Assembly (NCBI GenBank): GCA_947499565.1
Contig: CANMOV010000001.1
Coordinates: forward strand, 744,001 to 808,000
Direction: 5' to 3'
DNA: 64,000 nt
DNA from: an uncultured Croceitalea sp.
Lineage (GTDB): Bacteria > Bacteroidota > Bacteroidia > Flavobacteriales > Flavobacteriaceae
The notes under the pieces are model-generated. The model saw only the letters and a program-made list of their open reading frames with translations. It was not told where the DNA came from and did not search any database. A program made the position numbers and the translations under genes. This document shows positions 1 through 64,000 of the stretch, piece after piece (position 1 is the first letter of the stretch; the number at the start of each line of letters is the position of its first letter).

Positions 1-723
1 TGTGCTTTTATGGTTTTCTATTTGATAGTTTATAGAAGTAGAAGTCTTAGGAGATTCTAGCTTTACGTAATTTGGAAAAGCATCCGTAATATGTTTTAAA
101 ATTGCTTTATAGTCCCATTTAATAGTTTGAAATGACTTGCTACCACCATTAAACGGCATTTCTTCCAAAAATCGCACTGAAACCGGATAATGTTTCATGA
201 GTTCTAAAATGGATAAGATATCTTGTTCATTTTGACCCTCCAATACTATGAAGTTGATGCGTACATTAAATCCTTCAGAAATTAATCGGATTAAGTTTTC
301 ATGCACAACATCATACTGGTCCCGTCTTGTAATCCTTTCAAAAGTTGCCCTATCAATGGCATCAAGGCTTACATTTATATCTCTAATTCCTAATGTTTTT
401 AGCTCATCAATATAAGGTCCAATTAGAGTAGCATTAGTAGTTACGGATATATCCTTTAATCCTTTCAAACTTTTTAAGTGCCTTAACAACACCATTAAAT
501 CTTTTCGTACAAAAGGTTCACCGCCGGTTATCCTAATTTTATCAATACCCTGCTCAACAAGTATCGAACTCAATGTAATTAGCTCATCTATACTTAGCAG
601 TTTATCGTTTTTTACAAAATTGATTCCCTCAGACGGCATACAGTAATTGCATCTTAAGTTACATCTGTCTGTAACTGCAAGTCTTAAGTAATTAATATGT
701 CTATTATGGTTATCTAGCAACAT
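1..723 (-). CDS. moaA: MoaA, GTP 3',8-cyclase (3' end cut by window edge)
   Basis: Radical SAM enzyme that starts molybdenum cofactor synthesis by rearranging GTP to 3',8-cyclo-dihydro-GTP. Translating the minus strand from the ATG at 723 gives an N terminus with VTDRCNLRCNYCMP, where Cys21, Cys25 and Cys28 form the CxxxCxxC motif that binds the SAM-reducing 4Fe-4S cluster. It is followed by RITGGEP, the SAM-binding GGE motif. About 241 residues are visible; the family is usually about 330, so the C-terminal second cluster cysteines lie beyond position 1. It starts 9 bases after the moaD stop, so it is probably the last visible gene of the molybdenum hydroxylase/moaD/moaA unit. Family assignment is firm from the motifs. 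Confidence 0.93.
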   Translation of the reverse strand, partial: MLLDNHNRHINYLRLAVTDRCNLRCNYCMPSEGINFVKNDKLLSIDELITLSSILVEQGIDKIRITGGEPFVRKDLMVLLRHLKSLKGLKDISVTTNATLIGPYIDELKTLGIRDINVSLDAIDRATFERITRRDQYDVVHENLIRLISEGFNVRINFIVLEGQNEQDILSILELMKHYPVSVRFLEEMPFNGGSKSFQTIKWDYKAILKHITDAFPNYVKLESPKTSTSINYQIENHKST

Positions 724-732
724 ATTTTAATT

Positions 733-987
733 TTAACCCCCACTAACAGGAGGAATCAATGCAATTTCGTCATAAGAATTGATTTTTTGGTCATCTTGAG
801 CATACGAATTATTTACAGCAACCGCTAGAGAAGACAACTTGCTTAACTCTGGATATGCTTTACCCAAAAAAATGCGCAAATCTTTTACTGTCTTTGGTAC
901 ACTTCTGCCGGTTATACTAGCAGTAGGTATAGAAAGGGAAGGGCTACCAACGATATCCTTGGTAACCCCAAATAATAATATAGTCAT
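733..987 (-). CDS. moaD: MoaD, molybdopterin synthase sulfur-carrier subunit
   Basis: Small ubiquitin-like protein of 84 residues that carries sulfur as a C-terminal thiocarboxylate for molybdopterin synthase. The sequence shows the MoaD pattern: an MxxLLFG start, a segment near residues 31-50 matching the first helix (DLRIFLGKAYPEL), a VAVN stretch near 55-59 and an obligatory C-terminal double glycine (PPVSGG, Gly83-Gly84). It begins 4 bases after the stop of the molybdopterin-binding large subunit and ends 9 bases before moaA, which suggests co-transcription. MoaE, its partner, is not in the window. Confidence 0.9.
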   Translation of the reverse strand: MTILLFGVTKDIVGSPSLSIPTASITGRSVPKTVKDLRIFLGKAYPELSKLSSLAVAVNNSYAQDDQKINSYDEIALIPPVSGG

Positions 988-991
988 TATG

Positions 992-3220
992 TTATCCTAA
1001 AATTTCTTTTTCAGGAACTTTTAATAGTTCCGGTTTTTTTGAAAATGGTTGCTCATATAACCTATTCCCTGTTGCCGCTTTAAAGGCATTAGCAATAGCT
1101 CCGCCAACTGGTGGTAAAGTTGGTTCTCCTAAACCAGTAGGTGACAATTCATTTTGTATTAAATGGGTTTCTATAGCTGGCGCTTCTTTCATTCGTATCA
1201 GACGATAGCCATCAAAGTTGTTTGCAACTGGCGCACCGTTCTCAAATCCAAAATCGCCATACATGGAATGCCCTATTCCATCTAGTATTCCACCTTCAAT
1301 CTGATTTATAGCCCCAAGTGGGTTAACCACAATTCCGCAATCTACTACACAAGTTATCTTCTTTACTACTGCATTGCCATTTTCTATTTCTACATCTGCT
1401 ACTTGAGCTACATGTGTATTATGACAATAATAGTTAACAAAGCCTTGATAAACACCTTCAGGCTTTTTACCCCATCCAGATTTTTCGACAGCAGTTTTTA
1501 TACAATTCTGCATTCTTTCTGGGTCATACTGGATACGCTCGTCTTCGGTTCCTTTTACTTTCTCTAATAAATCTAAGCGAAGTTGAATTTTATCTGTATC
1601 CATTAATTCGGCTAACTCATCAAAGAAACTTTGCTCCGCATAAGCCAAGAAGTTAGTGTAAGGAGCACGCCATGCCCCTGTTGTAATATTACTATCATAA
1701 CTCGCCACATCCACTTGGTAATTTTCTATCGCTCCTGCAGGGAAAAAGTTTGGGATTAAGCCATACATATTACTATTAATCGCAGCTTCTTTTAAATGAT
1801 AGCCGGTTATCTGTCCATCCTTTACAGCTGCTTTTATTCTATATTTTATTGCAGGTCTATAAACACCTGTGTTCATATCATCTTCTCGAGATGACACCAT
1901 TTTTACTGGTTTTCTAATCAGATTCGATATTTCTGCCGCTTCATAAACAAAATCACCATAAAGTCTTCTGCCAAAACCACCTCCCATACGCGTCATTTCT
2001 AAATGGATATCAGCAACATCTCTTCCAAGCATATCGGCAACTGTGGTAGCTGCAGATGCCGGAGTTTGTACTGGTCCGACTAGGTGAATTTTTTCATCGG
2101 TAACGTTAGCATAAAAATTCATGGGTTCTAAACAGTTATGAGGAAGGAAAGGAGATTCATAGGTACGCTCTAAAACCTCATCTGCCTCTGCAAATGCTTT
2201 TTTCACATTACCATCTGAACGCATAGTATTAAACTTGTTTCCATCTAAAAGCCCCATAAGCAGCTCATTATGCTGCTCTGTACTTTCAAGGTCATTGTCT
2301 TCCCAAACTATCTTTAAAGCCTTTTTTGCTTTCATAGCTTGCCAAGTAGATTCCGCTATTACCACTACTTTATCACTATCTGGAAGACGTACCGACCAGT
2401 TTCTATTTTCACCATTCATATGAGCTCTACCTTTCTCACCAATAGAAACTACATCTATAACTCCAGGCATTTTCTTAGCCTCAGTCGCGTCAAAGGAGAC
2501 TAATTTTTGACCAAAAGCAGGTGGTCTTGCAACACTTGCATAAACCATTCCTTCTGCTTTATAATCCAATCCAAATAAGGGTTTTCCAGTAATTATTTTA
2601 GTTATATCTACATTACCAGCATCCTTGCCTATGATATTGTAGTCTTTAGGTTCTTTAAGCGTTACTTCCTCAGGAACCTCTAATACAGCAGCCTCGTTAA
2701 CTACATCTCCATATCCCAATGTTTCTCCTGCTGCATTGGTAATTACTCCTTCGCTTACAGAACATTCCGAGGCATCAACACCCCAACGAGCAGCAGCTGC
2801 ATTTACAAGCATTCGTTTTGCAGTTGCACCTGTTTGTCTAAGAGCATCCCACCCAAAGCGAATAGACTGGCTGCCACCTGCTACCTGGCGCACATAATTT
2901 TCTGTATCTAATTTGCCTTGTTCTACGAAAACGTTTTTCCAAGCTACGTCTAACTCTTCAGCAATTAGCATTGGCATAGAAGTTTTTACTCCTTGTCCAA
3001 TCTCCGGATTTGGTGAAAAAATAGTTACAGCACCATTGGCTGCGATTTTAATGAAGGCATTAAAATCATTATAATCCAATTGCGACAAATCAATTGGTGG
3101 GGCAACTTTAGGTTTACATGATTGAAACAGATTAAAACCGATAAGCATTCCTCCACCTGCCAAAGTAGAAGTCCTCATAAATGCCCTTCTGCTAAATGTA
3201 GTTTTTGATGTTGTTGACAT
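992..3220 (-). CDS. Tat-exported xanthine-oxidase-family molybdopterin-binding large subunit (isoquinoline oxidoreductase beta-like)
   Basis: Large catalytic subunit of a molybdenum hydroxylase, a family that oxidises aldehydes or N-heterocycles using water as oxygen donor. It has 742 residues. The N terminus holds a twin-arginine signal (SRRAFMRTSTLAGGG, Arg12-Arg13), so it is probably exported folded with cofactor. Further in is GGGFGRRLYGDF, a typical molybdopterin-contacting loop. Near the end GLGEPTLPPVGG carries the expected catalytic glutamate (Glu699). An FQSC sequence after the signal is lipobox-like but not canonical. The 2Fe-2S subunit lies 23 bases upstream and moaD 4 bases downstream. 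The substrate cannot be read from sequence. The IorB-like subgroup is favoured because only two subunits are present, with no FAD subunit. Confidence 0.88.
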   Translation of the reverse strand: MSTTSKTTFSRRAFMRTSTLAGGGMLIGFNLFQSCKPKVAPPIDLSQLDYNDFNAFIKIAANGAVTIFSPNPEIGQGVKTSMPMLIAEELDVAWKNVFVEQGKLDTENYVRQVAGGSQSIRFGWDALRQTGATAKRMLVNAAAARWGVDASECSVSEGVITNAAGETLGYGDVVNEAAVLEVPEEVTLKEPKDYNIIGKDAGNVDITKIITGKPLFGLDYKAEGMVYASVARPPAFGQKLVSFDATEAKKMPGVIDVVSIGEKGRAHMNGENRNWSVRLPDSDKVVVIAESTWQAMKAKKALKIVWEDNDLESTEQHNELLMGLLDGNKFNTMRSDGNVKKAFAEADEVLERTYESPFLPHNCLEPMNFYANVTDEKIHLVGPVQTPASAATTVADMLGRDVADIHLEMTRMGGGFGRRLYGDFVYEAAEISNLIRKPVKMVSSREDDMNTGVYRPAIKYRIKAAVKDGQITGYHLKEAAINSNMYGLIPNFFPAGAIENYQVDVASYDSNITTGAWRAPYTNFLAYAEQSFFDELAELMDTDKIQLRLDLLEKVKGTEDERIQYDPERMQNCIKTAVEKSGWGKKPEGVYQGFVNYYCHNTHVAQVADVEIENGNAVVKKITCVVDCGIVVNPLGAINQIEGGILDGIGHSMYGDFGFENGAPVANNFDGYRLIRMKEAPAIETHLIQNELSPTGLGEPTLPPVGGAIANAFKAATGNRLYEQPFSKKPELLKVPEKEILG

Positions 3221-3243
3221 GATATTTTTTTTAAAACAGTTAG

Positions 3244-3705
3244 TTAAGACATTTTCTCAGCAGCTACAGCAACAGCTTTTCGGATTCGTGTATAAGATGC
3301 ACATCTGCAAATATTGCCATGCATAGCGTTCTTAATCTCTTCTTCCGTAGGGTTAGGATTATTCTCTAAAAATGCTGAAGCTGTCATTATCTGACCAGCT
3401 TGGCAATATCCGCACTGTGGCACGTCCACTTCGGTCCAGGCTTCTTGCACAGGATGTTTTCCATCTTCTGATAAACCTTCTATGGTCGTAATACTTTTTC
3501 CTTCTACTTGCGAAAGTGTCGTAGAACAACTACGCAGAGGAGTTCCATCTACGTGAATTGTACAAGCACCACACTGACCAATACCGCATCCATATTTAGT
3601 ACCTACAAGGTCTAAATGGTCTCTTAAGACCCACAAAACCGGAGTGTCTGCAGCGACATCTACAGTTTTTGATTCACCGTTAACTTTTAATTGAAACGTT
3701 GGCAT
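3244..3705 (-). CDS. 2Fe-2S small subunit of molybdenum hydroxylase (isoquinoline oxidoreductase alpha-like)
   Basis: Electron-transfer subunit of 153 residues with two 2Fe-2S clusters. The plant-type N-terminal cluster is marked by Cys40, Cys45, Cys48 and Cys60 (KYGCGIGQCGACT then RSC). The second cluster is marked by Cys98, Cys101, Cys133 and Cys135 (QCGYCQAG and ICRCASY). Length and motif order match small subunits of the IorA/CoxS group. No signal peptide is visible, so export would depend on hitch-hiking with the Tat-tagged large subunit encoded just downstream. It is the first gene of the minus-strand unit; the divergent lipoprotein gene lies 181 bases away. Confidence 0.92.
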   Translation of the reverse strand: MPTFQLKVNGESKTVDVAADTPVLWVLRDHLDLVGTKYGCGIGQCGACTIHVDGTPLRSCSTTLSQVEGKSITTIEGLSEDGKHPVQEAWTEVDVPQCGYCQAGQIMTASAFLENNPNPTEEEIKNAMHGNICRCASYTRIRKAVAVAAEKMS

Positions 3706-3886
3706 AGTTTTCGAGTTGTTTTTAGTAATTATTGGATTAGGTTCAAGTTACCAAATTTTAAAAGGAACTTAAGTTTTTTAACAAATGGTGGTTTGATTTA
3801 ACTTTTCATTAAAACTAATCTTTAATTTCTAAATAATTTAAAGAGCAAATGTTCGTTAAGCAGAAAGGAACCTTAAAATTTTGAAA

Positions 3887-4975
3887 ATGAAAAACTATTT
3901 CAATTACGTTATACTTGTTTTTGGATTACTTCTATTTATTTCTTGCGGAAATGCGGATGACGATGTTAATTTTGATTTAAACCAAGGAGAACTTGGTGAA
4001 GGCAAAGAACCAGATGATTGCTTGAATTTTGAGGACAATGAATTGTTGCTTTCTATACAAGATCAGTTCACAACACTACCTGGTAAGGTTTCTATCCTGT
4101 TTAAAGTAAGTGATAATTTAGGAAATCCTGTTTCTGGTCTCACTGCAAATCAATTTACCATTTACGAACAAGGCAGAAACGATGATTGTTTTAACACCAT
4201 ATCATCTTCCGAGTCTCTTGCTCGTATATCGCCTAATTCGCAAGTGTTTAATAATAATACCTTACTGGTGCTAGATTTAAGTAATTCCGTATTGCAAGGC
4301 AGTTTGGAAGAGCTTAAAACTGCATCCACGAGTTTTGTGAATAATGTAATGCCATCTCCCGAATCGGATTCCTTTAAAATGGCCATCTATTGGTTTGATG
4401 GGGAAGACGAATTACACTTGTTAAACGCCCTCACTTCTTCAACTACTGAATTAACTGCCGCTATTGCGGGTATTGATGAGAATATAAGTAATGACCCATC
4501 TACAGATTTATATGGAGCAGTAATAAAATCTACCAATATTGCGGAAGAATTGTTGCAGAACAGCACGCAAAATTCTGCCATTGGTGCAGCTTCGGTTGTG
4601 ATTTTTACGGATGGTACTGATCAAGCATCCCGATTTACAGAGCAGAGTGCACTAAATGCTGTTAATAATGCAAATAGAAATATCTCATTTTTTACTATTG
4701 GACTAGGTGCTGAGATTGATTCTGAGGTTCTTGGGACTATTGGAAAGACTGCAAGTGTGGTTGCCAGTAATGCCGCAGAGCTTGAAACTACGTTTAATCA
4801 AATATCTGCACGAGTTTCTGAGCAAGCAAATAGTTTTTACTTATTTGAGTATTGTACTCCAAAAAGGGACGGGAGTGGTGAGAACAACCTTGTAATTCAA
4901 CTTACAGATGGTGCACAACAAGGTGCCGTACAGACTAGATTTAGTGCAAATGGATTCACTGGAGGGTGTGAGTAA
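3887..4975 (+). CDS. Von Willebrand factor A domain lipoprotein
   Basis: Predicted lipoprotein of 362 residues. I chose the ATG at 3887 over an upstream TTG at 3881. The N terminus has a hydrophobic stretch ending in LLFISCGN, a lipobox-like site, followed by an acidic linker. A region resembling an Ig-like or invasin-type segment (SILFKVSDNLGNPVSGL) precedes a VWA domain with the metal-ion-dependent adhesion site LDLSNS (DxSxS pattern) and FTDGTDQA further on. VWA domains bind protein partners through a divalent cation. C-terminal cysteines (EYCTPKR and a final GGCE) could form a disulfide. The gene stands alone between divergent and unrelated neighbours. Ligand unknown. Confidence 0.82.
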   Translation: MKNYFNYVILVFGLLLFISCGNADDDVNFDLNQGELGEGKEPDDCLNFEDNELLLSIQDQFTTLPGKVSILFKVSDNLGNPVSGLTANQFTIYEQGRNDDCFNTISSSESLARISPNSQVFNNNTLLVLDLSNSVLQGSLEELKTASTSFVNNVMPSPESDSFKMAIYWFDGEDELHLLNALTSSTTELTAAIAGIDENISNDPSTDLYGAVIKSTNIAEELLQNSTQNSAIGAASVVIFTDGTDQASRFTEQSALNAVNNANRNISFFTIGLGAEIDSEVLGTIGKTASVVASNAAELETTFNQISARVSEQANSFYLFEYCTPKRDGSGENNLVIQLTDGAQQGAVQTRFSANGFTGGCE

Positions 4976-5045
4976 TTCTTTCTGTGGCAACTTAATTAAG
5001 TATTACGGTTTTAGTATCTTGTCATTTCATTCAAACCAATAAATA

Positions 5046-5987
5046 ATGACTTTTAAATCCAGGCCTAGTTACTTTGTTTTTTTAGTGACACTACTTTTCT
5101 TTTTATCAAATTTAAATGCCCAAGAACACCATACATTGGAAGGAAGATGGGATTTGGAAATGGAGTTTGAAGGGAAAACAGAACCTTCCTGGTTAGAAGT
5201 TCGCCACTCTGGCCGTGCAACTTATGTTGGGCGTTTTGTATTTGCTTTTGGAAGCGCAAGACCAATAGCAGAAGTCAAAATTGAAGACAATACTTTTAGT
5301 TTTTCTATCCCTAGACAATGGGAACCAAAAGGTCAGGATATGATTTTTAAAGGAGAAATCATTGCAGACCAATTGAACGGCACAATGATTTATACTGATG
5401 GTACCACTGTAAATTGGTCTGGTACTAAAGCACCAGAATTAGCTTTTAATAATAATCCAATATTAGCAAAACCAATACACCTTTTTAATGGTAAAGATTT
5501 GCAAGGATGGTACGCGGATCGTGACGAAAACCAATGGGTTGTAAAAAAAGGTATTCTAACAAGTACAAAATCTGGAGCTAATCTTATTAGTAACCAAAAA
5601 TTTAAAGATTTTAAACTAGTTGCGGAATTTCGTTTCCCAAAAGGGAGTAATAGCGGAATTTATTTAAGAGGAAGGTACGAAGTACAAATAGCAGACAATT
5701 ACGGTTTGCCTCCTTCTGATATCTATTTTGGAGGAGTCTATGGCTTTTTAGAGCCTAATATAAATGCTGCCAAGCCTGCGGGAGAATGGCAGAAATATGA
5801 AATTACTTTAATTGGTAATAGGGTTACAATTGTTGCTAATGGAAAGACTATTATAAGTGACCAAACCATACCAGGCATAACAGGTGGTGCACTGGATAGC
5901 AAAGAAGGTGAAGCCGGTTCCATTATGATACAGGGAGATCACGGTCCGGTCGAATTTAGAAGTTTTGTTATCACTCCAATAAAGTAG
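5046..5987 (+). CDS. Secreted DUF1080 (3-keto-disaccharide hydrolase family) protein with N-terminal beta domain
   Basis: Secreted protein of 313 residues. A signal peptide (FLVTLLFFLSNLNAQ) is followed by a beta-rich domain of about 110 residues (GRWDLEMEF, WLEVRHSGRATYVGRF). Then comes a DUF1080 jelly-roll beginning IHLFNGKDLQGWYA and including GSNSGIYLRGRYEVQI. Some members of DUF1080 (PF06439) have been linked to hydrolysis of 3-keto-glycosides; others are only sugar-binding. The next gene on the opposite strand is also DUF1080, so the two are convergent paralogs of different domain make-up. No polysaccharide-utilisation susC/susD pair is nearby, so the substrate cannot be inferred. Confidence 0.82.
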   Translation: MTFKSRPSYFVFLVTLLFFLSNLNAQEHHTLEGRWDLEMEFEGKTEPSWLEVRHSGRATYVGRFVFAFGSARPIAEVKIEDNTFSFSIPRQWEPKGQDMIFKGEIIADQLNGTMIYTDGTTVNWSGTKAPELAFNNNPILAKPIHLFNGKDLQGWYADRDENQWVVKKGILTSTKSGANLISNQKFKDFKLVAEFRFPKGSNSGIYLRGRYEVQIADNYGLPPSDIYFGGVYGFLEPNINAAKPAGEWQKYEITLIGNRVTIVANGKTIISDQTIPGITGGALDSKEGEAGSIMIQGDHGPVEFRSFVITPIK

Positions 5988-6051
5988 TAACAATTAAAAA
6001 TTTATAATCACTTCTGAATTTTTGAGTTCATAGGTCAGAAAAGCCGTCAAT

Positions 6052-6648
6052 TCATAGTTTTGTTAAAGATAGGTTTCTCCAGCGTACTTTAATTCCACCT
6101 CCATCATGTATTTGAAGTGCAATAGAACCTTTACCTTTTCCAATCTTTTCATCCTCTAAATAAATCATTTCTACTCCATTTAAATAAGTGGTAATTTTTG
6201 GGCCATTTGCAACAATTCTCATTACGTTCCAATCATTCATTTTTAATATTAGGTCCTTTCCTGAATCTGGTTTTATAAGCCAACCTCTGCCATAAGACTC
6301 ATAAATACCACCAGTATGAAAACCAGGTGGTGCAACTTCAGCTTGCCAACCAGTTACTTTTGTCCCTTCAAAAGTCGAACGTATAAAAACACCACTGTTT
6401 CCATCTGCTTCTTGTTTAAACTCTAATGACAACTCAAAATTGTCGTAAAATTCTACTGTAGATAAATACCCATAGGCCTTATCAGGCCCACTTTCGCAAA
6501 TTAACTCACCATCTTCAACATACCATTTTTCTGTACCATGAACTAACCATCCATCTAAATTTTCCCCATTGAATAATGATATACTTTGTTCTTGAGCTAT
6601 AATTGGGTGGATAATAAATAGTGAAGTTATTAATATTAATTTTTTCAT
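6052..6648 (-). CDS. Secreted single-domain DUF1080 protein
   Basis: Secreted protein of 198 residues. A signal peptide ends near AQEQ, then a single DUF1080 domain fills the rest. It opens with ISLFNGENLDGWLVHGTEKW, contains DGNSGVFIRS and GWQAEVA in the middle and ends with ALQIHDGGGIKVRWRNL, all hallmarks of the family. It lacks the N-terminal beta domain of the convergent neighbour. Predicted periplasmic or extracellular beta-sandwich with possible keto-sugar hydrolase or carbohydrate-binding role. Confidence 0.84.
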   Translation of the reverse strand: MKKLILITSLFIIHPIIAQEQSISLFNGENLDGWLVHGTEKWYVEDGELICESGPDKAYGYLSTVEFYDNFELSLEFKQEADGNSGVFIRSTFEGTKVTGWQAEVAPPGFHTGGIYESYGRGWLIKPDSGKDLILKMNDWNVMRIVANGPKITTYLNGVEMIYLEDEKIGKGKGSIALQIHDGGGIKVRWRNLSLTKL

Positions 6649-6749
6649 GTGAAATGATTAAGTCTTTAAGTTAGAAAATTATATGTCCAAATAAATCAAC
6701 AATAAGTAGCTTTTTTCCTACGTTATAATTATATTGTAATAATAAATAT

Positions 6750-6899
6750 ATGCCTATGTCCCAAATTACTTTTAATGCTTTCTATCTGATGTGTCCAAAA
6801 AAACGAAAAAAATATATTAATAGATGGTTTATCTTATCTATAGTTTTTATGGTATTGGGCTTGATACTAGCTCTTTCTGCATTACTTATAGTTGCCTAA
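6750..6899 (+). CDS. Small single-pass membrane protein, 49 residues
   Basis: Short open frame, ATG at 6750 and TAA at 6897-6899. The first 26 residues are polar, with a basic patch CPKKRKKYINR (residues 15-25). Residues 27-48 are a continuous hydrophobic helix, so the topology is probably N-in with one transmembrane segment. A second in-frame Met at residue 3 could be the true start. It fills the otherwise empty gap between a DUF1080 gene and the M14 carboxypeptidase gene, with which its stop overlaps convergently. I do not recognise the family. Support rests on the clean basic-then-hydrophobic layout. Confidence 0.5.
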   Translation: MPMSQITFNAFYLMCPKKRKKYINRWFILSIVFMVLGLILALSALLIVA

Positions 6900-8356
6900 T
6901 TTCGATAAATTAAAGCATTTCCAAGTTTCTGATTGGCTAAGGAAAGACTCAAGTCTAAAACAAAACCATTGATAATTACATGAGTTAATTCGCCTTCTTT
7001 TTCCAAAAAGAAAGTAGGGTTTTGTCCAGGAGAAAGTCTGAAATCTGGTAGTTGAAATTTAGTATCTACCATATGTATAGGTTTATTACTAGAAAAACCT
7101 TCTTTTGGTAATGGCAATTTCACGTAGGCAACTCCGGACTTATGCAAATCTTCTATAGCACCAGATTTAAAAATCACTTCCTTTTTAGACTTCATTTTTG
7201 GGGCTACAATTTTATAACCAGAGGCGTCAAAAGTTTCATAGCCATAGTAGGTTGATAAATCTCCTTGGTCCACTATAGTACTTTTGTAGTAAAATTGATT
7301 ATGTCCTTCAAAATCAATTTCTTGGCGATTTATCCCTAAATCCAAGATATAATCTTTTCCATTTATCTCATAGGAGACATTTTCAATTTTCAAATCGAAA
7401 AGATTTCTATCATTCTTAGGTATTTTCTCATAGTCCTCAATAGAGATATCAACATAGCTTTTCTTTGCAATTGTATACAATGCTGATAAAATAGAAACAT
7501 AATTCAGTTTTCGAATCTCTTGCTTTTCAACATCATTTGTATATCCTCCAGATTCTATAAGAATTAAACTTGTACCCCACTTAGCTATATTATCACCAAA
7601 AGCCCTTGGTTCAAAGTCATCACTATATCGCCCAACTTGTCCAGAAGCATAGTTTTGAATAATGTTATTCATAAATACAATAACCTTCATTGCATTAGCT
7701 CGCACCTCATTAATATCTTTTTCATAGTTATAAGCAGTTGCTAAATAGGATATGGAAGCAGGTTTCTCCGTACGTTCCGCATTATAATAAGTGCTTTGAT
7801 CATGTAGGTTAAAACCAAAGGCAGCATCCAAGCTATCGCGAACACGCTTTAAGGTTCTCCCTTCAGGCGATTGTAAACGCAACGCATCACGATTAATATC
7901 TATACCTAGGGCATTTCTCCTTTGAAAGACTTCAGCACCATCTGGGTTCAGCATTGGGAGAAAATGTAGCGTGAGATTATCTAAAATTGCTTTCTTTTCG
8001 GCTGCAAAATCATTACTGTCAAAAAAATTAAGCAAGTCAAATATTGCTTGTGTTGCTGTAGGTTCATTACCGTGCATCTGAGACCAAAGAAAAATGTTTG
8101 TTTTACCCGAGCCAATAGTTATCAAATTTAAATCTCTCCCTTCAATAGACTCCCCAACCTGTTGAACTATAAATTTTGGGTTTCCCTTAAAACTGTTAAT
8201 TAACGGTTGTAGGTCCTTGTGTTTTATCCTACGATTGTTTAAACTAGATTCTTTATAAGTTTCATAAGAATCATAAACCGCTTCTGTAATATCTTGGGCA
8301 CTTAGTGTAGCGAGAGATAAAACCGCTATTACTAATAAAAGAAGATTTCTTTTCAT
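6896..8356 (-). CDS. Secreted M14-family zinc carboxypeptidase
   Basis: Metallocarboxypeptidase of 486 residues with a signal peptide (LLLLVIAVLSLATLSAQ). The M14 zinc site is visible as HGNE (His95, Glu98) and NLHDQ (His185). The substrate-carboxylate region reads INRDALRLQSPEG, and LILIESGG carries the likely catalytic Glu268. About 200 further residues form a beta-rich tail. This class removes C-terminal residues from peptides in the periplasm or outside the cell, and some relatives act on peptidoglycan stem peptides. The stop is 2 bases from the upstream amidase gene region on the same strand (amidase ends at 8358), so the three genes 9448 to 6896 may form one unit. Confidence 0.9.
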   Translation of the reverse strand: MKRNLLLLVIAVLSLATLSAQDITEAVYDSYETYKESSLNNRRIKHKDLQPLINSFKGNPKFIVQQVGESIEGRDLNLITIGSGKTNIFLWSQMHGNEPTATQAIFDLLNFFDSNDFAAEKKAILDNLTLHFLPMLNPDGAEVFQRRNALGIDINRDALRLQSPEGRTLKRVRDSLDAAFGFNLHDQSTYYNAERTEKPASISYLATAYNYEKDINEVRANAMKVIVFMNNIIQNYASGQVGRYSDDFEPRAFGDNIAKWGTSLILIESGGYTNDVEKQEIRKLNYVSILSALYTIAKKSYVDISIEDYEKIPKNDRNLFDLKIENVSYEINGKDYILDLGINRQEIDFEGHNQFYYKSTIVDQGDLSTYYGYETFDASGYKIVAPKMKSKKEVIFKSGAIEDLHKSGVAYVKLPLPKEGFSSNKPIHMVDTKFQLPDFRLSPGQNPTFFLEKEGELTHVIINGFVLDLSLSLANQKLGNALIYRN

Positions 8357-8357
8357 T

Positions 8358-9017
8358 TTATTTCTTTATTGGAACTGGAGTAAATTTAAATTTTTTAGTT
8401 GCTTTTCGGACTTTAATCATAAAATCTTTTCCGGGGTCCATTTTAGCTGTACGATACCCTTTATCCACTTCTAACCACAAGGGATGTTCTTCAAAATTAG
8501 TGTATTCATAATGACCTATTAAAAAATCTATATTATATTTTCTAGCTAGGTACTTAACTAACTGGATATTGGCTTTTAATTGCTTAGCTGTTAAAGGTGA
8601 TCCTTTTGTACCACCTACATTTTCTATACCAATCGCACAGTGGTTTAATCCAATCACATGTCTACCCATATAATTCTCTGGCATTAAACTATAAATACTG
8701 CCATCTTTATCTACTAGAAAATGGGTAGAGACATTTAACCCACTTACATTTTCTATATCTGGTCTCCAACTTGGTAATGTACTATTATAAAATGCATCAT
8801 AGGAACCTTTAAAAGTTGGGATTGCAGTCCAATGAAGGACGATTATTTTTGGAATTATTTCGATAGTATTTTTTTCTAAACCGTAGCGTTCTTTTAAATA
8901 TTCCTTAGTTAGTTCTATTCTTTGTGCATCAAACTTAATGGGCTTATTAATAATCTTATGTGTAACACTACAGCTACTTACAATTAAAAGAAGGGATATA
9001 AATAATAGTTTTCTCAA
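8358..9017 (-). CDS. N-acetylmuramoyl-L-alanine amidase (Amidase_2) lipoprotein
   Basis: Predicted lipoprotein of 219 residues that would cleave the amide bond between muramic acid and the stem peptide. The lipobox is IVSSC (Cys16). The Amidase_2/PGRP fold shows VLHWTA (His62), then HFLVDKDGSIYSL, GLNHCAIGIENVG, GHYEY (His169) and KMDPG (Asp194); His62, His169 and Asp194 are the expected zinc ligands. The start is TTG at 9017; no ATG precedes the signal peptide. That TTG overlaps the TGA stop of the 3D-domain gene (TTGA), suggesting translational coupling. The M14 peptidase follows after 1 base. The context points to cell-wall turnover. Confidence 0.9.
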   Translation of the reverse strand: MRKLLFISLLLIVSSCSVTHKIINKPIKFDAQRIELTKEYLKERYGLEKNTIEIIPKIIVLHWTAIPTFKGSYDAFYNSTLPSWRPDIENVSGLNVSTHFLVDKDGSIYSLMPENYMGRHVIGLNHCAIGIENVGGTKGSPLTAKQLKANIQLVKYLARKYNIDFLIGHYEYTNFEEHPLWLEVDKGYRTAKMDPGKDFMIKVRKATKKFKFTPVPIKK

Positions 9018-9448
9018 GGCTTGCTATTTTGAGTTATGGAGTCTTTTGGAATGGCATAGCAAATAAACAATTTTTGCCTTCCCCATTCTCTTGCCTTCTT
9101 CACGTCTTTGCCCATATAAATATCAATTCTATTGCGCCACCTACGATTCATTTTATCTTTAACATAAAAGGTATCAGGTAATGACTCTATAGTTAACATA
9201 GAATTATGGGTTATACCAAGTGCTAATAGATCTCTTGAAATTGCCACCACTTTCATTCCAGGTTTTAAAGTATCACCCCAAGCTGCAATGTTCGGATCAC
9301 CTTGAGTCTGCCATGATACAGAATTATAGGCAGAAACTATTACTTCATGGCCATGCCAATTATAGTTGCTTACTACAAGCTGATTTTCTTTCTCCTGGCA
9401 AGAAAAAAATAGAAGACATAAAGCGGTATATAATACAATTCGAGTCAA
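9014..9448 (-). CDS. 3D-domain (double-psi barrel) lipoprotein, probable cell-wall enzyme
   Basis: Short exported protein of 144 residues. A hydrophobic signal ends in LLFFSC (Cys17, a loose lipobox). The rest matches the 3D domain found in MltA-type lytic transglycosylases and Rpf/YabE-type proteins: VSAYNS, AWGDTLKPGMKVVAISRDLL, VKDKMNRRWRNRIDIYMG and a final WGRQ, with Asp98 and Asp109 in the two most conserved motifs. The start is TTG at 9448; an in-frame stop lies two codons upstream, so no earlier start exists. It overlaps the amidase start by 4 bases. Role in peptidoglycan cleavage is inferred from domain and partner. Confidence 0.85.
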   Translation of the reverse strand: MTRIVLYTALCLLFFSCQEKENQLVVSNYNWHGHEVIVSAYNSVSWQTQGDPNIAAWGDTLKPGMKVVAISRDLLALGITHNSMLTIESLPDTFYVKDKMNRRWRNRIDIYMGKDVKKAREWGRQKLFICYAIPKDSITQNSKP

Positions 9449-9534
9449 GTACTACTATCTAAATGTAAACACTCTAAACTACATAAAATCTATAAGAGCT
9501 ACCATAAGACTTTTAAACTGTTAACTACTTTCTG

Positions 9535-9542
9535 TAATTTTG
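9535..9542 (+). promoter_or_regulatory. Bacteroidota -7 box TAATTTTG
   Basis: A perfect match to the TAnnTTTG box used by the primary sigma factor in Bacteroidota, seven bases before the ATG at 9550. Transcription would start at or very near the start codon. A TTTT at 9511-9514 could serve as a weak -33 element with 20 bases of spacing. No better start is visible upstream. Confidence 0.45.
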
Positions 9543-9549
9543 TAGGGCT

Positions 9550-9951
9550 ATGAAAAAAGAAAAAAAGCCTGACTATGTTGTCTTCGATGAGAAGACGCAA
9601 TCCTATAACAGTAAACTTCTACCCTATTCTAGCGGTGTTTCCGCACCAAAAATTACACCTCCTGATGTTACTTCTTGGAAAAATACGAATATAGTAAGTG
9701 CAAACAATCAGTTTAAAGCTAAGTACGAAGCCATACAGGAAGAATATAAGCTTATGATGGAGGAGTTTGAATATAATACATTGGTTTATAACGCTAAATT
9801 TAATTTTGAACCAATAGTTGGCAAAATTTATCACCTATATAAAGCTAAAGACAATAGTACTTTTTTGTCCTTAATTTTACCCAACGAATGCAATTTTAAT
9901 CATCTAGGCACTTTTAAATTAGGACCAGATAAAACTTGGAAAAAGCTATAA
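9550..9951 (+). CDS. DUF2452-type cytosolic protein
   Basis: Protein of 133 residues with no signal peptide or membrane segment. It has a proline-rich N-terminal half (PYSSGVSAPKITPPDV), a central amphipathic helix rich in Glu and Tyr (KYEAIQEEYKLMMEEFEYN) and a C-terminal signature of the form FEPIVGKIYHLY, FLSLILPNEC and HLGTFKLGPDKTW. This pattern is what I recall for DUF2452 (PF10504), a conserved family of unknown function also found in eukaryotes. Its 3' end overlaps the convergent pirin gene by 6 bases. Function unknown. Confidence 0.68.
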   Translation: MKKEKKPDYVVFDEKTQSYNSKLLPYSSGVSAPKITPPDVTSWKNTNIVSANNQFKAKYEAIQEEYKLMMEEFEYNTLVYNAKFNFEPIVGKIYHLYKAKDNSTFLSLILPNECNFNHLGTFKLGPDKTWKKL

Positions 9952-10848
9952 ACTAGGCAGTGGAACATAAGTTGAATCTGATTCCATCATTGGAAAGGTT
10001 TTTTCTTTCCATGCATTTTTAGCCTTTTCTATTCGTTCTTTTGATGAAGAAACGAAATTCCAATAAATATGGCAATCTCTCTCAAACGGTTCTCCTCCAA
10101 ACAATAAAATATGTGAATTTGGTTGAAGCTCTATTTGGCAGACGTCCGCTACTTTACTTACTAAAATGTTGCCTTTAGAAATAAGCTCATTACATGCTTT
10201 TATACTCCCTTCTACAATACAAATGCCTATTTCTCCTTTTAATTTCCCCAAAACATCTAAGATATAGGCTTCATTGTTTTTTAATTCTACCATAAACAAT
10301 GGTGAAAATGTAGGCACGGGAGATTTTCTTCCATAACCTTCTCCTGCAACAAGTGTAAAAGAAACTCCTTGCTCTTCCCACTTTGGCAAATCTTCACCAG
10401 AAATATGATGAAAACTAGGTACAGTTTCTTCATGTTCCTTTGGTAAGGCCACCCAAATCTGATACCCATGAGCCGTAAATTCTTTTCCGTTTCTCAAGCT
10501 TTTAGGAGTTCGCTCGGTATGGGATACTCCACTTCCAGCAGTCATCCAGTTTACAGAACCAGGTTTTATTAACTGTTTGGTCCCTAAACTATCTTCATGC
10601 ATAAGCTCGCCCTCTAGCATAAAAGTTAGCGTAGATAAACCAATATGAGGATGCTGGTTTACATCCATATACTTGTTTGGACCAAGTTTTGTTGGTCCCA
10701 TATGATCTATAAAAATAAAAGGACCTATCATTCGCTTTTTTCGAAATGGAATTAATCTACCTACCAGAAAATCACCAATATCCCTACTTCTTTCTTCTAT
10801 TATTAAACCTACGTTAGACATAGTACTATGATTTCTTATTTTAGCCAT
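9946..10848 (-). CDS. Pirin family protein (cupin quercetinase-like)
   Basis: Bicupin protein of 300 residues. The N-terminal cupin holds the pirin signature: GPFIFIDHMGPTKLGP, NQHPHIGLSTLTFMLEGELMHEDSLG and MTAGSGVSHTER, in which the histidines and glutamate bind iron or another metal. The C-terminal cupin has LLFGGEPF. Bacterial pirins include quercetin 2,3-dioxygenases and redox-sensing regulators; the sequence does not decide which. The ATG at 10848 gives ten extra residues ahead of MSNVGLII; the inner ATG at 10821 is equally plausible and would match the usual family start better. Confidence 0.93.
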   Translation of the reverse strand: MAKIRNHSTMSNVGLIIEERSRDIGDFLVGRLIPFRKKRMIGPFIFIDHMGPTKLGPNKYMDVNQHPHIGLSTLTFMLEGELMHEDSLGTKQLIKPGSVNWMTAGSGVSHTERTPKSLRNGKEFTAHGYQIWVALPKEHEETVPSFHHISGEDLPKWEEQGVSFTLVAGEGYGRKSPVPTFSPLFMVELKNNEAYILDVLGKLKGEIGICIVEGSIKACNELISKGNILVSKVADVCQIELQPNSHILLFGGEPFERDCHIYWNFVSSSKERIEKAKNAWKEKTFPMMESDSTYVPLPSL

Positions 10849-10876
10849 TGAAAGTTACATAAACCATTTTGATACT

Positions 10877-12211
10877 ATGAAAATCTTCAAACGAATTTTA
10901 GTGCTTTTAATTCTGTTAATCGGCATTATAGTTTACCTAAACTATCCTAAGCTGAATATGATTTCTGGATATGCTTCAAAGTACATGGCTTCAAGTGTTT
11001 TGGTTGGAGAACGTTCTGCGGCATCTGTTATTAGTAATGATTTAGATATGCCCCTTGTTAAGCTCGCAACTACAGAATTTAATACCCAAGAAGCTGAAGC
11101 TACTGCAAATGTTTATGGACTAATGAACAGGAAAGCAATAGATAGACAAGGTTTAGGAACTGTATTGGTTAATGACGATTACCAACAAGATGAAATTTAC
11201 CTACAACCAAATCGTAATAATACACCAATAGCACAACCTTATCCATTTGGCCATTTAGCACCAAAGGACACACTTTTTTCAGATGTAGATTATAATAAGT
11301 TACAAAAAGCTATAGCTGTAGCTTTTGGAAACAATGAGACTCAAAAAACCAGAACATTATTGGTCCTCTACAAAGGACATTTGCTTGTAGAGAAATATGC
11401 TGACGGATTTTCCAAAGACACTCCAATATTGGGTTGGTCTATGACCAAAAGCTTATTAGCAACCTGCTTTGGCATTCTAGAGTATAAAGGAAAATTAGAG
11501 ACTAAATGGTTGGCACCTGTAGCAGAATGGAAAAATGACGAACGGAAAGAAATTACGCTAAATCATTTACTACGAATGCAGAGCGGGTTGGAATGGAACG
11601 AAGATTATGCCACAATTTCCGATGCGACCAAAATGCTATTCTTAGATTCTGACATGACACTTGCCCAAAGAGATAAAAAAGCTGTTGCTAAGCCGACAAA
11701 GATTTGGAACTACTCTTCTGGCACTACTAACTTACTTTCTGGAATTTTAAGACAACAATTTCGAACGCAACAAGAATACTTAGATTTTCCTTATACTTCA
11801 TTTATTGATAAAATAGGAGCCCACTCCATGCTATTAGAAGCGGACTTAAAGGGAAACTATGTAGGCTCATCTTACGGTTGGGCAAGCACTAGGGATTGGG
11901 CTCGCATTGGGCAATTATATTTAAATAATGGCAGTTGGAATGGGGAACAACTTTTTAGCGCAGAATGGGTTAACTACATTACAACTCCAACCCAATTCTC
12001 CGATGGAAAATATGGTGCACACTTTTGGCTAAACTCTAATGGATTTTATCCGGATGTACCTAGAGACTTGTATTCAATGAATGGATTTCAAGGGCAATAT
12101 GTGTTTGTAATTCCTTCAAAAGACTTGGTGGTAGTGCGAACAGGATTGGCAGAAAATCCCGTTTTTGATGTAAATCGCTTTTTATCAAGCCTTATAGCAA
12201 CGATTCCATAG
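10877..12211 (+). CDS. Membrane-anchored serine hydrolase, class C beta-lactamase/DD-peptidase fold
   Basis: Protein of 444 residues with an uncleaved-looking N-terminal hydrophobic segment (ILVLLILLIGIIVYL). The penicillin-recognising catalytic motif is GWSMTKSLL (SxxK), and NYSSGTTNLLSG supplies the tyrosine of the YxN/YxS element. The C terminus contains the HFWLN...FQGQYVFVIP pattern common to the beta-lactamase superfamily (PF00144). Such proteins can be esterases, D-amino peptidases or transpeptidase relatives; a true beta-lactamase function is not indicated. The active site faces the periplasm. It is the last plus-strand gene before the duplicated non-coding element. Confidence 0.85.
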   Translation: MKIFKRILVLLILLIGIIVYLNYPKLNMISGYASKYMASSVLVGERSAASVISNDLDMPLVKLATTEFNTQEAEATANVYGLMNRKAIDRQGLGTVLVNDDYQQDEIYLQPNRNNTPIAQPYPFGHLAPKDTLFSDVDYNKLQKAIAVAFGNNETQKTRTLLVLYKGHLLVEKYADGFSKDTPILGWSMTKSLLATCFGILEYKGKLETKWLAPVAEWKNDERKEITLNHLLRMQSGLEWNEDYATISDATKMLFLDSDMTLAQRDKKAVAKPTKIWNYSSGTTNLLSGILRQQFRTQQEYLDFPYTSFIDKIGAHSMLLEADLKGNYVGSSYGWASTRDWARIGQLYLNNGSWNGEQLFSAEWVNYITTPTQFSDGKYGAHFWLNSNGFYPDVPRDLYSMNGFQGQYVFVIPSKDLVVVRTGLAENPVFDVNRFLSSLIATIP

Positions 12212-12240
12212 TTGCTTTATTGCACAGATAACAATTTTAA

Positions 12241-12404
12241 CTTAGCATACCACAAAAGCTAGTCACTTCACAACAATAATTTCATTGCCGAGCAGTCTAA
12301 ACCTACATTTACAGTGTAATAATTAAGTAAATAAATTTTTTCATTTTCATATAGTGTTCTCGTAAAAGGGCCTTTGTCGAATAGACAGGGCTCTTTTTAA
12401 TTTA
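12241..12404 (+). repeat. Tandem non-coding element, copy 1 (ends in terminator)
   Basis: First of two direct copies spaced about 228 bases apart. It matches copy 2 with roughly 14 differences over about 155 bases. Blocks TAGTCACTTCACAACAATAA and the stretch from 12304 to 12367 (with one mismatch) are nearly identical, while a 20-base segment at 12285-12304 is variable. It contains the palindrome TTACAGTGTAA. No open frame of useful length is present on either strand. It ends in a hairpin with a T-run, which suggests a short transcript or a tandem terminator module. Confidence 0.85.
12367..12398 (+). terminator. Rho-independent terminator in copy 1
   Basis: The stem starts AGGGCCTTTGTC, the loop is GAATA, and the return arm is GACAGGGCTCT, followed by TTTTT. 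One bulged T and a G-U pair are needed. It would stop transcription from the serine hydrolase gene or from a transcript starting inside the repeat. Confidence 0.8.
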
Positions 12405-12468
12405 CCCCTATCTCACTTTTTTAGATCAGTTATTATCTCAAATCTAACTCAAAAGACAAGAAATGGCA

Positions 12469-12629
12469 CTTAACCACAAAAGGTAGTCACTTCACAACAA
12501 TAATTTCATTTCTGAGCACTCTCCGTCTACATTTACAGTGTAATAATCAAGTAAATAAATTTTTTCATTTTCATATAGTGTTCTCGTAAAAGAGCCTTTG
12601 TCCAACAGACAGGGGCTCTTTTTAGTTTA
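12469..12629 (+). repeat. Tandem non-coding element, copy 2 (ends in terminator)
   Basis: Second direct copy of the 12241 element. Relative to copy 1 it lacks four bases near its start and has changes mostly in one 20-base variable segment and in the terminator loop. The change from G to A in the third position of the terminator stem keeps pairing with U, and an extra G in the return arm pairs with a U, so the hairpin is preserved. It ends 86 bases before the ATG of the secreted coiled-coil gene. Confidence 0.85.
12591..12623 (+). terminator. Rho-independent terminator in copy 2
   Basis: AGAGCCTTTGTC, loop CAACA, GACAGGGGCTCT, then TTTTT. All 12 positions of the stem can pair, two of them as G-U. 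It is a stronger hairpin than copy 1. Confidence 0.85.
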
Positions 12630-12715
12630 GGGTACTTTAGTTATTTCTATGATTAGCCAGATTTAATGTGACTAGAATACTTTTTTGGTTTCAAATAAGG
12701 TATAACACCTAAAAA

Positions 12716-13102
12716 ATGAAGAAAATAGCATCACTTATACTTGCTTGTGCTCTGGGGCTATTTACCCTACAAGCTCAAGAAAATGAAAGCGCAGAGGCGG
12801 ATAAAGCGCAAATGGAAAAAATCGCTAAATCTATAAAAGAAGCAAAAAAAGAAGCAAAAGCAGCTAAAAAAGCCAATGCTTCTCTTAAAAAGCAAGATAA
12901 ATTAGCAAAGGACATTAGTAAAACAGAAAACAAGCATAAATCCGAAAAACAAAGGCTAAAGAAATTAAAAGCTAGGCTTACACAAAAAGAAAGTAAACTA
13001 AGTAAAGTAGAAAAAGAAAAAGCTGAGCTTAAAATTGCTAAGTCAGAAGCTCAAATTGAAAAACTAGAGAATAAGTTAACCAAATTGCGTAAGAAAATCT
13101 AA
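12716..13102 (+). CDS. Secreted Lys/Glu/Ala-rich coiled-coil protein
   Basis: Protein of 128 residues. A signal peptide (LILACALGLFTLQAQ) leads into about 105 residues that are almost all Lys, Glu, Ala, Ser and Leu with heptad-like spacing, predicting one long helix or coiled coil (for example SKLSKVEKEKAELKIAKSEA). No cysteine or enzyme motif occurs after the signal. It would be a periplasmic helical protein; a chaperone-like or envelope-spacer role is possible but not shown. It follows the duplicated terminator element. I do not recognise a named family. Confidence 0.7.
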   Translation: MKKIASLILACALGLFTLQAQENESAEADKAQMEKIAKSIKEAKKEAKAAKKANASLKKQDKLAKDISKTENKHKSEKQRLKKLKARLTQKESKLSKVEKEKAELKIAKSEAQIEKLENKLTKLRKKI

Positions 13103-13160
13103 GTTAGGTCTTCATAAATTTCGCTGAACAAAACACGGCAACGGATATCATATTAGCCTT

Positions 13161-14003
13161 TTAAGGAAGCCATTTATCTTTGCCAAAGTCTGGTTTACGT
13201 TTTTCCAAAAAGGCATTTCGCCCCTCCTTAGCTTCATCGGTCATATATGCTAATCTTGTAGCCTCTCCTGCAAATACTTGTTGACCAACCATACCATCAT
13301 CGGTAAGATTCATAGCAAACTTGAGCATTTTAATAGAAGTCGGTGATTTTTCCAAAACCTCCTGTGCCCATTGGTAAGCTGTTGCTTCTAATTCTTCATG
13401 TGGGATTACTGCATTTACCATTCCCATTTCAAAAGCCTCTTGGGCAGAATAATTTCGACCTAAAAAGAAAATCTCACGGGCTTTCTTTTGTCCAACCATC
13501 TTTGCCAAGTACGCAGAACCATATCCCCCATCAAAACTAGTTACATCCGCATCGGTCTGTTTAAAAATAGCATGTTCCTTGCTGGCCAAGGTCATATCAC
13601 AAACAACATGTAGACTATGTCCTCCTCCTACAGCCCAACCGGGTACAACAGCAATAACAACTTTTGGCATAAAGCGAATCATACGTTGTACCTCTAAAAT
13701 ATTTAAGCGATGTTGCCCATCTTGCCCAACATACCCTTGATGTCCCCTAGCCTTCTGGTCTCCGCCACTACAAAAAGACCAAATGCCATCTTTTGATGAT
13801 GGGCCTTCTGCAGAAAGCAGGACAACTCCAATAGCAGTATCTTCCTGCGCATCATAGAAGGCTTTAATTAACTCACTTGTTGTATTAGGCCTAAAGGCGT
13901 TACGAACATTAGGGCGATTAAAAGCGATACGTGCTACGCCATTCGCTTTTTTATAAGTGATATCTTCAAATTCGATAGCAGTCTCCCAGTTTAATGCTTT
14001 CAT
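13161..14003 (-). CDS. menB: MenB, 1,4-dihydroxy-2-naphthoyl-CoA synthase
   Basis: Crotonase-family enzyme of 280 residues that closes the naphthoquinone ring from o-succinylbenzoyl-CoA in menaquinone synthesis. MenB-specific segments are visible: IAFNRPNVRNAFRP, IWSFCSGGDQKARG, PGWAVGGGHSLHVVCD and QTDADVTSFDGGYGSAYLA, with an oxyanion-hole GG pair in GGGHSLH and the catalytic Asp/Tyr region in DGGYGS. Length is normal for the family. No other men gene is adjacent, so the pathway is dispersed in this genome. Confidence 0.95.
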   Translation of the reverse strand: MKALNWETAIEFEDITYKKANGVARIAFNRPNVRNAFRPNTTSELIKAFYDAQEDTAIGVVLLSAEGPSSKDGIWSFCSGGDQKARGHQGYVGQDGQHRLNILEVQRMIRFMPKVVIAVVPGWAVGGGHSLHVVCDMTLASKEHAIFKQTDADVTSFDGGYGSAYLAKMVGQKKAREIFFLGRNYSAQEAFEMGMVNAVIPHEELEATAYQWAQEVLEKSPTSIKMLKFAMNLTDDGMVGQQVFAGEATRLAYMTDEAKEGRNAFLEKRKPDFGKDKWLP

Positions 14004-14162
14004 ATGGTGTATTTCTGTATGCTACAAAATAACGGAAATTCATTGGTATAGTTAATAAGGTTATAATAATTCACTAGGTTATAATGGTATACGAATTAAA
14101 TTTCCGAAATTAGTAGTTAACTATGTTAACTAAATTAGTATTCAGCATTTAAAAACAGAAAT

Positions 14163-15260
14163 ATGGAGACAAGAAGGGACTACCTGAAAAAGATGGGGCT
14201 AGGAGCATTAGCTTTAAACATTGCACCTGTGTATTCATATGCGAATGAAAGTATAGCTTGCCAAAAACCAGCGGATGCTAGAAAAATATATCTAAACGCA
14301 AATGAGAATCCCTATGGTCCTTCGCCATTAGCGCGCAAAGCAATGGTAGAAAGTGTTACTAAAAGCAACAGATATGGGTGGTCACAAAAACCAGAACTTA
14401 TTGCAGCTGTTGCAGCATATAATAAAGTTTCTGCAGAAAATATTATGCTAGGTTCGGGTTCCACAGAGATATTAAACCTAGTATTACAATATGCCGCACA
14501 GCAAAAAGGTAATATAGTTACGGCAGATAATACCTTTAATTTCTGGATGTCACCAGCAAAAACCCTAGGGCTAGAAAAAATTAATGTACCACTTACTGCG
14601 AATAAAGAGAATGATTTAACTGCGCTAAAAAGTGCAATTACTGCAGAAACAAAGCTAGTTTATCTATGCAATCCTAATAACCCCACTGGCACTCTATGTA
14701 AAAGAGAAGAACTAATCGCCTTTGTACAAGAAGTTTCTAAAAATACGCTTGTACTTCTAGATGAAGCATATATTGACCTTACTGACCAGGAATCCTTAAG
14801 TAGTTTAGTTTCTAAAAAACAAAATTTAATTATTGCTAAAACTTTTTCTAAGCTGTTTGGATTGGCGGGAGCACGCATAGGTTACGCTGTTGCACATGGT
14901 AACACTGTAAAAAAACTTAGTAGTTTACAATCATGGACTAATGGTGCTATTAGTGTAGTATCCACCGCAGGTGCATTAGCTTCTCTAAAAGATGTAAACT
15001 TCATAGAAAAAACATTCCGATTAAATGTTGAAGCGAGAGCCTATACGATTAAGGAGTTTGAAAAATTGAACATTAGATGCATTCCCTCAAACACCAACTT
15101 TATTTATTTTTCATTAGCTAATTATACTGGGCAATTCTTTGAGCAACTTAAAAAACATAATATAGTAGGGACGCGCATCTACGAAAAAGAGGGTAAATGG
15201 TCTAGAATTACTGTTGGAAAATTAGAGGATATGAAAGTATTAATAAACGCCTTAAGCTGA
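14163..15260 (+). CDS. Tat-targeted PLP aminotransferase, HisC-like (class I/II)
   Basis: Fold-type I aminotransferase of 365 residues. The N terminus METRRDYLKKMG is followed by a hydrophobic run (LGALALNIAPVYSYA), a good twin-arginine signal (Arg4-Arg5). The catalytic core matches histidinol-phosphate aminotransferase: NENPYGPSPLA near 47, GSGSTEIL near 97, NPNNPTGT near 170, LDEAYID near 199 and AKTFSKLFGLAGARIGYA with the PLP lysine at Lys230. The true hisC would be cytosolic and lies in a his operon, so this is an exported relative with unknown substrate. It has its own upstream gap of about 160 bases. Confidence 0.83.
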   Translation: METRRDYLKKMGLGALALNIAPVYSYANESIACQKPADARKIYLNANENPYGPSPLARKAMVESVTKSNRYGWSQKPELIAAVAAYNKVSAENIMLGSGSTEILNLVLQYAAQQKGNIVTADNTFNFWMSPAKTLGLEKINVPLTANKENDLTALKSAITAETKLVYLCNPNNPTGTLCKREELIAFVQEVSKNTLVLLDEAYIDLTDQESLSSLVSKKQNLIIAKTFSKLFGLAGARIGYAVAHGNTVKKLSSLQSWTNGAISVVSTAGALASLKDVNFIEKTFRLNVEARAYTIKEFEKLNIRCIPSNTNFIYFSLANYTGQFFEQLKKHNIVGTRIYEKEGKWSRITVGKLEDMKVLINALS

Positions 15261-15313
15261 AAAACAGCTGAATTGGGTTATTAAGAAGAAATTAAATCAC
15301 TTTGCTACTTATT

Positions 15314-18028
15314 TCACAAAGAATACACAAATCTAAAGGTTAAAAATCGAGGTTGTATAAAAGTTTCTGAAGAAAATACGGATAAGTTATTGGCTGCGTT
15401 TCGTACTTGGGAGTCTATATCCAAAATGTTGGTTGCTTTTAGCTCGTACTCCCATTTTGCATCTCTACTTTTTCTATAGCTAAGTGTAGCATCCCAGTTT
15501 TGGAAAAATTGTGAACTTCCATTACCCAAGTCTTGGTTTGTGTAGGTATAATTAGTTCTAAATGTAACCGACTTCCAGATATAAGCATCAAACTCCACAG
15601 AAGGTGCATTAGTAACAAATTTGGTTTCTCTCCCACCCTGGTTGTTATTGGTAACACTGTAGCGGTAGCGCAAGTTAATATTAGGTGCAACTTTAAAATT
15701 TGTGCGTAAGCCTGGAGTATAAGTTTGGGTGAACCCTTCATTAAGGGATTGCTGTCCTTGTATAAATTGATTTATTTTACTGTAGTTGAAACTAGCATTT
15801 AATGTTGCCCTTATTTTACCAAAAGTACGCTGTATGCGTCCAAATAAATTCGCATTCTCATCCGCAAAGGCCGAGTTAAAAAAGGTGCTGGTACGTATAA
15901 CGTTATCAAAACTAGTCAAGCTCCGTATTTGGTCCACATTTTTGGAATAAGCTGCTCTTGCAAATACATTGGTATAATTAAACAGATTAAAACTGCTGTA
16001 CAACAAGCTTACATTGTGTGATAAGGCATTCTGAAGGTCTGGTTCCCCAAACTGGATGTTATTAAAGTTATTTAGCACTAAACCCTGTGCCAATCTAGTA
16101 ACATCTGTGAATTGATTACGCATGTCATACCTCAGCGTTAAGGCTTCACTCTTTTTAAACTGTATTCTGGTTTCAAAATCCGGTAAGAATCTAAAAAAAT
16201 TGTCTTTAAAAGTCTCTCCAAACTGTATGTTTCTGTTTCCATAGGAATGCACAGAAAAGCCAGGAGTTATTGTAAATTTTCCTGTTTTTACGCGATAATG
16301 AACACCCAGATAAATGTCACTAAAGTTATATTCTGTATCATTAATACCGAGGCCATCATTGATTATTGGCGTAGGCTCAAAGCTGGAACCATTTTCTAAA
16401 AATTGAAAAATATTTGAGTTAAACTGTTGCTTGCTAAGAATTAAACCCAGCGTGAAATTTAGATTACTTATTGAATTTAGAATGTTATAATAATCAAGTT
16501 TAGCGTCTAATTGATTGGACTTTATCCGTCGGTTTTGGGCAATATCATAGCTCTCTAAAGCACCATCTAAACCTAGAGCATCTGCAGTAGAATCAAAAGC
16601 ATCATCTCCAACTGGGTCGTTAGCAAGAATAGCATTGTAAAAAGGGTCTTCATTTTTTAATAGATGCTGTGCTTCAAAGGCCAAAATATTGTCCTCATCA
16701 AGTGTATAATAGTAATTAATGTTTTGATTAATACTGTAAGGAGTAACCTCCTCCAACTGGGAAGTATTCCCAACAACAGAAGAAAATAGGTTTTGGTTCT
16801 GGCTATCATTGGAAGTCCGAACCAAAACATCATAATCTATCTGATTGCTAAAATTTGGCTGATAGGATGCGCTTAACTTTAACAAGGCTTGATTGGAACG
16901 TTCCCTACTAGACTGCTCAGTTTGTTCATCAGGAATACCTAAACCAGCATCTGTATATTGTATAAAATTGGTCTCTCTTGAAAGGATTCGACTACTATTG
17001 TAGATTAAAAATCCGCTTAAATCCAAGGTTTCTTTTGGTGAATAGCTGAAGTTACCGGAAGCTAGTTTATTTTCTATTTCAAGCGCATTACCTTGTGTGG
17101 TTAAAAAATTCAAACTATTATCCCCCAAGTTTATATTAGTGCCGCTACTCCTACTCGGAGAACGGAACCCTCCTCCAAAGTTTCGAATGTCACGTCTTGT
17201 TAATGCTGCCTCACCTGTATTATTTAAATCTCCAATAAAGTTTAAGCTATACTTGGGGTTATAATAGAATAGTTTTGGGTGAGCCACATAAAGCACATTA
17301 TCTGGTGAGAATCCACCTCCTAGTGTGATGTCTCCAAACCAAAAATTTTCTTTTCCCTCTTTAAGCTTAATATTTAACGCAACATTATCTTGATTATTGG
17401 TGACTCCGCGCAATTGACCAACCTCAGAATAGTTACGCAACACTTCTATTTTATCCACTGCTTTAGAGGGAATGTTTTTAGTTGCTAATTTCGTGTCGCC
17501 ATCAAAAAAGTCTTTTCCATTCACCATTAATTTATTCACCACCTTTCCTTCGACTTCAACCTGACCGTCTTCATTTATTTCAACCCCAGGTAATTTTTCC
17601 AAAACGTCTTCCAATTTTCTTTCACTACCATTTTGAAAAGAATCTGCATTATAGACTAATGTGTCACCTTTAATAGTTACCGGCATTTCATAGACTAGTT
17701 CTACTTCATCTAAAGCGTTCTGCGGTTCCAAGATGTAATCTTTTGTGATATCTGTTTCCGCAGTGCTAATTATATCCTTAAGAGTTTTCATCCCCACATA
17801 GCTGATTTGTATCTCATATGAGCCGTTTTTACCTAGCTCAAGCCTATAACTACCCCGTTCGCTTGTAATACCAAAAGATTCTAATGCGCTCGTTGTCTTA
17901 CTTATTGCAATAACATTAGCTAATTCTAAAGGTTGGTTTAAGGAATCTCTAACAACACCTTCCATTGTTATTTGGCAATAAGAGGTCGTAGCTAAAACTA
18001 GCATAAATAGAGTTATAAGATTTCTCAT
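15314..18028 (-). CDS. Outer-membrane beta-barrel protein with carboxypeptidase-regulatory-like N-terminal domain
   Basis: Protein of 904 residues with a signal peptide (LITLFMLVLATTSYCQ). It has an N-terminal carboxypeptidase-D regulatory-like beta-sandwich (ITMEGVVRDSLNQPLELANV, near residues 20-100), then a plug-like region (LEDVLEKLPGVEINEDGQV, VNGKDFFDGD), then a long series of amphipathic strands typical of the OMP_b-brl_3 type of TonB-receptor relatives. A TonB box is not obvious. It sits 47 bases downstream of a GLPGLI protein on the same strand, a pairing often seen in Bacteroidota. A role in transport or secretion of an unknown substrate is inferred. Confidence 0.82.
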   Translation of the reverse strand: MRNLITLFMLVLATTSYCQITMEGVVRDSLNQPLELANVIAISKTTSALESFGITSERGSYRLELGKNGSYEIQISYVGMKTLKDIISTAETDITKDYILEPQNALDEVELVYEMPVTIKGDTLVYNADSFQNGSERKLEDVLEKLPGVEINEDGQVEVEGKVVNKLMVNGKDFFDGDTKLATKNIPSKAVDKIEVLRNYSEVGQLRGVTNNQDNVALNIKLKEGKENFWFGDITLGGGFSPDNVLYVAHPKLFYYNPKYSLNFIGDLNNTGEAALTRRDIRNFGGGFRSPSRSSGTNINLGDNSLNFLTTQGNALEIENKLASGNFSYSPKETLDLSGFLIYNSSRILSRETNFIQYTDAGLGIPDEQTEQSSRERSNQALLKLSASYQPNFSNQIDYDVLVRTSNDSQNQNLFSSVVGNTSQLEEVTPYSINQNINYYYTLDEDNILAFEAQHLLKNEDPFYNAILANDPVGDDAFDSTADALGLDGALESYDIAQNRRIKSNQLDAKLDYYNILNSISNLNFTLGLILSKQQFNSNIFQFLENGSSFEPTPIINDGLGINDTEYNFSDIYLGVHYRVKTGKFTITPGFSVHSYGNRNIQFGETFKDNFFRFLPDFETRIQFKKSEALTLRYDMRNQFTDVTRLAQGLVLNNFNNIQFGEPDLQNALSHNVSLLYSSFNLFNYTNVFARAAYSKNVDQIRSLTSFDNVIRTSTFFNSAFADENANLFGRIQRTFGKIRATLNASFNYSKINQFIQGQQSLNEGFTQTYTPGLRTNFKVAPNINLRYRYSVTNNNQGGRETKFVTNAPSVEFDAYIWKSVTFRTNYTYTNQDLGNGSSQFFQNWDATLSYRKSRDAKWEYELKATNILDIDSQVRNAANNLSVFSSETFIQPRFLTFRFVYSL

Positions 18029-18075
18029 GAGTTGGTTTAGATGTTCAACAAGCGCTACAAGCTTTAGGTAATATC

Positions 18076-18897
18076 TTATCTACCTCGCCTTCTTCCTCGA
18101 TTATCTCGCATTTCCTTCATCTTTCCCATTACAGTTTCTTGATAAGCTACTTTAGTAATGACTTTTCCCTTATCTGGTGCATCAAGGTCAATCTCACCTT
18201 TTGGATTCATTATAATTTTAGTGCATAACATAGTGGTATTTCCAGCGTTAACTTCTAAAATAAGACCTGGAAGTCCCCAATATTCAGCTGGTCCATGAGA
18301 AACCGGTATTTGCGGTGTATACCAAGCTTCTACTAAAGTCATGTTTACTTCGGGTTCTTCACCTTCTGTGGCCTTAGCTTGATTACGGAGCTTTCTCCAA
18401 GAAAAGTCAAACCATGTTAACTCATTAGTTGGTATTGTGGCCATAGCCTTAAAACACATGTATTGTCCAATCTGTTTGGATTCTTTCCCCATTTTCCAAT
18501 CTATGACCTGCAACTCATCTTTTACCAAAAATTTCTTTCCGTAGAACTCTTGACTCTGAATTAGAGCATTATTCTTTACATTTTTGTACTGCTGCCCACG
18601 TGCAAAATTCTTTCCCCAAGAGTCCGTAGCTCCTGCAATTGCATCCAATTTATCCTCTTCATCAAATAACGATTCTTCTTTATTAAAATTAAGAACATAG
18701 GTTTTTTCTAGTCTGTTCTTAAGACGTGCTTGCATCTGTTTCTTCTGTGCTTCACTCATTCTAGCCCCCCAGTTACCAAGTTCTAATCCAGATTTACTGG
18801 AATAGAAAGCTTGCCCTTGAAATTCTTGAACATTTGGCTTATTGGATAATAATAAGAGAATTGAAAGAAGACTGAACTTAAAGAATATGGATTTCAT
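18076..18897 (-). CDS. GLPGLI family secreted protein
   Basis: Secreted protein of 273 residues; I start it at the ATG at 18897 (a frame extending to 18918 adds seven residues before the signal). The defining GLPGLI sequence is present in full within EYWGLPGLILEVNAG, preceded by VEAWYTPQIPVSHGP. The C terminus is basic (RDNRGRRRGR). The family is found in Bacteroidota and its function is unknown. It is likely co-transcribed with the barrel protein that follows on the minus strand. Confidence 0.88.
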   Translation of the reverse strand: MKSIFFKFSLLSILLLLSNKPNVQEFQGQAFYSSKSGLELGNWGARMSEAQKKQMQARLKNRLEKTYVLNFNKEESLFDEEDKLDAIAGATDSWGKNFARGQQYKNVKNNALIQSQEFYGKKFLVKDELQVIDWKMGKESKQIGQYMCFKAMATIPTNELTWFDFSWRKLRNQAKATEGEEPEVNMTLVEAWYTPQIPVSHGPAEYWGLPGLILEVNAGNTTMLCTKIIMNPKGEIDLDAPDKGKVITKVAYQETVMGKMKEMRDNRGRRRGR

Positions 18898-19029
18898 GTT
18901 TAGTTGTTTGTTCAACAAATCTAACTAATGATTAAACAAAATTATTTTGTTTATCAAAAAATTAACATCGAGCATGTATTCCTAAGACTATAAATGAAGA
19001 AAATGGTTTAATTAGAGGACAAATTAAAT

Positions 19030-19554
19030 TTATTTGCTACGCTCCCCTACAAAATAGTCATTCTTGGTTTTAAACAGTACATTAAAACTAGTCAAAGAGC
19101 CATAGATCCGGGTAATATATTGTTGTAAGTCTACCTTCTCTTGGTCATCCAAGTTTTTGCTGCTATTAATTTTTTGTTCCATCACACGGATGCGGTCTCG
19201 TACCATTACAATCTTATGAAAAAAGGTATCAATAGGCATTTCCTTATTGGAAGTATTATCATCTGGTTCTAAGATAAGTTTTCCTCCCTTCCATTTATCC
19301 GCCATAGCTACTTTTTCATGGGTATCACTCCATTTCTCCAAAATTTTAACCAATGAACTTTCTACATCAAAAAAACTAACACTATCCACATCATCTTCCA
19401 AAGCTTCTATAACTTCAAAATCAGCGTCAATATTTATAGTTTCTAATCCTTTTTCCAAAAAAGTTACCCAATAGTGAATTGAGGATACATTGGTAACCAC
19501 TCCCTTTCCGTATTCTGGGTGATTAATTCGAGAGCCTATGCCTAATAGTTTCAT
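19030..19554 (-). CDS. Cytosolic protein with UvrD-tail-like SH3 motif, function unknown
   Basis: Protein of 174 residues without signal or membrane segments. The N terminus reads GIGSRINHPEYGKGVVTNV followed by alternating hydrophobic residues, the same pattern as the C-terminal SH3-like tail of UvrD/PcrA helicases (compare the UvrD-type protein in this window: NHTRFGKGKV). The remainder is helical and charged, with WSDTHEKVAMADKWKGGKLIL in the middle. It may bind nucleic acid or RNA polymerase as that tail does, but this is inference from a short motif. It lies 32 bases after the nucleoside hydrolase gene's stop on the same strand. Confidence 0.72.
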   Translation of the reverse strand: MKLLGIGSRINHPEYGKGVVTNVSSIHYWVTFLEKGLETINIDADFEVIEALEDDVDSVSFFDVESSLVKILEKWSDTHEKVAMADKWKGGKLILEPDDNTSNKEMPIDTFFHKIVMVRDRIRVMEQKINSSKNLDDQEKVDLQQYITRIYGSLTSFNVLFKTKNDYFVGERSK

Positions 19555-19586
19555 AATTAAATTAAATATTGCGTTTCAAAAATAAA

Positions 19587-20480
19587 TTACTCCTTTTTAA
19601 AAGCCAATATCGTTTTGTAAAAATCTTCGTAAATAGCTTCGGTATCTATGCTGTCATAAAATGTGATTGGTCTATTGCCACTATCCTTAGAGGTAGTGAT
19701 AATCTTTGTAGTGGTCATTTCTGGATTTATAAAGGCAGAAATTAAAGCTAAATCCCAAAGAATTCGGTTTCTTCTAGAGCCGTCTATATGGTCAATCCAC
19801 CGTTTCATTAAAAACTTGCCTAAAAAATGGTTACCAATTTTAGTATTAATTTTATCAAAATCTATTTCCATATGCACTGCTACATTAAGAGGTATAATGT
19901 GCATATTAGCTTTGGACTCCAACAAAAAATCCAAGGCATATTGATCCATCATAGGATTAAAATCATTCCGTTTTAAAACACCAGTTTCAAAATCCATAGT
20001 TGTACCCAACCAATAGACTTCCAATTTTTCTGCTACAGCAGGCTTAATAAAAACAGCAGAAGCAACATTAGTTAATGCTCCTAATACAATTACTATCACT
20101 TTTTCATTTTCACTGGCCTGTTTAATAATTTCATAAGCAGCTGCAGAGTGCTGGGCACGGTCTCCCCAATCATACATTCTTGCCATTGCGCCACGGTTGG
20201 TTTTAATAGCAAGCCCCATTTCTCCTAACAATTGTTGATTTAGCCTATGGCTATTCTCCATAGTATTGGCTATCGCCCATTGACTGGTTTGCCAATGTGC
20301 TGCATTTAAAGCAGTAACATTTACTGTAGGTTCTAAAAAGATTCGCGCCAAAGCATAGAAATCATCCACTTCATTACCAGTATCTGCATCTACTATTACA
20401 TTTCGCTGTGCGAGAAGACTTAATGAATAAAAAAATAGAGCGAATGTGATGCCGAGATTTAGTAATCTTTTTAAAAGCAT
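19587..20480 (-). CDS. Secreted inosine-uridine-type nucleoside hydrolase
   Basis: Protein of 297 residues with a signal peptide ending near LLAQ. The calcium-binding and catalytic motif DADTGNEVDDFYAL (DxDxxxDD) lies just after the signal. Later motifs such as VIVLGALTNVA and the asparagine/aspartate-rich NDFNPMMDQYAL fit the IUNH family (PF01156). The enzyme cleaves ribose from purine or pyrimidine nucleosides; an exported form would work in nucleoside scavenging. Substrate choice cannot be read from sequence. Confidence 0.86.
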   Translation of the reverse strand: MLLKRLLNLGITFALFFYSLSLLAQRNVIVDADTGNEVDDFYALARIFLEPTVNVTALNAAHWQTSQWAIANTMENSHRLNQQLLGEMGLAIKTNRGAMARMYDWGDRAQHSAAAYEIIKQASENEKVIVIVLGALTNVASAVFIKPAVAEKLEVYWLGTTMDFETGVLKRNDFNPMMDQYALDFLLESKANMHIIPLNVAVHMEIDFDKINTKIGNHFLGKFLMKRWIDHIDGSRRNRILWDLALISAFINPEMTTTKIITTSKDSGNRPITFYDSIDTEAIYEDFYKTILAFKKE

Positions 20481-20586
20481 ATTTATTGTATTTCGTACAA
20501 GTTAGCATATAGGCTCTGGTTAACAAAATCATAAGCAACCCTACTTTATTTTTAATCCTCAATTGATTACTTTAGCATCTTGTGCT

Positions 20587-23448
20587 ATGATCAACTACGA
20601 AGAAAACATTGAGGTGCGCGGAGCACGCGTTCACAATCTTAAAAATATAGATGTCACCATTCCTAGGGAGAAACTCGTTGTTATTACGGGGCTCTCCGGT
20701 AGTGGTAAATCTTCACTCGCTTTTGACACCATTTATGCTGAAGGCCAACGTCGCTACATAGAAACATTTTCGGCTTACGCTAGACAATTTCTAGGTGGTC
20801 TAGAACGCCCAGATGTGGATAAAATTGATGGTTTATCACCTGTAATTGCGATTGAACAAAAAACCACTTCTAAATCTCCACGCTCCACAGTAGGAACTAT
20901 CACCGAAGTTTATGACTTTCTCCGATTACTTTTTGCTAGAGCTGGTGATGCTTACAGCTATAATTCTGGAGAGAAAATGGTTAGTTATAGCGATGAGCAG
21001 ATTAAAACTCTGATTATAGAGGCTTACAAAGACAAGAAAATTAATGTCTTAGCGCCAGTAATAAAGTCTAGAAAGGGACATTATCGTGAACTTTTTGAAC
21101 AGATTGGAAAGCAAGGTTTTGTTAAGGTTAGAGTTGATGGTGTAATTGTAGATATTACAAAAGGAATGAAGGTGGACCGTTATAAAGTCCATGATATTGA
21201 AATTGTCATTGACCGTCTAAAGGTAATTGACGGTGAAGAATTTGATAAACGCCTAACCGAAACCATTAATACTGCCATGTATAGCGGTAATAATGTGCTT
21301 ATGGTTTTAAAAGAAGGAGAAAAAGTTCCTCGCTATTTTAGTCGGGATTTAATGTGCCCATCTTCGGGTATCTCTTATCCCACCCCAGAACCTAATACAT
21401 TTTCCTTTAATTCACCAAAAGGCATGTGCTCCCATTGCAATGGTCTGGGACATGTATATGAGGTAAATGAAGACAAAATATTTCCGAACAAAAAACTATC
21501 TATAAAGGCCGGTGGTATTGCTCCTCTCGGGGAATATAAAAAATCTTGGGCTTTTAAACAGCTAGAGACTATTGGTCAGCGCTATAAGTTTGATGTGGAT
21601 ACACCTCTAGAGAAAATACCAAAGGAAGCCATGGATGTTATTCTTAATGGCGGAAACGACAGCTTTGCAGTAAATTCTAAAACTTTGGGCGTTAAGCGCG
21701 AATACAAGATAGATTACGAAGGTATTTCTAACTTTATAAAATCTCAATTTGACGAGGCCAACTCCACATCTATAAAGCGATGGGCTAAAGATTACATGGA
21801 TAAAATTGAATGTCCAACATGCAATGGTGCTCGATTACGCAAAGAATCACTCTATTTTAAGATTGATGAGAAGAATATTGCAGAACTCGCACATTTAGAC
21901 ATTGCTGAGTTGGCAGAATTTTTTAAAAAACTAGAGCAAAAACTAGAAGGCAATCAGAAAAAGATAGCTGAAGAAATTGTAAAAGAGATTAGAACAAGAA
22001 TTCGATTTCTTTTGGATGTTGGATTGGATTACCTCTCCTTAAACCGAAGTTCCAAATCCCTTTCTGGTGGGGAAGCGCAACGTATTCGCTTGGCTACTCA
22101 AATTGGTTCACAATTAGTTGGTGTGCTTTATATCTTAGATGAACCTAGTATTGGTTTGCATCAGCGTGATAATGAACGTTTAATAAATTCCTTGGCTTCA
22201 CTTCGGGATATTGGCAACTCTGTTATTGTTGTGGAGCATGACCGCGATATGATAGAAGCTGCTGACCATGTTATCGATATTGGACCTAAAGCTGGAAAAC
22301 ATGGAGGCACTATTATTTCTGAAGGCAAACCTGAAGATTTAAAAAACTATAATACGCTTACTGCTGATTATATAACGGGAGACAAAGAGATAGAAGTTCC
22401 TGTTAAGCGTAGAAAAGGAACAGGCAAAAAATTAGTTCTTACTAATTGTACAGGTAATAATTTAAAAAATGTTAGCGTAGAATTTCCTTTGGGCAAAATG
22501 ATAGGTGTTACTGGAGTTTCTGGTAGTGGTAAATCTACTTTAGTGAACGAAACCCTTTATCCAATTATGAATGCTCACTATTTTAATGGTGTTAAAAAGC
22601 CTATGCCCTACAAGAATATTAAGGGCTTAGAGCATATAGATAAGGTTATAGACATTAACCAGTCGCCAATTGGAAGGACACCAAGATCCAATCCAGCAAC
22701 GTATACCGGAACTTTTAGTGAAATTAGAGCTTTGTTTGCTAAAACCACTGAAGCAACAATACGTGGATACAAGCCAGGAAGATTTAGTTTTAATGTACAA
22801 GGCGGTCGTTGCGAAACTTGCATGGGTGGTGGATTAAAAGTTATAGAAATGAACTTTCTACCAGATGTTTATGTGGAATGCGAAACATGCAATGGTAAAC
22901 GTTTTAATAGGGAAACTTTAGAAATTCGGTATAAAGGAAAATCTATTGCTGATGTTTTAGAGATGACTATGAATGAGGCAGTGGATTTCTTTGAGAACAT
23001 TCCCAAAATCCATAGAAAGCTTAAAACCATAGTTGATGTAGGATTAGGTTACATTTCATTAGGACAGCAGTCCACTACACTATCCGGAGGTGAAGCCCAA
23101 CGGGTAAAATTAGCAACAGAATTATCCAAACGAGATACCGGAAATACATTCTATATCTTAGATGAACCCACAACCGGTCTTCATTTTGAAGATATTAGGG
23201 TTTTAATGGAAGTCCTAAACAAACTTGTAGATAAAGGAAACACGGTTTTAGTGATTGAGCACAATATGGATGTAATTAAAATGGTTGACCATATTATTGA
23301 TATTGGTTATGAAGGTGGTCGCGGTGGTGGAATGATAGTTGCAAAAGGCACCCCAGAGCAAGTAGCTAAAGACCCTAAGAGTTATACGGCAAGGTTTTTA
23401 AAGAAAGAATTAGAAAGTTCAAAGAAGAATATTGCGAAAGCAGTCTAA
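20587..23448 (+). CDS. uvrA: UvrA, excinuclease ABC subunit A
   Basis: DNA-damage recognition ATPase of nucleotide excision repair, 953 residues from the ATG at 20587 (a TTG at 20563 opens the frame slightly earlier but lies on the promoter box). Two ABC modules are present: Walker [14 protein letters not shown] and [13 protein letters not shown], and two signature motifs LSGGEAQR. Zinc-finger cysteines appear in [20 protein letters not shown] and [24 protein letters not shown] box at 20568-20575 lies just upstream of the ATG. Length is normal. Confidence 0.97.
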
Positions 23449-23458
23449 ATAATGAAAT

Positions 23459-24145
23459 ATGCGATCAGAAGCACATCATAAAGGTTGGAACGAAATAAAA
23501 ACCAACGACTCTTGGGCCATTTTTAAGATAATGGGAGAGTTTGTAAATGGTTTTGAAAGAATGAGTCAGATTGGGCCTTGTGTATCCATTTTTGGTTCAG
23601 CTCGAACAAAACCAGGAGCGGAGTACTATGAGCTAGCCGTAGAGGTAGCTGATAAACTTGCATCTTCTGGTTATGGAGTTATTACAGGCGGAGGACCAGG
23701 TATTATGGAAGCAGGTAACCGTGGAGCAAACCAAGCGGGCGGAACTTCTGTAGGTTTAAATATAGATTTGCCATTTGAGCAGCATGACAATCCCTACATT
23801 GACTCAGATAAAAGCTTGGATTTTGACTACTTTTTTGTTCGTAAAGTTATGTTTGTCAAATATTCACAAGGATTTGTCGTTATGCCAGGAGGGTTTGGCA
23901 CACTTGATGAGTTATTTGAAGCCATTACACTTATACAGACTAAAAAGATTGGGACATTCCCTATTGTATTGGTAGGTACAAGTTTTTGGAGTGGTTTGTT
24001 GGATTGGATTAAAAATACAATGCTAACCGAAAAAACCATTAGTCCAGAAGACTTAGACCTAATCCAATTAGTAGACACCCCAGAAGAAGTTGTATCTATA
24101 ATAGATAGCTTTTATAAAGGTCATGCTATGAGTCCAAATTTTTAA
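23459..24145 (+). CDS. LOG family protein (TIGR00730-type nucleotide-binding Rossmann protein)
   Basis: Protein of 228 residues. The conserved motifs GGGPGIMEAGNRGA and PGGFGTLDELFEA define the LOG (lysine decarboxylase-like) family, whose characterised members release cytokinin-type bases from nucleoside monophosphates. In bacteria the true substrate is often a general nucleotide. It begins 10 bases after the uvrA stop, suggesting a shared transcript. Confidence 0.92.
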   Translation: MRSEAHHKGWNEIKTNDSWAIFKIMGEFVNGFERMSQIGPCVSIFGSARTKPGAEYYELAVEVADKLASSGYGVITGGGPGIMEAGNRGANQAGGTSVGLNIDLPFEQHDNPYIDSDKSLDFDYFFVRKVMFVKYSQGFVVMPGGFGTLDELFEAITLIQTKKIGTFPIVLVGTSFWSGLLDWIKNTMLTEKTISPEDLDLIQLVDTPEEVVSIIDSFYKGHAMSPNF

Positions 24146-24155
24146 TAAAGCTTCG

Positions 24156-26999
24156 TTGGAAAAAAATTGGTATAAAATTATATGTTCTTTAATTGCATTT
24201 GGGTATCTTATTATAGTGCCTAGCTATGGCCAACATGAAAATGAAATAACAGCCGACTTAGATGGGGTTACGCATAAAATAAAAATCAAACAAAAATTTA
24301 CTTATACCAATCATTCTCAAACTGGACTTAAAACCCTCTATTTTAATGATTGGAATCATTCCTATTCTAGCAAGAAAACGGCTCTTGCCAAAAGATTTGG
24401 TGAAGAATTTAAAAAAAGTCTGCACTTAGCTAAAGAAAAAAACCGAGGTTATACCAACGTTTCTAGTATAGTTGATAATGAGTATGTTGGTATAGACTGG
24501 GAGCGAACTGCCGCTATAGATATAATTAAGGTTAAACTTCCAGAAGTATTAAAACCAGGAGAATCCAAGGAGTTGTTTTTTACTTATACTGTTGATTTGC
24601 CCAATAGCAGATATACAGATTATGGTCACGGATACCAGGGCGGGTATTACTTAAAAGATTGGTATTTAAGTCCTGCAATTTTTGATAAAGAATGGAAAAT
24701 CTATTCAAACAAGAACCTAAACGACCTACAAACAGATGTAGTTAATACAAAAATAAACTTCACCTTTCCTAGTGAATTGTACTTCGCTTCAAATTACAAT
24801 GCAGAATCAGTTACAAATTTTTCCGCGGGACAGTACGTTTCTTTAACAAGTGAAAATAGAAAAAACTGTCAAATTCTACTGACAAGGGAAAAAAGATTTA
24901 CTAAACATGTTTTAGGTTCTCTTACGATAACTACGGACATTGAAACATCTAAGTATGATGAAATTTCACAAGGAATTTCAATTGATAAAGTAGCAAGATT
25001 TATTGAAAAAAATCTAGGGCCGTATACCCATAACAACTTACTTGTTTCAGAGGTTGACTATAATAAGAATCCGCTTTTTGGTATTAATCAGCTTCCAAGT
25101 TTTATTAGACCTTATCGTGAGCAGTTTCAATTTGAAATGAAATTCTTAAAAACTGCCTTAAACAGTTTTGTCAAAGAAACTTTGTTTTTGGATGAGCGAA
25201 AGGAGCGATGGGTAAATGATGCTATTGTTTACTACCTTATGATAAAGTATGTAGAGGAATACTACCCAGGTCAAAAATGGGCAGGGAAGCTATCCAAATT
25301 ATGGGGGTTTCGTTCCTACACTTTAGCCCAAATGGATTTTAATGAGCAGTATTATCTGCTGCAGATGGCTTCTGTTAGAAGAAACGATCATCAGGCTCTT
25401 TCCACTCCAAATGATTCTTTAACTCGATGGAATCATAAAATTGCAAATCGTTATAAAGCCGGTTTGGGGATGGCTTATTTAGGCGAATATATAGGTTATG
25501 ACAAAGTAGATAATAGCATAATTGAGTTTTATAATACCAATAAGTTAAAGCAAAACATTAAAGCTATAAGTTTTGTAAACTTGCTACGAAGTAAGACAAA
25601 TAAAGACATAAATTGGTTTTTTGATGAATATGTATCGCTAAGAAATAATATTGATTTTAAAATTAAAAAAGTATCTAAAACCCCAGATACAATATCTTTC
25701 ACCATAAAAAACAATACAGGTTCTAATGTGCCAATATCACTTTTTGGACTTAAAAAAGATTCTGTTGTATCTAAATATTGGTTTAGCGATATAGATACAT
25801 CACGTACTTATACTATCCCCAATAATAAAGAGACGAGGTTAGTCTTAAATTATGACAAAAAAATACCTGAGGTAAACCAAAGAAATAATTGGAAGAGTGT
25901 AAATGGCTTTTTATCTAGTAATAAGAAGTTACAATTTCGATTTTTTAAGGACACCGAAAATCCGTATTACAACCAAATATTTTATGTGCCAGAATTTAAA
26001 TTCAATGTAAATACTGGAGTTCAATTTGGAATGAGTCTCAACAATAGGCCATTTATTCTTCAGCCTTTTTCTTTTAATATAAAACCTAGATATTCCTTCA
26101 AAGAGGAATCAATAGTAGGCAGTATTGGTTTTACTAAACTACATTTTTTTAATGAAGGCAAGTTAAATTCGTTTAGTTACTCGTTAGGTGCAAGTACTTC
26201 TTTTTTTGATGAGAACTCCAGATTTAGTACCATAACTCCATCCATAAATTTTATTTGGCGTCCAGAAAATTTTATTTCTAATCGCAGACAATTCCTGTTT
26301 TTTAGAATGCGAAATGTATTCAGACAAATTGATGCTAACATAATAGACCAAATTGATACTCAACCAGATTTTTCGGTATTTAATGTTCGCTATGGTGATG
26401 TAAACAACAATATTTTAAATTTTAATTCATGGGTTGTTGATGGTCAGGTATCTAGTAATTTCTCCAAAGTTTCTTTTGAATGGGAACACCGTACGCTATT
26501 TGATAATAACAGACAATTAAACTTAAGGTTATTTGCAGGCAAGTTTATATCCAACAACTCAGGTTCAGATTTTTTTAGTTTTGCTTTAGATCGCCCAACG
26601 GACTACCTTTTTGATTTAAACTACTTAGACCGGTCCCAAAATGTATCTGGTTTAGCGAGTCAACAGTTTATATTGGCGGAAGGTGGTTTTAAGTCTATTT
26701 TCGATGATCGTTTTGGGAACGACTGGATTTTGACTGGAAATTTAAGCTTTAATATATGGCAATGGATTGAGCTTTATGGTGATATTGGAGCAATAAAAGA
26801 CAAAGAAGAAGATGCTAGATTTTTATACGATTATGGAGTTAGATTAAATTTAGTTACCGATTTCTTTGAACTTTACTTTCCAATTTATTCAAATAATGGT
26901 TACGAAATTGCGCAACCAAACTATGGAGAACGCATACGATTTGTGGTTACTTTAAGCCCAAGAACACTTACAAGATTATTTACCAGAAAGTGGTTTTAA
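24156..26999 (+). CDS. M1-like metallopeptidase without zinc site, fused to predicted outer-membrane barrel
   Basis: Protein of 947 residues starting at TTG (24156), directly followed by a signal peptide (SLIAFGYLIIVPSYGQ); no ATG is available in frame. Residues about 20-600 follow the M1 aminopeptidase plan: an N-terminal beta saddle, a helical centre and WFFDEYVSLRNNIDF. At the place where M1 enzymes have HExxH and a later NEG glutamate it reads FQFEMKFLKTALN (near 326) and RWVNDAIVYYL (near 350), so all zinc ligands are missing. From about residue 620 amphipathic strands and a terminal Phe suggest an outer-membrane beta barrel. It starts 10 bases after the LOG gene. Probably a structural or binding protein, not a peptidase. 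Confidence 0.72.
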   Translation: MEKNWYKIICSLIAFGYLIIVPSYGQHENEITADLDGVTHKIKIKQKFTYTNHSQTGLKTLYFNDWNHSYSSKKTALAKRFGEEFKKSLHLAKEKNRGYTNVSSIVDNEYVGIDWERTAAIDIIKVKLPEVLKPGESKELFFTYTVDLPNSRYTDYGHGYQGGYYLKDWYLSPAIFDKEWKIYSNKNLNDLQTDVVNTKINFTFPSELYFASNYNAESVTNFSAGQYVSLTSENRKNCQILLTREKRFTKHVLGSLTITTDIETSKYDEISQGISIDKVARFIEKNLGPYTHNNLLVSEVDYNKNPLFGINQLPSFIRPYREQFQFEMKFLKTALNSFVKETLFLDERKERWVNDAIVYYLMIKYVEEYYPGQKWAGKLSKLWGFRSYTLAQMDFNEQYYLLQMASVRRNDHQALSTPNDSLTRWNHKIANRYKAGLGMAYLGEYIGYDKVDNSIIEFYNTNKLKQNIKAISFVNLLRSKTNKDINWFFDEYVSLRNNIDFKIKKVSKTPDTISFTIKNNTGSNVPISLFGLKKDSVVSKYWFSDIDTSRTYTIPNNKETRLVLNYDKKIPEVNQRNNWKSVNGFLSSNKKLQFRFFKDTENPYYNQIFYVPEFKFNVNTGVQFGMSLNNRPFILQPFSFNIKPRYSFKEESIVGSIGFTKLHFFNEGKLNSFSYSLGASTSFFDENSRFSTITPSINFIWRPENFISNRRQFLFFRMRNVFRQIDANIIDQIDTQPDFSVFNVRYGDVNNNILNFNSWVVDGQVSSNFSKVSFEWEHRTLFDNNRQLNLRLFAGKFISNNSGSDFFSFALDRPTDYLFDLNYLDRSQNVSGLASQQFILAEGGFKSIFDDRFGNDWILTGNLSFNIWQWIELYGDIGAIKDKEEDARFLYDYGVRLNLVTDFFELYFPIYSNNGYEIAQPNYGERIRFVVTLSPRTLTRLFTRKWF

Positions 27000-27131
27000 T
27001 TTTAAAAGATTGACAAAATAAAGTCAATTTAGAATCGTTATTTTTTCATATTCATTATTTTACTAACACTTCTTTATGATTTTGTAAATTTTTGCAATAT
27101 ATTTTTATTAGCAAAATAGAGGGGCGTTTCG

Positions 27132-27139
27132 TAATTTTG
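27132..27139 (+). promoter_or_regulatory. Bacteroidota -7 box TAATTTTG
   Basis: A perfect TAnnTTTG match 20 bases before the ATG of the E1 fusion gene. No clear TTG -33 element is seen 19-23 bases further upstream. Confidence 0.45.
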
Positions 27140-27159
27140 CAAAAAATCATTTCGTATTT

Positions 27160-29571
27160 ATGAAGACAAACCCTAAGACCGATAGTGAAATTTCATTTGA
27201 TGATTTTCAAGCTCAAATTTTGAGTGATTATGAGATTGCGGTAATCAGCAGGGAATGTAGTCTTTTGGGTAGACGCGAAGTGCTTACTGGAAAAGCAAAA
27301 TTTGGAATCTTCGGAGATGGTAAGGAATTACCACAATTGGCAATGGCAAGGGCTTTCCAAAATGGTGATTTTAGAAGTGGATATTATAGAGACCAGACAT
27401 TTATGATGGCTTTGGGGCACTTGAACCCAGAAGCTTTTTTTCATGGGCTATACGCCACCACGGATATTGCCAAAGATCCTATGAGCGCCGGCAGACAAAT
27501 GGGCGGTCATTTTATGACACATAGTATTAATGAAGATGGTAGTTGGAAAAATTTAACTGAGCAAAGAAACAGCAGTGCAGATATTTCATGTACCGCCGGT
27601 CAAATGCCAAGATTGTTAGGATTAGCACAAGCCTCCAAAATATATCGCAAAGTTTCAGGTATTGATACTTCAAATTTTTCCAATAATGGGAATGAGGTTG
27701 CTTGGGGCACTATTGGAAATGCTAGCACAAGTGAAGGTCACTTTTTTGAAGCTTTCAATGCTGCAGGTGTACTACAAGTACCAATGGTGATTAGTGTTTG
27801 GGATGATGCTTACGGTATTTCAGTCCCTGCCGAATATCATACAACAAAAAGTGATATTTCAGAAATATTAAAGGGATTCCAGCGTGATGAGGATAATAAG
27901 GGATATGAGATTTTAAAAGTGCCAGGTTGGGATTATACAGCTTTAATACATGCTTATGAAAACGCATCGGATATTGCTCGTGACGAACACGTACCTGTTT
28001 TAATTCATGTTACCGAACTAACACAACCTCAAGGACATTCTACTTCAGGATCTCACGAGCGCTATAAATCTCAAGAACGTTTAGAATGGGAAAGGGAAAA
28101 TGATTGTAATAAACGTTTTCGCGAATGGATTCTTGAAAAGAACATTTCAACAGAGGAAGAATTAAAGGCCTTAGAAAAGAAAATAAAGCAAGAAGTAAGA
28201 AATGCTAAAAAAACGGCATGGAATGCTTTCTTACAACCACATATTTCCAAAAAGAAAGAACTAGTTACCTTAATCGGTCAATTAGCGGATAAAAGCCCTA
28301 ATCGTAGTTTTATTACGAAAATTAAGAATGATTTAATAGCTATTGAAGAACCTATTAAGAAAGATTTAGCTTCACATGCCAGAAAGGTACTTAGGTATGT
28401 AATTGGTGAGGATTCTACTGAGAAAAAAACATTGCAGGTTTGGATTACCCAATTTATGCAAGAAACTCAACCTGCTTTTAGTTCTCATCTTTATTCTGAA
28501 CAAGCAGATAATGCAACTACAGTACAAAAAATCGCACCTATTTATGATGATAATACTGAACAAGTAGATGGTAGAGTAATCCTAAGAGATAATTTTGATA
28601 AACTTTTTGAAAAATATCCAAATGCTTTGGTATTTGGAGAAGACACAGGTAATATTGGTGATGTAAACCAAGGACTAGAGGGTTTACAAGAAAAATATGG
28701 GAAATATAGAATAGCAGATACCGGAATTCGTGAAACAACCATTATTGGACAAGGTATTGGTATGGCAATGCGCGGATTAAGACCTATAGCAGAAATACAA
28801 TATTTAGACTACATTATGTATGGCCTGCAAACCTTAAGCGATGACTTAGCAAGTTTGCTTTACAGAACTGCGGGCAAACAAAAAGCACCTTTAATTGTTC
28901 GTACAAGGGGGCATCGTTTAGAAGGTATTTGGCATTCGGGCTCTCAAATGGGAGGTTTAATACATTTACTTAGAGGGATGTATATTTTAACACCTAGGAA
29001 TATGACCCAAGCTGCAGGTTTCTATAATACGCTAATGAAAACTGATGAACCCGCGTTAGTTATAGAAAGTCTTAATGGCTATCGCTTAAAAGAAGACAAA
29101 CCGAATAACTTAGGGGACTTTTGTACACCAATTGGTGTTGTAGAAACCATGAAGACTGGCACAGATATTACACTTCTTTCCTATGGCTCTACATTGCGAA
29201 TAGTATTAAGTGTCGCCGAAGAATTAAAAGAAGTTGGAATAGATGCAGAAGTTATAGATGCACAATCCCTTTTACCATTTGATATTAATCATGATGTTGC
29301 AAAAAGCCTAAAGAAAACCAACAGACTTCTTATTATTGATGAAGATGTCCCTGGTGGTTGCTCTGCATACTTACTGCAAGAAATCTTAGAAAAGCAAGAA
29401 GGTTATAAGTATTTAGATAGTAAACCGCAAACATTAGCGGCAAAAGCCCATCGCCCAGCTTATGCAACAGATGGTGACTATTTTTCAAAGCCAAATGCAG
29501 AAGATATTTTTGAAAAAATATATGAGATTATGCATGAAGCTAATCCAACCGATTATCCTTCACTTAGATAA
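27160..29571 (+). CDS. Thiamine-diphosphate 2-oxo-acid dehydrogenase E1, fused alpha and beta subunits
   Basis: Protein of 803 residues combining E1 alpha (about 1-340) and E1 beta (about 475-800), joined by a charged helical linker (EELKALEKKIKQEVRNAKK). The alpha half has SAGRQMGGHF and a diverged cofactor motif: IGNASTSEGHFFEAFNAAGV where most families have GDGxxSEG, and VWDDAYGIS where most have ENNQYA. The beta half has VFGEDTGNIGDVNQG, EIQYLDYIMYGLQ and a transketolase C-terminal domain (LLSYGSTL, EDVPGG). Fused forms in Bacteroidota are annotated as branched-chain or pyruvate dehydrogenase E1; the sequence alone does not settle the substrate. E2 and E3 are not nearby. Confidence 0.88.
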   Translation: MKTNPKTDSEISFDDFQAQILSDYEIAVISRECSLLGRREVLTGKAKFGIFGDGKELPQLAMARAFQNGDFRSGYYRDQTFMMALGHLNPEAFFHGLYATTDIAKDPMSAGRQMGGHFMTHSINEDGSWKNLTEQRNSSADISCTAGQMPRLLGLAQASKIYRKVSGIDTSNFSNNGNEVAWGTIGNASTSEGHFFEAFNAAGVLQVPMVISVWDDAYGISVPAEYHTTKSDISEILKGFQRDEDNKGYEILKVPGWDYTALIHAYENASDIARDEHVPVLIHVTELTQPQGHSTSGSHERYKSQERLEWERENDCNKRFREWILEKNISTEEELKALEKKIKQEVRNAKKTAWNAFLQPHISKKKELVTLIGQLADKSPNRSFITKIKNDLIAIEEPIKKDLASHARKVLRYVIGEDSTEKKTLQVWITQFMQETQPAFSSHLYSEQADNATTVQKIAPIYDDNTEQVDGRVILRDNFDKLFEKYPNALVFGEDTGNIGDVNQGLEGLQEKYGKYRIADTGIRETTIIGQGIGMAMRGLRPIAEIQYLDYIMYGLQTLSDDLASLLYRTAGKQKAPLIVRTRGHRLEGIWHSGSQMGGLIHLLRGMYILTPRNMTQAAGFYNTLMKTDEPALVIESLNGYRLKEDKPNNLGDFCTPIGVVETMKTGTDITLLSYGSTLRIVLSVAEELKEVGIDAEVIDAQSLLPFDINHDVAKSLKKTNRLLIIDEDVPGGCSAYLLQEILEKQEGYKYLDSKPQTLAAKAHRPAYATDGDYFSKPNAEDIFEKIYEIMHEANPTDYPSLR

Positions 29572-29578
29572 AGTAAAA

Positions 29579-29604
29579 AAGCCTCGCGATTGCGAGGCTT
29601 TTTA
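29579..29604. terminator. Bidirectional terminator
   Basis: AAGCCTCGC, loop GATT, GCGAGGCTT with A-run before and T-run after, a perfect GC-rich stem. It sits between the convergent E1 fusion and M16 protease genes and would work for both. Confidence 0.92.
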
Positions 29605-29618
29605 ATTTTAAGTTATAA

Positions 29619-32399
29619 TTAGTTTTGAATTTCCTTTTTGTCATTGGTCATCGCAGGCACTAAAGGTTTCCCATCAGCATCAATTTCAATGATTTCATCA
29701 AAACCAAGTTCATCTAGTTTACTAGCAATTTTTGCTCGGTCTCCTACCATAAACCAATTTACAGCTTCCGGTTGAACAACTTCCTTTCCAACCTTATGTA
29801 ATTCGCTTAAAGATAAGCTGCGAACATTTTGATCATACTTCTTATAATAATCATCAGGTAAATTATACCTAACAAGGTTTGCAACAGAGCTATTAACAGC
29901 GCTATTTGTTTCCCATTGACCTGGCAAACTAAGTACTTGATTTGTTTTTACCTTATCTAGTTCTTCTTGTGTTGCCGGTCTAGTTGTTAAAAATTCTGTA
30001 ATCTCCTTGCGCAATTCGGTAACTGATTCGGCAGTTTTATCCGTCTGTACTGGAGCGTACATAATAAATGGGCGTTCTTCTTTTGCTCCCAATACAAAAC
30101 CTCCCGCTCCATACGACCAGTGTTTATCTTCTCTAAGGTTCATATTAATCCTCGAAGTAAAATCTCCGCCTAAAATACTAACCATTTGTTCTAAAGCTAC
30201 TTCAGAAACGTCACCGTATTTTTTAGTTAAATGACCAGCAATAATAACAGATTGTTGTGACTCCGGTCTATTCATCAAATAAAGTGTGTTTTTAGAGTTG
30301 GCATTGGGCTTATTAAAAGTTATCGTTGGCACCTCTGCTTTTTTCCATTTTCCTAATGTTTTTTCAAGCTTAGACTTTAAATCCTTCATATCAACATCGC
30401 CAGTAACTACAATGGTAGCGTTATTTGGTTTTATCCATGTATCATAAAACTTAACAATATCATCTTTAGATAATTCTCCAACAGTTTCTTCATATCCAGT
30501 TCCGGTATATGGATTACTGTATGGGTGATTTTCACCATACATATACTTATTCATTACACGCAAGGCCATAGAGATTGGCTGGGCCTTTTCCTGTTTAATA
30601 CTATTAATTTGCTCGTTTTTTAAACGATCAAACTCGCTTTGAGGAAACACCGGGTTTAAAACTACATCTGAAAACAGATTCATACTTTGATCGAAGCTTT
30701 GCTTTAGTGTGGTCATGTATACGTTAGAAATATCCTGATTAGAAAAAGTATTTAAACTAGCTCCTAACAATTGTAATCTTTCATTAATTTCTAGTGAGTT
30801 CATGCTTTTAGTTCCCTCATCGATCAAATTCATCGCAAGTTGTGCCGTACCGGGACTAGAAAGATAATCTGTCTTATATCCAGCGTCCACCATTAGATTA
30901 ACCACAATAGTAGGTACTCCGGTGCGTTTCGCCAATACTACATTAAGTCCATTGGATAATTTTGTTCTTTCTAAATCTGGGAACTGTGAGCTTTTCTGTG
31001 GGCCTAATTCTGGTAATTTAGACCTGTCCACAACTGATTTTTCTGATGTATATTCTGGGAATGGTTTACAAACTAAGGTATGTTTCCCTTTAGTTAACCA
31101 TTTTTTAGCTGTGTTCTGTAAATCTTGAATTGTTGCGGACTCAGCATAATTCAATACCGTCTTGTAATATCCTGCATCTCCAAAGTAAGTTTCATTTGAT
31201 GCAAGAATGTCTGAAACACCTCCAAATCCACCAATACGTTCTAATCCCTTTATAAAACCAGAAAAATAAGCCGCTTTTACTCTTTTAAGCTCAGCTTCTG
31301 TAGGTCCATTTTCAATAAACTTATTAATTTCTGCTAAAAGTTCTTTTTCAATCTTTTTATAATCTTGTCCTGGCTTTACATTTGCCCAAGTCACAAATCT
31401 ACTTGCAATTTCACTAGAACCTTGGAAAGAGACCACAGAACTAGCGGTTTGATCTTCATAGATGAATTTCTTGTATAATCTAGAATTTTTACCACTTGTA
31501 AGGATTGCGGAAATTAAATCAAAATGGATATCCTCTTTAGCACCAAATTGTGGAGTATTCCATGCAAATAATACACGAGTTTCTGGAACTCTATCTTCAT
31601 ATACTTGATACGTATCCAAGCCATGTTCTGGAATATTAACTTCTTGCCTTTCTACGGTAGGTCCAGAAGGAATGTCGCCAAAATACTTCAATACTTTTTT
31701 ATAAATTTCTTGAGGATTAACATCTCCGGCAACCGCTACAACTGCATTTGCAGTACCATAATATGATTTAAACCATTCTTGGACATCTTCTAAAGAAGCA
31801 GCATTCAAATCTGCCATCTCCCCTATTACAGTCCAAGAATAAGGGTGACCTTTGGGATACATGGCTTTTGTTAGATAATTCCATTGCTTTCCATATGGCT
31901 GGTTTTCTCCTTGGCGTTTTTCGTTCTGTACAACCCCACGTTGCTCGTCAAGTCTTTCTTGGTCAATGGCTCCTAATAAATGTCCCATACGGTCAGATTC
32001 CAAGAATAATACTTGATCCAGAGCAGAAATTGGTACATTTTGAAAATAGTTCGTCCTGTCATTATTAGTGGTACCATTTAAATCTGTTCCTCCAATGCTT
32101 TCTAATGCTTGAAAATAATCTTTATTGTAATTCTCACTTCCATTGAACATTAAGTGCTCAAAAAGATGGGCAAAACCACTTTTACCAGGTTTTTCATTTT
32201 TTGACCCCACATGGTACCATACATTTACCGCTGCTATAGGTGCTTTATGGTCTTCATGTACTAAAAGTGTAAGTCCGTTTGGTAATTTAAAGCTTTCATA
32301 TTTGATTTCGATATCACTAGCTTTAAACTGAAAATCTTGCGCTTTAATACCAGCTAGGCATATAAAAAGCATTGCAAAAGTTACTACTGTTTTTTTCAT
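29619..32399 (-). CDS. Secreted M16-family zinc protease (tandem, pitrilysin-like)
   Basis: Protein of 926 residues with a signal peptide (FAMLFICLAGIKAQ). The inverted zinc motif HxxEH is seen as HLFEH (His78, Glu81, His82), and the distal glutamate lies in VVQNEKRQGENQPYG about 75 residues later. A second, inactive M16 half starts near residue 470 (TKLSNGLNVVLAKRTGVP), and each half has its own C-terminal domain, as usual for the long clan. It degrades peptides in the periplasm. The gene stands alone, ending at the bidirectional terminator. Confidence 0.93.
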   Translation of the reverse strand: MKKTVVTFAMLFICLAGIKAQDFQFKASDIEIKYESFKLPNGLTLLVHEDHKAPIAAVNVWYHVGSKNEKPGKSGFAHLFEHLMFNGSENYNKDYFQALESIGGTDLNGTTNNDRTNYFQNVPISALDQVLFLESDRMGHLLGAIDQERLDEQRGVVQNEKRQGENQPYGKQWNYLTKAMYPKGHPYSWTVIGEMADLNAASLEDVQEWFKSYYGTANAVVAVAGDVNPQEIYKKVLKYFGDIPSGPTVERQEVNIPEHGLDTYQVYEDRVPETRVLFAWNTPQFGAKEDIHFDLISAILTSGKNSRLYKKFIYEDQTASSVVSFQGSSEIASRFVTWANVKPGQDYKKIEKELLAEINKFIENGPTEAELKRVKAAYFSGFIKGLERIGGFGGVSDILASNETYFGDAGYYKTVLNYAESATIQDLQNTAKKWLTKGKHTLVCKPFPEYTSEKSVVDRSKLPELGPQKSSQFPDLERTKLSNGLNVVLAKRTGVPTIVVNLMVDAGYKTDYLSSPGTAQLAMNLIDEGTKSMNSLEINERLQLLGASLNTFSNQDISNVYMTTLKQSFDQSMNLFSDVVLNPVFPQSEFDRLKNEQINSIKQEKAQPISMALRVMNKYMYGENHPYSNPYTGTGYEETVGELSKDDIVKFYDTWIKPNNATIVVTGDVDMKDLKSKLEKTLGKWKKAEVPTITFNKPNANSKNTLYLMNRPESQQSVIIAGHLTKKYGDVSEVALEQMVSILGGDFTSRINMNLREDKHWSYGAGGFVLGAKEERPFIMYAPVQTDKTAESVTELRKEITEFLTTRPATQEELDKVKTNQVLSLPGQWETNSAVNSSVANLVRYNLPDDYYKKYDQNVRSLSLSELHKVGKEVVQPEAVNWFMVGDRAKIASKLDELGFDEIIEIDADGKPLVPAMTNDKKEIQN

Positions 32400-32559
32400 G
32401 GTGTTCTTGTTTTTAAAGAATTGATTGATAGTTTTTTAATCCATACAATTTACTAATAAGTTTTTACTTAAAAAGAAGAAGAAAACTGTTTTTAAAATCA
32501 AATCTGATTCCATATTCAATAAAAAGATTAATTTGCGAAAACTAAAATTTCCCCCAGGA

Positions 32560-32940
32560 ATGAAAAATTCACTTTTAAACAATGTAGGACTTGCTCTTCT
32601 TAGGGTAGGTGTTTCTTTAATGATGATATTTGGACACGGTCTAGGTAAGTTTCAAAATCTAATTGCTGGTAACTTCGAATTTCCAAATCCCATAGGAATT
32701 GGTTCAACACCATCACTTTTCTTAGCTGTAATTGGAGAATTTATAGCACCAATACTAATACTCATTGGTTATAAAACTAGATTGGCAGCTATTCCAGCTG
32801 CAATCACAATGGCTGTGGCTTATTTCGCCGTTCACCTAAACGATCCATTTAAAGTTCAAGAAAAAGCCTTGTACTACCTTTTAGCTTTTGTAGTGATTGC
32901 TCTTGTTGGACCAGGGAAATATAGCTTAGATAAAAAATAG
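32560..32940 (+). CDS. DoxX family integral membrane protein
   Basis: Protein of 126 residues from the ATG at 32560, which has a purine-rich CAGGA just upstream; the frame opens at a TTG at 32533 that I reject. Four hydrophobic segments are visible, with the DoxX pattern GLALLRVGVSLMMIFGHGLGKF, a loop IGSTPSLFLAVIGEFIAPILI, and a C-terminal AVHLNDPF then a last helix. DoxX proteins are small quinone- or redox-linked membrane proteins. It ends at the holA stop on the other strand with no gap. Confidence 0.88.
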   Translation: MKNSLLNNVGLALLRVGVSLMMIFGHGLGKFQNLIAGNFEFPNPIGIGSTPSLFLAVIGEFIAPILILIGYKTRLAAIPAAITMAVAYFAVHLNDPFKVQEKALYYLLAFVVIALVGPGKYSLDKK

Positions 32941-33942
32941 CTATATAATTTTGACTAAAAGTTCCTTTAATAAATCTGAATGACTCATATTTTGAGCATT
33001 TACCCCTTTACCCTTTAAATCGAGTTCTCTTAAGCTAGAAACAATCTTACTTACTTTTTTCATAGGATAGTTTTTCGCTGCAACTTGATATTCACCCACA
33101 AAATATGGACTTACTCCCAAAGTAGAAGCAACATTTTTAGGAGAATGGTCATTTAGGCCATGATACTTCAACAGTTGGGTAAAAAAGGTATTTAACAAGG
33201 TAACCGTTAAAACAAATGGATTGTCCTTAGGGTTTTGAGAAAAGTAGTTAATAATCTTACTTGCTTTATTAATATTTCGTTCGCCTATCGCCTTCTTTAA
33301 TTCAAAATTATTGTAATCCTTACTTATACCTATATGTTCTTCTATATGAGCTGGAGTGATTTCTGAACCAGGAGAAACAACTAAAAACAATTTTTCTAAC
33401 TCGTTGTTAATCCTACTTAAATCTGTTCCTAAAAATTCTACCAATAACGCTGATGCCTTAGGTGAGATTTGATAATTCTTTCCATTTAAGACCCTTCTAA
33501 TCCAATCCGCTACTTGATTTTCATAAAGCTTCTTACTCTCAAAAAGGACCCCATTTTTTTGCACAGCCTTATATAGTTTCTTGCGCTTATCTAACCTTTT
33601 ATATTTATAACAAACAACTAAAACTGTTGTAGGTTGGGGGTTTTCAGCATAGGAAACTAAATTCTCTATAGTTCGGGAAAGTTCCTGTGCTTCCTTAACA
33701 ATTAGTACCTGATGCTCCGCCATCATTGGAAAACGCTTGGCATTGGAAACAATATCATCAATAGAAGTTTCTTTTCCATAGAGTGACATTTGATTAAAAC
33801 CGCGTTCTTCCTCTGTTAAAACATTTGCTGCAATAAAATCTGAAATCTTATCAATATAATAGGGTTCATCTCCCATTAAAAAATAAACAGGTTTTAGTTT
33901 TTTTTGTTTTATATCAGTTACTATAGCTTTTACCGCTTCCAT
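32941..33942 (-). CDS. holA: HolA, DNA polymerase III delta subunit
   Basis: Clamp-loader delta subunit of 333 residues. N-terminal KPVYFLMGDEPYYIDKISDFI, then MSLYGKETSIDDIVSNAKRFPMM and QVLIVKEAQEL match the AAA-like delta fold without a Walker A lysine loop. The middle IRRVLNGKNYQISPKASALLVEFLGTDLSRINNELEKL and the C-terminal helical collar complete the family. It is divergent from the HsdR-N-like gene with only 26 bases between starts. Confidence 0.93.
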   Translation of the reverse strand: MEAVKAIVTDIKQKKLKPVYFLMGDEPYYIDKISDFIAANVLTEEERGFNQMSLYGKETSIDDIVSNAKRFPMMAEHQVLIVKEAQELSRTIENLVSYAENPQPTTVLVVCYKYKRLDKRKKLYKAVQKNGVLFESKKLYENQVADWIRRVLNGKNYQISPKASALLVEFLGTDLSRINNELEKLFLVVSPGSEITPAHIEEHIGISKDYNNFELKKAIGERNINKASKIINYFSQNPKDNPFVLTVTLLNTFFTQLLKYHGLNDHSPKNVASTLGVSPYFVGEYQVAAKNYPMKKVSKIVSSLRELDLKGKGVNAQNMSHSDLLKELLVKII

Positions 33943-33968
33943 TTAAAAAAAATCATCAAATTTGTTCA

Positions 33969-34415
33969 ATGCGACCATTGAATTTTAAGAAGTATCCGTT
34001 CCGATTCAAAAGTAGCGAAAATAGCACCCATATTTTTGACATTATTCGTAAAAAATTCGTGCTGCTTCAACCTGAAGAATGGGTTAGACAACATACTATT
34101 CATTTTCTTATTGAAGAAAAAAAATACCCAAAGAGCATCATAAATGTTGAAAAACAAATTACAGTTAATAAATTAAAGAAACGATTTGATATTGTTGTGT
34201 TCAACTCAGATGGCAGTATTCAAATTTTAGTAGAATGTAAATCTCCAGACATTAAAATTAACCAAGCTACTTTTGATCAAATAGCACAATACAACCTAAA
34301 GCTAAAAGCAACATATTTAATGGTCACTAATGGATTAGATCATTATTATTGTCAAATAGACCTAATAAAAGAAAAATATACATTTTTAAGAGAAATTCCT
34401 GATTTTAGCCGTTAA
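33969..34415 (+). CDS. Stand-alone HsdR N-terminal-like (PD-D/ExK nuclease fold) protein
   Basis: Protein of 148 residues. EEWVRQHTIHFLIEEKKYPK, then KRFDIVVFNSDGSIQILVECKSP, then FDQIAQYNLKLKATYLMVTNG match the N-terminal domain of type I restriction R subunits (HSDR_N_2). The catalytic pattern Asp ... Glu-x-Lys is intact (FDIVVF and ECK). No restriction, specificity or methylase gene is near, so it is not a restriction system. It is divergent from holA and 12 bases before a glycosyltransferase. A housekeeping DNA role is possible. Confidence 0.82.
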   Translation: MRPLNFKKYPFRFKSSENSTHIFDIIRKKFVLLQPEEWVRQHTIHFLIEEKKYPKSIINVEKQITVNKLKKRFDIVVFNSDGSIQILVECKSPDIKINQATFDQIAQYNLKLKATYLMVTNGLDHYYCQIDLIKEKYTFLREIPDFSR

Positions 34416-34427
34416 TTTGCCTCCGTT

Positions 34428-35429
34428 TTGAAACTTGCAATAGTCATATTAAATTGGAATGGAGCAGATTTGCTCAGAAAGTACCTTCCTTCAGTACTGC
34501 AATACGCTGAGGATGCAGAAATTTATGTTATAGACAATGCATCAACAGATGATTCAGTTTCTATTTTAAAGAATGAGTTTTCAAATGTTGGTATTATAAT
34601 TAATGATTCTAATTATGGCTTTGCGGGAGGTTACAATGTTGGTTTAAAAAATATAAAGGCTGATTATTATTGTCTTTTAAACTCCGATGTTGAAGTAACA
34701 GAAAATTGGTTAACCCCTATCAGAAATGGGTATAATACCATTCCAGAAGCTACAATCATACAACCCAAAATATTAGATTTAAAAAAGAAAGGTTTCTTTG
34801 AATATGCTGGAGCGGCAGGTGGTTTTATAGACAAGCTTGGTTATCCTTTTTGCCGTGGACGCATATTTCAAGCGCTGGAAGAAGACAAAGGTCAGTATGA
34901 TGATGTGCATGAAATCTTCTGGGCAACTGGAGCGTGCATGTTTATTAAAACTGATGTTTTTTGGGAGTTAAATGGCTTTGATACGGATTATTTTGCACAC
35001 CAAGAAGAAGTAGATTTATGTTGGCGTGCAAAAAATAAAGGCCACAAAGTATATTACATTGGAGAAAGCAAGGTTTATCACCTTGGCGGTTCTACTTTAA
35101 GCAATATGAATCCAAAAAAGACTTTTCTAAATTTTAGAAACTCTCTCTACTCTATCACAAAAAATTTACCACGTAGAAAAGCTTTTCTAATTGTTTTCTT
35201 AAGGTTGATACTGGATGGAATAGCGGCAATTAGATTCCTCATGCAATTAAAACCAAGACACTTTTGGGCTGTATTTAAGGCGCATCTTAGTTTTTACAAA
35301 AACTTCAGCAAAATTTATAAGAAGCGAGAAAAAGCTAATTTTATATTAAAATACTATATTGTAACATCTATAGTATGGGCTCATTTCGTACATCAAATAA
35401 AGAATTTTAACATTTTAGTAAAAGATTAA
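34428..35429 (+). CDS. Family 2 glycosyltransferase, rhamnosyltransferase-like
   Basis: Protein of 333 residues beginning at a TTG (34428), which gives the expected start MKLAIVILNWNG. GT-A motifs: IDNASTDDS, NYGFAGGYNVGL, CLLNSDVEV (metal-binding DxD position), WATGACMFIKTDVF and AHQEEVDLCWRAKNKGH. This pattern is that of WbbL-type enzymes that transfer deoxyhexose to lipid-linked glycans. A C-terminal pair of hydrophobic or amphipathic helices may attach it to the membrane. No other glycan gene is adjacent. Confidence 0.9.
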   Translation: MKLAIVILNWNGADLLRKYLPSVLQYAEDAEIYVIDNASTDDSVSILKNEFSNVGIIINDSNYGFAGGYNVGLKNIKADYYCLLNSDVEVTENWLTPIRNGYNTIPEATIIQPKILDLKKKGFFEYAGAAGGFIDKLGYPFCRGRIFQALEEDKGQYDDVHEIFWATGACMFIKTDVFWELNGFDTDYFAHQEEVDLCWRAKNKGHKVYYIGESKVYHLGGSTLSNMNPKKTFLNFRNSLYSITKNLPRRKAFLIVFLRLILDGIAAIRFLMQLKPRHFWAVFKAHLSFYKNFSKIYKKREKANFILKYYIVTSIVWAHFVHQIKNFNILVKD

Positions 35430-35462
35430 CTAGAATAGCATATCAGAGCATTTCATTTTATA

Positions 35463-35470
35463 TAATTTTG
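35463..35470 (+). promoter_or_regulatory. Bacteroidota -7 box TAATTTTG
   Basis: A perfect TAnnTTTG match 34 bases before the ATG of the OmpA lipoprotein gene, leaving a leader of about 28 bases. Confidence 0.45.
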
Positions 35471-35504
35471 AATTCTACTAACAGTTAATCGCAAAAACTT
35501 AATC

Positions 35505-36377
35505 ATGAAAAAAGTTATACTCGGAACACTTTCACTTGTAGTTTTATTATCTTCTTGTGTGTCGCAAAAGAAATATGCAGAACTTGAAGCTAAACAAAAA
35601 GAAACGCAAGATTTATTAAATTCTGCTACCGTTAAACTCAATGACTGCTTAGAAGAAAAAGCTACTGCTTCATCTAGGTTAAATGCCTTAGAAGAACAAA
35701 ATGCTTTCTTAAAGGCCAACAACCAAGAGTTAATAAACAATATGGGGGATTTAACAACCCTAACAGCTAAAGGAGCAGAAAATCTTGAAAAGTCTCTTGA
35801 GAGCTTACAGGAAAAAGATTTAACTATTAGAAGGTTACAAGATGCGGTTACAAGAAGAGATTCTGTAAACCTTTCTTTAGTGCAAAGCTTAAAAGGAGTT
35901 CTTGGAAACTTGGACGATGAGGATATTGAAGTAAGTGTAGAAAAAGGTGTTGTGTTTGTTTCTATCTCCGATAAATTATTATTCAGAAGTGGAAGTTATA
36001 ACGTTACCAATGCTGCTAAAGAAGTATTAGGAAAAGTTGCTAAAGTTGTAAACAACAAGCCAGATTTTGAATTTATGGTCGAGGGACACACAGATAACGT
36101 ACCATACAGAAGTGGTGTTCTTTTAGACAACTGGGATTTAAGTGCTAAACGTGCAACTTCAATTGTAAGAGTATTACAGAATGATTTTAGCGTGGATCCA
36201 AAAAGAATGACTGCTGCTGGTAGAAGTTTCTATGTTCCTTTAGTTAGTAATGATAATGCTGCTGAAAGAGCAAAAAACAGAAGGACTAGAATTGTAGTAC
36301 TTCCAAAAATTGATCAGTTCTATAGCATGATAGAAGAAGGAATGAAAGACCCAGCCATTAATGGGGGTGGAAACTAG
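35505..36377 (+). CDS. OmpA-family peptidoglycan-binding lipoprotein
   Basis: Predicted lipoprotein of 290 residues with lipobox VVLLSSC (Cys18). Residues about 25-130 are a coiled coil (LEAKQKETQDLL, KSLESLQEKDLTIRRLQD). The C-terminal OmpA domain is complete: KGVVFVSISDKLLFRSGS, FMVEGHTDNVPY, NWDLSAKRATSIVRVL and AKNRRTRIVVLPK, containing the Asp and Arg that bind diaminopimelate. It would tether the outer membrane to peptidoglycan. A strong terminator follows 25 bases after the stop. Confidence 0.93.
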   Translation: MKKVILGTLSLVVLLSSCVSQKKYAELEAKQKETQDLLNSATVKLNDCLEEKATASSRLNALEEQNAFLKANNQELINNMGDLTTLTAKGAENLEKSLESLQEKDLTIRRLQDAVTRRDSVNLSLVQSLKGVLGNLDDEDIEVSVEKGVVFVSISDKLLFRSGSYNVTNAAKEVLGKVAKVVNNKPDFEFMVEGHTDNVPYRSGVLLDNWDLSAKRATSIVRVLQNDFSVDPKRMTAAGRSFYVPLVSNDNAAERAKNRRTRIVVLPKIDQFYSMIEEGMKDPAINGGGN

Positions 36378-36401
36378 GAGTTCCCAAATTATATGAAGTT
36401 T

Positions 36402-36431
36402 AAAAAAGCAGCCAATTGGCTGCTTTTTTTT
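36402..36431. terminator. Bidirectional terminator
   Basis: AAAAAAGCAGCC, loop AATT, GGCTGCTTTTTT. It sits between the convergent OmpA and YrdC-type genes; its T-run overlaps the stop of the latter. Confidence 0.92.
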
Positions 36432-37050
36432 ATAATATATCTAAATTCCCCTTCCCTTCTCGAATAACCTCTGGAGGGCTTACGGATAAGTCAATAACTG
36501 TAGAGGCAACATTATCTCCATAACCTCCATCAATAACTACATCTACTAAGTTTTGCCATTTCTCAAAAATAAGTTCTGGGTCTGTTGTATATTCTAAAAC
36601 ATCATCGTCATCTCTAATAGAAGTTGACACAATTGGGTTACCTAATTCTGAAACTAAAGTATGCGCTATTGTATTATCTGGTACTCGAATACCAACAGTA
36701 TTGCGTTTTTTAAAATCTTTAGGCAGATTATTATTCCCAGGTAAAATAAAGGTATAAGGGCCTGGTAAAGCTCTTTTAAGTATCTTAAAGGTAGCCGTAT
36801 CTATTTGTTTAACATAGTCCGAAAGGTTGCTTAAATCCGCACAAATAAAAGACCAATTGGCTTTTGATAATTTTATTCCTTTAATTCTGGCGATTTTTTC
36901 TAGTGCTCGAGTCTTGGTAATATCGCAACCTAAACCATAAACCGTATCTGTGGGATAAATTACCAATCCGCCATCACGAAGCACTTTTACAACCTTCGCA
37001 ATTTCTTTGGGATTAGGATTCTCATCATATATTTTTATGAATTCTGCCAT
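36430..37050 (-). CDS. L-threonylcarbamoyladenylate synthase (YrdC/Sua5 family)
   Basis: Protein of 206 residues that makes threonylcarbamoyl-AMP for the t6A37 modification of tRNAs reading ANN codons. Family marks: LVIYPTDTVYGLGCDITKTRALEKIARIKG, PGPYTFILPG, TVGIRVPDN and PIVSTSIRDDDD followed by TVIDLS. It has the YrdC domain only, without a C-terminal Sua5 extension. The gene is single, facing the terminator it shares with OmpA. Confidence 0.93.
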   Translation of the reverse strand: MAEFIKIYDENPNPKEIAKVVKVLRDGGLVIYPTDTVYGLGCDITKTRALEKIARIKGIKLSKANWSFICADLSNLSDYVKQIDTATFKILKRALPGPYTFILPGNNNLPKDFKKRNTVGIRVPDNTIAHTLVSELGNPIVSTSIRDDDDVLEYTTDPELIFEKWQNLVDVVIDGGYGDNVASTVIDLSVSPPEVIREGKGNLDIL

Positions 37051-37135
37051 TACTTTGCCCTTACACTAAAGTTAATATAAAATGCTGGGCAACTATAATT
37101 TGTTTCGCTTTTTATATGCTTAATTGTGAGTAATG

Positions 37136-37372
37136 CTATTTGCGCTCAATATCTTCAATATCGCCTCTATTGTGCATGCTTAGTATATCCTTGTTGGTAA
37201 GCACATAAATCTCGTAACTATAGTTCTTTTTTAAATCTATATCATCCACACCCGTTCTTCTATCGGTTTCATAATTGTTATAATTAATATACATACTATC
37301 TTGAAAAACTTCTACGACTTTAAATGTAGAAAAATACCCTGTTTCTGTTTTAAAAGTATATTTATCAAACAT
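37136..37372 (-). pseudogene. C-terminal part of the frameshifted zinc-ribbon membrane protein
   Basis: This 78-residue frame begins MFDKYTFKTETGYFSTFKV and looks like the missing C-terminal beta domain of the protein encoded by the overlapping frame at 37312-37740. The frames overlap by about 60 bases with a one-base shift. It has no signal or membrane helix, and no separate promoter is visible. It is best read as the 3' part of one broken gene, though independent translation from the ATG at 37372 cannot be excluded. Confidence 0.6.
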
Positions 37373-37740
37373 GCAGGTTGTTTAACCAATTCAGCTACTC
37401 TGTTGTCCTTTTGTTTTGAAGCATAAAAACCCCAACAAATTAAAAGCGCAATAATAGCAAGCCCAGAATATTTCCATAAAGGAGTTTTTACAGTGCTCTT
37501 AAAATTCTTATAGGCAAGTTTACCATCTTCTCCCAAGCCTTTTTTCTTAAACCCTTTATGACAGTGCTGGCATTCAAACACACCTGTTTTACCAGCAGGA
37601 AAAATAGGAATCCAAAAAATATGTACATGACGACCATAAACACTAGCAGTCATTTGGTCTTGCGTTTCACAATTTGGGCATTTTACATTACGTAATTGCG
37701 CCGATTTAAGATGGGTAGAACGATGTCCGAATATGATCAT
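37312..37740 (-). CDS. Zinc-ribbon membrane protein, frameshifted at its 3' end
   Basis: The 142-residue frame has a zinc ribbon (VKCPNCETQDQM then FECQHCHKGF, two CxxC pairs), a basic linker and one transmembrane helix (YSGLAIIALLICWGFYA). After VAELVKQPA the frame continues as an unlikely tail CLINILLKQKQG, while the -1 frame continues with a sensible domain (see the 37136-37372 entry). A single missing base near 37373 restores one protein of about 200 residues. A slippery-looking T TTA AAA lies at 37348-37354, so programmed -1 shifting is a second possibility. Function unknown. Confidence 0.7.
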   Translation of the reverse strand: MIIFGHRSTHLKSAQLRNVKCPNCETQDQMTASVYGRHVHIFWIPIFPAGKTGVFECQHCHKGFKKKGLGEDGKLAYKNFKSTVKTPLWKYSGLAIIALLICWGFYASKQKDNRVAELVKQPACLINILLKQKQGIFLHLKS

Positions 37741-37949
37741 TTGGTAAGTTTTTTATAGAACGAAATTAATATTGAAATAGTTGAAATAATATTTAGAGCA
37801 AATCTCTTCCAAAAAACAAAAGCTAAACTCCCTGGAAACAGGTATTTTATAAAACAATGATTTTTTATTTAGAACTAAAAGGGTACCAACCATCTATCTA
37901 TTAGAGTGTTAAATCAAATAAATTCAACTTTTATTCGTACTTTAGAAAT

Positions 37950-38090
37950 ATGAATATACCTAGTGAAGCAATCTATATAATAGTAACTGTAATTGCTCTT
38001 AGTTTGGCAATGGGGCTAATTGGTTACTTAACCAAAGACAGCAGAAATTTTAGGAGTAGTAGAAACAAGAAAGCACGAAAATTGTTTTAA
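37950..38090 (+). CDS. Small single-pass membrane protein, 46 residues
   Basis: ATG at 37950 and TAA at 38088-38090. Residues 8-27 form a hydrophobic helix (IYIIVTVIALSLAMGLIGYL) and the tail is strongly basic (NFRSSRNKKARKLF), so the topology is probably N-out, C-in. A TACTTTAG box at 37938-37945 lies immediately upstream. It converges on the DinB gene with 5 bases between stops. I do not recognise a family. The rest of the gap 37741-37949 shows nothing I can support. Confidence 0.5.
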   Translation: MNIPSEAIYIIVTVIALSLAMGLIGYLTKDSRNFRSSRNKKARKLF

Positions 38091-38095
38091 ACTAC

Positions 38096-38644
38096 TTATT
38101 GATACAGAACGTATCTGGGTGGCACCAAACCGTTTAAACGCAAATGTACCAGCATTTGCCCTCTGTGGTGAGTAATATGGTCTGCAAGGAGCATAAAAAT
38201 CTGCCGCTTACTCCTATCCAGTCCAAAATAATCAAGCTTATCGTCTAATTGTGCAGTATCAAAGTCGTTTAGTAATACAATAGCTTTTTCAAAGGTATTA
38301 TTGATTACCACAAGCATCTCTTTTTTATTTTTATTATGCGTTTTATAGATGGTATCTGTTTGCCATGTTCTAGCTTCTCGTCCACCCAATAAAGATTGGC
38401 TATGCCAATCTAAAGCATAACCAATATGCATTAGGTTTTCAGCAAAGCTCAACGACTCTGGTGTAACCTTATAGTCATACTTCTCCTTAGGCATCATCTC
38501 TGCCACAAGGTTTAAATATTTCTGGGAGTTCTCTAAACGCACTATAAAATCGTTTACAAATTTTTCTTCTTGGGCAAATAGTTTTATTAAGTTAAAACTT
38601 AACAACCAAATACTTGTTAGTATTTTAATTTTAGTGCTATTCAT
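38096..38644 (-). CDS. Secreted DinB family protein
   Basis: Protein of 182 residues with a hydrophobic N terminus (LTSIWLLSFNLIKLFAQ) suggesting export. The four-helix DinB fold shows HIGYALDWHSQS and ADHITHHRGQMLVHLRLNG, which supply the three metal-binding histidines. The related cytosolic proteins include thiol S-transferases (bacillithiol and mycothiol). An exported copy has an unknown role. Confidence 0.86.
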   Translation of the reverse strand: MNSTKIKILTSIWLLSFNLIKLFAQEEKFVNDFIVRLENSQKYLNLVAEMMPKEKYDYKVTPESLSFAENLMHIGYALDWHSQSLLGGREARTWQTDTIYKTHNKNKKEMLVVINNTFEKAIVLLNDFDTAQLDDKLDYFGLDRSKRQIFMLLADHITHHRGQMLVHLRLNGLVPPRYVLYQ

Positions 38645-38705
38645 CGTTTTTAATTCTAAAATTACTTGACAAACATAAAGACATTAATATAGGGTTACCC
38701 TGCTT

Positions 38706-41045
38706 TTATAAAACCTCCAACTTAGCAAAACGTAACAACAACTTTTTAATATCGCCTCTATCAAATTGAATTTCTGCTTTTTTATCATTACCCACTCCTT
38801 CAATTTTTAGCACTTTGCCTTTTCCAAAACGGGTGTGGTTTACCAATGCGCCTTCTACCAAATTGGCATCAATACTATTGGTATTCACAGATGGCTTTGA
38901 AATTTCAGGTTTTAGCTTCCTAAGTTTACGTAATTGGCTAGGGTTAGGCCCTTTTACACTTGGTGGAGTACCATTTTGTGGTTTTATTTGACGCAACTTG
39001 CTCTTATCAACCTCTCCAAAAATATCCGCATCAATCATAGACTTATAGCGGTATCCGTCATTAACAGGAGTCAGATTCTCTACATACTGCTCCTCAATCT
39101 CTTCCAAAAAGCGACTAGGCTCAGCATCTATCAATTTGCCCCATCGGTAACGATTTTGCGTATACGTTAAATAAGCTTGTTTCTCTGCTCTAGTAAGTGC
39201 CACATAAAACAACCTTCGCTCCTCCTCTAGTTCGCTGCGGGTATTCATGCTCATGGCAGATGGAAACAAATCCTCTTCCATTCCTACAATATACACATAT
39301 GGAAACTCTAATCCTTTAGCTAAATGGATAGTCATTAAAGCTACCCTATCATCATCCCCAGTATCTTTATCTAAGTCTGAAGCTAGGGCTACATCTTCTA
39401 AAAACTCGGTTAGACTGCCAGTGGTATCAGCTAATTCCTTTTGACCTTCCACAAAATCTTGAATACCATTGAGTAACTCCTCAATATTTTCCATCTTCCC
39501 TATACCTTCAGGTGTACCGTCTTTTTTAAACTCTAAAAGCAAACCAGTCTTTTTAGCAACATGCTCAGCAAGCGTAAAAGCATCAGCGCCTTCATTCATT
39601 ATTTGAAAACTCTTAATCATGGTTACGAAATCTTCCAACCTTCTCGTGGTTCCAGAGTTTATTTTAAGCTCTAGTTTCGCTAGATTCTCAATAACTTCAA
39701 AAATAGAACGTCCATAATGATTTGCAGCAACCACCAACTTATCAACCGTAGTATTTCCAATCCCTCTAGCAGGGAAGTTTATGATTCGTTTTAAAGCTTC
39801 TTCATCCTTAGGGTTTATAACCAAACGTAAATATGCCAATACATCTTTGATTTCTTTTCGTTGGTAAAACGAAAGCCCTCCATAAATACGATAGGGAATA
39901 TCACTTTTCCGTAGTGCATCTTCTATAGCTCTAGACTGCGAATTTGTGCGATACAAAACTGCGAATTCGCCATTCCCCATTTGTTGTTGCATCTTATGTT
40001 CAAAAATAGAAGCGGCTACGTAACGTCCTTCTTCAGCATCAGTTACACTGCGATGAATCTTAATCTTGTTGCCTTCATCATTGGATGTCCATACTACCTT
40101 TTCTAATTGATTCTTGTTGTTTGAAATAATAGAATTTGCGGCATTTACTATATTTTTTGTAGAACGGTAATTTTGCTCTAAGCGGTACATGCCAACATCA
40201 TCATAATCTTTCTGAAAGTTTAGAATATTACTAATATTAGCACCACGGAAAGAATAAATACTCTGCGCATCATCACCTACAACACAAATATTTTGATAAC
40301 GGTCGGAAAGCGCTTTTACGATAAGATATTGTGAGTGGTTGGTATCTTGATACTCATCTACCAAAATATATCTAAATCGGTCTTGATATTTCATTAAAAC
40401 CTCAGGAAAGCGCGTCAATAATTCATTAGTACGTAATAAAAGGTCATCAAAATCCATTGCTCCAGCTTTAAAACAACGGTCAACATAATTTTGATAAATT
40501 TCCCCTAGTCTTGGTCGTTTAGCCATAGCATCCGCTTCCACTAATTCAGGATTCTGAAAGTATGCTTTTACTGTAATTAAACTATTCTTATAGGATGATA
40601 TTCTATTCTGTATCTGTTTGTACTTATATATATCCTTATCAAGTCCCATTTCTTTGATGATAGAAGCGATAAGACGCTGAGAGTCTTGGGTATCATAAAT
40701 GGTAAAATTACTAGGGTAGCCCAGTTTATCACCATCAAAACGTAACAATTTGGCAAATACAGAGTGAAACGTTCCCATCCATAAATTCTTAGCTTCAGAA
40801 CTACCAACAATATCGGCAATACGCTTTTTCATTTCACGTGCTGCTTTATTGGTAAAAGTAAGTGCTAGAATATTGAAAGAATCTACGCCCTGTGCCATTA
40901 AATGTGCGATACGGTAGGTTAAAACACGCGTCTTACCAGAACCTGCGCCAGCAATTACCATTAATGGACCGTCTTTGTGCAAGACAGGTGCCAGTTGGGC
41001 TTCATTTAATCCTTTTAAATACGCAATCTTTTCTTCCACAAGCAA
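38706..41045 (-). CDS. UvrD/PcrA-type ATP-dependent DNA helicase
   Basis: Superfamily 1A helicase of 779 residues. Motifs: GAGSGKTRVLTYR (residues 33 on, Walker A), FTNKAAREMK, VDEYQDTNHSQY (Walker B), QNYRSTKNIVNAAN, and MTIHLAKGLEFPYV and YVALTRAEKQAYL near the end. A C-terminal SH3-like tail reads NHTRFGKGKVLKIEG. The start is TTG at 41045 or the GTG two codons later; no ATG is available. It unwinds DNA in excision or mismatch repair. The gene stands alone. Confidence 0.93.
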   Translation of the reverse strand: MLVEEKIAYLKGLNEAQLAPVLHKDGPLMVIAGAGSGKTRVLTYRIAHLMAQGVDSFNILALTFTNKAAREMKKRIADIVGSSEAKNLWMGTFHSVFAKLLRFDGDKLGYPSNFTIYDTQDSQRLIASIIKEMGLDKDIYKYKQIQNRISSYKNSLITVKAYFQNPELVEADAMAKRPRLGEIYQNYVDRCFKAGAMDFDDLLLRTNELLTRFPEVLMKYQDRFRYILVDEYQDTNHSQYLIVKALSDRYQNICVVGDDAQSIYSFRGANISNILNFQKDYDDVGMYRLEQNYRSTKNIVNAANSIISNNKNQLEKVVWTSNDEGNKIKIHRSVTDAEEGRYVAASIFEHKMQQQMGNGEFAVLYRTNSQSRAIEDALRKSDIPYRIYGGLSFYQRKEIKDVLAYLRLVINPKDEEALKRIINFPARGIGNTTVDKLVVAANHYGRSIFEVIENLAKLELKINSGTTRRLEDFVTMIKSFQIMNEGADAFTLAEHVAKKTGLLLEFKKDGTPEGIGKMENIEELLNGIQDFVEGQKELADTTGSLTEFLEDVALASDLDKDTGDDDRVALMTIHLAKGLEFPYVYIVGMEEDLFPSAMSMNTRSELEEERRLFYVALTRAEKQAYLTYTQNRYRWGKLIDAEPSRFLEEIEEQYVENLTPVNDGYRYKSMIDADIFGEVDKSKLRQIKPQNGTPPSVKGPNPSQLRKLRKLKPEISKPSVNTNSIDANLVEGALVNHTRFGKGKVLKIEGVGNDKKAEIQFDRGDIKKLLLRFAKLEVL

Positions 41046-41170
41046 AAACTAAAAAGGTGAAATTAGCTAATCTACTCGGTTTGTTGAAACGAAGCTTTAA
41101 ATACTTTTGAACAGCAAATGGTATTTCTTCTAATTTTGGATATATTTAAACCATCCGTATTATGAACCGT

Positions 41171-41288
41171 GTCAGTTCGAGTAATTTTGAGGAACGAAAA
41201 ATTGTATCGAGAACAATATTAGCAATGTAAATTGCTGTTCTCGATACAAATTTCACTTCTTGATGAAGTAAAATTCACTCGAATTGAC
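41171..41288. repeat. Long intergenic inverted repeat
   Basis: A perfect 13-base pair TTGTATCGAGAAC (from 41202) and GTTCTCGATACAA (to 41249) brackets an inner AGCAAT/ATTGCT hairpin. The outer ends GTCAGTTCGAG (41171) and CTCGAATTGAC (to 41288) also pair with one mismatch. A third small hairpin CACTTC/GAAGT lies at 41254-41270. There is no open frame. I recall similar intergenic repeats from other flavobacterial genomes. It fills most of the gap between the UvrD-type and DsrE genes. Confidence 0.82.
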
Positions 41289-41329
41289 TGCATTTTATAA
41301 AATAATAGCCTGAATTATATTTAGACCTT

Positions 41330-41869
41330 ATGAATAAAAAATACTTCTTTTTATCCTTACTAATGCTTTGCGTATATAGCATTCTTGCCCAAGAAAAAAA
41401 AGCAGGTCCTATAATTGCTGATTACGGTAAAGTCTGGCAGATTCAAAATCAAGATTACAAAATTGAAAAAGATGCACAACTAAAAGTAGTGTTTGATATT
41501 ATGAATAGTCCAGAAGATACTTCAGCTTTAAATAGAAGTATAGAAACCGCCGCTCGCTTTTTAAATATGCATGCTCAAAGCGGGGTCTCCAAAGAAAATA
41601 TGAAGGTGGCATTAGTGGTACATAATAAAGCGTCAAAGGATATTATTACCAACAAAGCCTATAAAAAACGCTATGGCGTAGATAATCCTAATGCCGAAAT
41701 GGTGCAACAGTTGATGGATGCTGGCGTAGAATTTTTATTCTGCGGACAATCTTCTTTATCAAGGGAGTTTCCCATACAAGAAACTATTTCTGGGGTACAA
41801 CTTTCCCTTTCAGCAATGACAGCTTTAATACAATTACAAAATAATGGCTATCGCCTTATCAAATTTTAA
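41330..41869 (+). CDS. Secreted DsrE family protein
   Basis: Protein of 179 residues with a signal peptide (LLMLCVYSILAQ). The core DsrE/DsrF-like fold shows LKVVFDIM, SIETAARFLNMHA, KVALVVHNKA and a late GVEFLFCGQS with one cysteine (in the position of the DsrE active cysteine). The family is linked to sulfur transfer, but an exported single protein may do something else. It is 10 bases before the M20 gene, probably one transcript. Confidence 0.86.
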   Translation: MNKKYFFLSLLMLCVYSILAQEKKAGPIIADYGKVWQIQNQDYKIEKDAQLKVVFDIMNSPEDTSALNRSIETAARFLNMHAQSGVSKENMKVALVVHNKASKDIITNKAYKKRYGVDNPNAEMVQQLMDAGVEFLFCGQSSLSREFPIQETISGVQLSLSAMTALIQLQNNGYRLIKF

Positions 41870-41879
41870 AACTCAAATT

Positions 41880-43160
41880 ATGACTAAACTTAAAGTATTC
41901 GCTTTTGCATTTTTAATAGCTAGCTGCGGATTATTTGCGCAAGGACCAAACCTTAGCAAAGATTACAAAAGCATTGAAAATAAAGTAATTGAATGGCGTC
42001 ATGACATTCATCAAAATCCAGAACTAGGGAATCGTGAATTTAAAACTGCTGAGAAAATAGCAAAACATCTAAAATCTTTAGGTATTGATGTGCAAACTGG
42101 TGTAGCCCATACTGGTGTTGTTGGTCTTTTAAAAGGGGACAAACCCGGAAAAGTAGTAGCGCTACGAGCAGATATAGATGCTTTGCCTGTGACGGAACGT
42201 AACGATTTGCCTTTTAAATCTAATGTCACCTCTGAGTTTTTAGGAGAGAAAGTTGGCGTTATGCATGCTTGTGGGCATGACACACATACTGCAATTTTAA
42301 TGGGTGTTGCAGAAATTTTATCAAAGAACAAGGATAAAATCAAAGGCACGGTGAAATTTATATTTCAGCCAGCTGAAGAAGGTCCTCCGCCGGGTGAAGA
42401 AGGTGGCGCTTTATTAATGGTTAAAGAAGGTGTTATGGAAAACCCGAAAGTAGATGCAATTTTTGGATTACATATAAATTCACAAACTCCTGTTGGCATG
42501 ATTCGCTATAAATCCGGGGGCACTATGGCTGCTGCACAAAGTTTTACGATTAAGGTAAATGGAAAGCAAAGTCACGGTTCACAGCCTTGGTCAGGTGTAG
42601 ATCCTATTCTTATCAGTGCAAAAATTATTGATGGCTTACAAACTATTATTAGTCGCGAGACTAAACTTACAGAGGAAGCAGCTGTAATTACAGTAGGTAA
42701 AATTAAAAGTGGCGTGCGTTTTAATATTATTCCAGAAAGTGCGGAAATGATTGGTACTATCCGTACACTGGATTATGATATGAAGGATAAACTAAATAAA
42801 AGAATGGTAGAAATGGTAGAAACCATTGCTAAGGCTTATGGAGGAACTGCTACTTGTGAAATTAAAGATGCAACCGATATTACCTATAACGACCCTGCAC
42901 TAGTTAGCCAAATGTTACCAACTTTAGAACGTGTTGCAGGTATCGACAATGTGGTTATTCAAAAAGCTATTACAGGTGCTGAAGATTTCTCGTATTTTCA
43001 ACGTGAAGCTCCAGGTTTTTTCTTCTTTTTAGGAGGCATGACACCGGGGAATTCCGAATCGTTTCCACACCATACACCAGATTTTTTAATTGATGATGCT
43101 GGGATGCAATTGGGTGTTAAAGCAATGACAGAGTTAACTTTAGACTATTTAAATAAGTAG
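41880..43160 (+). CDS. Exported M20-family amidohydrolase
   Basis: Protein of 426 residues from the ATG at 41880 (a frame starting at 41844 adds twelve residues ahead of the signal). The signal ends LLIASCGLFAQ-like: IASC could be a lipobox, or cleavage could be after LFAQ. The M20D metal site is visible as RADIDALPV, MHACGHDTHTA, QPAEEGPPPGEEGG and late FPHHTPDF. These enzymes remove acyl or aminoacyl groups from N-acyl amino acids. Two zinc ions are expected. Confidence 0.92.
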   Translation: MTKLKVFAFAFLIASCGLFAQGPNLSKDYKSIENKVIEWRHDIHQNPELGNREFKTAEKIAKHLKSLGIDVQTGVAHTGVVGLLKGDKPGKVVALRADIDALPVTERNDLPFKSNVTSEFLGEKVGVMHACGHDTHTAILMGVAEILSKNKDKIKGTVKFIFQPAEEGPPPGEEGGALLMVKEGVMENPKVDAIFGLHINSQTPVGMIRYKSGGTMAAAQSFTIKVNGKQSHGSQPWSGVDPILISAKIIDGLQTIISRETKLTEEAAVITVGKIKSGVRFNIIPESAEMIGTIRTLDYDMKDKLNKRMVEMVETIAKAYGGTATCEIKDATDITYNDPALVSQMLPTLERVAGIDNVVIQKAITGAEDFSYFQREAPGFFFFLGGMTPGNSESFPHHTPDFLIDDAGMQLGVKAMTELTLDYLNK

Positions 43161-43195
43161 TTGCATCTTAGGTCTTAGGTCCTTTTAAAAACTAT

Positions 43196-43252
43196 GTCAG
43201 GTCGAGCGGAGTTGAGACCTAAAATTGTCACACTAAGCTTGTCGAAGTGTAA
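43196..43252. repeat. Short intergenic palindromic repeats
   Basis: AGGTCGAGCGGAGTTGAGACCT forms a hairpin with AGGTC/GACCT arms, and ACACTAAGCTTGTCGAAGTGT forms a second with ACACT/AGTGT arms. The GTCAGGTCGAGCG/TTGTCGAAG wording resembles repeats I recall between genes of other flavobacteria. It sits between the M20 gene and the small membrane protein gene. Confidence 0.6.
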
Positions 43253-43263
43253 TTTTTTAAAGT

Positions 43264-43446
43264 ATGGATAAAAAGAATAGAGGTTTGCTTTTTAGTATTA
43301 TTGGAATGGTCTTCACCTCAATAGGAATGGCACTCCTAGTACTAGAAAAACCTGTATGGCTATACCTAACCAGCACTGTTATTGGAGTGCTACTAGCTTT
43401 GTTTGGAGTTATTAAAATATTCTTAGATAACAAGAATAAAACATAA
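43264..43446 (+). CDS. Small two-helix membrane protein
   Basis: Protein of 60 residues with two hydrophobic helices (GLLFSIIGMVFTSIGMALLVL and WLYLTSTVIGVLLALFGVIKIFL) between basic ends. It is 14 bases before the glutamate-synthase-like gene. No known family recognised. Confidence 0.65.
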   Translation: MDKKNRGLLFSIIGMVFTSIGMALLVLEKPVWLYLTSTVIGVLLALFGVIKIFLDNKNKT

Positions 43447-43460
43447 TTGAGATTTAAAGA

Positions 43461-45023
43461 ATGGAGGAAGTTTTAGCTTTTTTAGGAAACGTTCCATGGT
43501 GGCTTTGGATTATTGCAGTTCTAGGGCTTATAGCTATCCGTGATATCTTTTTTCAAAGGGCGCATACCATTAGTCATAACTATCCAATTGTTGGACATTT
43601 ACGGTATTGGTTAGAAAGTATTGGGCCAGAAATGCGGCAGTATTTTGTAGCTAACAATCGAGAAGAACTTCCTTTTAACAGAATTGAGCGAGGTTGGATT
43701 TATGCTTCGGCAAAAAAGGAAAATAATTATGAAGGTTTTGGTACCGATAGGGATGTATATGCACATCAGCACATCTTTGTGAAAAATGCCATGATTGGAT
43801 ATCAGATTCCAAACAATCATCCTAACACTAACAATCCCTATTTTTTACCCTGTGCTAAAGTTATGGGGGCTTATAATAGGCGTAAGAAACCCTATAGACC
43901 CGCATCCATAATTAATGTTTCGGCAATGAGTTTTGGCTCTTTATCAGCTGCAGCAGTAGAAGCAATGAATAAAGGTGTTCAAAAAGCAGAGGCATATCAT
44001 AATACAGGAGAGGGTGGGCTTTCCCCTTATCACAAACAAGGTGGTGATGTCGTTTTTCATTTTGGAACGGGGTATTTTGGCGTACGCTCAAAAGATGGGG
44101 GTTTTTCTTTGGACAAGATGAAAGTACTTGTAGATGAAAATCCGTGCATAAAGGCTATTGAAGTAAAACTTTCTCAAGGAGCAAAACCTGGGAAAGGTGG
44201 AGTACTGCCAGGAGCCAAAATTACTAAGGAAATTGCCGAAATACGTGGGGTTGAAATTGGAAAAGATGTGTTATCCCCATCTACACACAAAGCATTTTCT
44301 ACAATTCCAGAATTACATACCCTAATAGAAAAAATAGCAGAAGAGACTGGCTTACCCGTTGGCATTAAAGGTGCTATTGGAAAACTAGATCAGTGGATAG
44401 AATTAGCAGATTTAATGAAGAAAACAGGAAAAGGACCAGACTTTATAACTGTTGATGGTGGTGAAGGCGGCACTGGTGCTGCTCCCCCAAGCTTTGCAGA
44501 TCATGTTTCTTTACCCTGGGTATATGGTTTTGCTAGTCTCTATAAGATTTTTAAAGAAAGAGGTCTAACTGAACGTATCGTATTTATTGGTAGTGGAAAA
44601 TTAGGTTTTCAGGCCAAAGCAGCCATGGCATTTGCAATGGGAGTTGATTGTATAAATGTTGCTAGAGAGGCGATGATGAGCATTGGTTGTATACAAGCTC
44701 AGGTTTGTCATACCAATAAATGCCCAACAGGTATCGCAACACAAAGCAAATGGTTACAGAGTGGTATTGACGTTACTTTAAAATCTGAACGTTTAGGACA
44801 GTACTTTAAAACTTTTAGAAAAGAATTTTTAGAGGTTACCCATGCTGCAGGATATGAACATCCTGCTCAATTTACCATGACAGATATTCAAGTTAATGTA
44901 GATGATGATTACCTTAGCAGTGATTTAAAATCAGTTTATGGTTATGAAAAGACAAAAGTTGATTTTAAAAACATGCAAGACCTTTATGATTGCACGTATT
45001 TAGGTGGAAAAACGAATTCGTAA
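43461..45023 (+). CDS. FMN-binding glutamate-synthase-domain protein, membrane anchored
   Basis: Protein of 520 residues. A single N-terminal transmembrane helix (WWLWIIAVLGLIAI) precedes the large-subunit-like FMN domain of glutamate synthase: MSFGSLSAAAVEAMNKG, GEGGLSPYHKQGG, KLSQGAKPGKGG, TVDGGEGGTGAAPP and SGKLGFQAKAAMAFAMG. The 3Fe-4S cluster cysteines are in IGCIQAQVCHTNKCPTGIA. No glutaminase domain is present, so the ammonia or electron partners differ from GltB. It lies between the small membrane protein gene and the OmpA-like gene (2-base gap to the next start). Confidence 0.9.
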   Translation: MEEVLAFLGNVPWWLWIIAVLGLIAIRDIFFQRAHTISHNYPIVGHLRYWLESIGPEMRQYFVANNREELPFNRIERGWIYASAKKENNYEGFGTDRDVYAHQHIFVKNAMIGYQIPNNHPNTNNPYFLPCAKVMGAYNRRKKPYRPASIINVSAMSFGSLSAAAVEAMNKGVQKAEAYHNTGEGGLSPYHKQGGDVVFHFGTGYFGVRSKDGGFSLDKMKVLVDENPCIKAIEVKLSQGAKPGKGGVLPGAKITKEIAEIRGVEIGKDVLSPSTHKAFSTIPELHTLIEKIAEETGLPVGIKGAIGKLDQWIELADLMKKTGKGPDFITVDGGEGGTGAAPPSFADHVSLPWVYGFASLYKIFKERGLTERIVFIGSGKLGFQAKAAMAFAMGVDCINVAREAMMSIGCIQAQVCHTNKCPTGIATQSKWLQSGIDVTLKSERLGQYFKTFRKEFLEVTHAAGYEHPAQFTMTDIQVNVDDDYLSSDLKSVYGYEKTKVDFKNMQDLYDCTYLGGKTNS

Positions 45024-45025
45024 TT

Positions 45026-45787
45026 ATGAAAAAACTATTACCCTTAATCTTATTTCTTTTAGTAGCAATAACAGTTCAATCTCAAAAAAAGAAGGATTTA
45101 ATTGCAAAAATTGGCGAACTTGAGCAAACAATTTCAGCATTGAACGATTCCGTTTCTATTGCAAAACGTCAAATAAATGTAAGTAATGCTAATGCAGAAT
45201 TAGCTAACAAAGAAGCTGAAGAACTCAGAAGCGCAAATGCTACGTTGCTTCAAAATTTGACTAATTTTTCTAAAATCTCTAAACAGAACACGGAAACTGT
45301 AAACAGTGCATTAACTAGCCTAAATGAAAAGGAACAGCAATTACGGTTAATTTCTGACTCTTTTGCAAAAAACGATTCTACGGCAATTGCAATATTATCA
45401 CAGAGCAAACAAATTCTTGGACCCAATGCCAAAATTGGTGCCTCAAACGGTAGTATTTTAATTTCTAATAATCTACTCGCTTTGTTTGAAGATGATCAAT
45501 CAGCTGTATTATCAGAAGAAGGTAAGGCAAACATTGCTAAAATTGCGCAGCTTATTACTAAAAATCCTGAAAGAGAAATAGCCATTGAAGCAATGAATAT
45601 AACAGGAGATTTTGATGTATCCTATACGCAAGCTATTGCAGTAGCTAATGAGCTATGGAAAACAAATAGTATACCTGCGGAGCGCTTAAACATTGTCACA
45701 AAAGACGGTAACTTTAAAGAAGGTATAACTATTCGCTTGTCTCCAGATCTAGATGCGTTTTATAGTTTGGCTAAAGAAAAAATGTAA
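45026..45787 (+). CDS. OmpA-like coiled-coil exported protein, degenerate OmpA domain
   Basis: Protein of 254 residues from the ATG at 45026, 2 bases after the previous stop. Signal peptide (LILFLLVAITVQSQ), coiled coil (LEQTISALNDSVSIAKRQI, NTETVNSALTSLNEKEQQL) and a C-terminal domain that follows the layout of the 35505 OmpA lipoprotein (SNGSILISNNLLALFEDDQ, then LSPDLDAFYSLAKEK against LPKIDQFYSMIEEG). The usual EGHTDN stretch is replaced by AIEAMNITGDFDV, so peptidoglycan binding is doubtful. No lipobox is present. Confidence 0.75.
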   Translation: MKKLLPLILFLLVAITVQSQKKKDLIAKIGELEQTISALNDSVSIAKRQINVSNANAELANKEAEELRSANATLLQNLTNFSKISKQNTETVNSALTSLNEKEQQLRLISDSFAKNDSTAIAILSQSKQILGPNAKIGASNGSILISNNLLALFEDDQSAVLSEEGKANIAKIAQLITKNPEREIAIEAMNITGDFDVSYTQAIAVANELWKTNSIPAERLNIVTKDGNFKEGITIRLSPDLDAFYSLAKEKM

Positions 45788-45849
45788 CCTAGCGCCATAT
45801 ACTTTTTAGAGTTTTACTCCGTTTTAAATCCAAATAAAATACCATTCCA

Positions 45850-46368
45850 ATGACCGGAGATCAAATTTTTCAACTTTTTGCCTATTTATTACCTTCCGTA
45901 GTTACAGGTCTTATTGCATTTTACTTCTTTAGACTTCATACTCGTAATGAAGATGGTAGAAGACGTTTTTTATTGCATAAAGACTCTCAAAAAGACACCT
46001 TACCAGTAAGATTACAAGCCTACGAACGTATGGCGTTATTTTTAGAGCGTATCGCTGTTAATAGTTTAGTTGTTAGAGTTGCTCCAAAAAGTCAAAATAA
46101 AACCGATTACGAAAATCTACTTATAAAAAATGTTGAAGATGAGTTTGATCATAACCTGTCTCAACAGATTTATATGACAGATGAATGCTGGAATATTATA
46201 AAAGCGGCTAAAAGTGCTACGATTCAAATTATTAGATCAGCTGCAATGAGTGAATCTGACTCTGCCGATAAGCTTCGTGAGGACATCCTAACTCAAATGA
46301 TAGAAAAACAGTCACCGTCTGCAACTGCATTAGCTTTTGTAAAAAAGGAGATTGGCGATTTGTGGTAA
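45850..46368 (+). CDS. Conserved membrane-anchored protein of unknown function
   Basis: Protein of 172 residues. One N-terminal transmembrane segment (FAYLLPSVVTGLIAFYFF) is followed by an arginine-rich segment (HTRNEDGRRRFLL) and a helical cytosolic part with LPVRLQAYERMALFLERI. No metal or catalytic motif is seen. It probably belongs to an uncharacterised flavobacterial family, which I cannot name with confidence. It converges on the patatin gene with no gap. Confidence 0.72.
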   Translation: MTGDQIFQLFAYLLPSVVTGLIAFYFFRLHTRNEDGRRRFLLHKDSQKDTLPVRLQAYERMALFLERIAVNSLVVRVAPKSQNKTDYENLLIKNVEDEFDHNLSQQIYMTDECWNIIKAAKSATIQIIRSAAMSESDSADKLREDILTQMIEKQSPSATALAFVKKEIGDLW

Positions 46369-47283
46369 TTATTCCTGTAGTTCAGGATTTATGGGCATGC
46401 TCTCAGCATTCTTATTCTTAGCATATAAATAACCTCGTTTCCACCAGCGTGTCATTTTTTCTTTATTAAAAATCAAGGAGTTGGTTGTTAAAACAGTTGG
46501 GGTATAATATAAATTGATAATCGCGCCTTTTTGATTAGCCACTAATTTTCCAACGCGTATATTTTGGTTCTCGATACGGTCCAAAACAAAACTCAGCATA
46601 TTTGTTATTAGCTCAAAAGGATTCCTGGATGGCATCCTATTGTAATAATTTACTTCCGTATGCAAAACCACAACATCTACCTCTGTTGCCCCTCTAAGAA
46701 TAGCCTCTTCTATGGGTACAAGACTCCCTAAACCTCCATCGGCATACTCACAACCGTTCTTTCTTACAAGACTCATAAAAGGTGTATAATTAGCTGAAAT
46801 CCATATCCAATCACAGAATTCATCATAAGTGCAGTCATTTATAGACTTATACTCGACTTGATTTAGTGATAAATTGGAAACAGTAACAACAATATTTTTG
46901 TCGGACTCTTTTAACTCATTAAACTCAGGAACAGTAATGCTATTTCTTATGAGTTGGCGAAGGTTTTCGCTTTCCCCAAATGTTTTCTTGCCTTTTATGA
47001 AATTCTTAAAAATATTCCAGTGATTCATTCCAATGATATCAGCTCCGTATTTTTTTCTTACCACAAAAGGGCAATTGCTAAAAATAGTTTTCTGATTAAC
47101 ATTAGAATATATTTCTTTGATTTTATCAAGCTTTCCTAAAGCCAGATGAGAGATTAAAAGACTCCCCGTTGAAGTACCAACAAAAATGTCATATTCGTTT
47201 TTTGCTTCCTCAATAAGAAACTGTGCAACACCACCAGCAAATGCTCCTTTACTACCACCTCCAGAAATTACTAATGCTTTCAT
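46369..47283 (-). CDS. Patatin-like phospholipase
   Basis: Protein of 304 residues with the Ser-Asp dyad of the patatin family: oxyanion hole GGGSKGAFAGG (residues 8-18), nucleophile elbow GTSTG (Ser38) and DGG (Asp182). No signal peptide, so cytosolic. It hydrolyses acyl esters of phospholipids or related lipids. Its start overlaps the end of the M1 peptidase gene by 4 bases, suggesting translational coupling. Confidence 0.92.
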   Translation of the reverse strand: MKALVISGGGSKGAFAGGVAQFLIEEAKNEYDIFVGTSTGSLLISHLALGKLDKIKEIYSNVNQKTIFSNCPFVVRKKYGADIIGMNHWNIFKNFIKGKKTFGESENLRQLIRNSITVPEFNELKESDKNIVVTVSNLSLNQVEYKSINDCTYDEFCDWIWISANYTPFMSLVRKNGCEYADGGLGSLVPIEEAILRGATEVDVVVLHTEVNYYNRMPSRNPFELITNMLSFVLDRIENQNIRVGKLVANQKGAIINLYYTPTVLTTNSLIFNKEKMTRWWKRGYLYAKNKNAESMPINPELQE

Positions 47284-49334
47284 TTGGTAATTATTTTTTC
47301 CAATGCTTTGCGTTGCTCCATGTTTAAAGATTCGGATATACTCAAAAGTCGCTCTTTAAGCGTTTTACTTTCACTTAATTTTCGGAGCAAATTTCTTGAA
47401 GACTTTTTAAACTGCCAAACATGATGTTCCGATGCATTAATTAAATTAATAAGGCTTTCATCACTCATTGCATTAATTTGACTCAAATACTGAAATGCCA
47501 ATTGCCGCACTTCAAAATGGTTTTCTGGTGATGTATAACTATTTAGTTCTAAGTAATAATCTTGTTTTTTATTAGGTCTATAATCCTCTGTTAGTAATGC
47601 TAAAGTCAACCAAAGTAAACGAATATTCTTATTTGGCAAGCCAATAAACTCTTCAGTTTGTTCTAAGTAACTTATTCTATCCGTTGGAAATGACTCCCAA
47701 AGTTTAAATAGGGTAGCTTCGATAGTTACATAGCTTTCATCCATAAGCATACTCTCAAAAATATCTTTTTGTTCTAAAGTGATTTTAGAATTATTTAAAG
47801 CATAGACCTGTCGTAATTTAATTTTATGTTCAAAAGAAAATGCTTCCATTAATGGTAATTTTTTGATGCTTAAAGAGTCAATCATCTTTTGCTTTAGAAA
47901 ATAAAAGGTCGACTCAATATCTGGTAAATAAGCCGTTCTTTTTGGATTATCATCGTGTAAAAAATAAACCTTAAGAGACAATGAATTTTTAATCAATAGT
48001 TTTTTTACATCATTCCATGGAAATACCTCAGACTCTAACCATTTCTCTCGAAAATCATCCAAATTTTGATTAGAGTTAGCTTCTAGCTCAATTAAGAAGT
48101 CCGAAATAGTTACATTCTTAAATTGATGCTTTTCTAAATATTTTTTTATCCCTTTTCTAAAAGCTTTATCCCCTACCCTTTCTCTTAGCAGCACTAGTGC
48201 CCAAGCACCCTTTTCATAAAAAGTTAAGCTATTTGCATTTGGATTGGTTAATGCCTCTCCTCCGCCATTCTCAGATAGGTTATGCAATGTTTTAGCGGTG
48301 TCATATAACTTCCAATAAAAATGCTCCTCTCCGAACAATTCTTTTTCTGTGAGATACGCATAGTACGTAGCAAAACCCTCATGTAACCAATGGTGTTTTC
48401 CATTTTCTTCGGTCACCAAATTTCCAAACCATTGATGGGCTAACTCATGAGCATTTACATTTACATAGTTTTTATCCACAAAAGCGGTAGCATCTATCAT
48501 ATAGGTATTAGAAAAAATAGTAGTGCCGGTATTCTCCATTCCGGCATATAAGAAATCTTGCACAGGAACTTGCTTGTAATTTTGCCAAGGGTAAGGAACC
48601 CCTATTTCCTGTTCCAGAAAATCAAAGATTTCTTTTGTATACCTATACGTTGGTTCAACTTTTAAGCTGTCTTTAGGTTCATAATACAGCTCTAGTGGTA
48701 CTCCAGAGGAGGATGTAAGTTCCTTTTTAGCAAAATCACCTATAACAAAAGCTGCCAAATAGCTACTCATGGGTTTGGTCATATCAAAATGCCAATTCGT
48801 AAGCCCATCTTCTGTAAATTTTTTAGTTAAGTTTCCGTTAGCTATTACTGTATACTCTTCATCAGCGTTGAGCGTTAAATCAAACTCTACTTTTTCGGTC
48901 ATATCATCAAAACTTGGTAACCAACGACTTGTATATTTTCCCTGACCTTGAGTCCAGATTTGTTGTGAACCTACGTCGGATTTTCTTTTGATAAAATAAA
49001 CCGTTTGTTTTGGTTTAGCTACATATCGTATAAATAGTTCGTGATTCCCTAGTTTTTCAGGTGCCTTGAATGCAAGATTGCTTCCAGAATTTGAATACTC
49101 AATTTGCTTTCTATCTAAGGAAACATATAAAAATGTCATATTAACAGCATCTATAAAAATAGAATCTGTTTTACCTTTTAATTCAAAATCATAGGTGCCA
49201 CTACCCCAAATCTCCTTGGAATCAAAAATTGGCGTGATTTCCATGCTGATTTTAGTAAAATCAACTGCAGCTTGCTCTTGAGCAAAAAGAGCTGATGTAA
49301 AAAATATAAGAAAGGTAAATTGGATTAATCGCAT
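47280..49334 (-). CDS. Secreted M1-family aminopeptidase
   Basis: Protein of 684 residues from the ATG at 49334 (the frame extends to 49391 with no better start). The signal peptide is FTFLIFFTSALFAQ. Intact M1 motifs: GAMEN-like YAGMENTGTTIF, then zinc site HELAHQWFGN (near residue 294) with HEGFATYYAYL about 20 residues on. It removes N-terminal residues from peptides. It contrasts with the zinc-less M1-like protein at 24156. A helical C-terminal region of about 200 residues follows. Confidence 0.93.
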   Translation of the reverse strand: MRLIQFTFLIFFTSALFAQEQAAVDFTKISMEITPIFDSKEIWGSGTYDFELKGKTDSIFIDAVNMTFLYVSLDRKQIEYSNSGSNLAFKAPEKLGNHELFIRYVAKPKQTVYFIKRKSDVGSQQIWTQGQGKYTSRWLPSFDDMTEKVEFDLTLNADEEYTVIANGNLTKKFTEDGLTNWHFDMTKPMSSYLAAFVIGDFAKKELTSSSGVPLELYYEPKDSLKVEPTYRYTKEIFDFLEQEIGVPYPWQNYKQVPVQDFLYAGMENTGTTIFSNTYMIDATAFVDKNYVNVNAHELAHQWFGNLVTEENGKHHWLHEGFATYYAYLTEKELFGEEHFYWKLYDTAKTLHNLSENGGGEALTNPNANSLTFYEKGAWALVLLRERVGDKAFRKGIKKYLEKHQFKNVTISDFLIELEANSNQNLDDFREKWLESEVFPWNDVKKLLIKNSLSLKVYFLHDDNPKRTAYLPDIESTFYFLKQKMIDSLSIKKLPLMEAFSFEHKIKLRQVYALNNSKITLEQKDIFESMLMDESYVTIEATLFKLWESFPTDRISYLEQTEEFIGLPNKNIRLLWLTLALLTEDYRPNKKQDYYLELNSYTSPENHFEVRQLAFQYLSQINAMSDESLINLINASEHHVWQFKKSSRNLLRKLSESKTLKERLLSISESLNMEQRKALEKIITK

Positions 49335-49380
49335 AAAAGCAAAGTAGCAAAAGTCAATCCAAATTACATATTTTAGTTCT

Positions 49381-51486
49381 ATGAATTCCAATTTTCTACA
49401 AACGCCTATAGTTTACCTTAAAGGGGTTGGTCCAAATAGGGCCGAGCTTTTGCGTACGGAATTGGGAATCGAATCTTTTCAAGACCTATTGCAGCACTAT
49501 CCAAATCGATATTTAGATAAAACACAATACTATAAAATTGCACAATTAAAAGATAGTGGGGCGGATGTTCAAATTCTTGGAAAGATTATACATTTAAAAA
49601 CTGTAGAACAAAAAAGAGGCAAACGTTTAGTAGCTACTTTTAAAGATGAAACCGGCCAAATGGAATTGGTTTGGTTTCGCAGTCAGAAGTGGATTCGAGA
49701 AAACTTAAAATTAAACGAGCCTTATGTGGTTTTTGGAAGAGTTAATAAATATGGTAGTATTTTTTCTATGCCTCATCCAGAAATGGAATTGCAAAAAGTG
49801 CATCAAGCTGGGTTGAAAATTAGTATGCAGCCTATATATCCTTCTACAGAAAAGTTAGCTAACTCTGGCATTACGAATAGAATAGTTTCCAAACTCGTTC
49901 AGCAGTTATTCATAGAAACAAAAAATCAATTTCCTGAAACACTTTCATTAGTGCTACTCGAAGAATTAAAACTAATTTCAAAAAGTGAGGCACTTTTCAA
50001 CATTCATTTTCCAAAAAATCAAGAGTTATTAGCTAAAGCACAGTTCCGATTAAAATTTGAAGAATTATTTTATGTTCAGCTACAGTTATTAAATAAGAAA
50101 GCTGTTCGCAAACAAAAAATTAAAGGTTTGGCATTTGATCAAGTTGGAGCTAGTTTTAATCAGTTTTTTAAAAACCACTTGCCCTTTGAATTAACAAATG
50201 CGCAGAAGCGGGTTATTAAAGAGATTCGAAACGATTTAGGCAGCAGTGCTCAAATGAACCGTTTACTGCAAGGTGATGTTGGCTCAGGTAAAACCATTGT
50301 GGCTTTAATGTGTATGTTATTAGCTATTGATAATAATTATCAAGCCTGTTTAATGGCACCAACAGAAATTCTGGCAAATCAACATTATAATGGTTTAAAA
50401 GAATTATTGGGTGAAATGGACATAACCATTGAAATCTTAACTGGATCGGTTAAAAAGTCTGTTCGCAAAGGTATCCATGAGCGTCTTGAAAATGGGGAAT
50501 TGAATATTCTAGTTGGAACGCATGCATTATTAGAAGATAAAGTCCAATTCCAGAATTTAGGCTTAGCTGTGATTGATGAGCAGCATCGCTTTGGTGTTGC
50601 ACAACGTTCAAAATTATGGCAAAAAAATGAAGTGCCACCACATATTCTAGTAATGACGGCAACACCCATTCCTAGAACATTAGCTATGAGTCTGTATGGT
50701 GATTTAGATATTTCCGTCATTGATGAATTACCACCTGGAAGAAAGCCCATTAAGACAGTGCACAGATATGATGCAAATAGGTTAAAGGTTTTTCAGTTTA
50801 TCAAAGATGAAATTAGAAAAGGGCGTCAAGTTTATATTGTTTATCCATTAATTCAAGAATCGGAAGCTTTAGATTACAAAGACTTAATGGATGGTTATGA
50901 AAGTATTGCGCGGGACTTTCCCCTGCCCGATTATCAAATATCTATTGTTCATGGTAAGATGAAACCGGCAGATAAAGATTATGAGATGGAGCGCTTTGTA
51001 AAAGGCGAAACGCAAATCATGGTTGCCACCACTGTCATTGAGGTTGGTGTAAACGTCCCTAATGCTTCTGTAATGATAATTGAAAGTGCGGAACGCTTTG
51101 GTTTATCACAGTTACACCAATTACGAGGACGTGTCGGTCGCGGAGCAGAACAGAGTTTTTGTATTCTAATGACTAGTCATAAATTATCTAGTGATGCTAA
51201 AACACGATTAGAAACTATGGTACGCACTAATGATGGCTTTGAAATTGCAGAAGTAGATTTAAAACTTCGCGGTCCAGGAGATTTAATGGGCACACAACAA
51301 AGTGGATTATTAAATCTTAAAATCGCAGATATTGTAAAGGACAATCAAATTTTAAAATCTGCCCGCTATTATGCTATACAAGTTTTAAAAGATGACCCAA
51401 AAATGGCTAAACCAGAAAATATAGGCATAAGACAAGCCTATATCAATCTCTCAAAGGATAAAGCAATTTGGGGCTATATTAGTTAG
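49381..51486 (+). CDS. recG: RecG, ATP-dependent DNA helicase
   Basis: Fork-reversal helicase of 701 residues. N-terminal wedge domain (YLKGVGPNRAELLRTELG), then superfamily 2 motifs: LLQGDVGSGKTIVAL (near 295, Walker A), MAPTEILANQHY, VIDEQHRFGVAQR, MTATPIPRTLAMSLYGDL, VATTVIEVGVNVPNA and QLRGRVGRG. It restarts stalled forks. A TATTTTAG box at 49369-49376 precedes the ATG by 4 bases, so the leader is very short. Confidence 0.95.
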   Translation: MNSNFLQTPIVYLKGVGPNRAELLRTELGIESFQDLLQHYPNRYLDKTQYYKIAQLKDSGADVQILGKIIHLKTVEQKRGKRLVATFKDETGQMELVWFRSQKWIRENLKLNEPYVVFGRVNKYGSIFSMPHPEMELQKVHQAGLKISMQPIYPSTEKLANSGITNRIVSKLVQQLFIETKNQFPETLSLVLLEELKLISKSEALFNIHFPKNQELLAKAQFRLKFEELFYVQLQLLNKKAVRKQKIKGLAFDQVGASFNQFFKNHLPFELTNAQKRVIKEIRNDLGSSAQMNRLLQGDVGSGKTIVALMCMLLAIDNNYQACLMAPTEILANQHYNGLKELLGEMDITIEILTGSVKKSVRKGIHERLENGELNILVGTHALLEDKVQFQNLGLAVIDEQHRFGVAQRSKLWQKNEVPPHILVMTATPIPRTLAMSLYGDLDISVIDELPPGRKPIKTVHRYDANRLKVFQFIKDEIRKGRQVYIVYPLIQESEALDYKDLMDGYESIARDFPLPDYQISIVHGKMKPADKDYEMERFVKGETQIMVATTVIEVGVNVPNASVMIIESAERFGLSQLHQLRGRVGRGAEQSFCILMTSHKLSSDAKTRLETMVRTNDGFEIAEVDLKLRGPGDLMGTQQSGLLNLKIADIVKDNQILKSARYYAIQVLKDDPKMAKPENIGIRQAYINLSKDKAIWGYIS

Positions 51487-52764
51487 TCATCTTTTCACTA
51501 TAATTTGCTCAATCCATTGTCTTTCGTCAAACTTATATTCATGAAGAATTTCCCCTTCAAAATTCATAAAAACTAAACCAATAAAATCAGGATTATCATT
51601 TTCGATAAAACCTTGGGTGAATCCATGATACAATACCGCAAAAGTTTCAGATTCTAAGTCAAATTTATATTCCTTAGGTTGTCGTATAGGGTTGGGAACT
51701 GGAATTCCACTATTGCGGAAATACTCACGGTATACTTCAGAATCAAAAGTTATGGAACTATTCGATTGGAAATCATATACTCCAGGGAAAAGCTTTTGTT
51801 CTTCAAAATTATAAATCATTAAACCAACCTTGTTCTGGTATATCTCAGCTTGGCCAAGTCTATCTCCAATAATCAAACCATCTGAATTAGAAACTTCATT
51901 AGAAAAAAGAGTTTGTCCACTCTCAAGGTCAATTAAATCCAAAAGAGTGTTATTCCTTTTCAAGACCATCTTTTGCTTGCATACAAGAGGTATTTTGCGC
52001 TCAGACGTTCTATTTTCATAAATAATTTCATTAGAAGTAGCATTGTAAACTATTAATCCATCTTGGTCAATGGATTGGCCTTGAGCGTCTTCATTTAAAT
52101 TGTTAAAATGATAATAATAATAATAATCCGAACCCCATAACAAATTGAAGGAGTCCCCCATATGAGCTGCTTCTATTTTAGGAAATATTATATTTTCATC
52201 AGTGGATTGATTCCTAAATACAGGGATAATATCATCAGGAGCTTGACATAAATCATAATTAAAAAACAACAAGCCATTAGAATTTGCAGCTAATTGTGTT
52301 CCATCAAAGAAACAATTTTCGCTGGTCAACAATAATTCAGTCCGGTTTGCAGAATAAATCTGTTGCGTATCTAAATTATAGGTTAAATATTCTTTCTCTA
52401 TTGTTCCTGTCTTTTGTAAAAAAACTAAAACATTCTCTTGTCCATTAGTAACAATACCAGCGTCAAGATCAAGATTTATCGTTTGAGTAAGGTTAAGAGA
52501 TTCAGAAGGATTAGATAAACCTTTTAAAAAATCAATGCTCTCAAATTGGCCTTCACGTTGAGCAGGGTTAGAAAAATCTTTTAAAACAATGGAAAGAGAG
52601 AATGGAAACGTGAAAGGCTCTTCTTCTGACATCTCGTCATCATTATTACCTTCTTCACTTGTTGTTTCATCATCAGCTTGTTGATTAGCCTCAGGCTCAA
52701 TTGGCGAGTTTGAACTACAAGCAATAAGACATAAGAATACAAAAAGAAGTATTAGCTTTTTCAT
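51487..52764 (-). CDS. Lipoprotein with repeated beta structure, function unknown
   Basis: Predicted lipoprotein of 425 residues with lipobox FLCLIAC (Cys16), followed by an acidic low-complexity linker (EANQQADDETTSEEGNNDDE). The rest has repeated short motifs of the type YNFEEQKLFPGVYDF and YNATSNEIIYENR, suggestive of a beta-propeller or a similar repeat fold. No catalytic motif recognised. The gene stop abuts the recG stop directly on the opposite strand. Confidence 0.72.
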   Translation of the reverse strand: MKKLILLFVFLCLIACSSNSPIEPEANQQADDETTSEEGNNDDEMSEEEPFTFPFSLSIVLKDFSNPAQREGQFESIDFLKGLSNPSESLNLTQTINLDLDAGIVTNGQENVLVFLQKTGTIEKEYLTYNLDTQQIYSANRTELLLTSENCFFDGTQLAANSNGLLFFNYDLCQAPDDIIPVFRNQSTDENIIFPKIEAAHMGDSFNLLWGSDYYYYYHFNNLNEDAQGQSIDQDGLIVYNATSNEIIYENRTSERKIPLVCKQKMVLKRNNTLLDLIDLESGQTLFSNEVSNSDGLIIGDRLGQAEIYQNKVGLMIYNFEEQKLFPGVYDFQSNSSITFDSEVYREYFRNSGIPVPNPIRQPKEYKFDLESETFAVLYHGFTQGFIENDNPDFIGLVFMNFEGEILHEYKFDERQWIEQIIVKR

Positions 52765-52836
52765 TCAATTCTTTTTTACAAATAACGCATGAATATGATT
52801 AATCTCAAAATTGTTCCGCCAGGAGGTTTTTGCACT

Positions 52837-52866
52837 AAAAAAGCCCTAATAATTATTAGGGCTTTT
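52837..52866 (-). terminator. Terminator after the DUF2911 gene
   Basis: AAAAGCCCTAATAATTATTAGGGCTTTT is a long palindrome with T-runs on both strands. On the minus strand it follows the DUF2911 gene stop by about 21 bases. It shares AGCCCTAAT wording with the terminator at 54118. Confidence 0.88.
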
Positions 52867-52887
52867 ATCTCAATTAAGAAGATGCAA

Positions 52888-53994
52888 TTATTTATTAATA
52901 TCCTCTCCCTTTTTAAGGCGTTCTATACTCTGTTCTAATCTGGGTTTAAAATTAGCAGGAGCCACTGTTAAAGATTTATTTATAGATTTTATGGCATTTT
53001 TATAATCTCCTTTGGCAGAATATGCTCTTGCAAGTCCATAATTACTAGGCCAAGCGCCTTTACTATTCTTTACATTAGCCTTAAGAATACCAAATGCCTT
53101 ATCAACATCTGTCCCTAAAAGTTGCGTTCCTAAACCATACACCTCACGTGATGTTCCCATTTCAGCTGCTTTATCTACATAGCTAGATGCTTCTGCACTT
53201 TTACCTTGCTTAGCTAAAATCTTAGATTTTAAAGACAGGTTTGAAAAAGTTTCTTTGCTAAAGAAGTTACCACTTATAGAAGCATTAACCCATTCCAATG
53301 CTTTGTCAATATTTCCAGCATTAAAAGCATAATTCGCGGCCTGGTCCCAAGTAGCTTGTCTAAAGCCATTTGGATTACGTAAATCATTCGCTATACCTTC
53401 CATAACAATATCGGTAACGGCAACTTCAATTTTTACAGGTATTTCCTTTTTAGCCCATTTAAGGCTAGCCACAGTACTTGTAGCATCTGCAGTATCAAAA
53501 CTAAAAGTCAACATTTCCACAGAATCTTCAATATCATTTGACTTTACATTAAAGCGGAGTGCATCTTCAGCTTCATCATAAAAGTAACTTCCCCAAGAAG
53601 TAGTATTATTAGATAAGATTCCAGTAACATCGCCATTTTCCTCAATTGCAAAAAAGAGCGCATATTTTCCGGCTTTAACGTCCTTACCTTCTACCTTAAC
53701 ATCATGCGTAAACTCAATGGTAGTATTGTAGTCCGCACCAGCACGCCATGGTGCAGATTTAGAAGTTCCAAAACCAAGGTCGTTAAATCCATATGGCACT
53801 AATTTGCCCCATATTTCTCTTCCTTTCACATAAGGTCGATTGTAGTGAATGGTGATGTCTGTAATCCCAACTCGTTGACTTACTTCCGCTTCTGGACTAC
53901 CAGCTGGTAAGGTGAGTTGTGCATTTAAATTTGTAGTAAAACTCAAAAGTGCTAAAACTAGTACTAAGGAGAATTTTGAGTACATTTTTTTCAT
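52888..53994 (-). CDS. DUF2911 domain protein with TPR-like tail
   Basis: Protein of 368 residues with a signal peptide (SLVLVLALLSFTTNLNAQ). The DUF2911 domain is clear in SPEAEVSQRVGITDITIHYNRP, GREIWGKLVPYG, WRAGADYNTTIEF and YALFFAIEENGD. About 130 residues at the C terminus look like tetratricopeptide repeats (KALEWVNASI, ALSYVDKAAEMG-type, YGLARAYSAKGDYKNAIKSINKSL). The family is common in Bacteroidota and its function is unknown. Flanked by similar terminators on both sides. Confidence 0.87.
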   Translation of the reverse strand: MKKMYSKFSLVLVLALLSFTTNLNAQLTLPAGSPEAEVSQRVGITDITIHYNRPYVKGREIWGKLVPYGFNDLGFGTSKSAPWRAGADYNTTIEFTHDVKVEGKDVKAGKYALFFAIEENGDVTGILSNNTTSWGSYFYDEAEDALRFNVKSNDIEDSVEMLTFSFDTADATSTVASLKWAKKEIPVKIEVAVTDIVMEGIANDLRNPNGFRQATWDQAANYAFNAGNIDKALEWVNASISGNFFSKETFSNLSLKSKILAKQGKSAEASSYVDKAAEMGTSREVYGLGTQLLGTDVDKAFGILKANVKNSKGAWPSNYGLARAYSAKGDYKNAIKSINKSLTVAPANFKPRLEQSIERLKKGEDINK

Positions 53995-54117
53995 TGGTAT
54001 CTGTTGTTTTAATGAATAATTAGGTTAGACGCTAAAAATATCGATACCTAAAATTGAGCTAAGTTAGAACTGTGTTAAAAAACCACCCAAGTCTGTTAAA
54101 TTCGAAGGGGTTTATGT

Positions 54118-54152
54118 AAAAAAAGTAAGCCCTAATCAGGGCTTACTTTTTT
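54118..54152. terminator. Orphan bidirectional terminator
   Basis: AAAAAAAGTAAGCCCT, loop AATC, AGGGCTTACTTTTTT, a nine-base GC-containing stem extended by A-T pairs. It lies in the gap 53995-54352, upstream of both flanking genes, so no annotated gene uses it. The rest of that gap holds no open frame I can support. Confidence 0.85.
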
Positions 54153-54352
54153 ATGCTCTAGTATTTCCTGTTATACGAATTAATTCAAATACCTCGATTT
54201 TAACCTCTTATAATCATTATACCTGCAAGGTGCTAAGAAGCTTTAAGTTTAATTTTTCCGTTTTAATAGCAATAATTCCTTTTCAATCATATTAAGTTGT
54301 ATTCAGGTTCGTTTCCGAAGTTTCTTTGTATCAAGAAATTAAAAAAAATGCT

Positions 54353-54727
54353 ATGAAAAAGAATTTAGTCTTAACAATTATCATTATTTGGTTTTCATCG
54401 TGTTCATCGGAAAACACCGATGAGGAATTTATAATAGATGATTCAATCGTTGAAGCTACAGAGGAACTGGAAAATGAAGAAAATGAAAATACCATTTCTT
54501 TTAGTACTAACATTCAACCTATTATTAACTCTAACTGTATAACCTGTCATACAAGCCCACCAATAAATGGAGCGCCATTTCCCTTATTAAACTTTGAACA
54601 AGTTAGCAACCGTTCAAGTAGCATTTTTAATCAAGTTAATGCAGGTCTTATGCCTCCTTCTGGAAAGCTCCCACAAGAAAATATCGACTTAATAGAACAA
54701 TGGATCGATGGTGGCAAACCACGATAA
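54353..54727 (+). CDS. c-type cytochrome-like lipoprotein, single heme site
   Basis: Protein of 124 residues from the ATG at 54353 (an earlier in-frame ATG at 54326 would put nine polar residues ahead of the signal). Lipobox IWFSSC; acidic linker; then a cytochrome c signature NSNCITCHTS (CxxCH) with LMPPSGKLPQENIDLIEQWIDGG, where a methionine ligand and the closing helix are expected. This layout is typical of small heme lipoproteins in Bacteroidota. A terminator follows. Confidence 0.85.
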   Translation: MKKNLVLTIIIIWFSSCSSENTDEEFIIDDSIVEATEELENEENENTISFSTNIQPIINSNCITCHTSPPINGAPFPLLNFEQVSNRSSSIFNQVNAGLMPPSGKLPQENIDLIEQWIDGGKPR

Positions 54728-54768
54728 ATTATATAGTGTTTTTTGTTTAATTAGCTTTTGACTAGGGA

Positions 54769-54798
54769 TAATCTTGCGGTTTACCCTAGTCATTTTTT
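54769..54798 (+). terminator. Terminator after the cytochrome gene
   Basis: GACTAGGG and CCCTAGTC pair over a loop of six bases (ATAATC...) plus tail, followed by ATTTTTT. It lies 42 bases after the cytochrome stop. Confidence 0.75.
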
Positions 54799-54849
54799 AT
54801 GGCTTTCTAATAAGCTTTTAAACTTATGCCGTGGAACATTAATAAATTT

Positions 54850-56430
54850 CTATAAAATGTAATCCGTACTTAAAAAGTTACTCACTTTAGCATCTAGCAA
54901 CTGCTCTATAGTTTCATTATTTAATTCATTGTCTTTAAATGCTACAAATGTCCTAATAGAAAAAGAACGTAAAGCATCATGAACACTTAATGTAGCCTGT
55001 GCGGAGTCTTTTCTTCCCGTAAACGGATATACATCTGGACCGCGCTGACAAGAGCTATTCAAATTAACTCTACATACCAGGTTTGCTAGCGTATCTATTA
55101 GAGGGGAAAGTGTGTAGACATCTTTACCAAACAAACTTACTTGTTGTCCATAATTAGATTCTGCCATGTCATCTAAGGGTTCTTCAATATCCTTAAAGGA
55201 AAGCACTGGTATTACTGGACCAAATTGTTCTTCTTCATACACCCGCATGTCTTTAGAAACCGGGTATAATACGGCAGGCCAGATATAATTATCTGAATGG
55301 ATACCTCCTTTTTTATTCTTGATAGTTGCTCCTTTTGCTAAAGCATCATCTATTAACTCTTGAATATAAGCGGGTTTACTTGGTTCTGGAAGAGGTGTAA
55401 GCTTTGCTCCTTCTTCCCATGGGTTACCGAATTTTAAAGCATCAACCCTTTCTGAAAATCGTTTTAGGAATTCTTCTTTAATATCTTCATGGACATACAC
55501 CACTTTTAAAGCCGTGCATCGTTGCCCATTAAAAGATGTTGTACCAGCAATGACCTCATCAATTGTAAGGTCTAAATCGGCATCTGGTAAAATTATTGCT
55601 GGATTCTTCGCTTCTAATCCCAGAACTAAGCGAAGCCTATTACTTTTTGGGTGTTGCTCTTGTAAAGCATTAGCAGATTTACTATTTCCAATTAGGGCAA
55701 GTACATCAACTTTTCCCGTTTTCATTATAGGGGCGGCAACGGCTCTTCCTCTACCAAACAAAATATTAACTACTCCTTTTGGAAAACTACTCTGGAAGGC
55801 TTCTAATAATGGTGTTATTAAAAGAACCCCATGCTTAGCAGGTTTAAAAACAGTTGTATTCCCCATGATTATTGCTGGAATCAACAAAGCAAAAGTTTCA
55901 TTTAAAGGGTAGTTATAGGGACCAAGACATAGCACTACACCTAATGGCCCCCTTCTAATATGGGCATATACATCACCTGATTTATGAAACTTTGCAGAAT
56001 CTCTATCTAACTGTTTGTAATCTTCAATTGTATCATAGATATACTCAACTGTTCTATCAAATTCTTTTTGTGAATCTGGTAAAGATTTTCCTATTTCCCA
56101 CATGAGTAATTTTACAACCTCATCTCTTTTGGTAATCATCTTTTTCACAAAAGATTCCATACATTCTATACGGTCTTTTACCTTCATCGTAGGCCATACT
56201 CCCTGCCCCTGATTATAAGCTGCCAAAGCAGCGTCCAATGCTCCTAATGCTTCAGGTTCTCCCATATCGGGAATACTTCCCAAAACTGTTGGTTTATACT
56301 CATCCGTTGACGAAATAGTGGAACTTACTTCTGTTGTGCTACCATTCCATTTTTTTAATTCACCATTAACCAAATAAGTGTTATGATGAATTTTTGATGT
56401 TATTTGAAAATCTTTAGGTATTGTGTTCAT
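54850..56430 (-). CDS. gapN: GapN, NADP-dependent non-phosphorylating glyceraldehyde-3-phosphate dehydrogenase
   Basis: Aldehyde-dehydrogenase-superfamily enzyme of 526 residues that oxidises glyceraldehyde-3-phosphate directly to 3-phosphoglycerate and makes NADPH. Catalytic residues are Cys305 ([10 protein letters not shown]), Glu273 (LGLEAKNPA) and Asn173 (GPYNYPLNE). The GapN-type R-rich [11 protein letters not shown] and [14 protein letters not shown] segments support this over a generic ALDH. It starts 24 bases after the ilvA stop on the same strand, so it may be the last gene of the ilv operon. Confidence 0.88.
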
Positions 56431-56454
56431 ATGTTTTCTCCCTATTATTTGGTC

Positions 56455-57720
56455 TCAAATTAAGTATTGAAACAAGTCAGGTTTATCATTTAAATAGTCG
56501 CCAAAAAAGCTATTTTCTTTCATTCTTTTTATTAGTGGAGCAAGATCTTCAGAGGATTTTAATTCTATCCCAACAACTGCTGGGGCGTTCTCTCTACTAG
56601 ATTTTTTTGAATACTCAAAATGCGTAATATCGTCTTCTGGACCCAGAATGTCTGCCACAAATTCTTTTAATGCTCCAGGTCGCTGAGGAAAGCGAATAAT
56701 AAAATAATGTTTTAACCTACTGTAAAGTAACGCTCGTTCTTTTATCTCCGCAGTACGTGTAATATCATTATTACTTCCACTAACAATACAAACCACATTT
56801 TTACCCTTAATCTCCTCTTTAAAAGTATCTAAAGCCGCAATTGTTAATGCCCCTGCGGGTTCAACCACTATAGCATCTCTATTGTACAATTCTAATATCG
56901 TTTGACAAACTTTCCCCTCGTCTATCGTATCCATTTTATAAAGGTGCTCTTTACATATGGAAAAGGTATGAGCTCCAACTTTTTGAACAGCAGCACCATC
57001 TATAAATTTGTCAATTTCTTTTAGTTCAACACGTTCCCCTTTAGCTATGGAATTTTTCATCGATGGTGCTCCAGATGGTTCAATACCAATAATCTTTGTA
57101 TTTGGAGATAAGGCTTGGAATGTTCCGCATAGGCCAGAAGCTAAACCTCCTCCCCCTACCGCAACAAAAACGTAATCTATTGGGGCTTCAGATTGTTCTA
57201 AAAGTTCTAGTCCAACTGTTGCTTGTCCTTCAATAGTTTTTGGGTCATCAAACGGATGTACAAAGGTTTTTTTTTCGGCTTTACATGAAGTAATAGCAGC
57301 TTTATAAGAATCATCGAAAGTATCCCCTTCTAAAACAATTTTTACAAATTCTCCACCAAACATTTTGGTTTGGTCAACCTTTTGTTTTGGTGTTACCACT
57401 GGCATATAAATAGTTCCGTAGACTCCTAAATGATTGCATGCAAAAGCTACACCTTGTGCATGATTACCAGCACTAGCACAAACAACTCCGCTTTTTAACT
57501 CTTGTTTAGATAGTGAACTAATCTTATTAAAAGCGCCCCTAATTTTATAACTACGAACACGATGCAAATCTTCCCTCTTCAGCATAATATTCGCACCATA
57601 TTCTTTTGAATAACGAATACTTTGTTGCAATGGAGTTTGATTCGCAACTTGGCGAATAGTCTTTGCAGCTGAATAAATATCTGCAATCTTAGGGAAATAT
57701 GTAGTTTCCGTTTCTTTCAT
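56455..57720 (-). CDS. ilvA: IlvA, threonine ammonia-lyase (deaminase)
   Basis: PLP enzyme of 421 residues making 2-oxobutanoate for isoleucine. The PLP lysine is Lys59 in RSYKIRGAFNKI; GGGGLASGL binds the phosphate. The C-terminal part (about 330-421) is a single ACT-like regulatory domain (RFPQRPGALKEFVADILGPEDD), so feedback by isoleucine is plausible. The short single-ACT form is common in Bacteroidota. 36 bases after ilvC. Confidence 0.94.
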   Translation of the reverse strand: MKETETTYFPKIADIYSAAKTIRQVANQTPLQQSIRYSKEYGANIMLKREDLHRVRSYKIRGAFNKISSLSKQELKSGVVCASAGNHAQGVAFACNHLGVYGTIYMPVVTPKQKVDQTKMFGGEFVKIVLEGDTFDDSYKAAITSCKAEKKTFVHPFDDPKTIEGQATVGLELLEQSEAPIDYVFVAVGGGGLASGLCGTFQALSPNTKIIGIEPSGAPSMKNSIAKGERVELKEIDKFIDGAAVQKVGAHTFSICKEHLYKMDTIDEGKVCQTILELYNRDAIVVEPAGALTIAALDTFKEEIKGKNVVCIVSGSNNDITRTAEIKERALLYSRLKHYFIIRFPQRPGALKEFVADILGPEDDITHFEYSKKSSRENAPAVVGIELKSSEDLAPLIKRMKENSFFGDYLNDKPDLFQYLI

Positions 57721-57756
57721 AAGTTACAAGCAAAGGGACAATTCTCCTTACTATTT

Positions 57757-59223
57757 TTAAACAATTGGTTTCATTGCAGTCATAGATTCTCTTAGACGTG
57801 CTCCAACAATTTCCACAGGGTGCTCGCGCAAAGCTTTGTTTACTGCAATTAACTTGGCATTGTCAACTTCAGCGCCTGCAAAAGGCTTTCCAATAACATC
57901 AACATCAATACCTTTCATAAAGCCTGTTAATAATGGTTTGCAAGCATGGCCAAACAAATAGCAACCATACTCTGCTGTATCAGAAATCACACGATTCATT
58001 TCAAATAACTTCTTTCTTGCAATGGTATTCGCTATTAGTGGTGTTTCATGTAATGATTCATAGTAGGCTGATTCCGCAATAATTCCTGACTCGGTCATCG
58101 ATTCAAAAGCCAACTCTACGCCTGCCCTAACCATTGCAACCATTAAAACACCATTATCATAGAATTCCTGTTCGCTAATCTCGTCGTTACCAGCCGGTGT
58201 CTTTTCAAAAGCGGTTTCTCCCGTTGCTGCACGCCATGTTAATAGATTCTTATCATCATTAGCCCAGTCTTCCATCATTGTTTTGGAAAAATGTCCAGTC
58301 ATGATATCATCCATATGTTTTTGGAAAAGCGGACGCATAATATCTTTTAATTCTTCTGATAATTCAAATGCTTTAATTTTCGCAGGGTTTGTTAAACGGT
58401 CCATCATATTGGTGATTCCACCATATTTCATCCCTTCAGTAATGGTTTCCCAACCATATTGGATAAGTCTTGAAGCATAACCTGCATCTATTCCTTTTTC
58501 CATCATTTTATCAAAGCATAGGATAGAACCCGTTTGCAGCAAACCACAAAGAATGGTTTGTTCTCCCATTAAATCTGATTTTACCTCAGCAACAAAAGAA
58601 GACATTAGCACCCCTGCTCTATGTCCTCCAGTTCCAACAGCATAGGCTTTTGCTTGTGCTAGACCTTTTCCCTCTGGGTCGTTCTCCGGGTGCACAGCAA
58701 TTAGTGTAGGAACTCCAAAACCTCTCTTATATTCCTCACGTACTTCTGAACCTGGGCTTTTTGGAGCTACCATAATTACAGTTAAATCTTCCCGAATCTG
58801 CATACCTTCTTCCACGATATTAAAACCATGAGAATAAGATAATGTAGCACCTTTCTTCATTAATGGCATTACTGCGCTTACTACAGCTGTATGTTGTTTA
58901 TCTGGCGTTAAATTAATTACAACATCTGCTGTTGGAATTAACTCATTATAAGTTCCTACCGTAAAACCATTTTCAGTAGCATTACTATAGGATTGTCTTT
59001 TTTCTTTTATCGCAGCATCCCGAAGTGTGTAGGAAACATCTAGCCCTGAGTCTCGCATATTTAAACCTTGGTTTAATCCTTGTGCACCACAACCAACGAT
59101 AACTATTTTTTTCCCTTTTAGAGCAGTTACACCATCTGAAAACTCCGAAGACTCCATAAACCTGCATTTTCCTAACTGCGTTAATTGGTCTCTTAATGAT
59201 AGTGTATTAAAATAATTTGCCAT
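57757..59223 (-). CDS. ilvC: IlvC, ketol-acid reductoisomerase (class II)
   Basis: NADPH-dependent enzyme of 488 residues, the long class II form with duplicated knotted domain. The dinucleotide site is [18 protein letters not shown], with [15 protein letters not shown] in the NADPH-selecting loop. Further motifs: [34 protein letters not shown] and [10 protein letters not shown]. It converts acetolactate and acetohydroxybutyrate to the dihydroxy acids. It needs NADPH, which the downstream gapN could supply. Confidence 0.95.
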
Positions 59224-59258
59224 TCTATATTCTCTTTTATTTATTGTTTTGATTATTT

Positions 59259-59789
59259 TTAGTTGTATTGGAATTCTCTAAGTAATGCTGATATCTGCAT
59301 TTCGTCCTTCGTAACAGATATTCTACCAGAGCGAACAAATTGCATAATACCAAATGGTTTTAATTGCTCATACATATCGTCGATTTCAAATCGTCTTCCA
59401 CTTTTAGCAAGAACAAAAAAATCTCTCGCTACAGTAACAATTTGAGCATTACTCTCTTTTATAATATTTTGAATCTGTCTTTCGTCGAATAGTAAATCTG
59501 AAGCAATTTTGAACAACGCTGACTCTTGATATATGGTTTCATCATCCGTATGATAAAATGCTTTAATTACCTCAATTTGTTTTTCTATTTGCCCCACTAT
59601 ATTATGTACCCAAGTATCAGTTGTGTATATAACTATAGTGAATTTTGAAACATTATCAATTTCTGATTTTGATACATTTAAGCTTTCTATATTAATGTGA
59701 CGCTTTAAGAATATTCCAGATATTCTATTAAGCAATCCAACATTATTTTCGGAATAAACCGATATTGTGAACCATTGATTGTTTTCCAT
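59259..59789 (-). CDS. ilvN: IlvN, acetolactate synthase regulatory subunit
   Basis: ACT-domain protein of 176 residues. The first ACT domain is clear: [35 protein letters not shown] second ACT-like half follows, ending with [16 protein letters not shown]. It confers valine feedback on IlvB. Normally it sits directly after ilvB, but here a methyltransferase gene lies between them. Confidence 0.92.
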
Positions 59790-59801
59790 ATCGTTTTTAA
59801 T

Positions 59802-60383
59802 CTATTTTATTTTTACCGCCAATATTACTCCTGTTGACCAATCCATTTCTGTCAAATTAAAATCATCTCTTTTTTTTAAATAACTTACTAAAGTATTTAC
59901 ATGAAATTGATGTCCTTTCGGCCAATTTGGCTGTGTCTTCATATCATCAATTACATAGAACCCACCTATTTTAATTAAATCTAAAATTTCATCTATTTCA
60001 CTGTACTTTCCTGGCCAAGCATCCGCAAAAACTAAGTCAAACTTTTCTCCTTTGTATTCTCTAATCCAATCTGATGCGTCACGACAAATAATTTCTACTT
60101 GACTATTAGTTCCAAAGTACTGTTTAACAATCGTAATCAATTTTGGGTCGTTGTCTACCGTTATTAGTTTTGAAAAATCATCCATACCATCAATCATCCA
60201 TGATAAAGACAGACCTATTCCTGTGCCAAGTTCAAGAAGATGAGCATTGGGCTTAGAGCTTATTAAAACCTTAAGCAATGTTCCTATATATACATCTGAA
60301 GGCATTGTAAAACCTACCTCATTAGATTTACTCTTAATTTCAGAATATATTTCAGGAATATCAATTATGCTTTCATCTTCCAT
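59802..60383 (-). CDS. SAM-dependent O-methyltransferase-like protein inserted between ilvB and ilvN
   Basis: Protein of 193 residues with a class I methyltransferase core: SAM motif LLELGTGIGLSLSWMI (near 48), acidic loop ITVDNDPKLI, CRDASDWI and DLVFADAWPGKYSEIDEI, then GGFYVIDDM. It resembles the O-methyltransferase type 3 / CmoA-like group but lacks features that would name a substrate. It is 16 bases after the ilvB stop and 12 bases before ilvN, so it is fully inside the operon. No role in branched-chain synthesis is known for such a protein. Confidence 0.85.
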   Translation of the reverse strand: MEDESIIDIPEIYSEIKSKSNEVGFTMPSDVYIGTLLKVLISSKPNAHLLELGTGIGLSLSWMIDGMDDFSKLITVDNDPKLITIVKQYFGTNSQVEIICRDASDWIREYKGEKFDLVFADAWPGKYSEIDEILDLIKIGGFYVIDDMKTQPNWPKGHQFHVNTLVSYLKKRDDFNLTEMDWSTGVILAVKIK

Positions 60384-60399
60384 ACTATTCTCCTGTTCT

Positions 60400-62133
60400 T
60401 TATTTTAATCTTATTTCTGATACTGCAGCTCCAGACGGAATCATCGGAAATACATTATCCTCTTTTTCTACTTTTACTTCTAAGAAGTATGGTTTATCCG
60501 AAGCAATCATTTCTTGAACAGCTGCTTTCAAATCTTTCCGTTCACTTACAGATTTAGCTTCAATGTGATAGCCTTCTGCAATTTTCACAAAATCCGGATT
60601 TACCATTACTGTTGAAGCGTAGCGCTTATCAAAAAACAACTCTTGCCATTGGCGAACCATACCCAAATGGTCATTGTTTAACACAACAATTTTTACAGGA
60701 ATATTATGTTGGAAAATAACACCTAACTCTTGGATGGTCATCTGATAGCCGCCATCACCAATTACCGCTACCACTTCCCTATCCATGGCACCCATTTTAG
60801 CGCCAATTGCTGCGGGTAATGCAAAGCCCATCGTTCCCAATCCTCCAGAAGTAATATTGCTTTTAGTTTCTTTAAATTTTGCATACCTACAAGCAATCAT
60901 TTGATGTTGTCCCACATCTGTAACTATCGCAGCTTTATGTTCCGTAGCTATATTTATTTCTTCAATTACCTCCCCCATGGTTAAACCATCTTTGGTGGGG
61001 TGAATATCTTTTTTAATTACAGTATCAAACTCTATCTGATATTTTTCTTTAAAAACATTATGCCAAGCTTCGTGCTTATTGCTATCTAACAATGGTAAAA
61101 GCAAATTCAATGTTTCTTTGGAATCACCTAAGACAGCAACATCCGCATGCACATTTTTATTGATTTCTGCTGGATCAATTTCAAAATGAATCACTTTTGC
61201 CTGAGTCGCATAATCAGCCAATCTACCCGTGACTCGGTCATCAAAACGCATTCCTATTGCTATTAGAACATCACACTCATTAGTAAGAATATTTGGTCCA
61301 TAGTTGCCATGCATCCCTACCATGCCAACATTTAAGGGGTGGCCAGTATCTAGTGCAGAAGCCCCCATAATAGTCCATGCAGCTGGAATACCTGCCTTTT
61401 CAACCAAAGCTTTAAGTTCTTCTTCTGCCTGTCCTAAAATAACTCCCTGTCCCCAAACGACAAATGGTTTTTTAGCAGTGTTGATAAGTTTTGCAGCAGC
61501 TTTAATAGCTTCTGAATTAGGTTTTGGTTTTGGATTATAACTTCTTACTCCTGTGCATTTCTTGTATGAAAACTCAAACTCATCAAACTGAGCGTTCTTT
61601 GTTATATCAACTAATACAGGACCTGGTCTGCCAGATTTGGCAATATAAAATGCTTTTGCCATTACTTCAGGAATCTCTGAAGCCTTGGTAATTTGATAAT
61701 TCCATTTGGTAACTGGCGTAGATATTCCAATAATATCTGTCTCTTGAAATGCGTCTGAACCAAGTAAATGTCTTGGCACCTGTCCAGTAATGCAAATCAT
61801 TGGTGTAGAATCTATCTGTGCGTCCGCCAGTCCAGTTACTAGATTTGTAGCTCCAGGACCAGAAGTTGCCATTGCTACGCCAACTTTCCCTGAGATTCTA
61901 GCATATCCTTGTGCTGCATGAGTTGCACCTTGTTCATGACGTGTAAGTATATGAGTTAGCTTATCTTGGAATTTATATAACTCATCATAAACGGGCATAA
62001 TAGCACCTCCTGGATAACCATATAACAAATCTACCCCCTCAGCTAAAAGACAATGAATAATAGCTTCTGCACCAGATATTTTTACAGTCTTTTCCTTTTT
62101 GATTTGGATTTTCTTTTCTTTTAGTGTTTCCAT
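60400..62133 (-). CDS. ilvB: IlvB, acetolactate synthase catalytic subunit
   Basis: ThDP enzyme of 577 residues condensing pyruvate with pyruvate or 2-oxobutanoate. The catalytic Glu67 is in THILTRHEQGATHAAQGYAR. ThDP binding: VAVIGDGGYQMTIQELGVI and VVLNNDHLGMVRQWQ. Central FAD-domain residues (VGMVGMHGNYGPN) are in place. Length is normal. 13 bases after the ilvD stop. Confidence 0.95.
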   Translation of the reverse strand: METLKEKKIQIKKEKTVKISGAEAIIHCLLAEGVDLLYGYPGGAIMPVYDELYKFQDKLTHILTRHEQGATHAAQGYARISGKVGVAMATSGPGATNLVTGLADAQIDSTPMICITGQVPRHLLGSDAFQETDIIGISTPVTKWNYQITKASEIPEVMAKAFYIAKSGRPGPVLVDITKNAQFDEFEFSYKKCTGVRSYNPKPKPNSEAIKAAAKLINTAKKPFVVWGQGVILGQAEEELKALVEKAGIPAAWTIMGASALDTGHPLNVGMVGMHGNYGPNILTNECDVLIAIGMRFDDRVTGRLADYATQAKVIHFEIDPAEINKNVHADVAVLGDSKETLNLLLPLLDSNKHEAWHNVFKEKYQIEFDTVIKKDIHPTKDGLTMGEVIEEINIATEHKAAIVTDVGQHQMIACRYAKFKETKSNITSGGLGTMGFALPAAIGAKMGAMDREVVAVIGDGGYQMTIQELGVIFQHNIPVKIVVLNNDHLGMVRQWQELFFDKRYASTVMVNPDFVKIAEGYHIEAKSVSERKDLKAAVQEMIASDKPYFLEVKVEKEDNVFPMIPSGAAVSEIRLK

Positions 62134-62146
62134 CTTTCAAAATATT

Positions 62147-63823
62147 TTAGAATTCATCAGTAACGCAACCTTCAGCAGCTGATGATACCGAGCGAGCATA
62201 CTTATATAACACTCCTTTTTTAAACTTTAACTGAGGTTCCACCCAAGCAGCTTTTCTTTTAGCAAGTTCCTCTTTAGTCACTTCTACATTAATAGCATTG
62301 GTTTCAGCATCTATTACAATAGTATCGCCATCATTAACTAAACCAATTACGCCTCCTTCTTGAGCCTCGGGAGAAATATGCCCTACTACAAAACCATGCG
62401 TTCCTCCAGAAAAACGGCCGTCCGTAATAAGTGCAACATCTTTACCAAGACCTGCCCCCATAATAGCTGCAGTTGGTTTAAGCATTTCTGGCATTCCAGG
62501 TCCGCCCTTAGGACCCTCATAGCGTATAACTACAACATCACCTTTTTTAACCTTCCCAGTTCTTATTCCGTCATTAGCGTCATACTCACTATTAAATACT
62601 TTTGCAGTACCCTTAAACACAAGCCCTTCCTTACCTGTAATTTTTGCAACAGATCCGTTCTCTGCTAGGTTTCCATATAACATGCGTAAATGTCCTGTTG
62701 CTTTAATTGGATTCTCTAAAGGTCTAATCACATCTTGCCCTTCTTCCAAATCAGGAACATTTTCCAAGTTCTCTGCTAATGTTTTACCGGTAACAGTTAA
62801 GCAATCGCCATGCAATAAACCGTTCTTTAATAAGTATTTTAATACCGCTGGTATTCCTCCAACACGGTGTACATCTTCCATTAAATATTTTCCACTTGGT
62901 TTTAAATCCGCAATAAATGGAGTAGTATCACTTATGTGTTGAAAATCTTGAAGCGTGAATTCTATCTCAGCAGTTCGAGCAATAGCTAAAAAGTGAAGTA
63001 CTGCATTTGTTGAGCCACCCATAATAGTGACTAATCGAATGGCATTTTCTAAAGATTTCCGAGTAACAATATCCAAAGGCTTAATATCATTTTCTATAAG
63101 ATATCGCATCTGTTTTCCAGCAGCCAAACATTCTACCTCTTTGTTATCACTAATTGCGGGATTCGAAGAATTATATGGTAAGGACATTCCAAGAGCTTCA
63201 ATTGCAGAAGCCATAGTATTAGCGGTATACATTCCTCCACATGCTCCTGCACCTGGAATTGATTTTTTAATAATATTTTTAAACTCTTTCTCCTCCATTG
63301 TTCCCGCCACTTTTTCACCCCAAGCCTCAAAAGCAGAAACAATGTCTAATTTCTTATCATTATGGCAACCAGAAGCAATAGTTCCTCCATAAACTAAAAT
63401 AGCTGGGCGGTTAAGTCTTAGCATAGCCATTAAGGCACCCGGCATGTTCTTATCACATCCGACTACCGTTACCAGAGCATCATAAGACATCCCTTGTACT
63501 ACAGTTTCCATTGAATCTGCTATGACATCACGAGATGGTAGCGAAAAACGCATTCCCGGGGTACCCATAGAAATGCCATCACTTACACCAATTGTATTGA
63601 ATATAAGGCCAACAGTTTCTTTAGAGTTTACTCCCTCTTTAACCAATTTAGCAAGGTCATTCAAATGCATATTACATGGATTTCCTTCATAACCAGTACT
63701 AGCGATACCAACTAATGGTTTTTCAAAATCCTCATCCTTAAAACCAATCGCGTAAAGCATTGCTTGGGCTGCAGGTTGTGTAGGGTCCTGTGTTACGTTT
63801 TTGCTATATTTATTTAATTCCAT
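62147..63823 (-). CDS. ilvD: IlvD, dihydroxy-acid dehydratase
   Basis: Enzyme of 558 residues that dehydrates dihydroxy acids to 2-oxo acids in valine and isoleucine synthesis. The Fe-S ligands are Cys50 (GYEGNPCN), Cys123 (GCDKNMPG) and Cys195 ([12 protein letters not shown]). [24 protein letters not shown] is the usual start of the active site. It is the first gene of the operon, with about 115 bases of leader to the candidate promoter. Confidence 0.95.
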
Positions 63824-63938
63824 TAAAAGTTTCTTTCAAAATGTTTAAAAGCGTTGAAAATACTTTACTAACCAAAAATAATTGTTTCAAATACCGTAAT
63901 ATTTTAACAGTTCTGAATGTGCTAAATTCATTTAAAAA

Positions 63939-63966
63939 ATTATATGCTTAAACACTTGACTAACAA
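63939..63966 (-). promoter_or_regulatory. Candidate promoter of the ilv operon
   Basis: On the minus strand TTGTTA (63966-63961) and TATAAT (63944-63939) are separated by 16 bases, about 115 bases ahead of the ilvD ATG. The flavobacterial -7 pattern TAnnTTTG is matched less well (TAATTTTT, overlapping). No leader peptide rich in Ile/Val/Leu and no terminator-antiterminator pair is seen in 63824-64000. Confidence 0.3.
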
Positions 63967-64000
63967 TATTTTAAATCAAAATAAAATACCACATTCACTT

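Follow-up and report, generated by a model that had tools for sequence, protein, structure and literature searches.

A predicted multicopy small RNA family of marine flavobacteria with a candidate LytTR regulator and complementarity to the start codons of some CAP-domain lipoprotein genes

Two adjacent predicted small RNA (sRNA) genes lie on the forward strand of the window, the 64,000-nucleotide stretch of DNA from an uncultured Croceitalea sp. that is analysed here. They are members of an sRNA family that is found in many marine flavobacteria; the family is real, is of a known general kind, and is apparently undescribed, and the circumstantial case for its regulator and target is unusually complete. 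The best reading of the sequences is a multicopy sRNA family that is driven by a two-component system and pairs with start codons, and we assign this reading a probability of about 0.8. Each copy would be an independent sRNA gene. A signal would pass through a TPR histidine kinase to a LytTR response regulator, whose gene lies at another locus of the genome, next to the kinase gene and a third sRNA copy. The regulator would bind two 9-bp repeats upstream of the -33 region and, once bound, would activate a promoter of the TAnnTTTG type. The product would be an RNA of about 86 nt with a mostly unstructured 5' half, which includes a 21-nt core, and an intrinsic terminator at its end. The core would pair across the start codon of an mRNA (GAGAACACUAU-AUG-AAAAUGA) and block translation initiation; the outcome would be less translation of selected surface proteins, such as CAP-domain lipoproteins. 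Several sRNA copies would provide the dose of one seed. Within this scheme, the anatomy of the genes, the family, the spacing of the repeats, the phyletic link with the regulator and the complementarity to CAP starts are visible in the sequences; we infer transcription, binding and activation by the regulator, and the repressive outcome.

The first-pass annotation of this DNA reported two direct copies of about 155 bases. A repeat search of the window bears this out: a direct-repeat family of 155 nt is present at 12249-12403 and 12473-12627, with a start-to-start spacing of 224 bp and 88% ungapped identity. By BLAST against the whole genome, the two copies (about 157 bp each) are 91% identical with gaps (E = 3.2e-57). 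With the 172-base element as query, a third copy is found in the same genome at G000:C1:444984 (78%, E 5e-22). Each gene is made up of an operator, a promoter, the sRNA and a terminator. Copy 1 spans 12249-12404 (+) and copy 2 spans 12473-12629 (+); the covariance model (CM) of the family scores 91.2 bits at 12315-12401 and 91.1 bits at 12539-12626. As had been claimed, there is no ORF of 50 aa or more inside either copy, and the palindrome TTACAGTGTAA is present in both.

The gene anatomy can be read directly from the sequences. An anchored logo was made from 112 of 156 copies, namely those with a TAnnTTT box and sufficient upstream sequence; because the copies were picked by this box, its presence in the logo is by construction. 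From 5' to 3', the order is ACCACA; 15 nt; ACAACA and then ATAATTT; about 20 nt which are not conserved; TACATTTAC; and TGTAATA. The unconserved stretch is the variable 20-base segment that was pointed out at first pass. The segment is real; in copy 1 it lies at 12284-12303 (+) and forms the spacer from the -33 region (TTTC) to the -7 box. The -7 box, TACATTTAC (TAnnTTTG type), is found at 12304-12312 (+) in copy 1 and at 12528-12536 (+) in copy 2. Sigma-A promoters of F. psychrophilum have TAnnTTTG at -12 to -5, according to the sections of PMC9723704 drawn on here; starts are therefore predicted near 12316 and 12540. The -33 element in the sRNA promoters is TTTC, not TTTG. The palindrome TTACAGTGTAA lies over the -7 box and the predicted start, at 12309-12319 and 12533-12543, and its form TTAC-N3-GTAA is mostly conserved in the family (112 anchored copies). 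The copy in genome G007 (L047 1482-1732) has about 90 additional bases separating the -7 box from the core.

Just upstream of the -33 region is a direct repeat of the LytTR type, ACCACAAAA-12 bp-ACAACAATA, which has a 21-bp period. It is located at 12249-12278 (+) in copy 1 and, with the same spacing, at 12473-12502 (+) in copy 2; these two, one per copy, are the only strict matches in the 64-kb window. The operator pattern is ACnACA-N15-ACA(A/T)CA. LytTR operators are 9-bp direct repeats, mostly 12 bp apart (11-13), beside the -35 element, and many examples begin with ACCAC (PMC6193735, in the parts cited here). The repeats here also begin with ACCAC, and the logo and spacing scan give the same geometry, with 9-bp repeats and a 12-bp spacer. 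One published example, ACCACTTAC-12 bp-ACCACTTGC, resembles the repeat pair of copy 1 (PMC6193735, same parts). The examples in those parts drive operons and none is flavobacterial, whereas the operator here precedes a battery of sRNAs (PMC6193735). The spacing scan covered 1.196 Mb of loci, selected for their sRNA copies or for the gene of the regulator, and its counts are not deduplicated. A repeat pair followed after 27/29 nt by TAnnTT occurs 167 times at a gap of 15, nine times at 12 and three times at 20; at every other gap from 8 to 23 there are none. An operator-like element is common to the promoters of the family: of 153 distinct copies, 129 have a strict repeat pair, 11 have a loose one and 13 have none that is recognisable. 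In 400 kb sampled elsewhere in the genome there are two strict pairs, and neither is followed at the expected distance by a -7 box.

The predicted RNA is 86 nt long. Folding leaves the first 46-49 nt unpaired in both window copies, with the core inside this region and the hairpin after it. The core, TCATTTTCATATAGTGTTCTC, lies at 12341-12361 (+) in copy 1 and at 12565-12585 (+) in copy 2; it is predicted to be unpaired in both and is the proposed seed. It is the informative part of the element, upstream of the terminator, and was not singled out at first pass. In the third own-genome copy, a weak stem is predicted over part of the leader and the first letters of the core. The terminator hairpins and T-runs are at 12364-12401 (+) and 12588-12626 (+). 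Such a T-tailed hairpin had been claimed for each copy, and folding agrees: the minimum free energies are -17.3 and -21.7 kcal/mol (z -2.54 and -3.98, dinucleotide shuffles as reference). Differences inside the stem had been said to keep pairing, and a structural alignment for compensatory changes had been proposed as a check; in 63 chosen copies (alignment A2), both partners show changes in 11 of 14 stem pairs. This covariation says only that the terminator is kept. The core carries no covariation evidence because it does not vary. Alignment A1 (72 rows) included target loci and atypical copies; A2 (63 rows), on which both the covariation and the CM are based, left out L110, L128, L135, L087, L121, both L129 rows, L144 and L178.

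The family extends well beyond the window. Among 59 genomes (own included), 19 have BLAST matches at E<=1e-3. Clear copies are found in 11 of these (own included), and the other eight have short AT-rich matches. The identical core block is present in 35 of 37 aligned BLAST rows; one of the two exceptions is a spurious hit and the other a fragment of an interrupted copy. When GTDB contigs were scanned with the core block, at least 119 stretches matched. The matches listed include Maribacter, Allomuricauda/Flagellimonas, Arenibacter, Zobellia, Cellulophaga, Robiginitalea, Eudoraea and similar genera, which we take to be members of the family Flavobacteriaceae; Flavobacteriaceae, Bacteroidia and Bacteroidetes MAGs are also listed. 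With at most one mismatch, the core is found in 71 of 397 family genomes and 42 of 237 genera, with 1-7 sites in each genome, usually 2-5. There are 214 sites in total, some of which are target sites rather than sRNA genes. The reversed core, used as a control over the same 397 genomes, has no match. Not every unit keeps the core: one that adjoins the regulator in G110 (L354 517-603) has the operator and terminator with a decayed core (51.8 bits), and copies of this sort escape counts made by core search. Several paralogous non-coding genes per genome, with promoter and terminator, make this a multicopy sRNA family.

A CM search of related genomes had also been proposed. Among 395 genomes of the order, 56 pass E<=0.01. 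Matches of 52-98 bits are confined to 13 genomes, all of them core-positive by the core scan. The remaining passes, at 28-43 bits, look like a chance tail made up of an AT-rich leader plus a terminator; they include one additional match in the own genome and further ones in core-positive genomes. Also rejected were CM matches at window 52739-52911, which overlap an ordinary terminator that follows a gene. Rfam 15 has no match to the window at gathering score. A search at E<=10 gave no credible match; the best one below threshold, Thr_leader, has E 0.011 and 25.8 bits against a gathering score of 55 and is a terminator-like fit. We found no publication on such an sRNA family in Flavobacteriaceae in the open-licence literature.

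The neighbours of the copies were tabulated for 167 copy contexts, a count that retains duplicates and takes in four target loci. Upstream, 54 contexts have a serine hydrolase gene, 37 have the gene of the LytTR regulator (directly upstream), and 19 have a PEP carboxylase gene. The downstream neighbour is menB on the opposite strand in 42 and a gene of the type found at 12716 in 12. In the window, the commonest upstream neighbour is represented by the serine-hydrolase gene at 10877-12211 (+; beta-lactamase family PF00144), and the commonest downstream neighbour by menB (1,4-dihydroxy-2-naphthoyl-CoA synthase) at 13161-14003 (-). Copies lie in menaquinone gene neighbourhoods, with menA and a menC-like gene at L037 2185-8395 and menB at window 13161-14003. 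The gene at 12716-13102, which adjoins the sRNAs, encodes a small secreted coiled-coil-like protein with no family above cut-off.

Two interpretations were offered at first pass: tandem small RNA genes, or a paired attenuator before the coiled-coil gene. The first is well supported by the sequences; the same unit of promoter, open seed and terminator is seen in 153 distinct copies, at several types of locus. The second, in which the pair is an attenuator or leader that governs read-through into the gene at 12716, has in its favour that this gene is just downstream on the same strand. It is nevertheless very improbable. A gene of this type follows only 12 of the 167 copy contexts, and the tandem pair of G002 is directly followed by menB on the other strand; neither survey reveals a conserved same-strand downstream gene. 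The minimum-energy fold of both window copies is, moreover, the terminator alone. We give as little credence to a mobile or selfish repeat which has a promoter and terminator by happenstance. The element is multicopy, is found in tandem and has several genomic contexts, as such a repeat might, but its copy number per genome is low, its loci recur across genera (serine hydrolase/menB, regulator/kinase, ppc), and its promoter and terminator are kept where the flanks differ. Phage and plasmid collections have no match to the element; a single match to a viral contig is without the sRNA anatomy and, by eye, lies in a coding region.

The third own-genome copy is flanked by two genes, one of which encodes a LytTR response regulator and the other a TPR histidine kinase (PF07568), and an sRNA copy is found in this position in many genomes. 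The regulator has REC (PF00072) and LytTR (PF04397) domains, both above cut-off. In the own genome, menA is upstream of this locus and a menC-like gene is further downstream. A regulator match at E<=1e-60 is present in 82 of the 397 family genomes; these comprise all 71 core-positive genomes and 11 core-negative ones, and the other 315 have neither regulator nor core. Regulator identity is 82-100% in the core-positive genomes (77% in one) and 58-76% in the 11 core-negative genomes. Of the 59 genomes searched by BLAST (own included), 11 have both regulator and sRNA and 48 have neither. The regulator is also better conserved than its neighbours; in G004 its identity is 94%, and those of the kinase and MenA are 71% and 62%. 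Since regulator and sRNA are both limited to a single clade, the 71 genomes are not 71 independent events; judging by this distribution, there may be few independent events behind the co-occurrence.

Position and co-occurrence point to the LytTR regulator as the candidate binder of the operator. In L037, the operator precedes both the kinase gene and a second predicted sRNA, and the repeat before the kinase gene (ACCACTTAA-12 bp-ACAACAAAA) likewise resembles published LytTR repeats. Among the 11 core-negative genomes, six have the operator beside their diverged regulator, where it mostly precedes other predicted sRNAs; at the other five regulator loci, the operator-plus-box pattern was not found. 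It is possible that the sRNA family is as described and that some other factor controls it, with the LytTR regulator merely co-inherited. Regulator and sRNA do share a single-clade distribution, and a first look at these genomes shows many response-regulator relatives, another of which could bind. We consider this unlikely, since the motif has LytTR geometry (9-12-9 bp), is placed both between the genes of the regulator and the kinase and ahead of the kinase gene, and is present beside the diverged regulator in those six genomes.

Some exact matches to the core turn out to be translation starts read from the opposite strand, GAGAACACTAT-ATG-AAAATGA. This sequence is found at the starts of CAP-domain lipoprotein genes of Lentiprolixibacter and two Maribacter, and at that of the gene for a 128-aa secreted protein, with no Pfam family, in Flavobacterium sp. 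ASW18X. A 17-letter start-site pattern, built to leave out typical sRNA genes, has 25 matches in 22 of 75 sRNA-positive genomes; its reversed control has none. The matches are 15 CAP-gene starts, three other long-ORF starts, five sRNA genes (identified by CM) and two that are neither and have no ORF. All 15 CAP genes have PF00188 above cut-off. In the 397-genome set, the pattern has 24 matches in 21 of the 71 core-positive genomes and four in the 326 core-negative genomes, none of which starts an ORF of more than 17 codons; the reversed pattern has four matches over all 397. Two more CAP starts (L356 and L357, in genomes G133 and G332) were found as one-mismatch core hits in which the change keeps a G-U pair. 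CAP starts complementary to the core are found in 17 of the 71 sRNA-bearing genomes versus none of the 326 others. When CAP homologues were collected by protein search, unselected for the site, a site with at most four mismatches in 21 was present in 3 of 9 sRNA-positive genomes and in none of 10 genomes without the sRNA.

Duplexes were predicted for 17 CAP sites, 15 taken from the pattern and two from exact-core matches. Their energies range from -22.6 to -33.5 kcal/mol, and 16 of the 17 beat all of 370 sampled own-genome starts (mean -8.2, sd 3.1 kcal/mol). It should be noted that site conservation among these rows is circular because they were chosen by their site. The complementarity of the core to CAP starts is itself plain from the sequences, and it makes mRNAs of CAP-domain lipoproteins the best-supported candidate targets in the family. 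Repression is favoured over activation because of the position of the duplex and the precedent of FopS (PMC11697453, in the parts used here); the sequence fits either sign of control, and repression as the outcome of pairing is suggested by analogy.

The near-invariance of the core could have a different cause. It might chiefly be a protein-binding site, with the multicopy RNAs titrating an RNA-binding protein and the complementarity to CAP starts secondary. The 21 nt are indeed near-invariant in many copies, even in genomes such as the own genome which have no known site-bearing target, and the Bacteroides RRM protein RbpB binds a multicopy sRNA family, as described in the sections of PMC11697453 cited here. 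Titration alone, however, does not predict 14-21 nt of antisense exactly across start codons, in one gene family and in sRNA-bearing genomes only. We thus consider it quite unlikely as the main function; titration and start-codon pairing are compatible, and both can hold.

In the own genome, the two CAP genes are without a complementary site (8 and 10 mismatches). A scan of this genome with two mismatches gives seven near-matches, three of which are the sRNAs, versus nine in the reversed control; this is chance level, and so is the result with three mismatches. At the start of porX (T9SS regulator, NF052313; L187, G000:C1:548097), 18 of 21 letters across the start codon are complementary to the core. 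The predicted duplex has an energy of -16.5 kcal/mol, which is reached by 7 of the 370 sampled starts, porX included. PorX is a lead only, and may be a chance match. A methyltransferase-like gene (PF01596) is found at window 59802-60383 (-). Its start at 60383 has a predicted energy of -23.5 kcal/mol, the best of the 370 sampled starts and the only one to reach the weakest CAP site. This gene, a DUF3276 gene (L372) and the gene of a 147-aa secreted protein without a Pfam family (L360) are likewise leads only.

The operator also has other predicted outputs. In L037, the second predicted sRNA (4210-4350) is flanked by the class 1 sRNA and the kinase gene; it is of a second class, with its own terminator and the core CCAAATCTTA. 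Class 2 units, with a core that is mostly CCCCAAATCTTA, are seen in the regulator loci L066, L086, L092, L093, L121, L138, L141, L145, L172, L299 and L300. Beside the diverged regulator there are four units in L289, three in L290, two in L295, and one each in L287, L291 and L293. In L289, L290 and L295, these 2-4 operator-promoter-terminator units stand in a row downstream of the regulator gene and have other cores. A CTCAAAT-type stretch directly abuts the class 1 core in G087 (L298 3133-3213); in G033 (L059 ~3812) and G287 (L358 197-282) such a stretch runs into a class 1 core with changed letters.

Protein-coding genes may be among the outputs as well. In the own genome, exact or one-mismatch operators are also found before genes for a dTDP-glucose 4,6-dehydratase (TIGR01181), a nucleotide-sugar dehydrogenase (TIGR03026), and secreted PKD, IgGFc-binding and LRR proteins. 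The own-genome operator scan has 18 matches versus 10 in the reversed control, and single sites before protein genes are therefore leads. Six matches are exact, and one of these (L306, LRR) is without a -7 box. In L302 and L308, sugar-nucleotide genes are preceded by a LytTR-type operator that has its -7 box at the usual distance, a possible link to surface polysaccharide.

The odds are about even on a broader reading, taken as a whole, in which the sRNAs are the main output of a dedicated LytTR system and have interchangeable seed cassettes. Class 1 (TCATTTTCATATAGTGTTCTC) and class 2 (core near CCCCAAATCTTA) would share one operator, which in a few genomes would also drive a unit whose class 2-like stretch continues straight into the seed of class 1. 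Genomes with a diverged regulator would have other sRNA units in their place, sometimes in tandem. Across about 40 genera the seed of class 1 would be near-fixed while targets turn over, which would make the seed the conserved unit.

By analogy, the family appears to work like the csRNAs of streptococci and FopS of Bacteroides. CiaR, on which the csRNAs depend, is an OmpR-type regulator. The csRNAs are described as CiaR-dependent in the cited parts of PMC8186281 and PMC3091779; the former gives the CiaR repeat as TTTAAG-N5-TTTAAG and reports regions complementary to the RBS and AUG. The likeness lies in several similar sRNAs under one response regulator (a candidate here), direct repeats, and RBS/AUG complementarity. 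Unlike the csRNAs, which belong to another phylum, the family here has a LytTR regulator as its candidate, a 21-bp period, and a complementarity across start codons that runs unbroken for up to 21-24 nt. Its operator, ACnACA-N15-ACA(A/T)CA, is not the CiaR operator TTTAAG-N5-TTTAAG; because the operator differs, the family is not a csRNA. FopS has 14 copies of about 65-70 nt with a 5' seed, and its pairing near start codons blocks translation. Its targets are SusC-like transporters and its transcriptional regulator is given as unknown (both statements from the cited sections of PMC11697453). Both families are from Bacteroidota, multicopy and short, with the seed in the 5' part and start-codon pairing (predicted here). 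They differ in the candidate LytTR regulator and CAP lipoproteins of the family here; the likeness is one of description.

Rfp18 is an sRNA of Flavobacterium psychrophilum that affects secreted proteases; it is strongly structured and pairs via its third stem-loop (PMC9723704, in the sections drawn on). By this description it is set apart from the RNA here, which is predicted to be mostly open apart from the terminator. LhrC and Qrr are multicopy like the family here, but have other regulators and targets and belong to other phyla. Qrr is controlled by LuxO. The cited parts of PMC4132741 tie the multicopy LhrC sRNAs of Listeria to the LisRK two-component system, and those of PMC11697453 name the Qrr sRNAs of Vibrio.

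To our knowledge, post-transcriptional control in Bacteroidota is known mainly from Bacteroides. Here, sequence alone yields a candidate regulator, an operator, sRNAs and a concrete predicted base-pairing target in a major marine lineage. There is a candidate for each link, and each link can therefore be tested with one mutant. A trans-acting seed that is conserved nearly base for base over about 40 genera is unusual, and raises the question of what fixes the seed.
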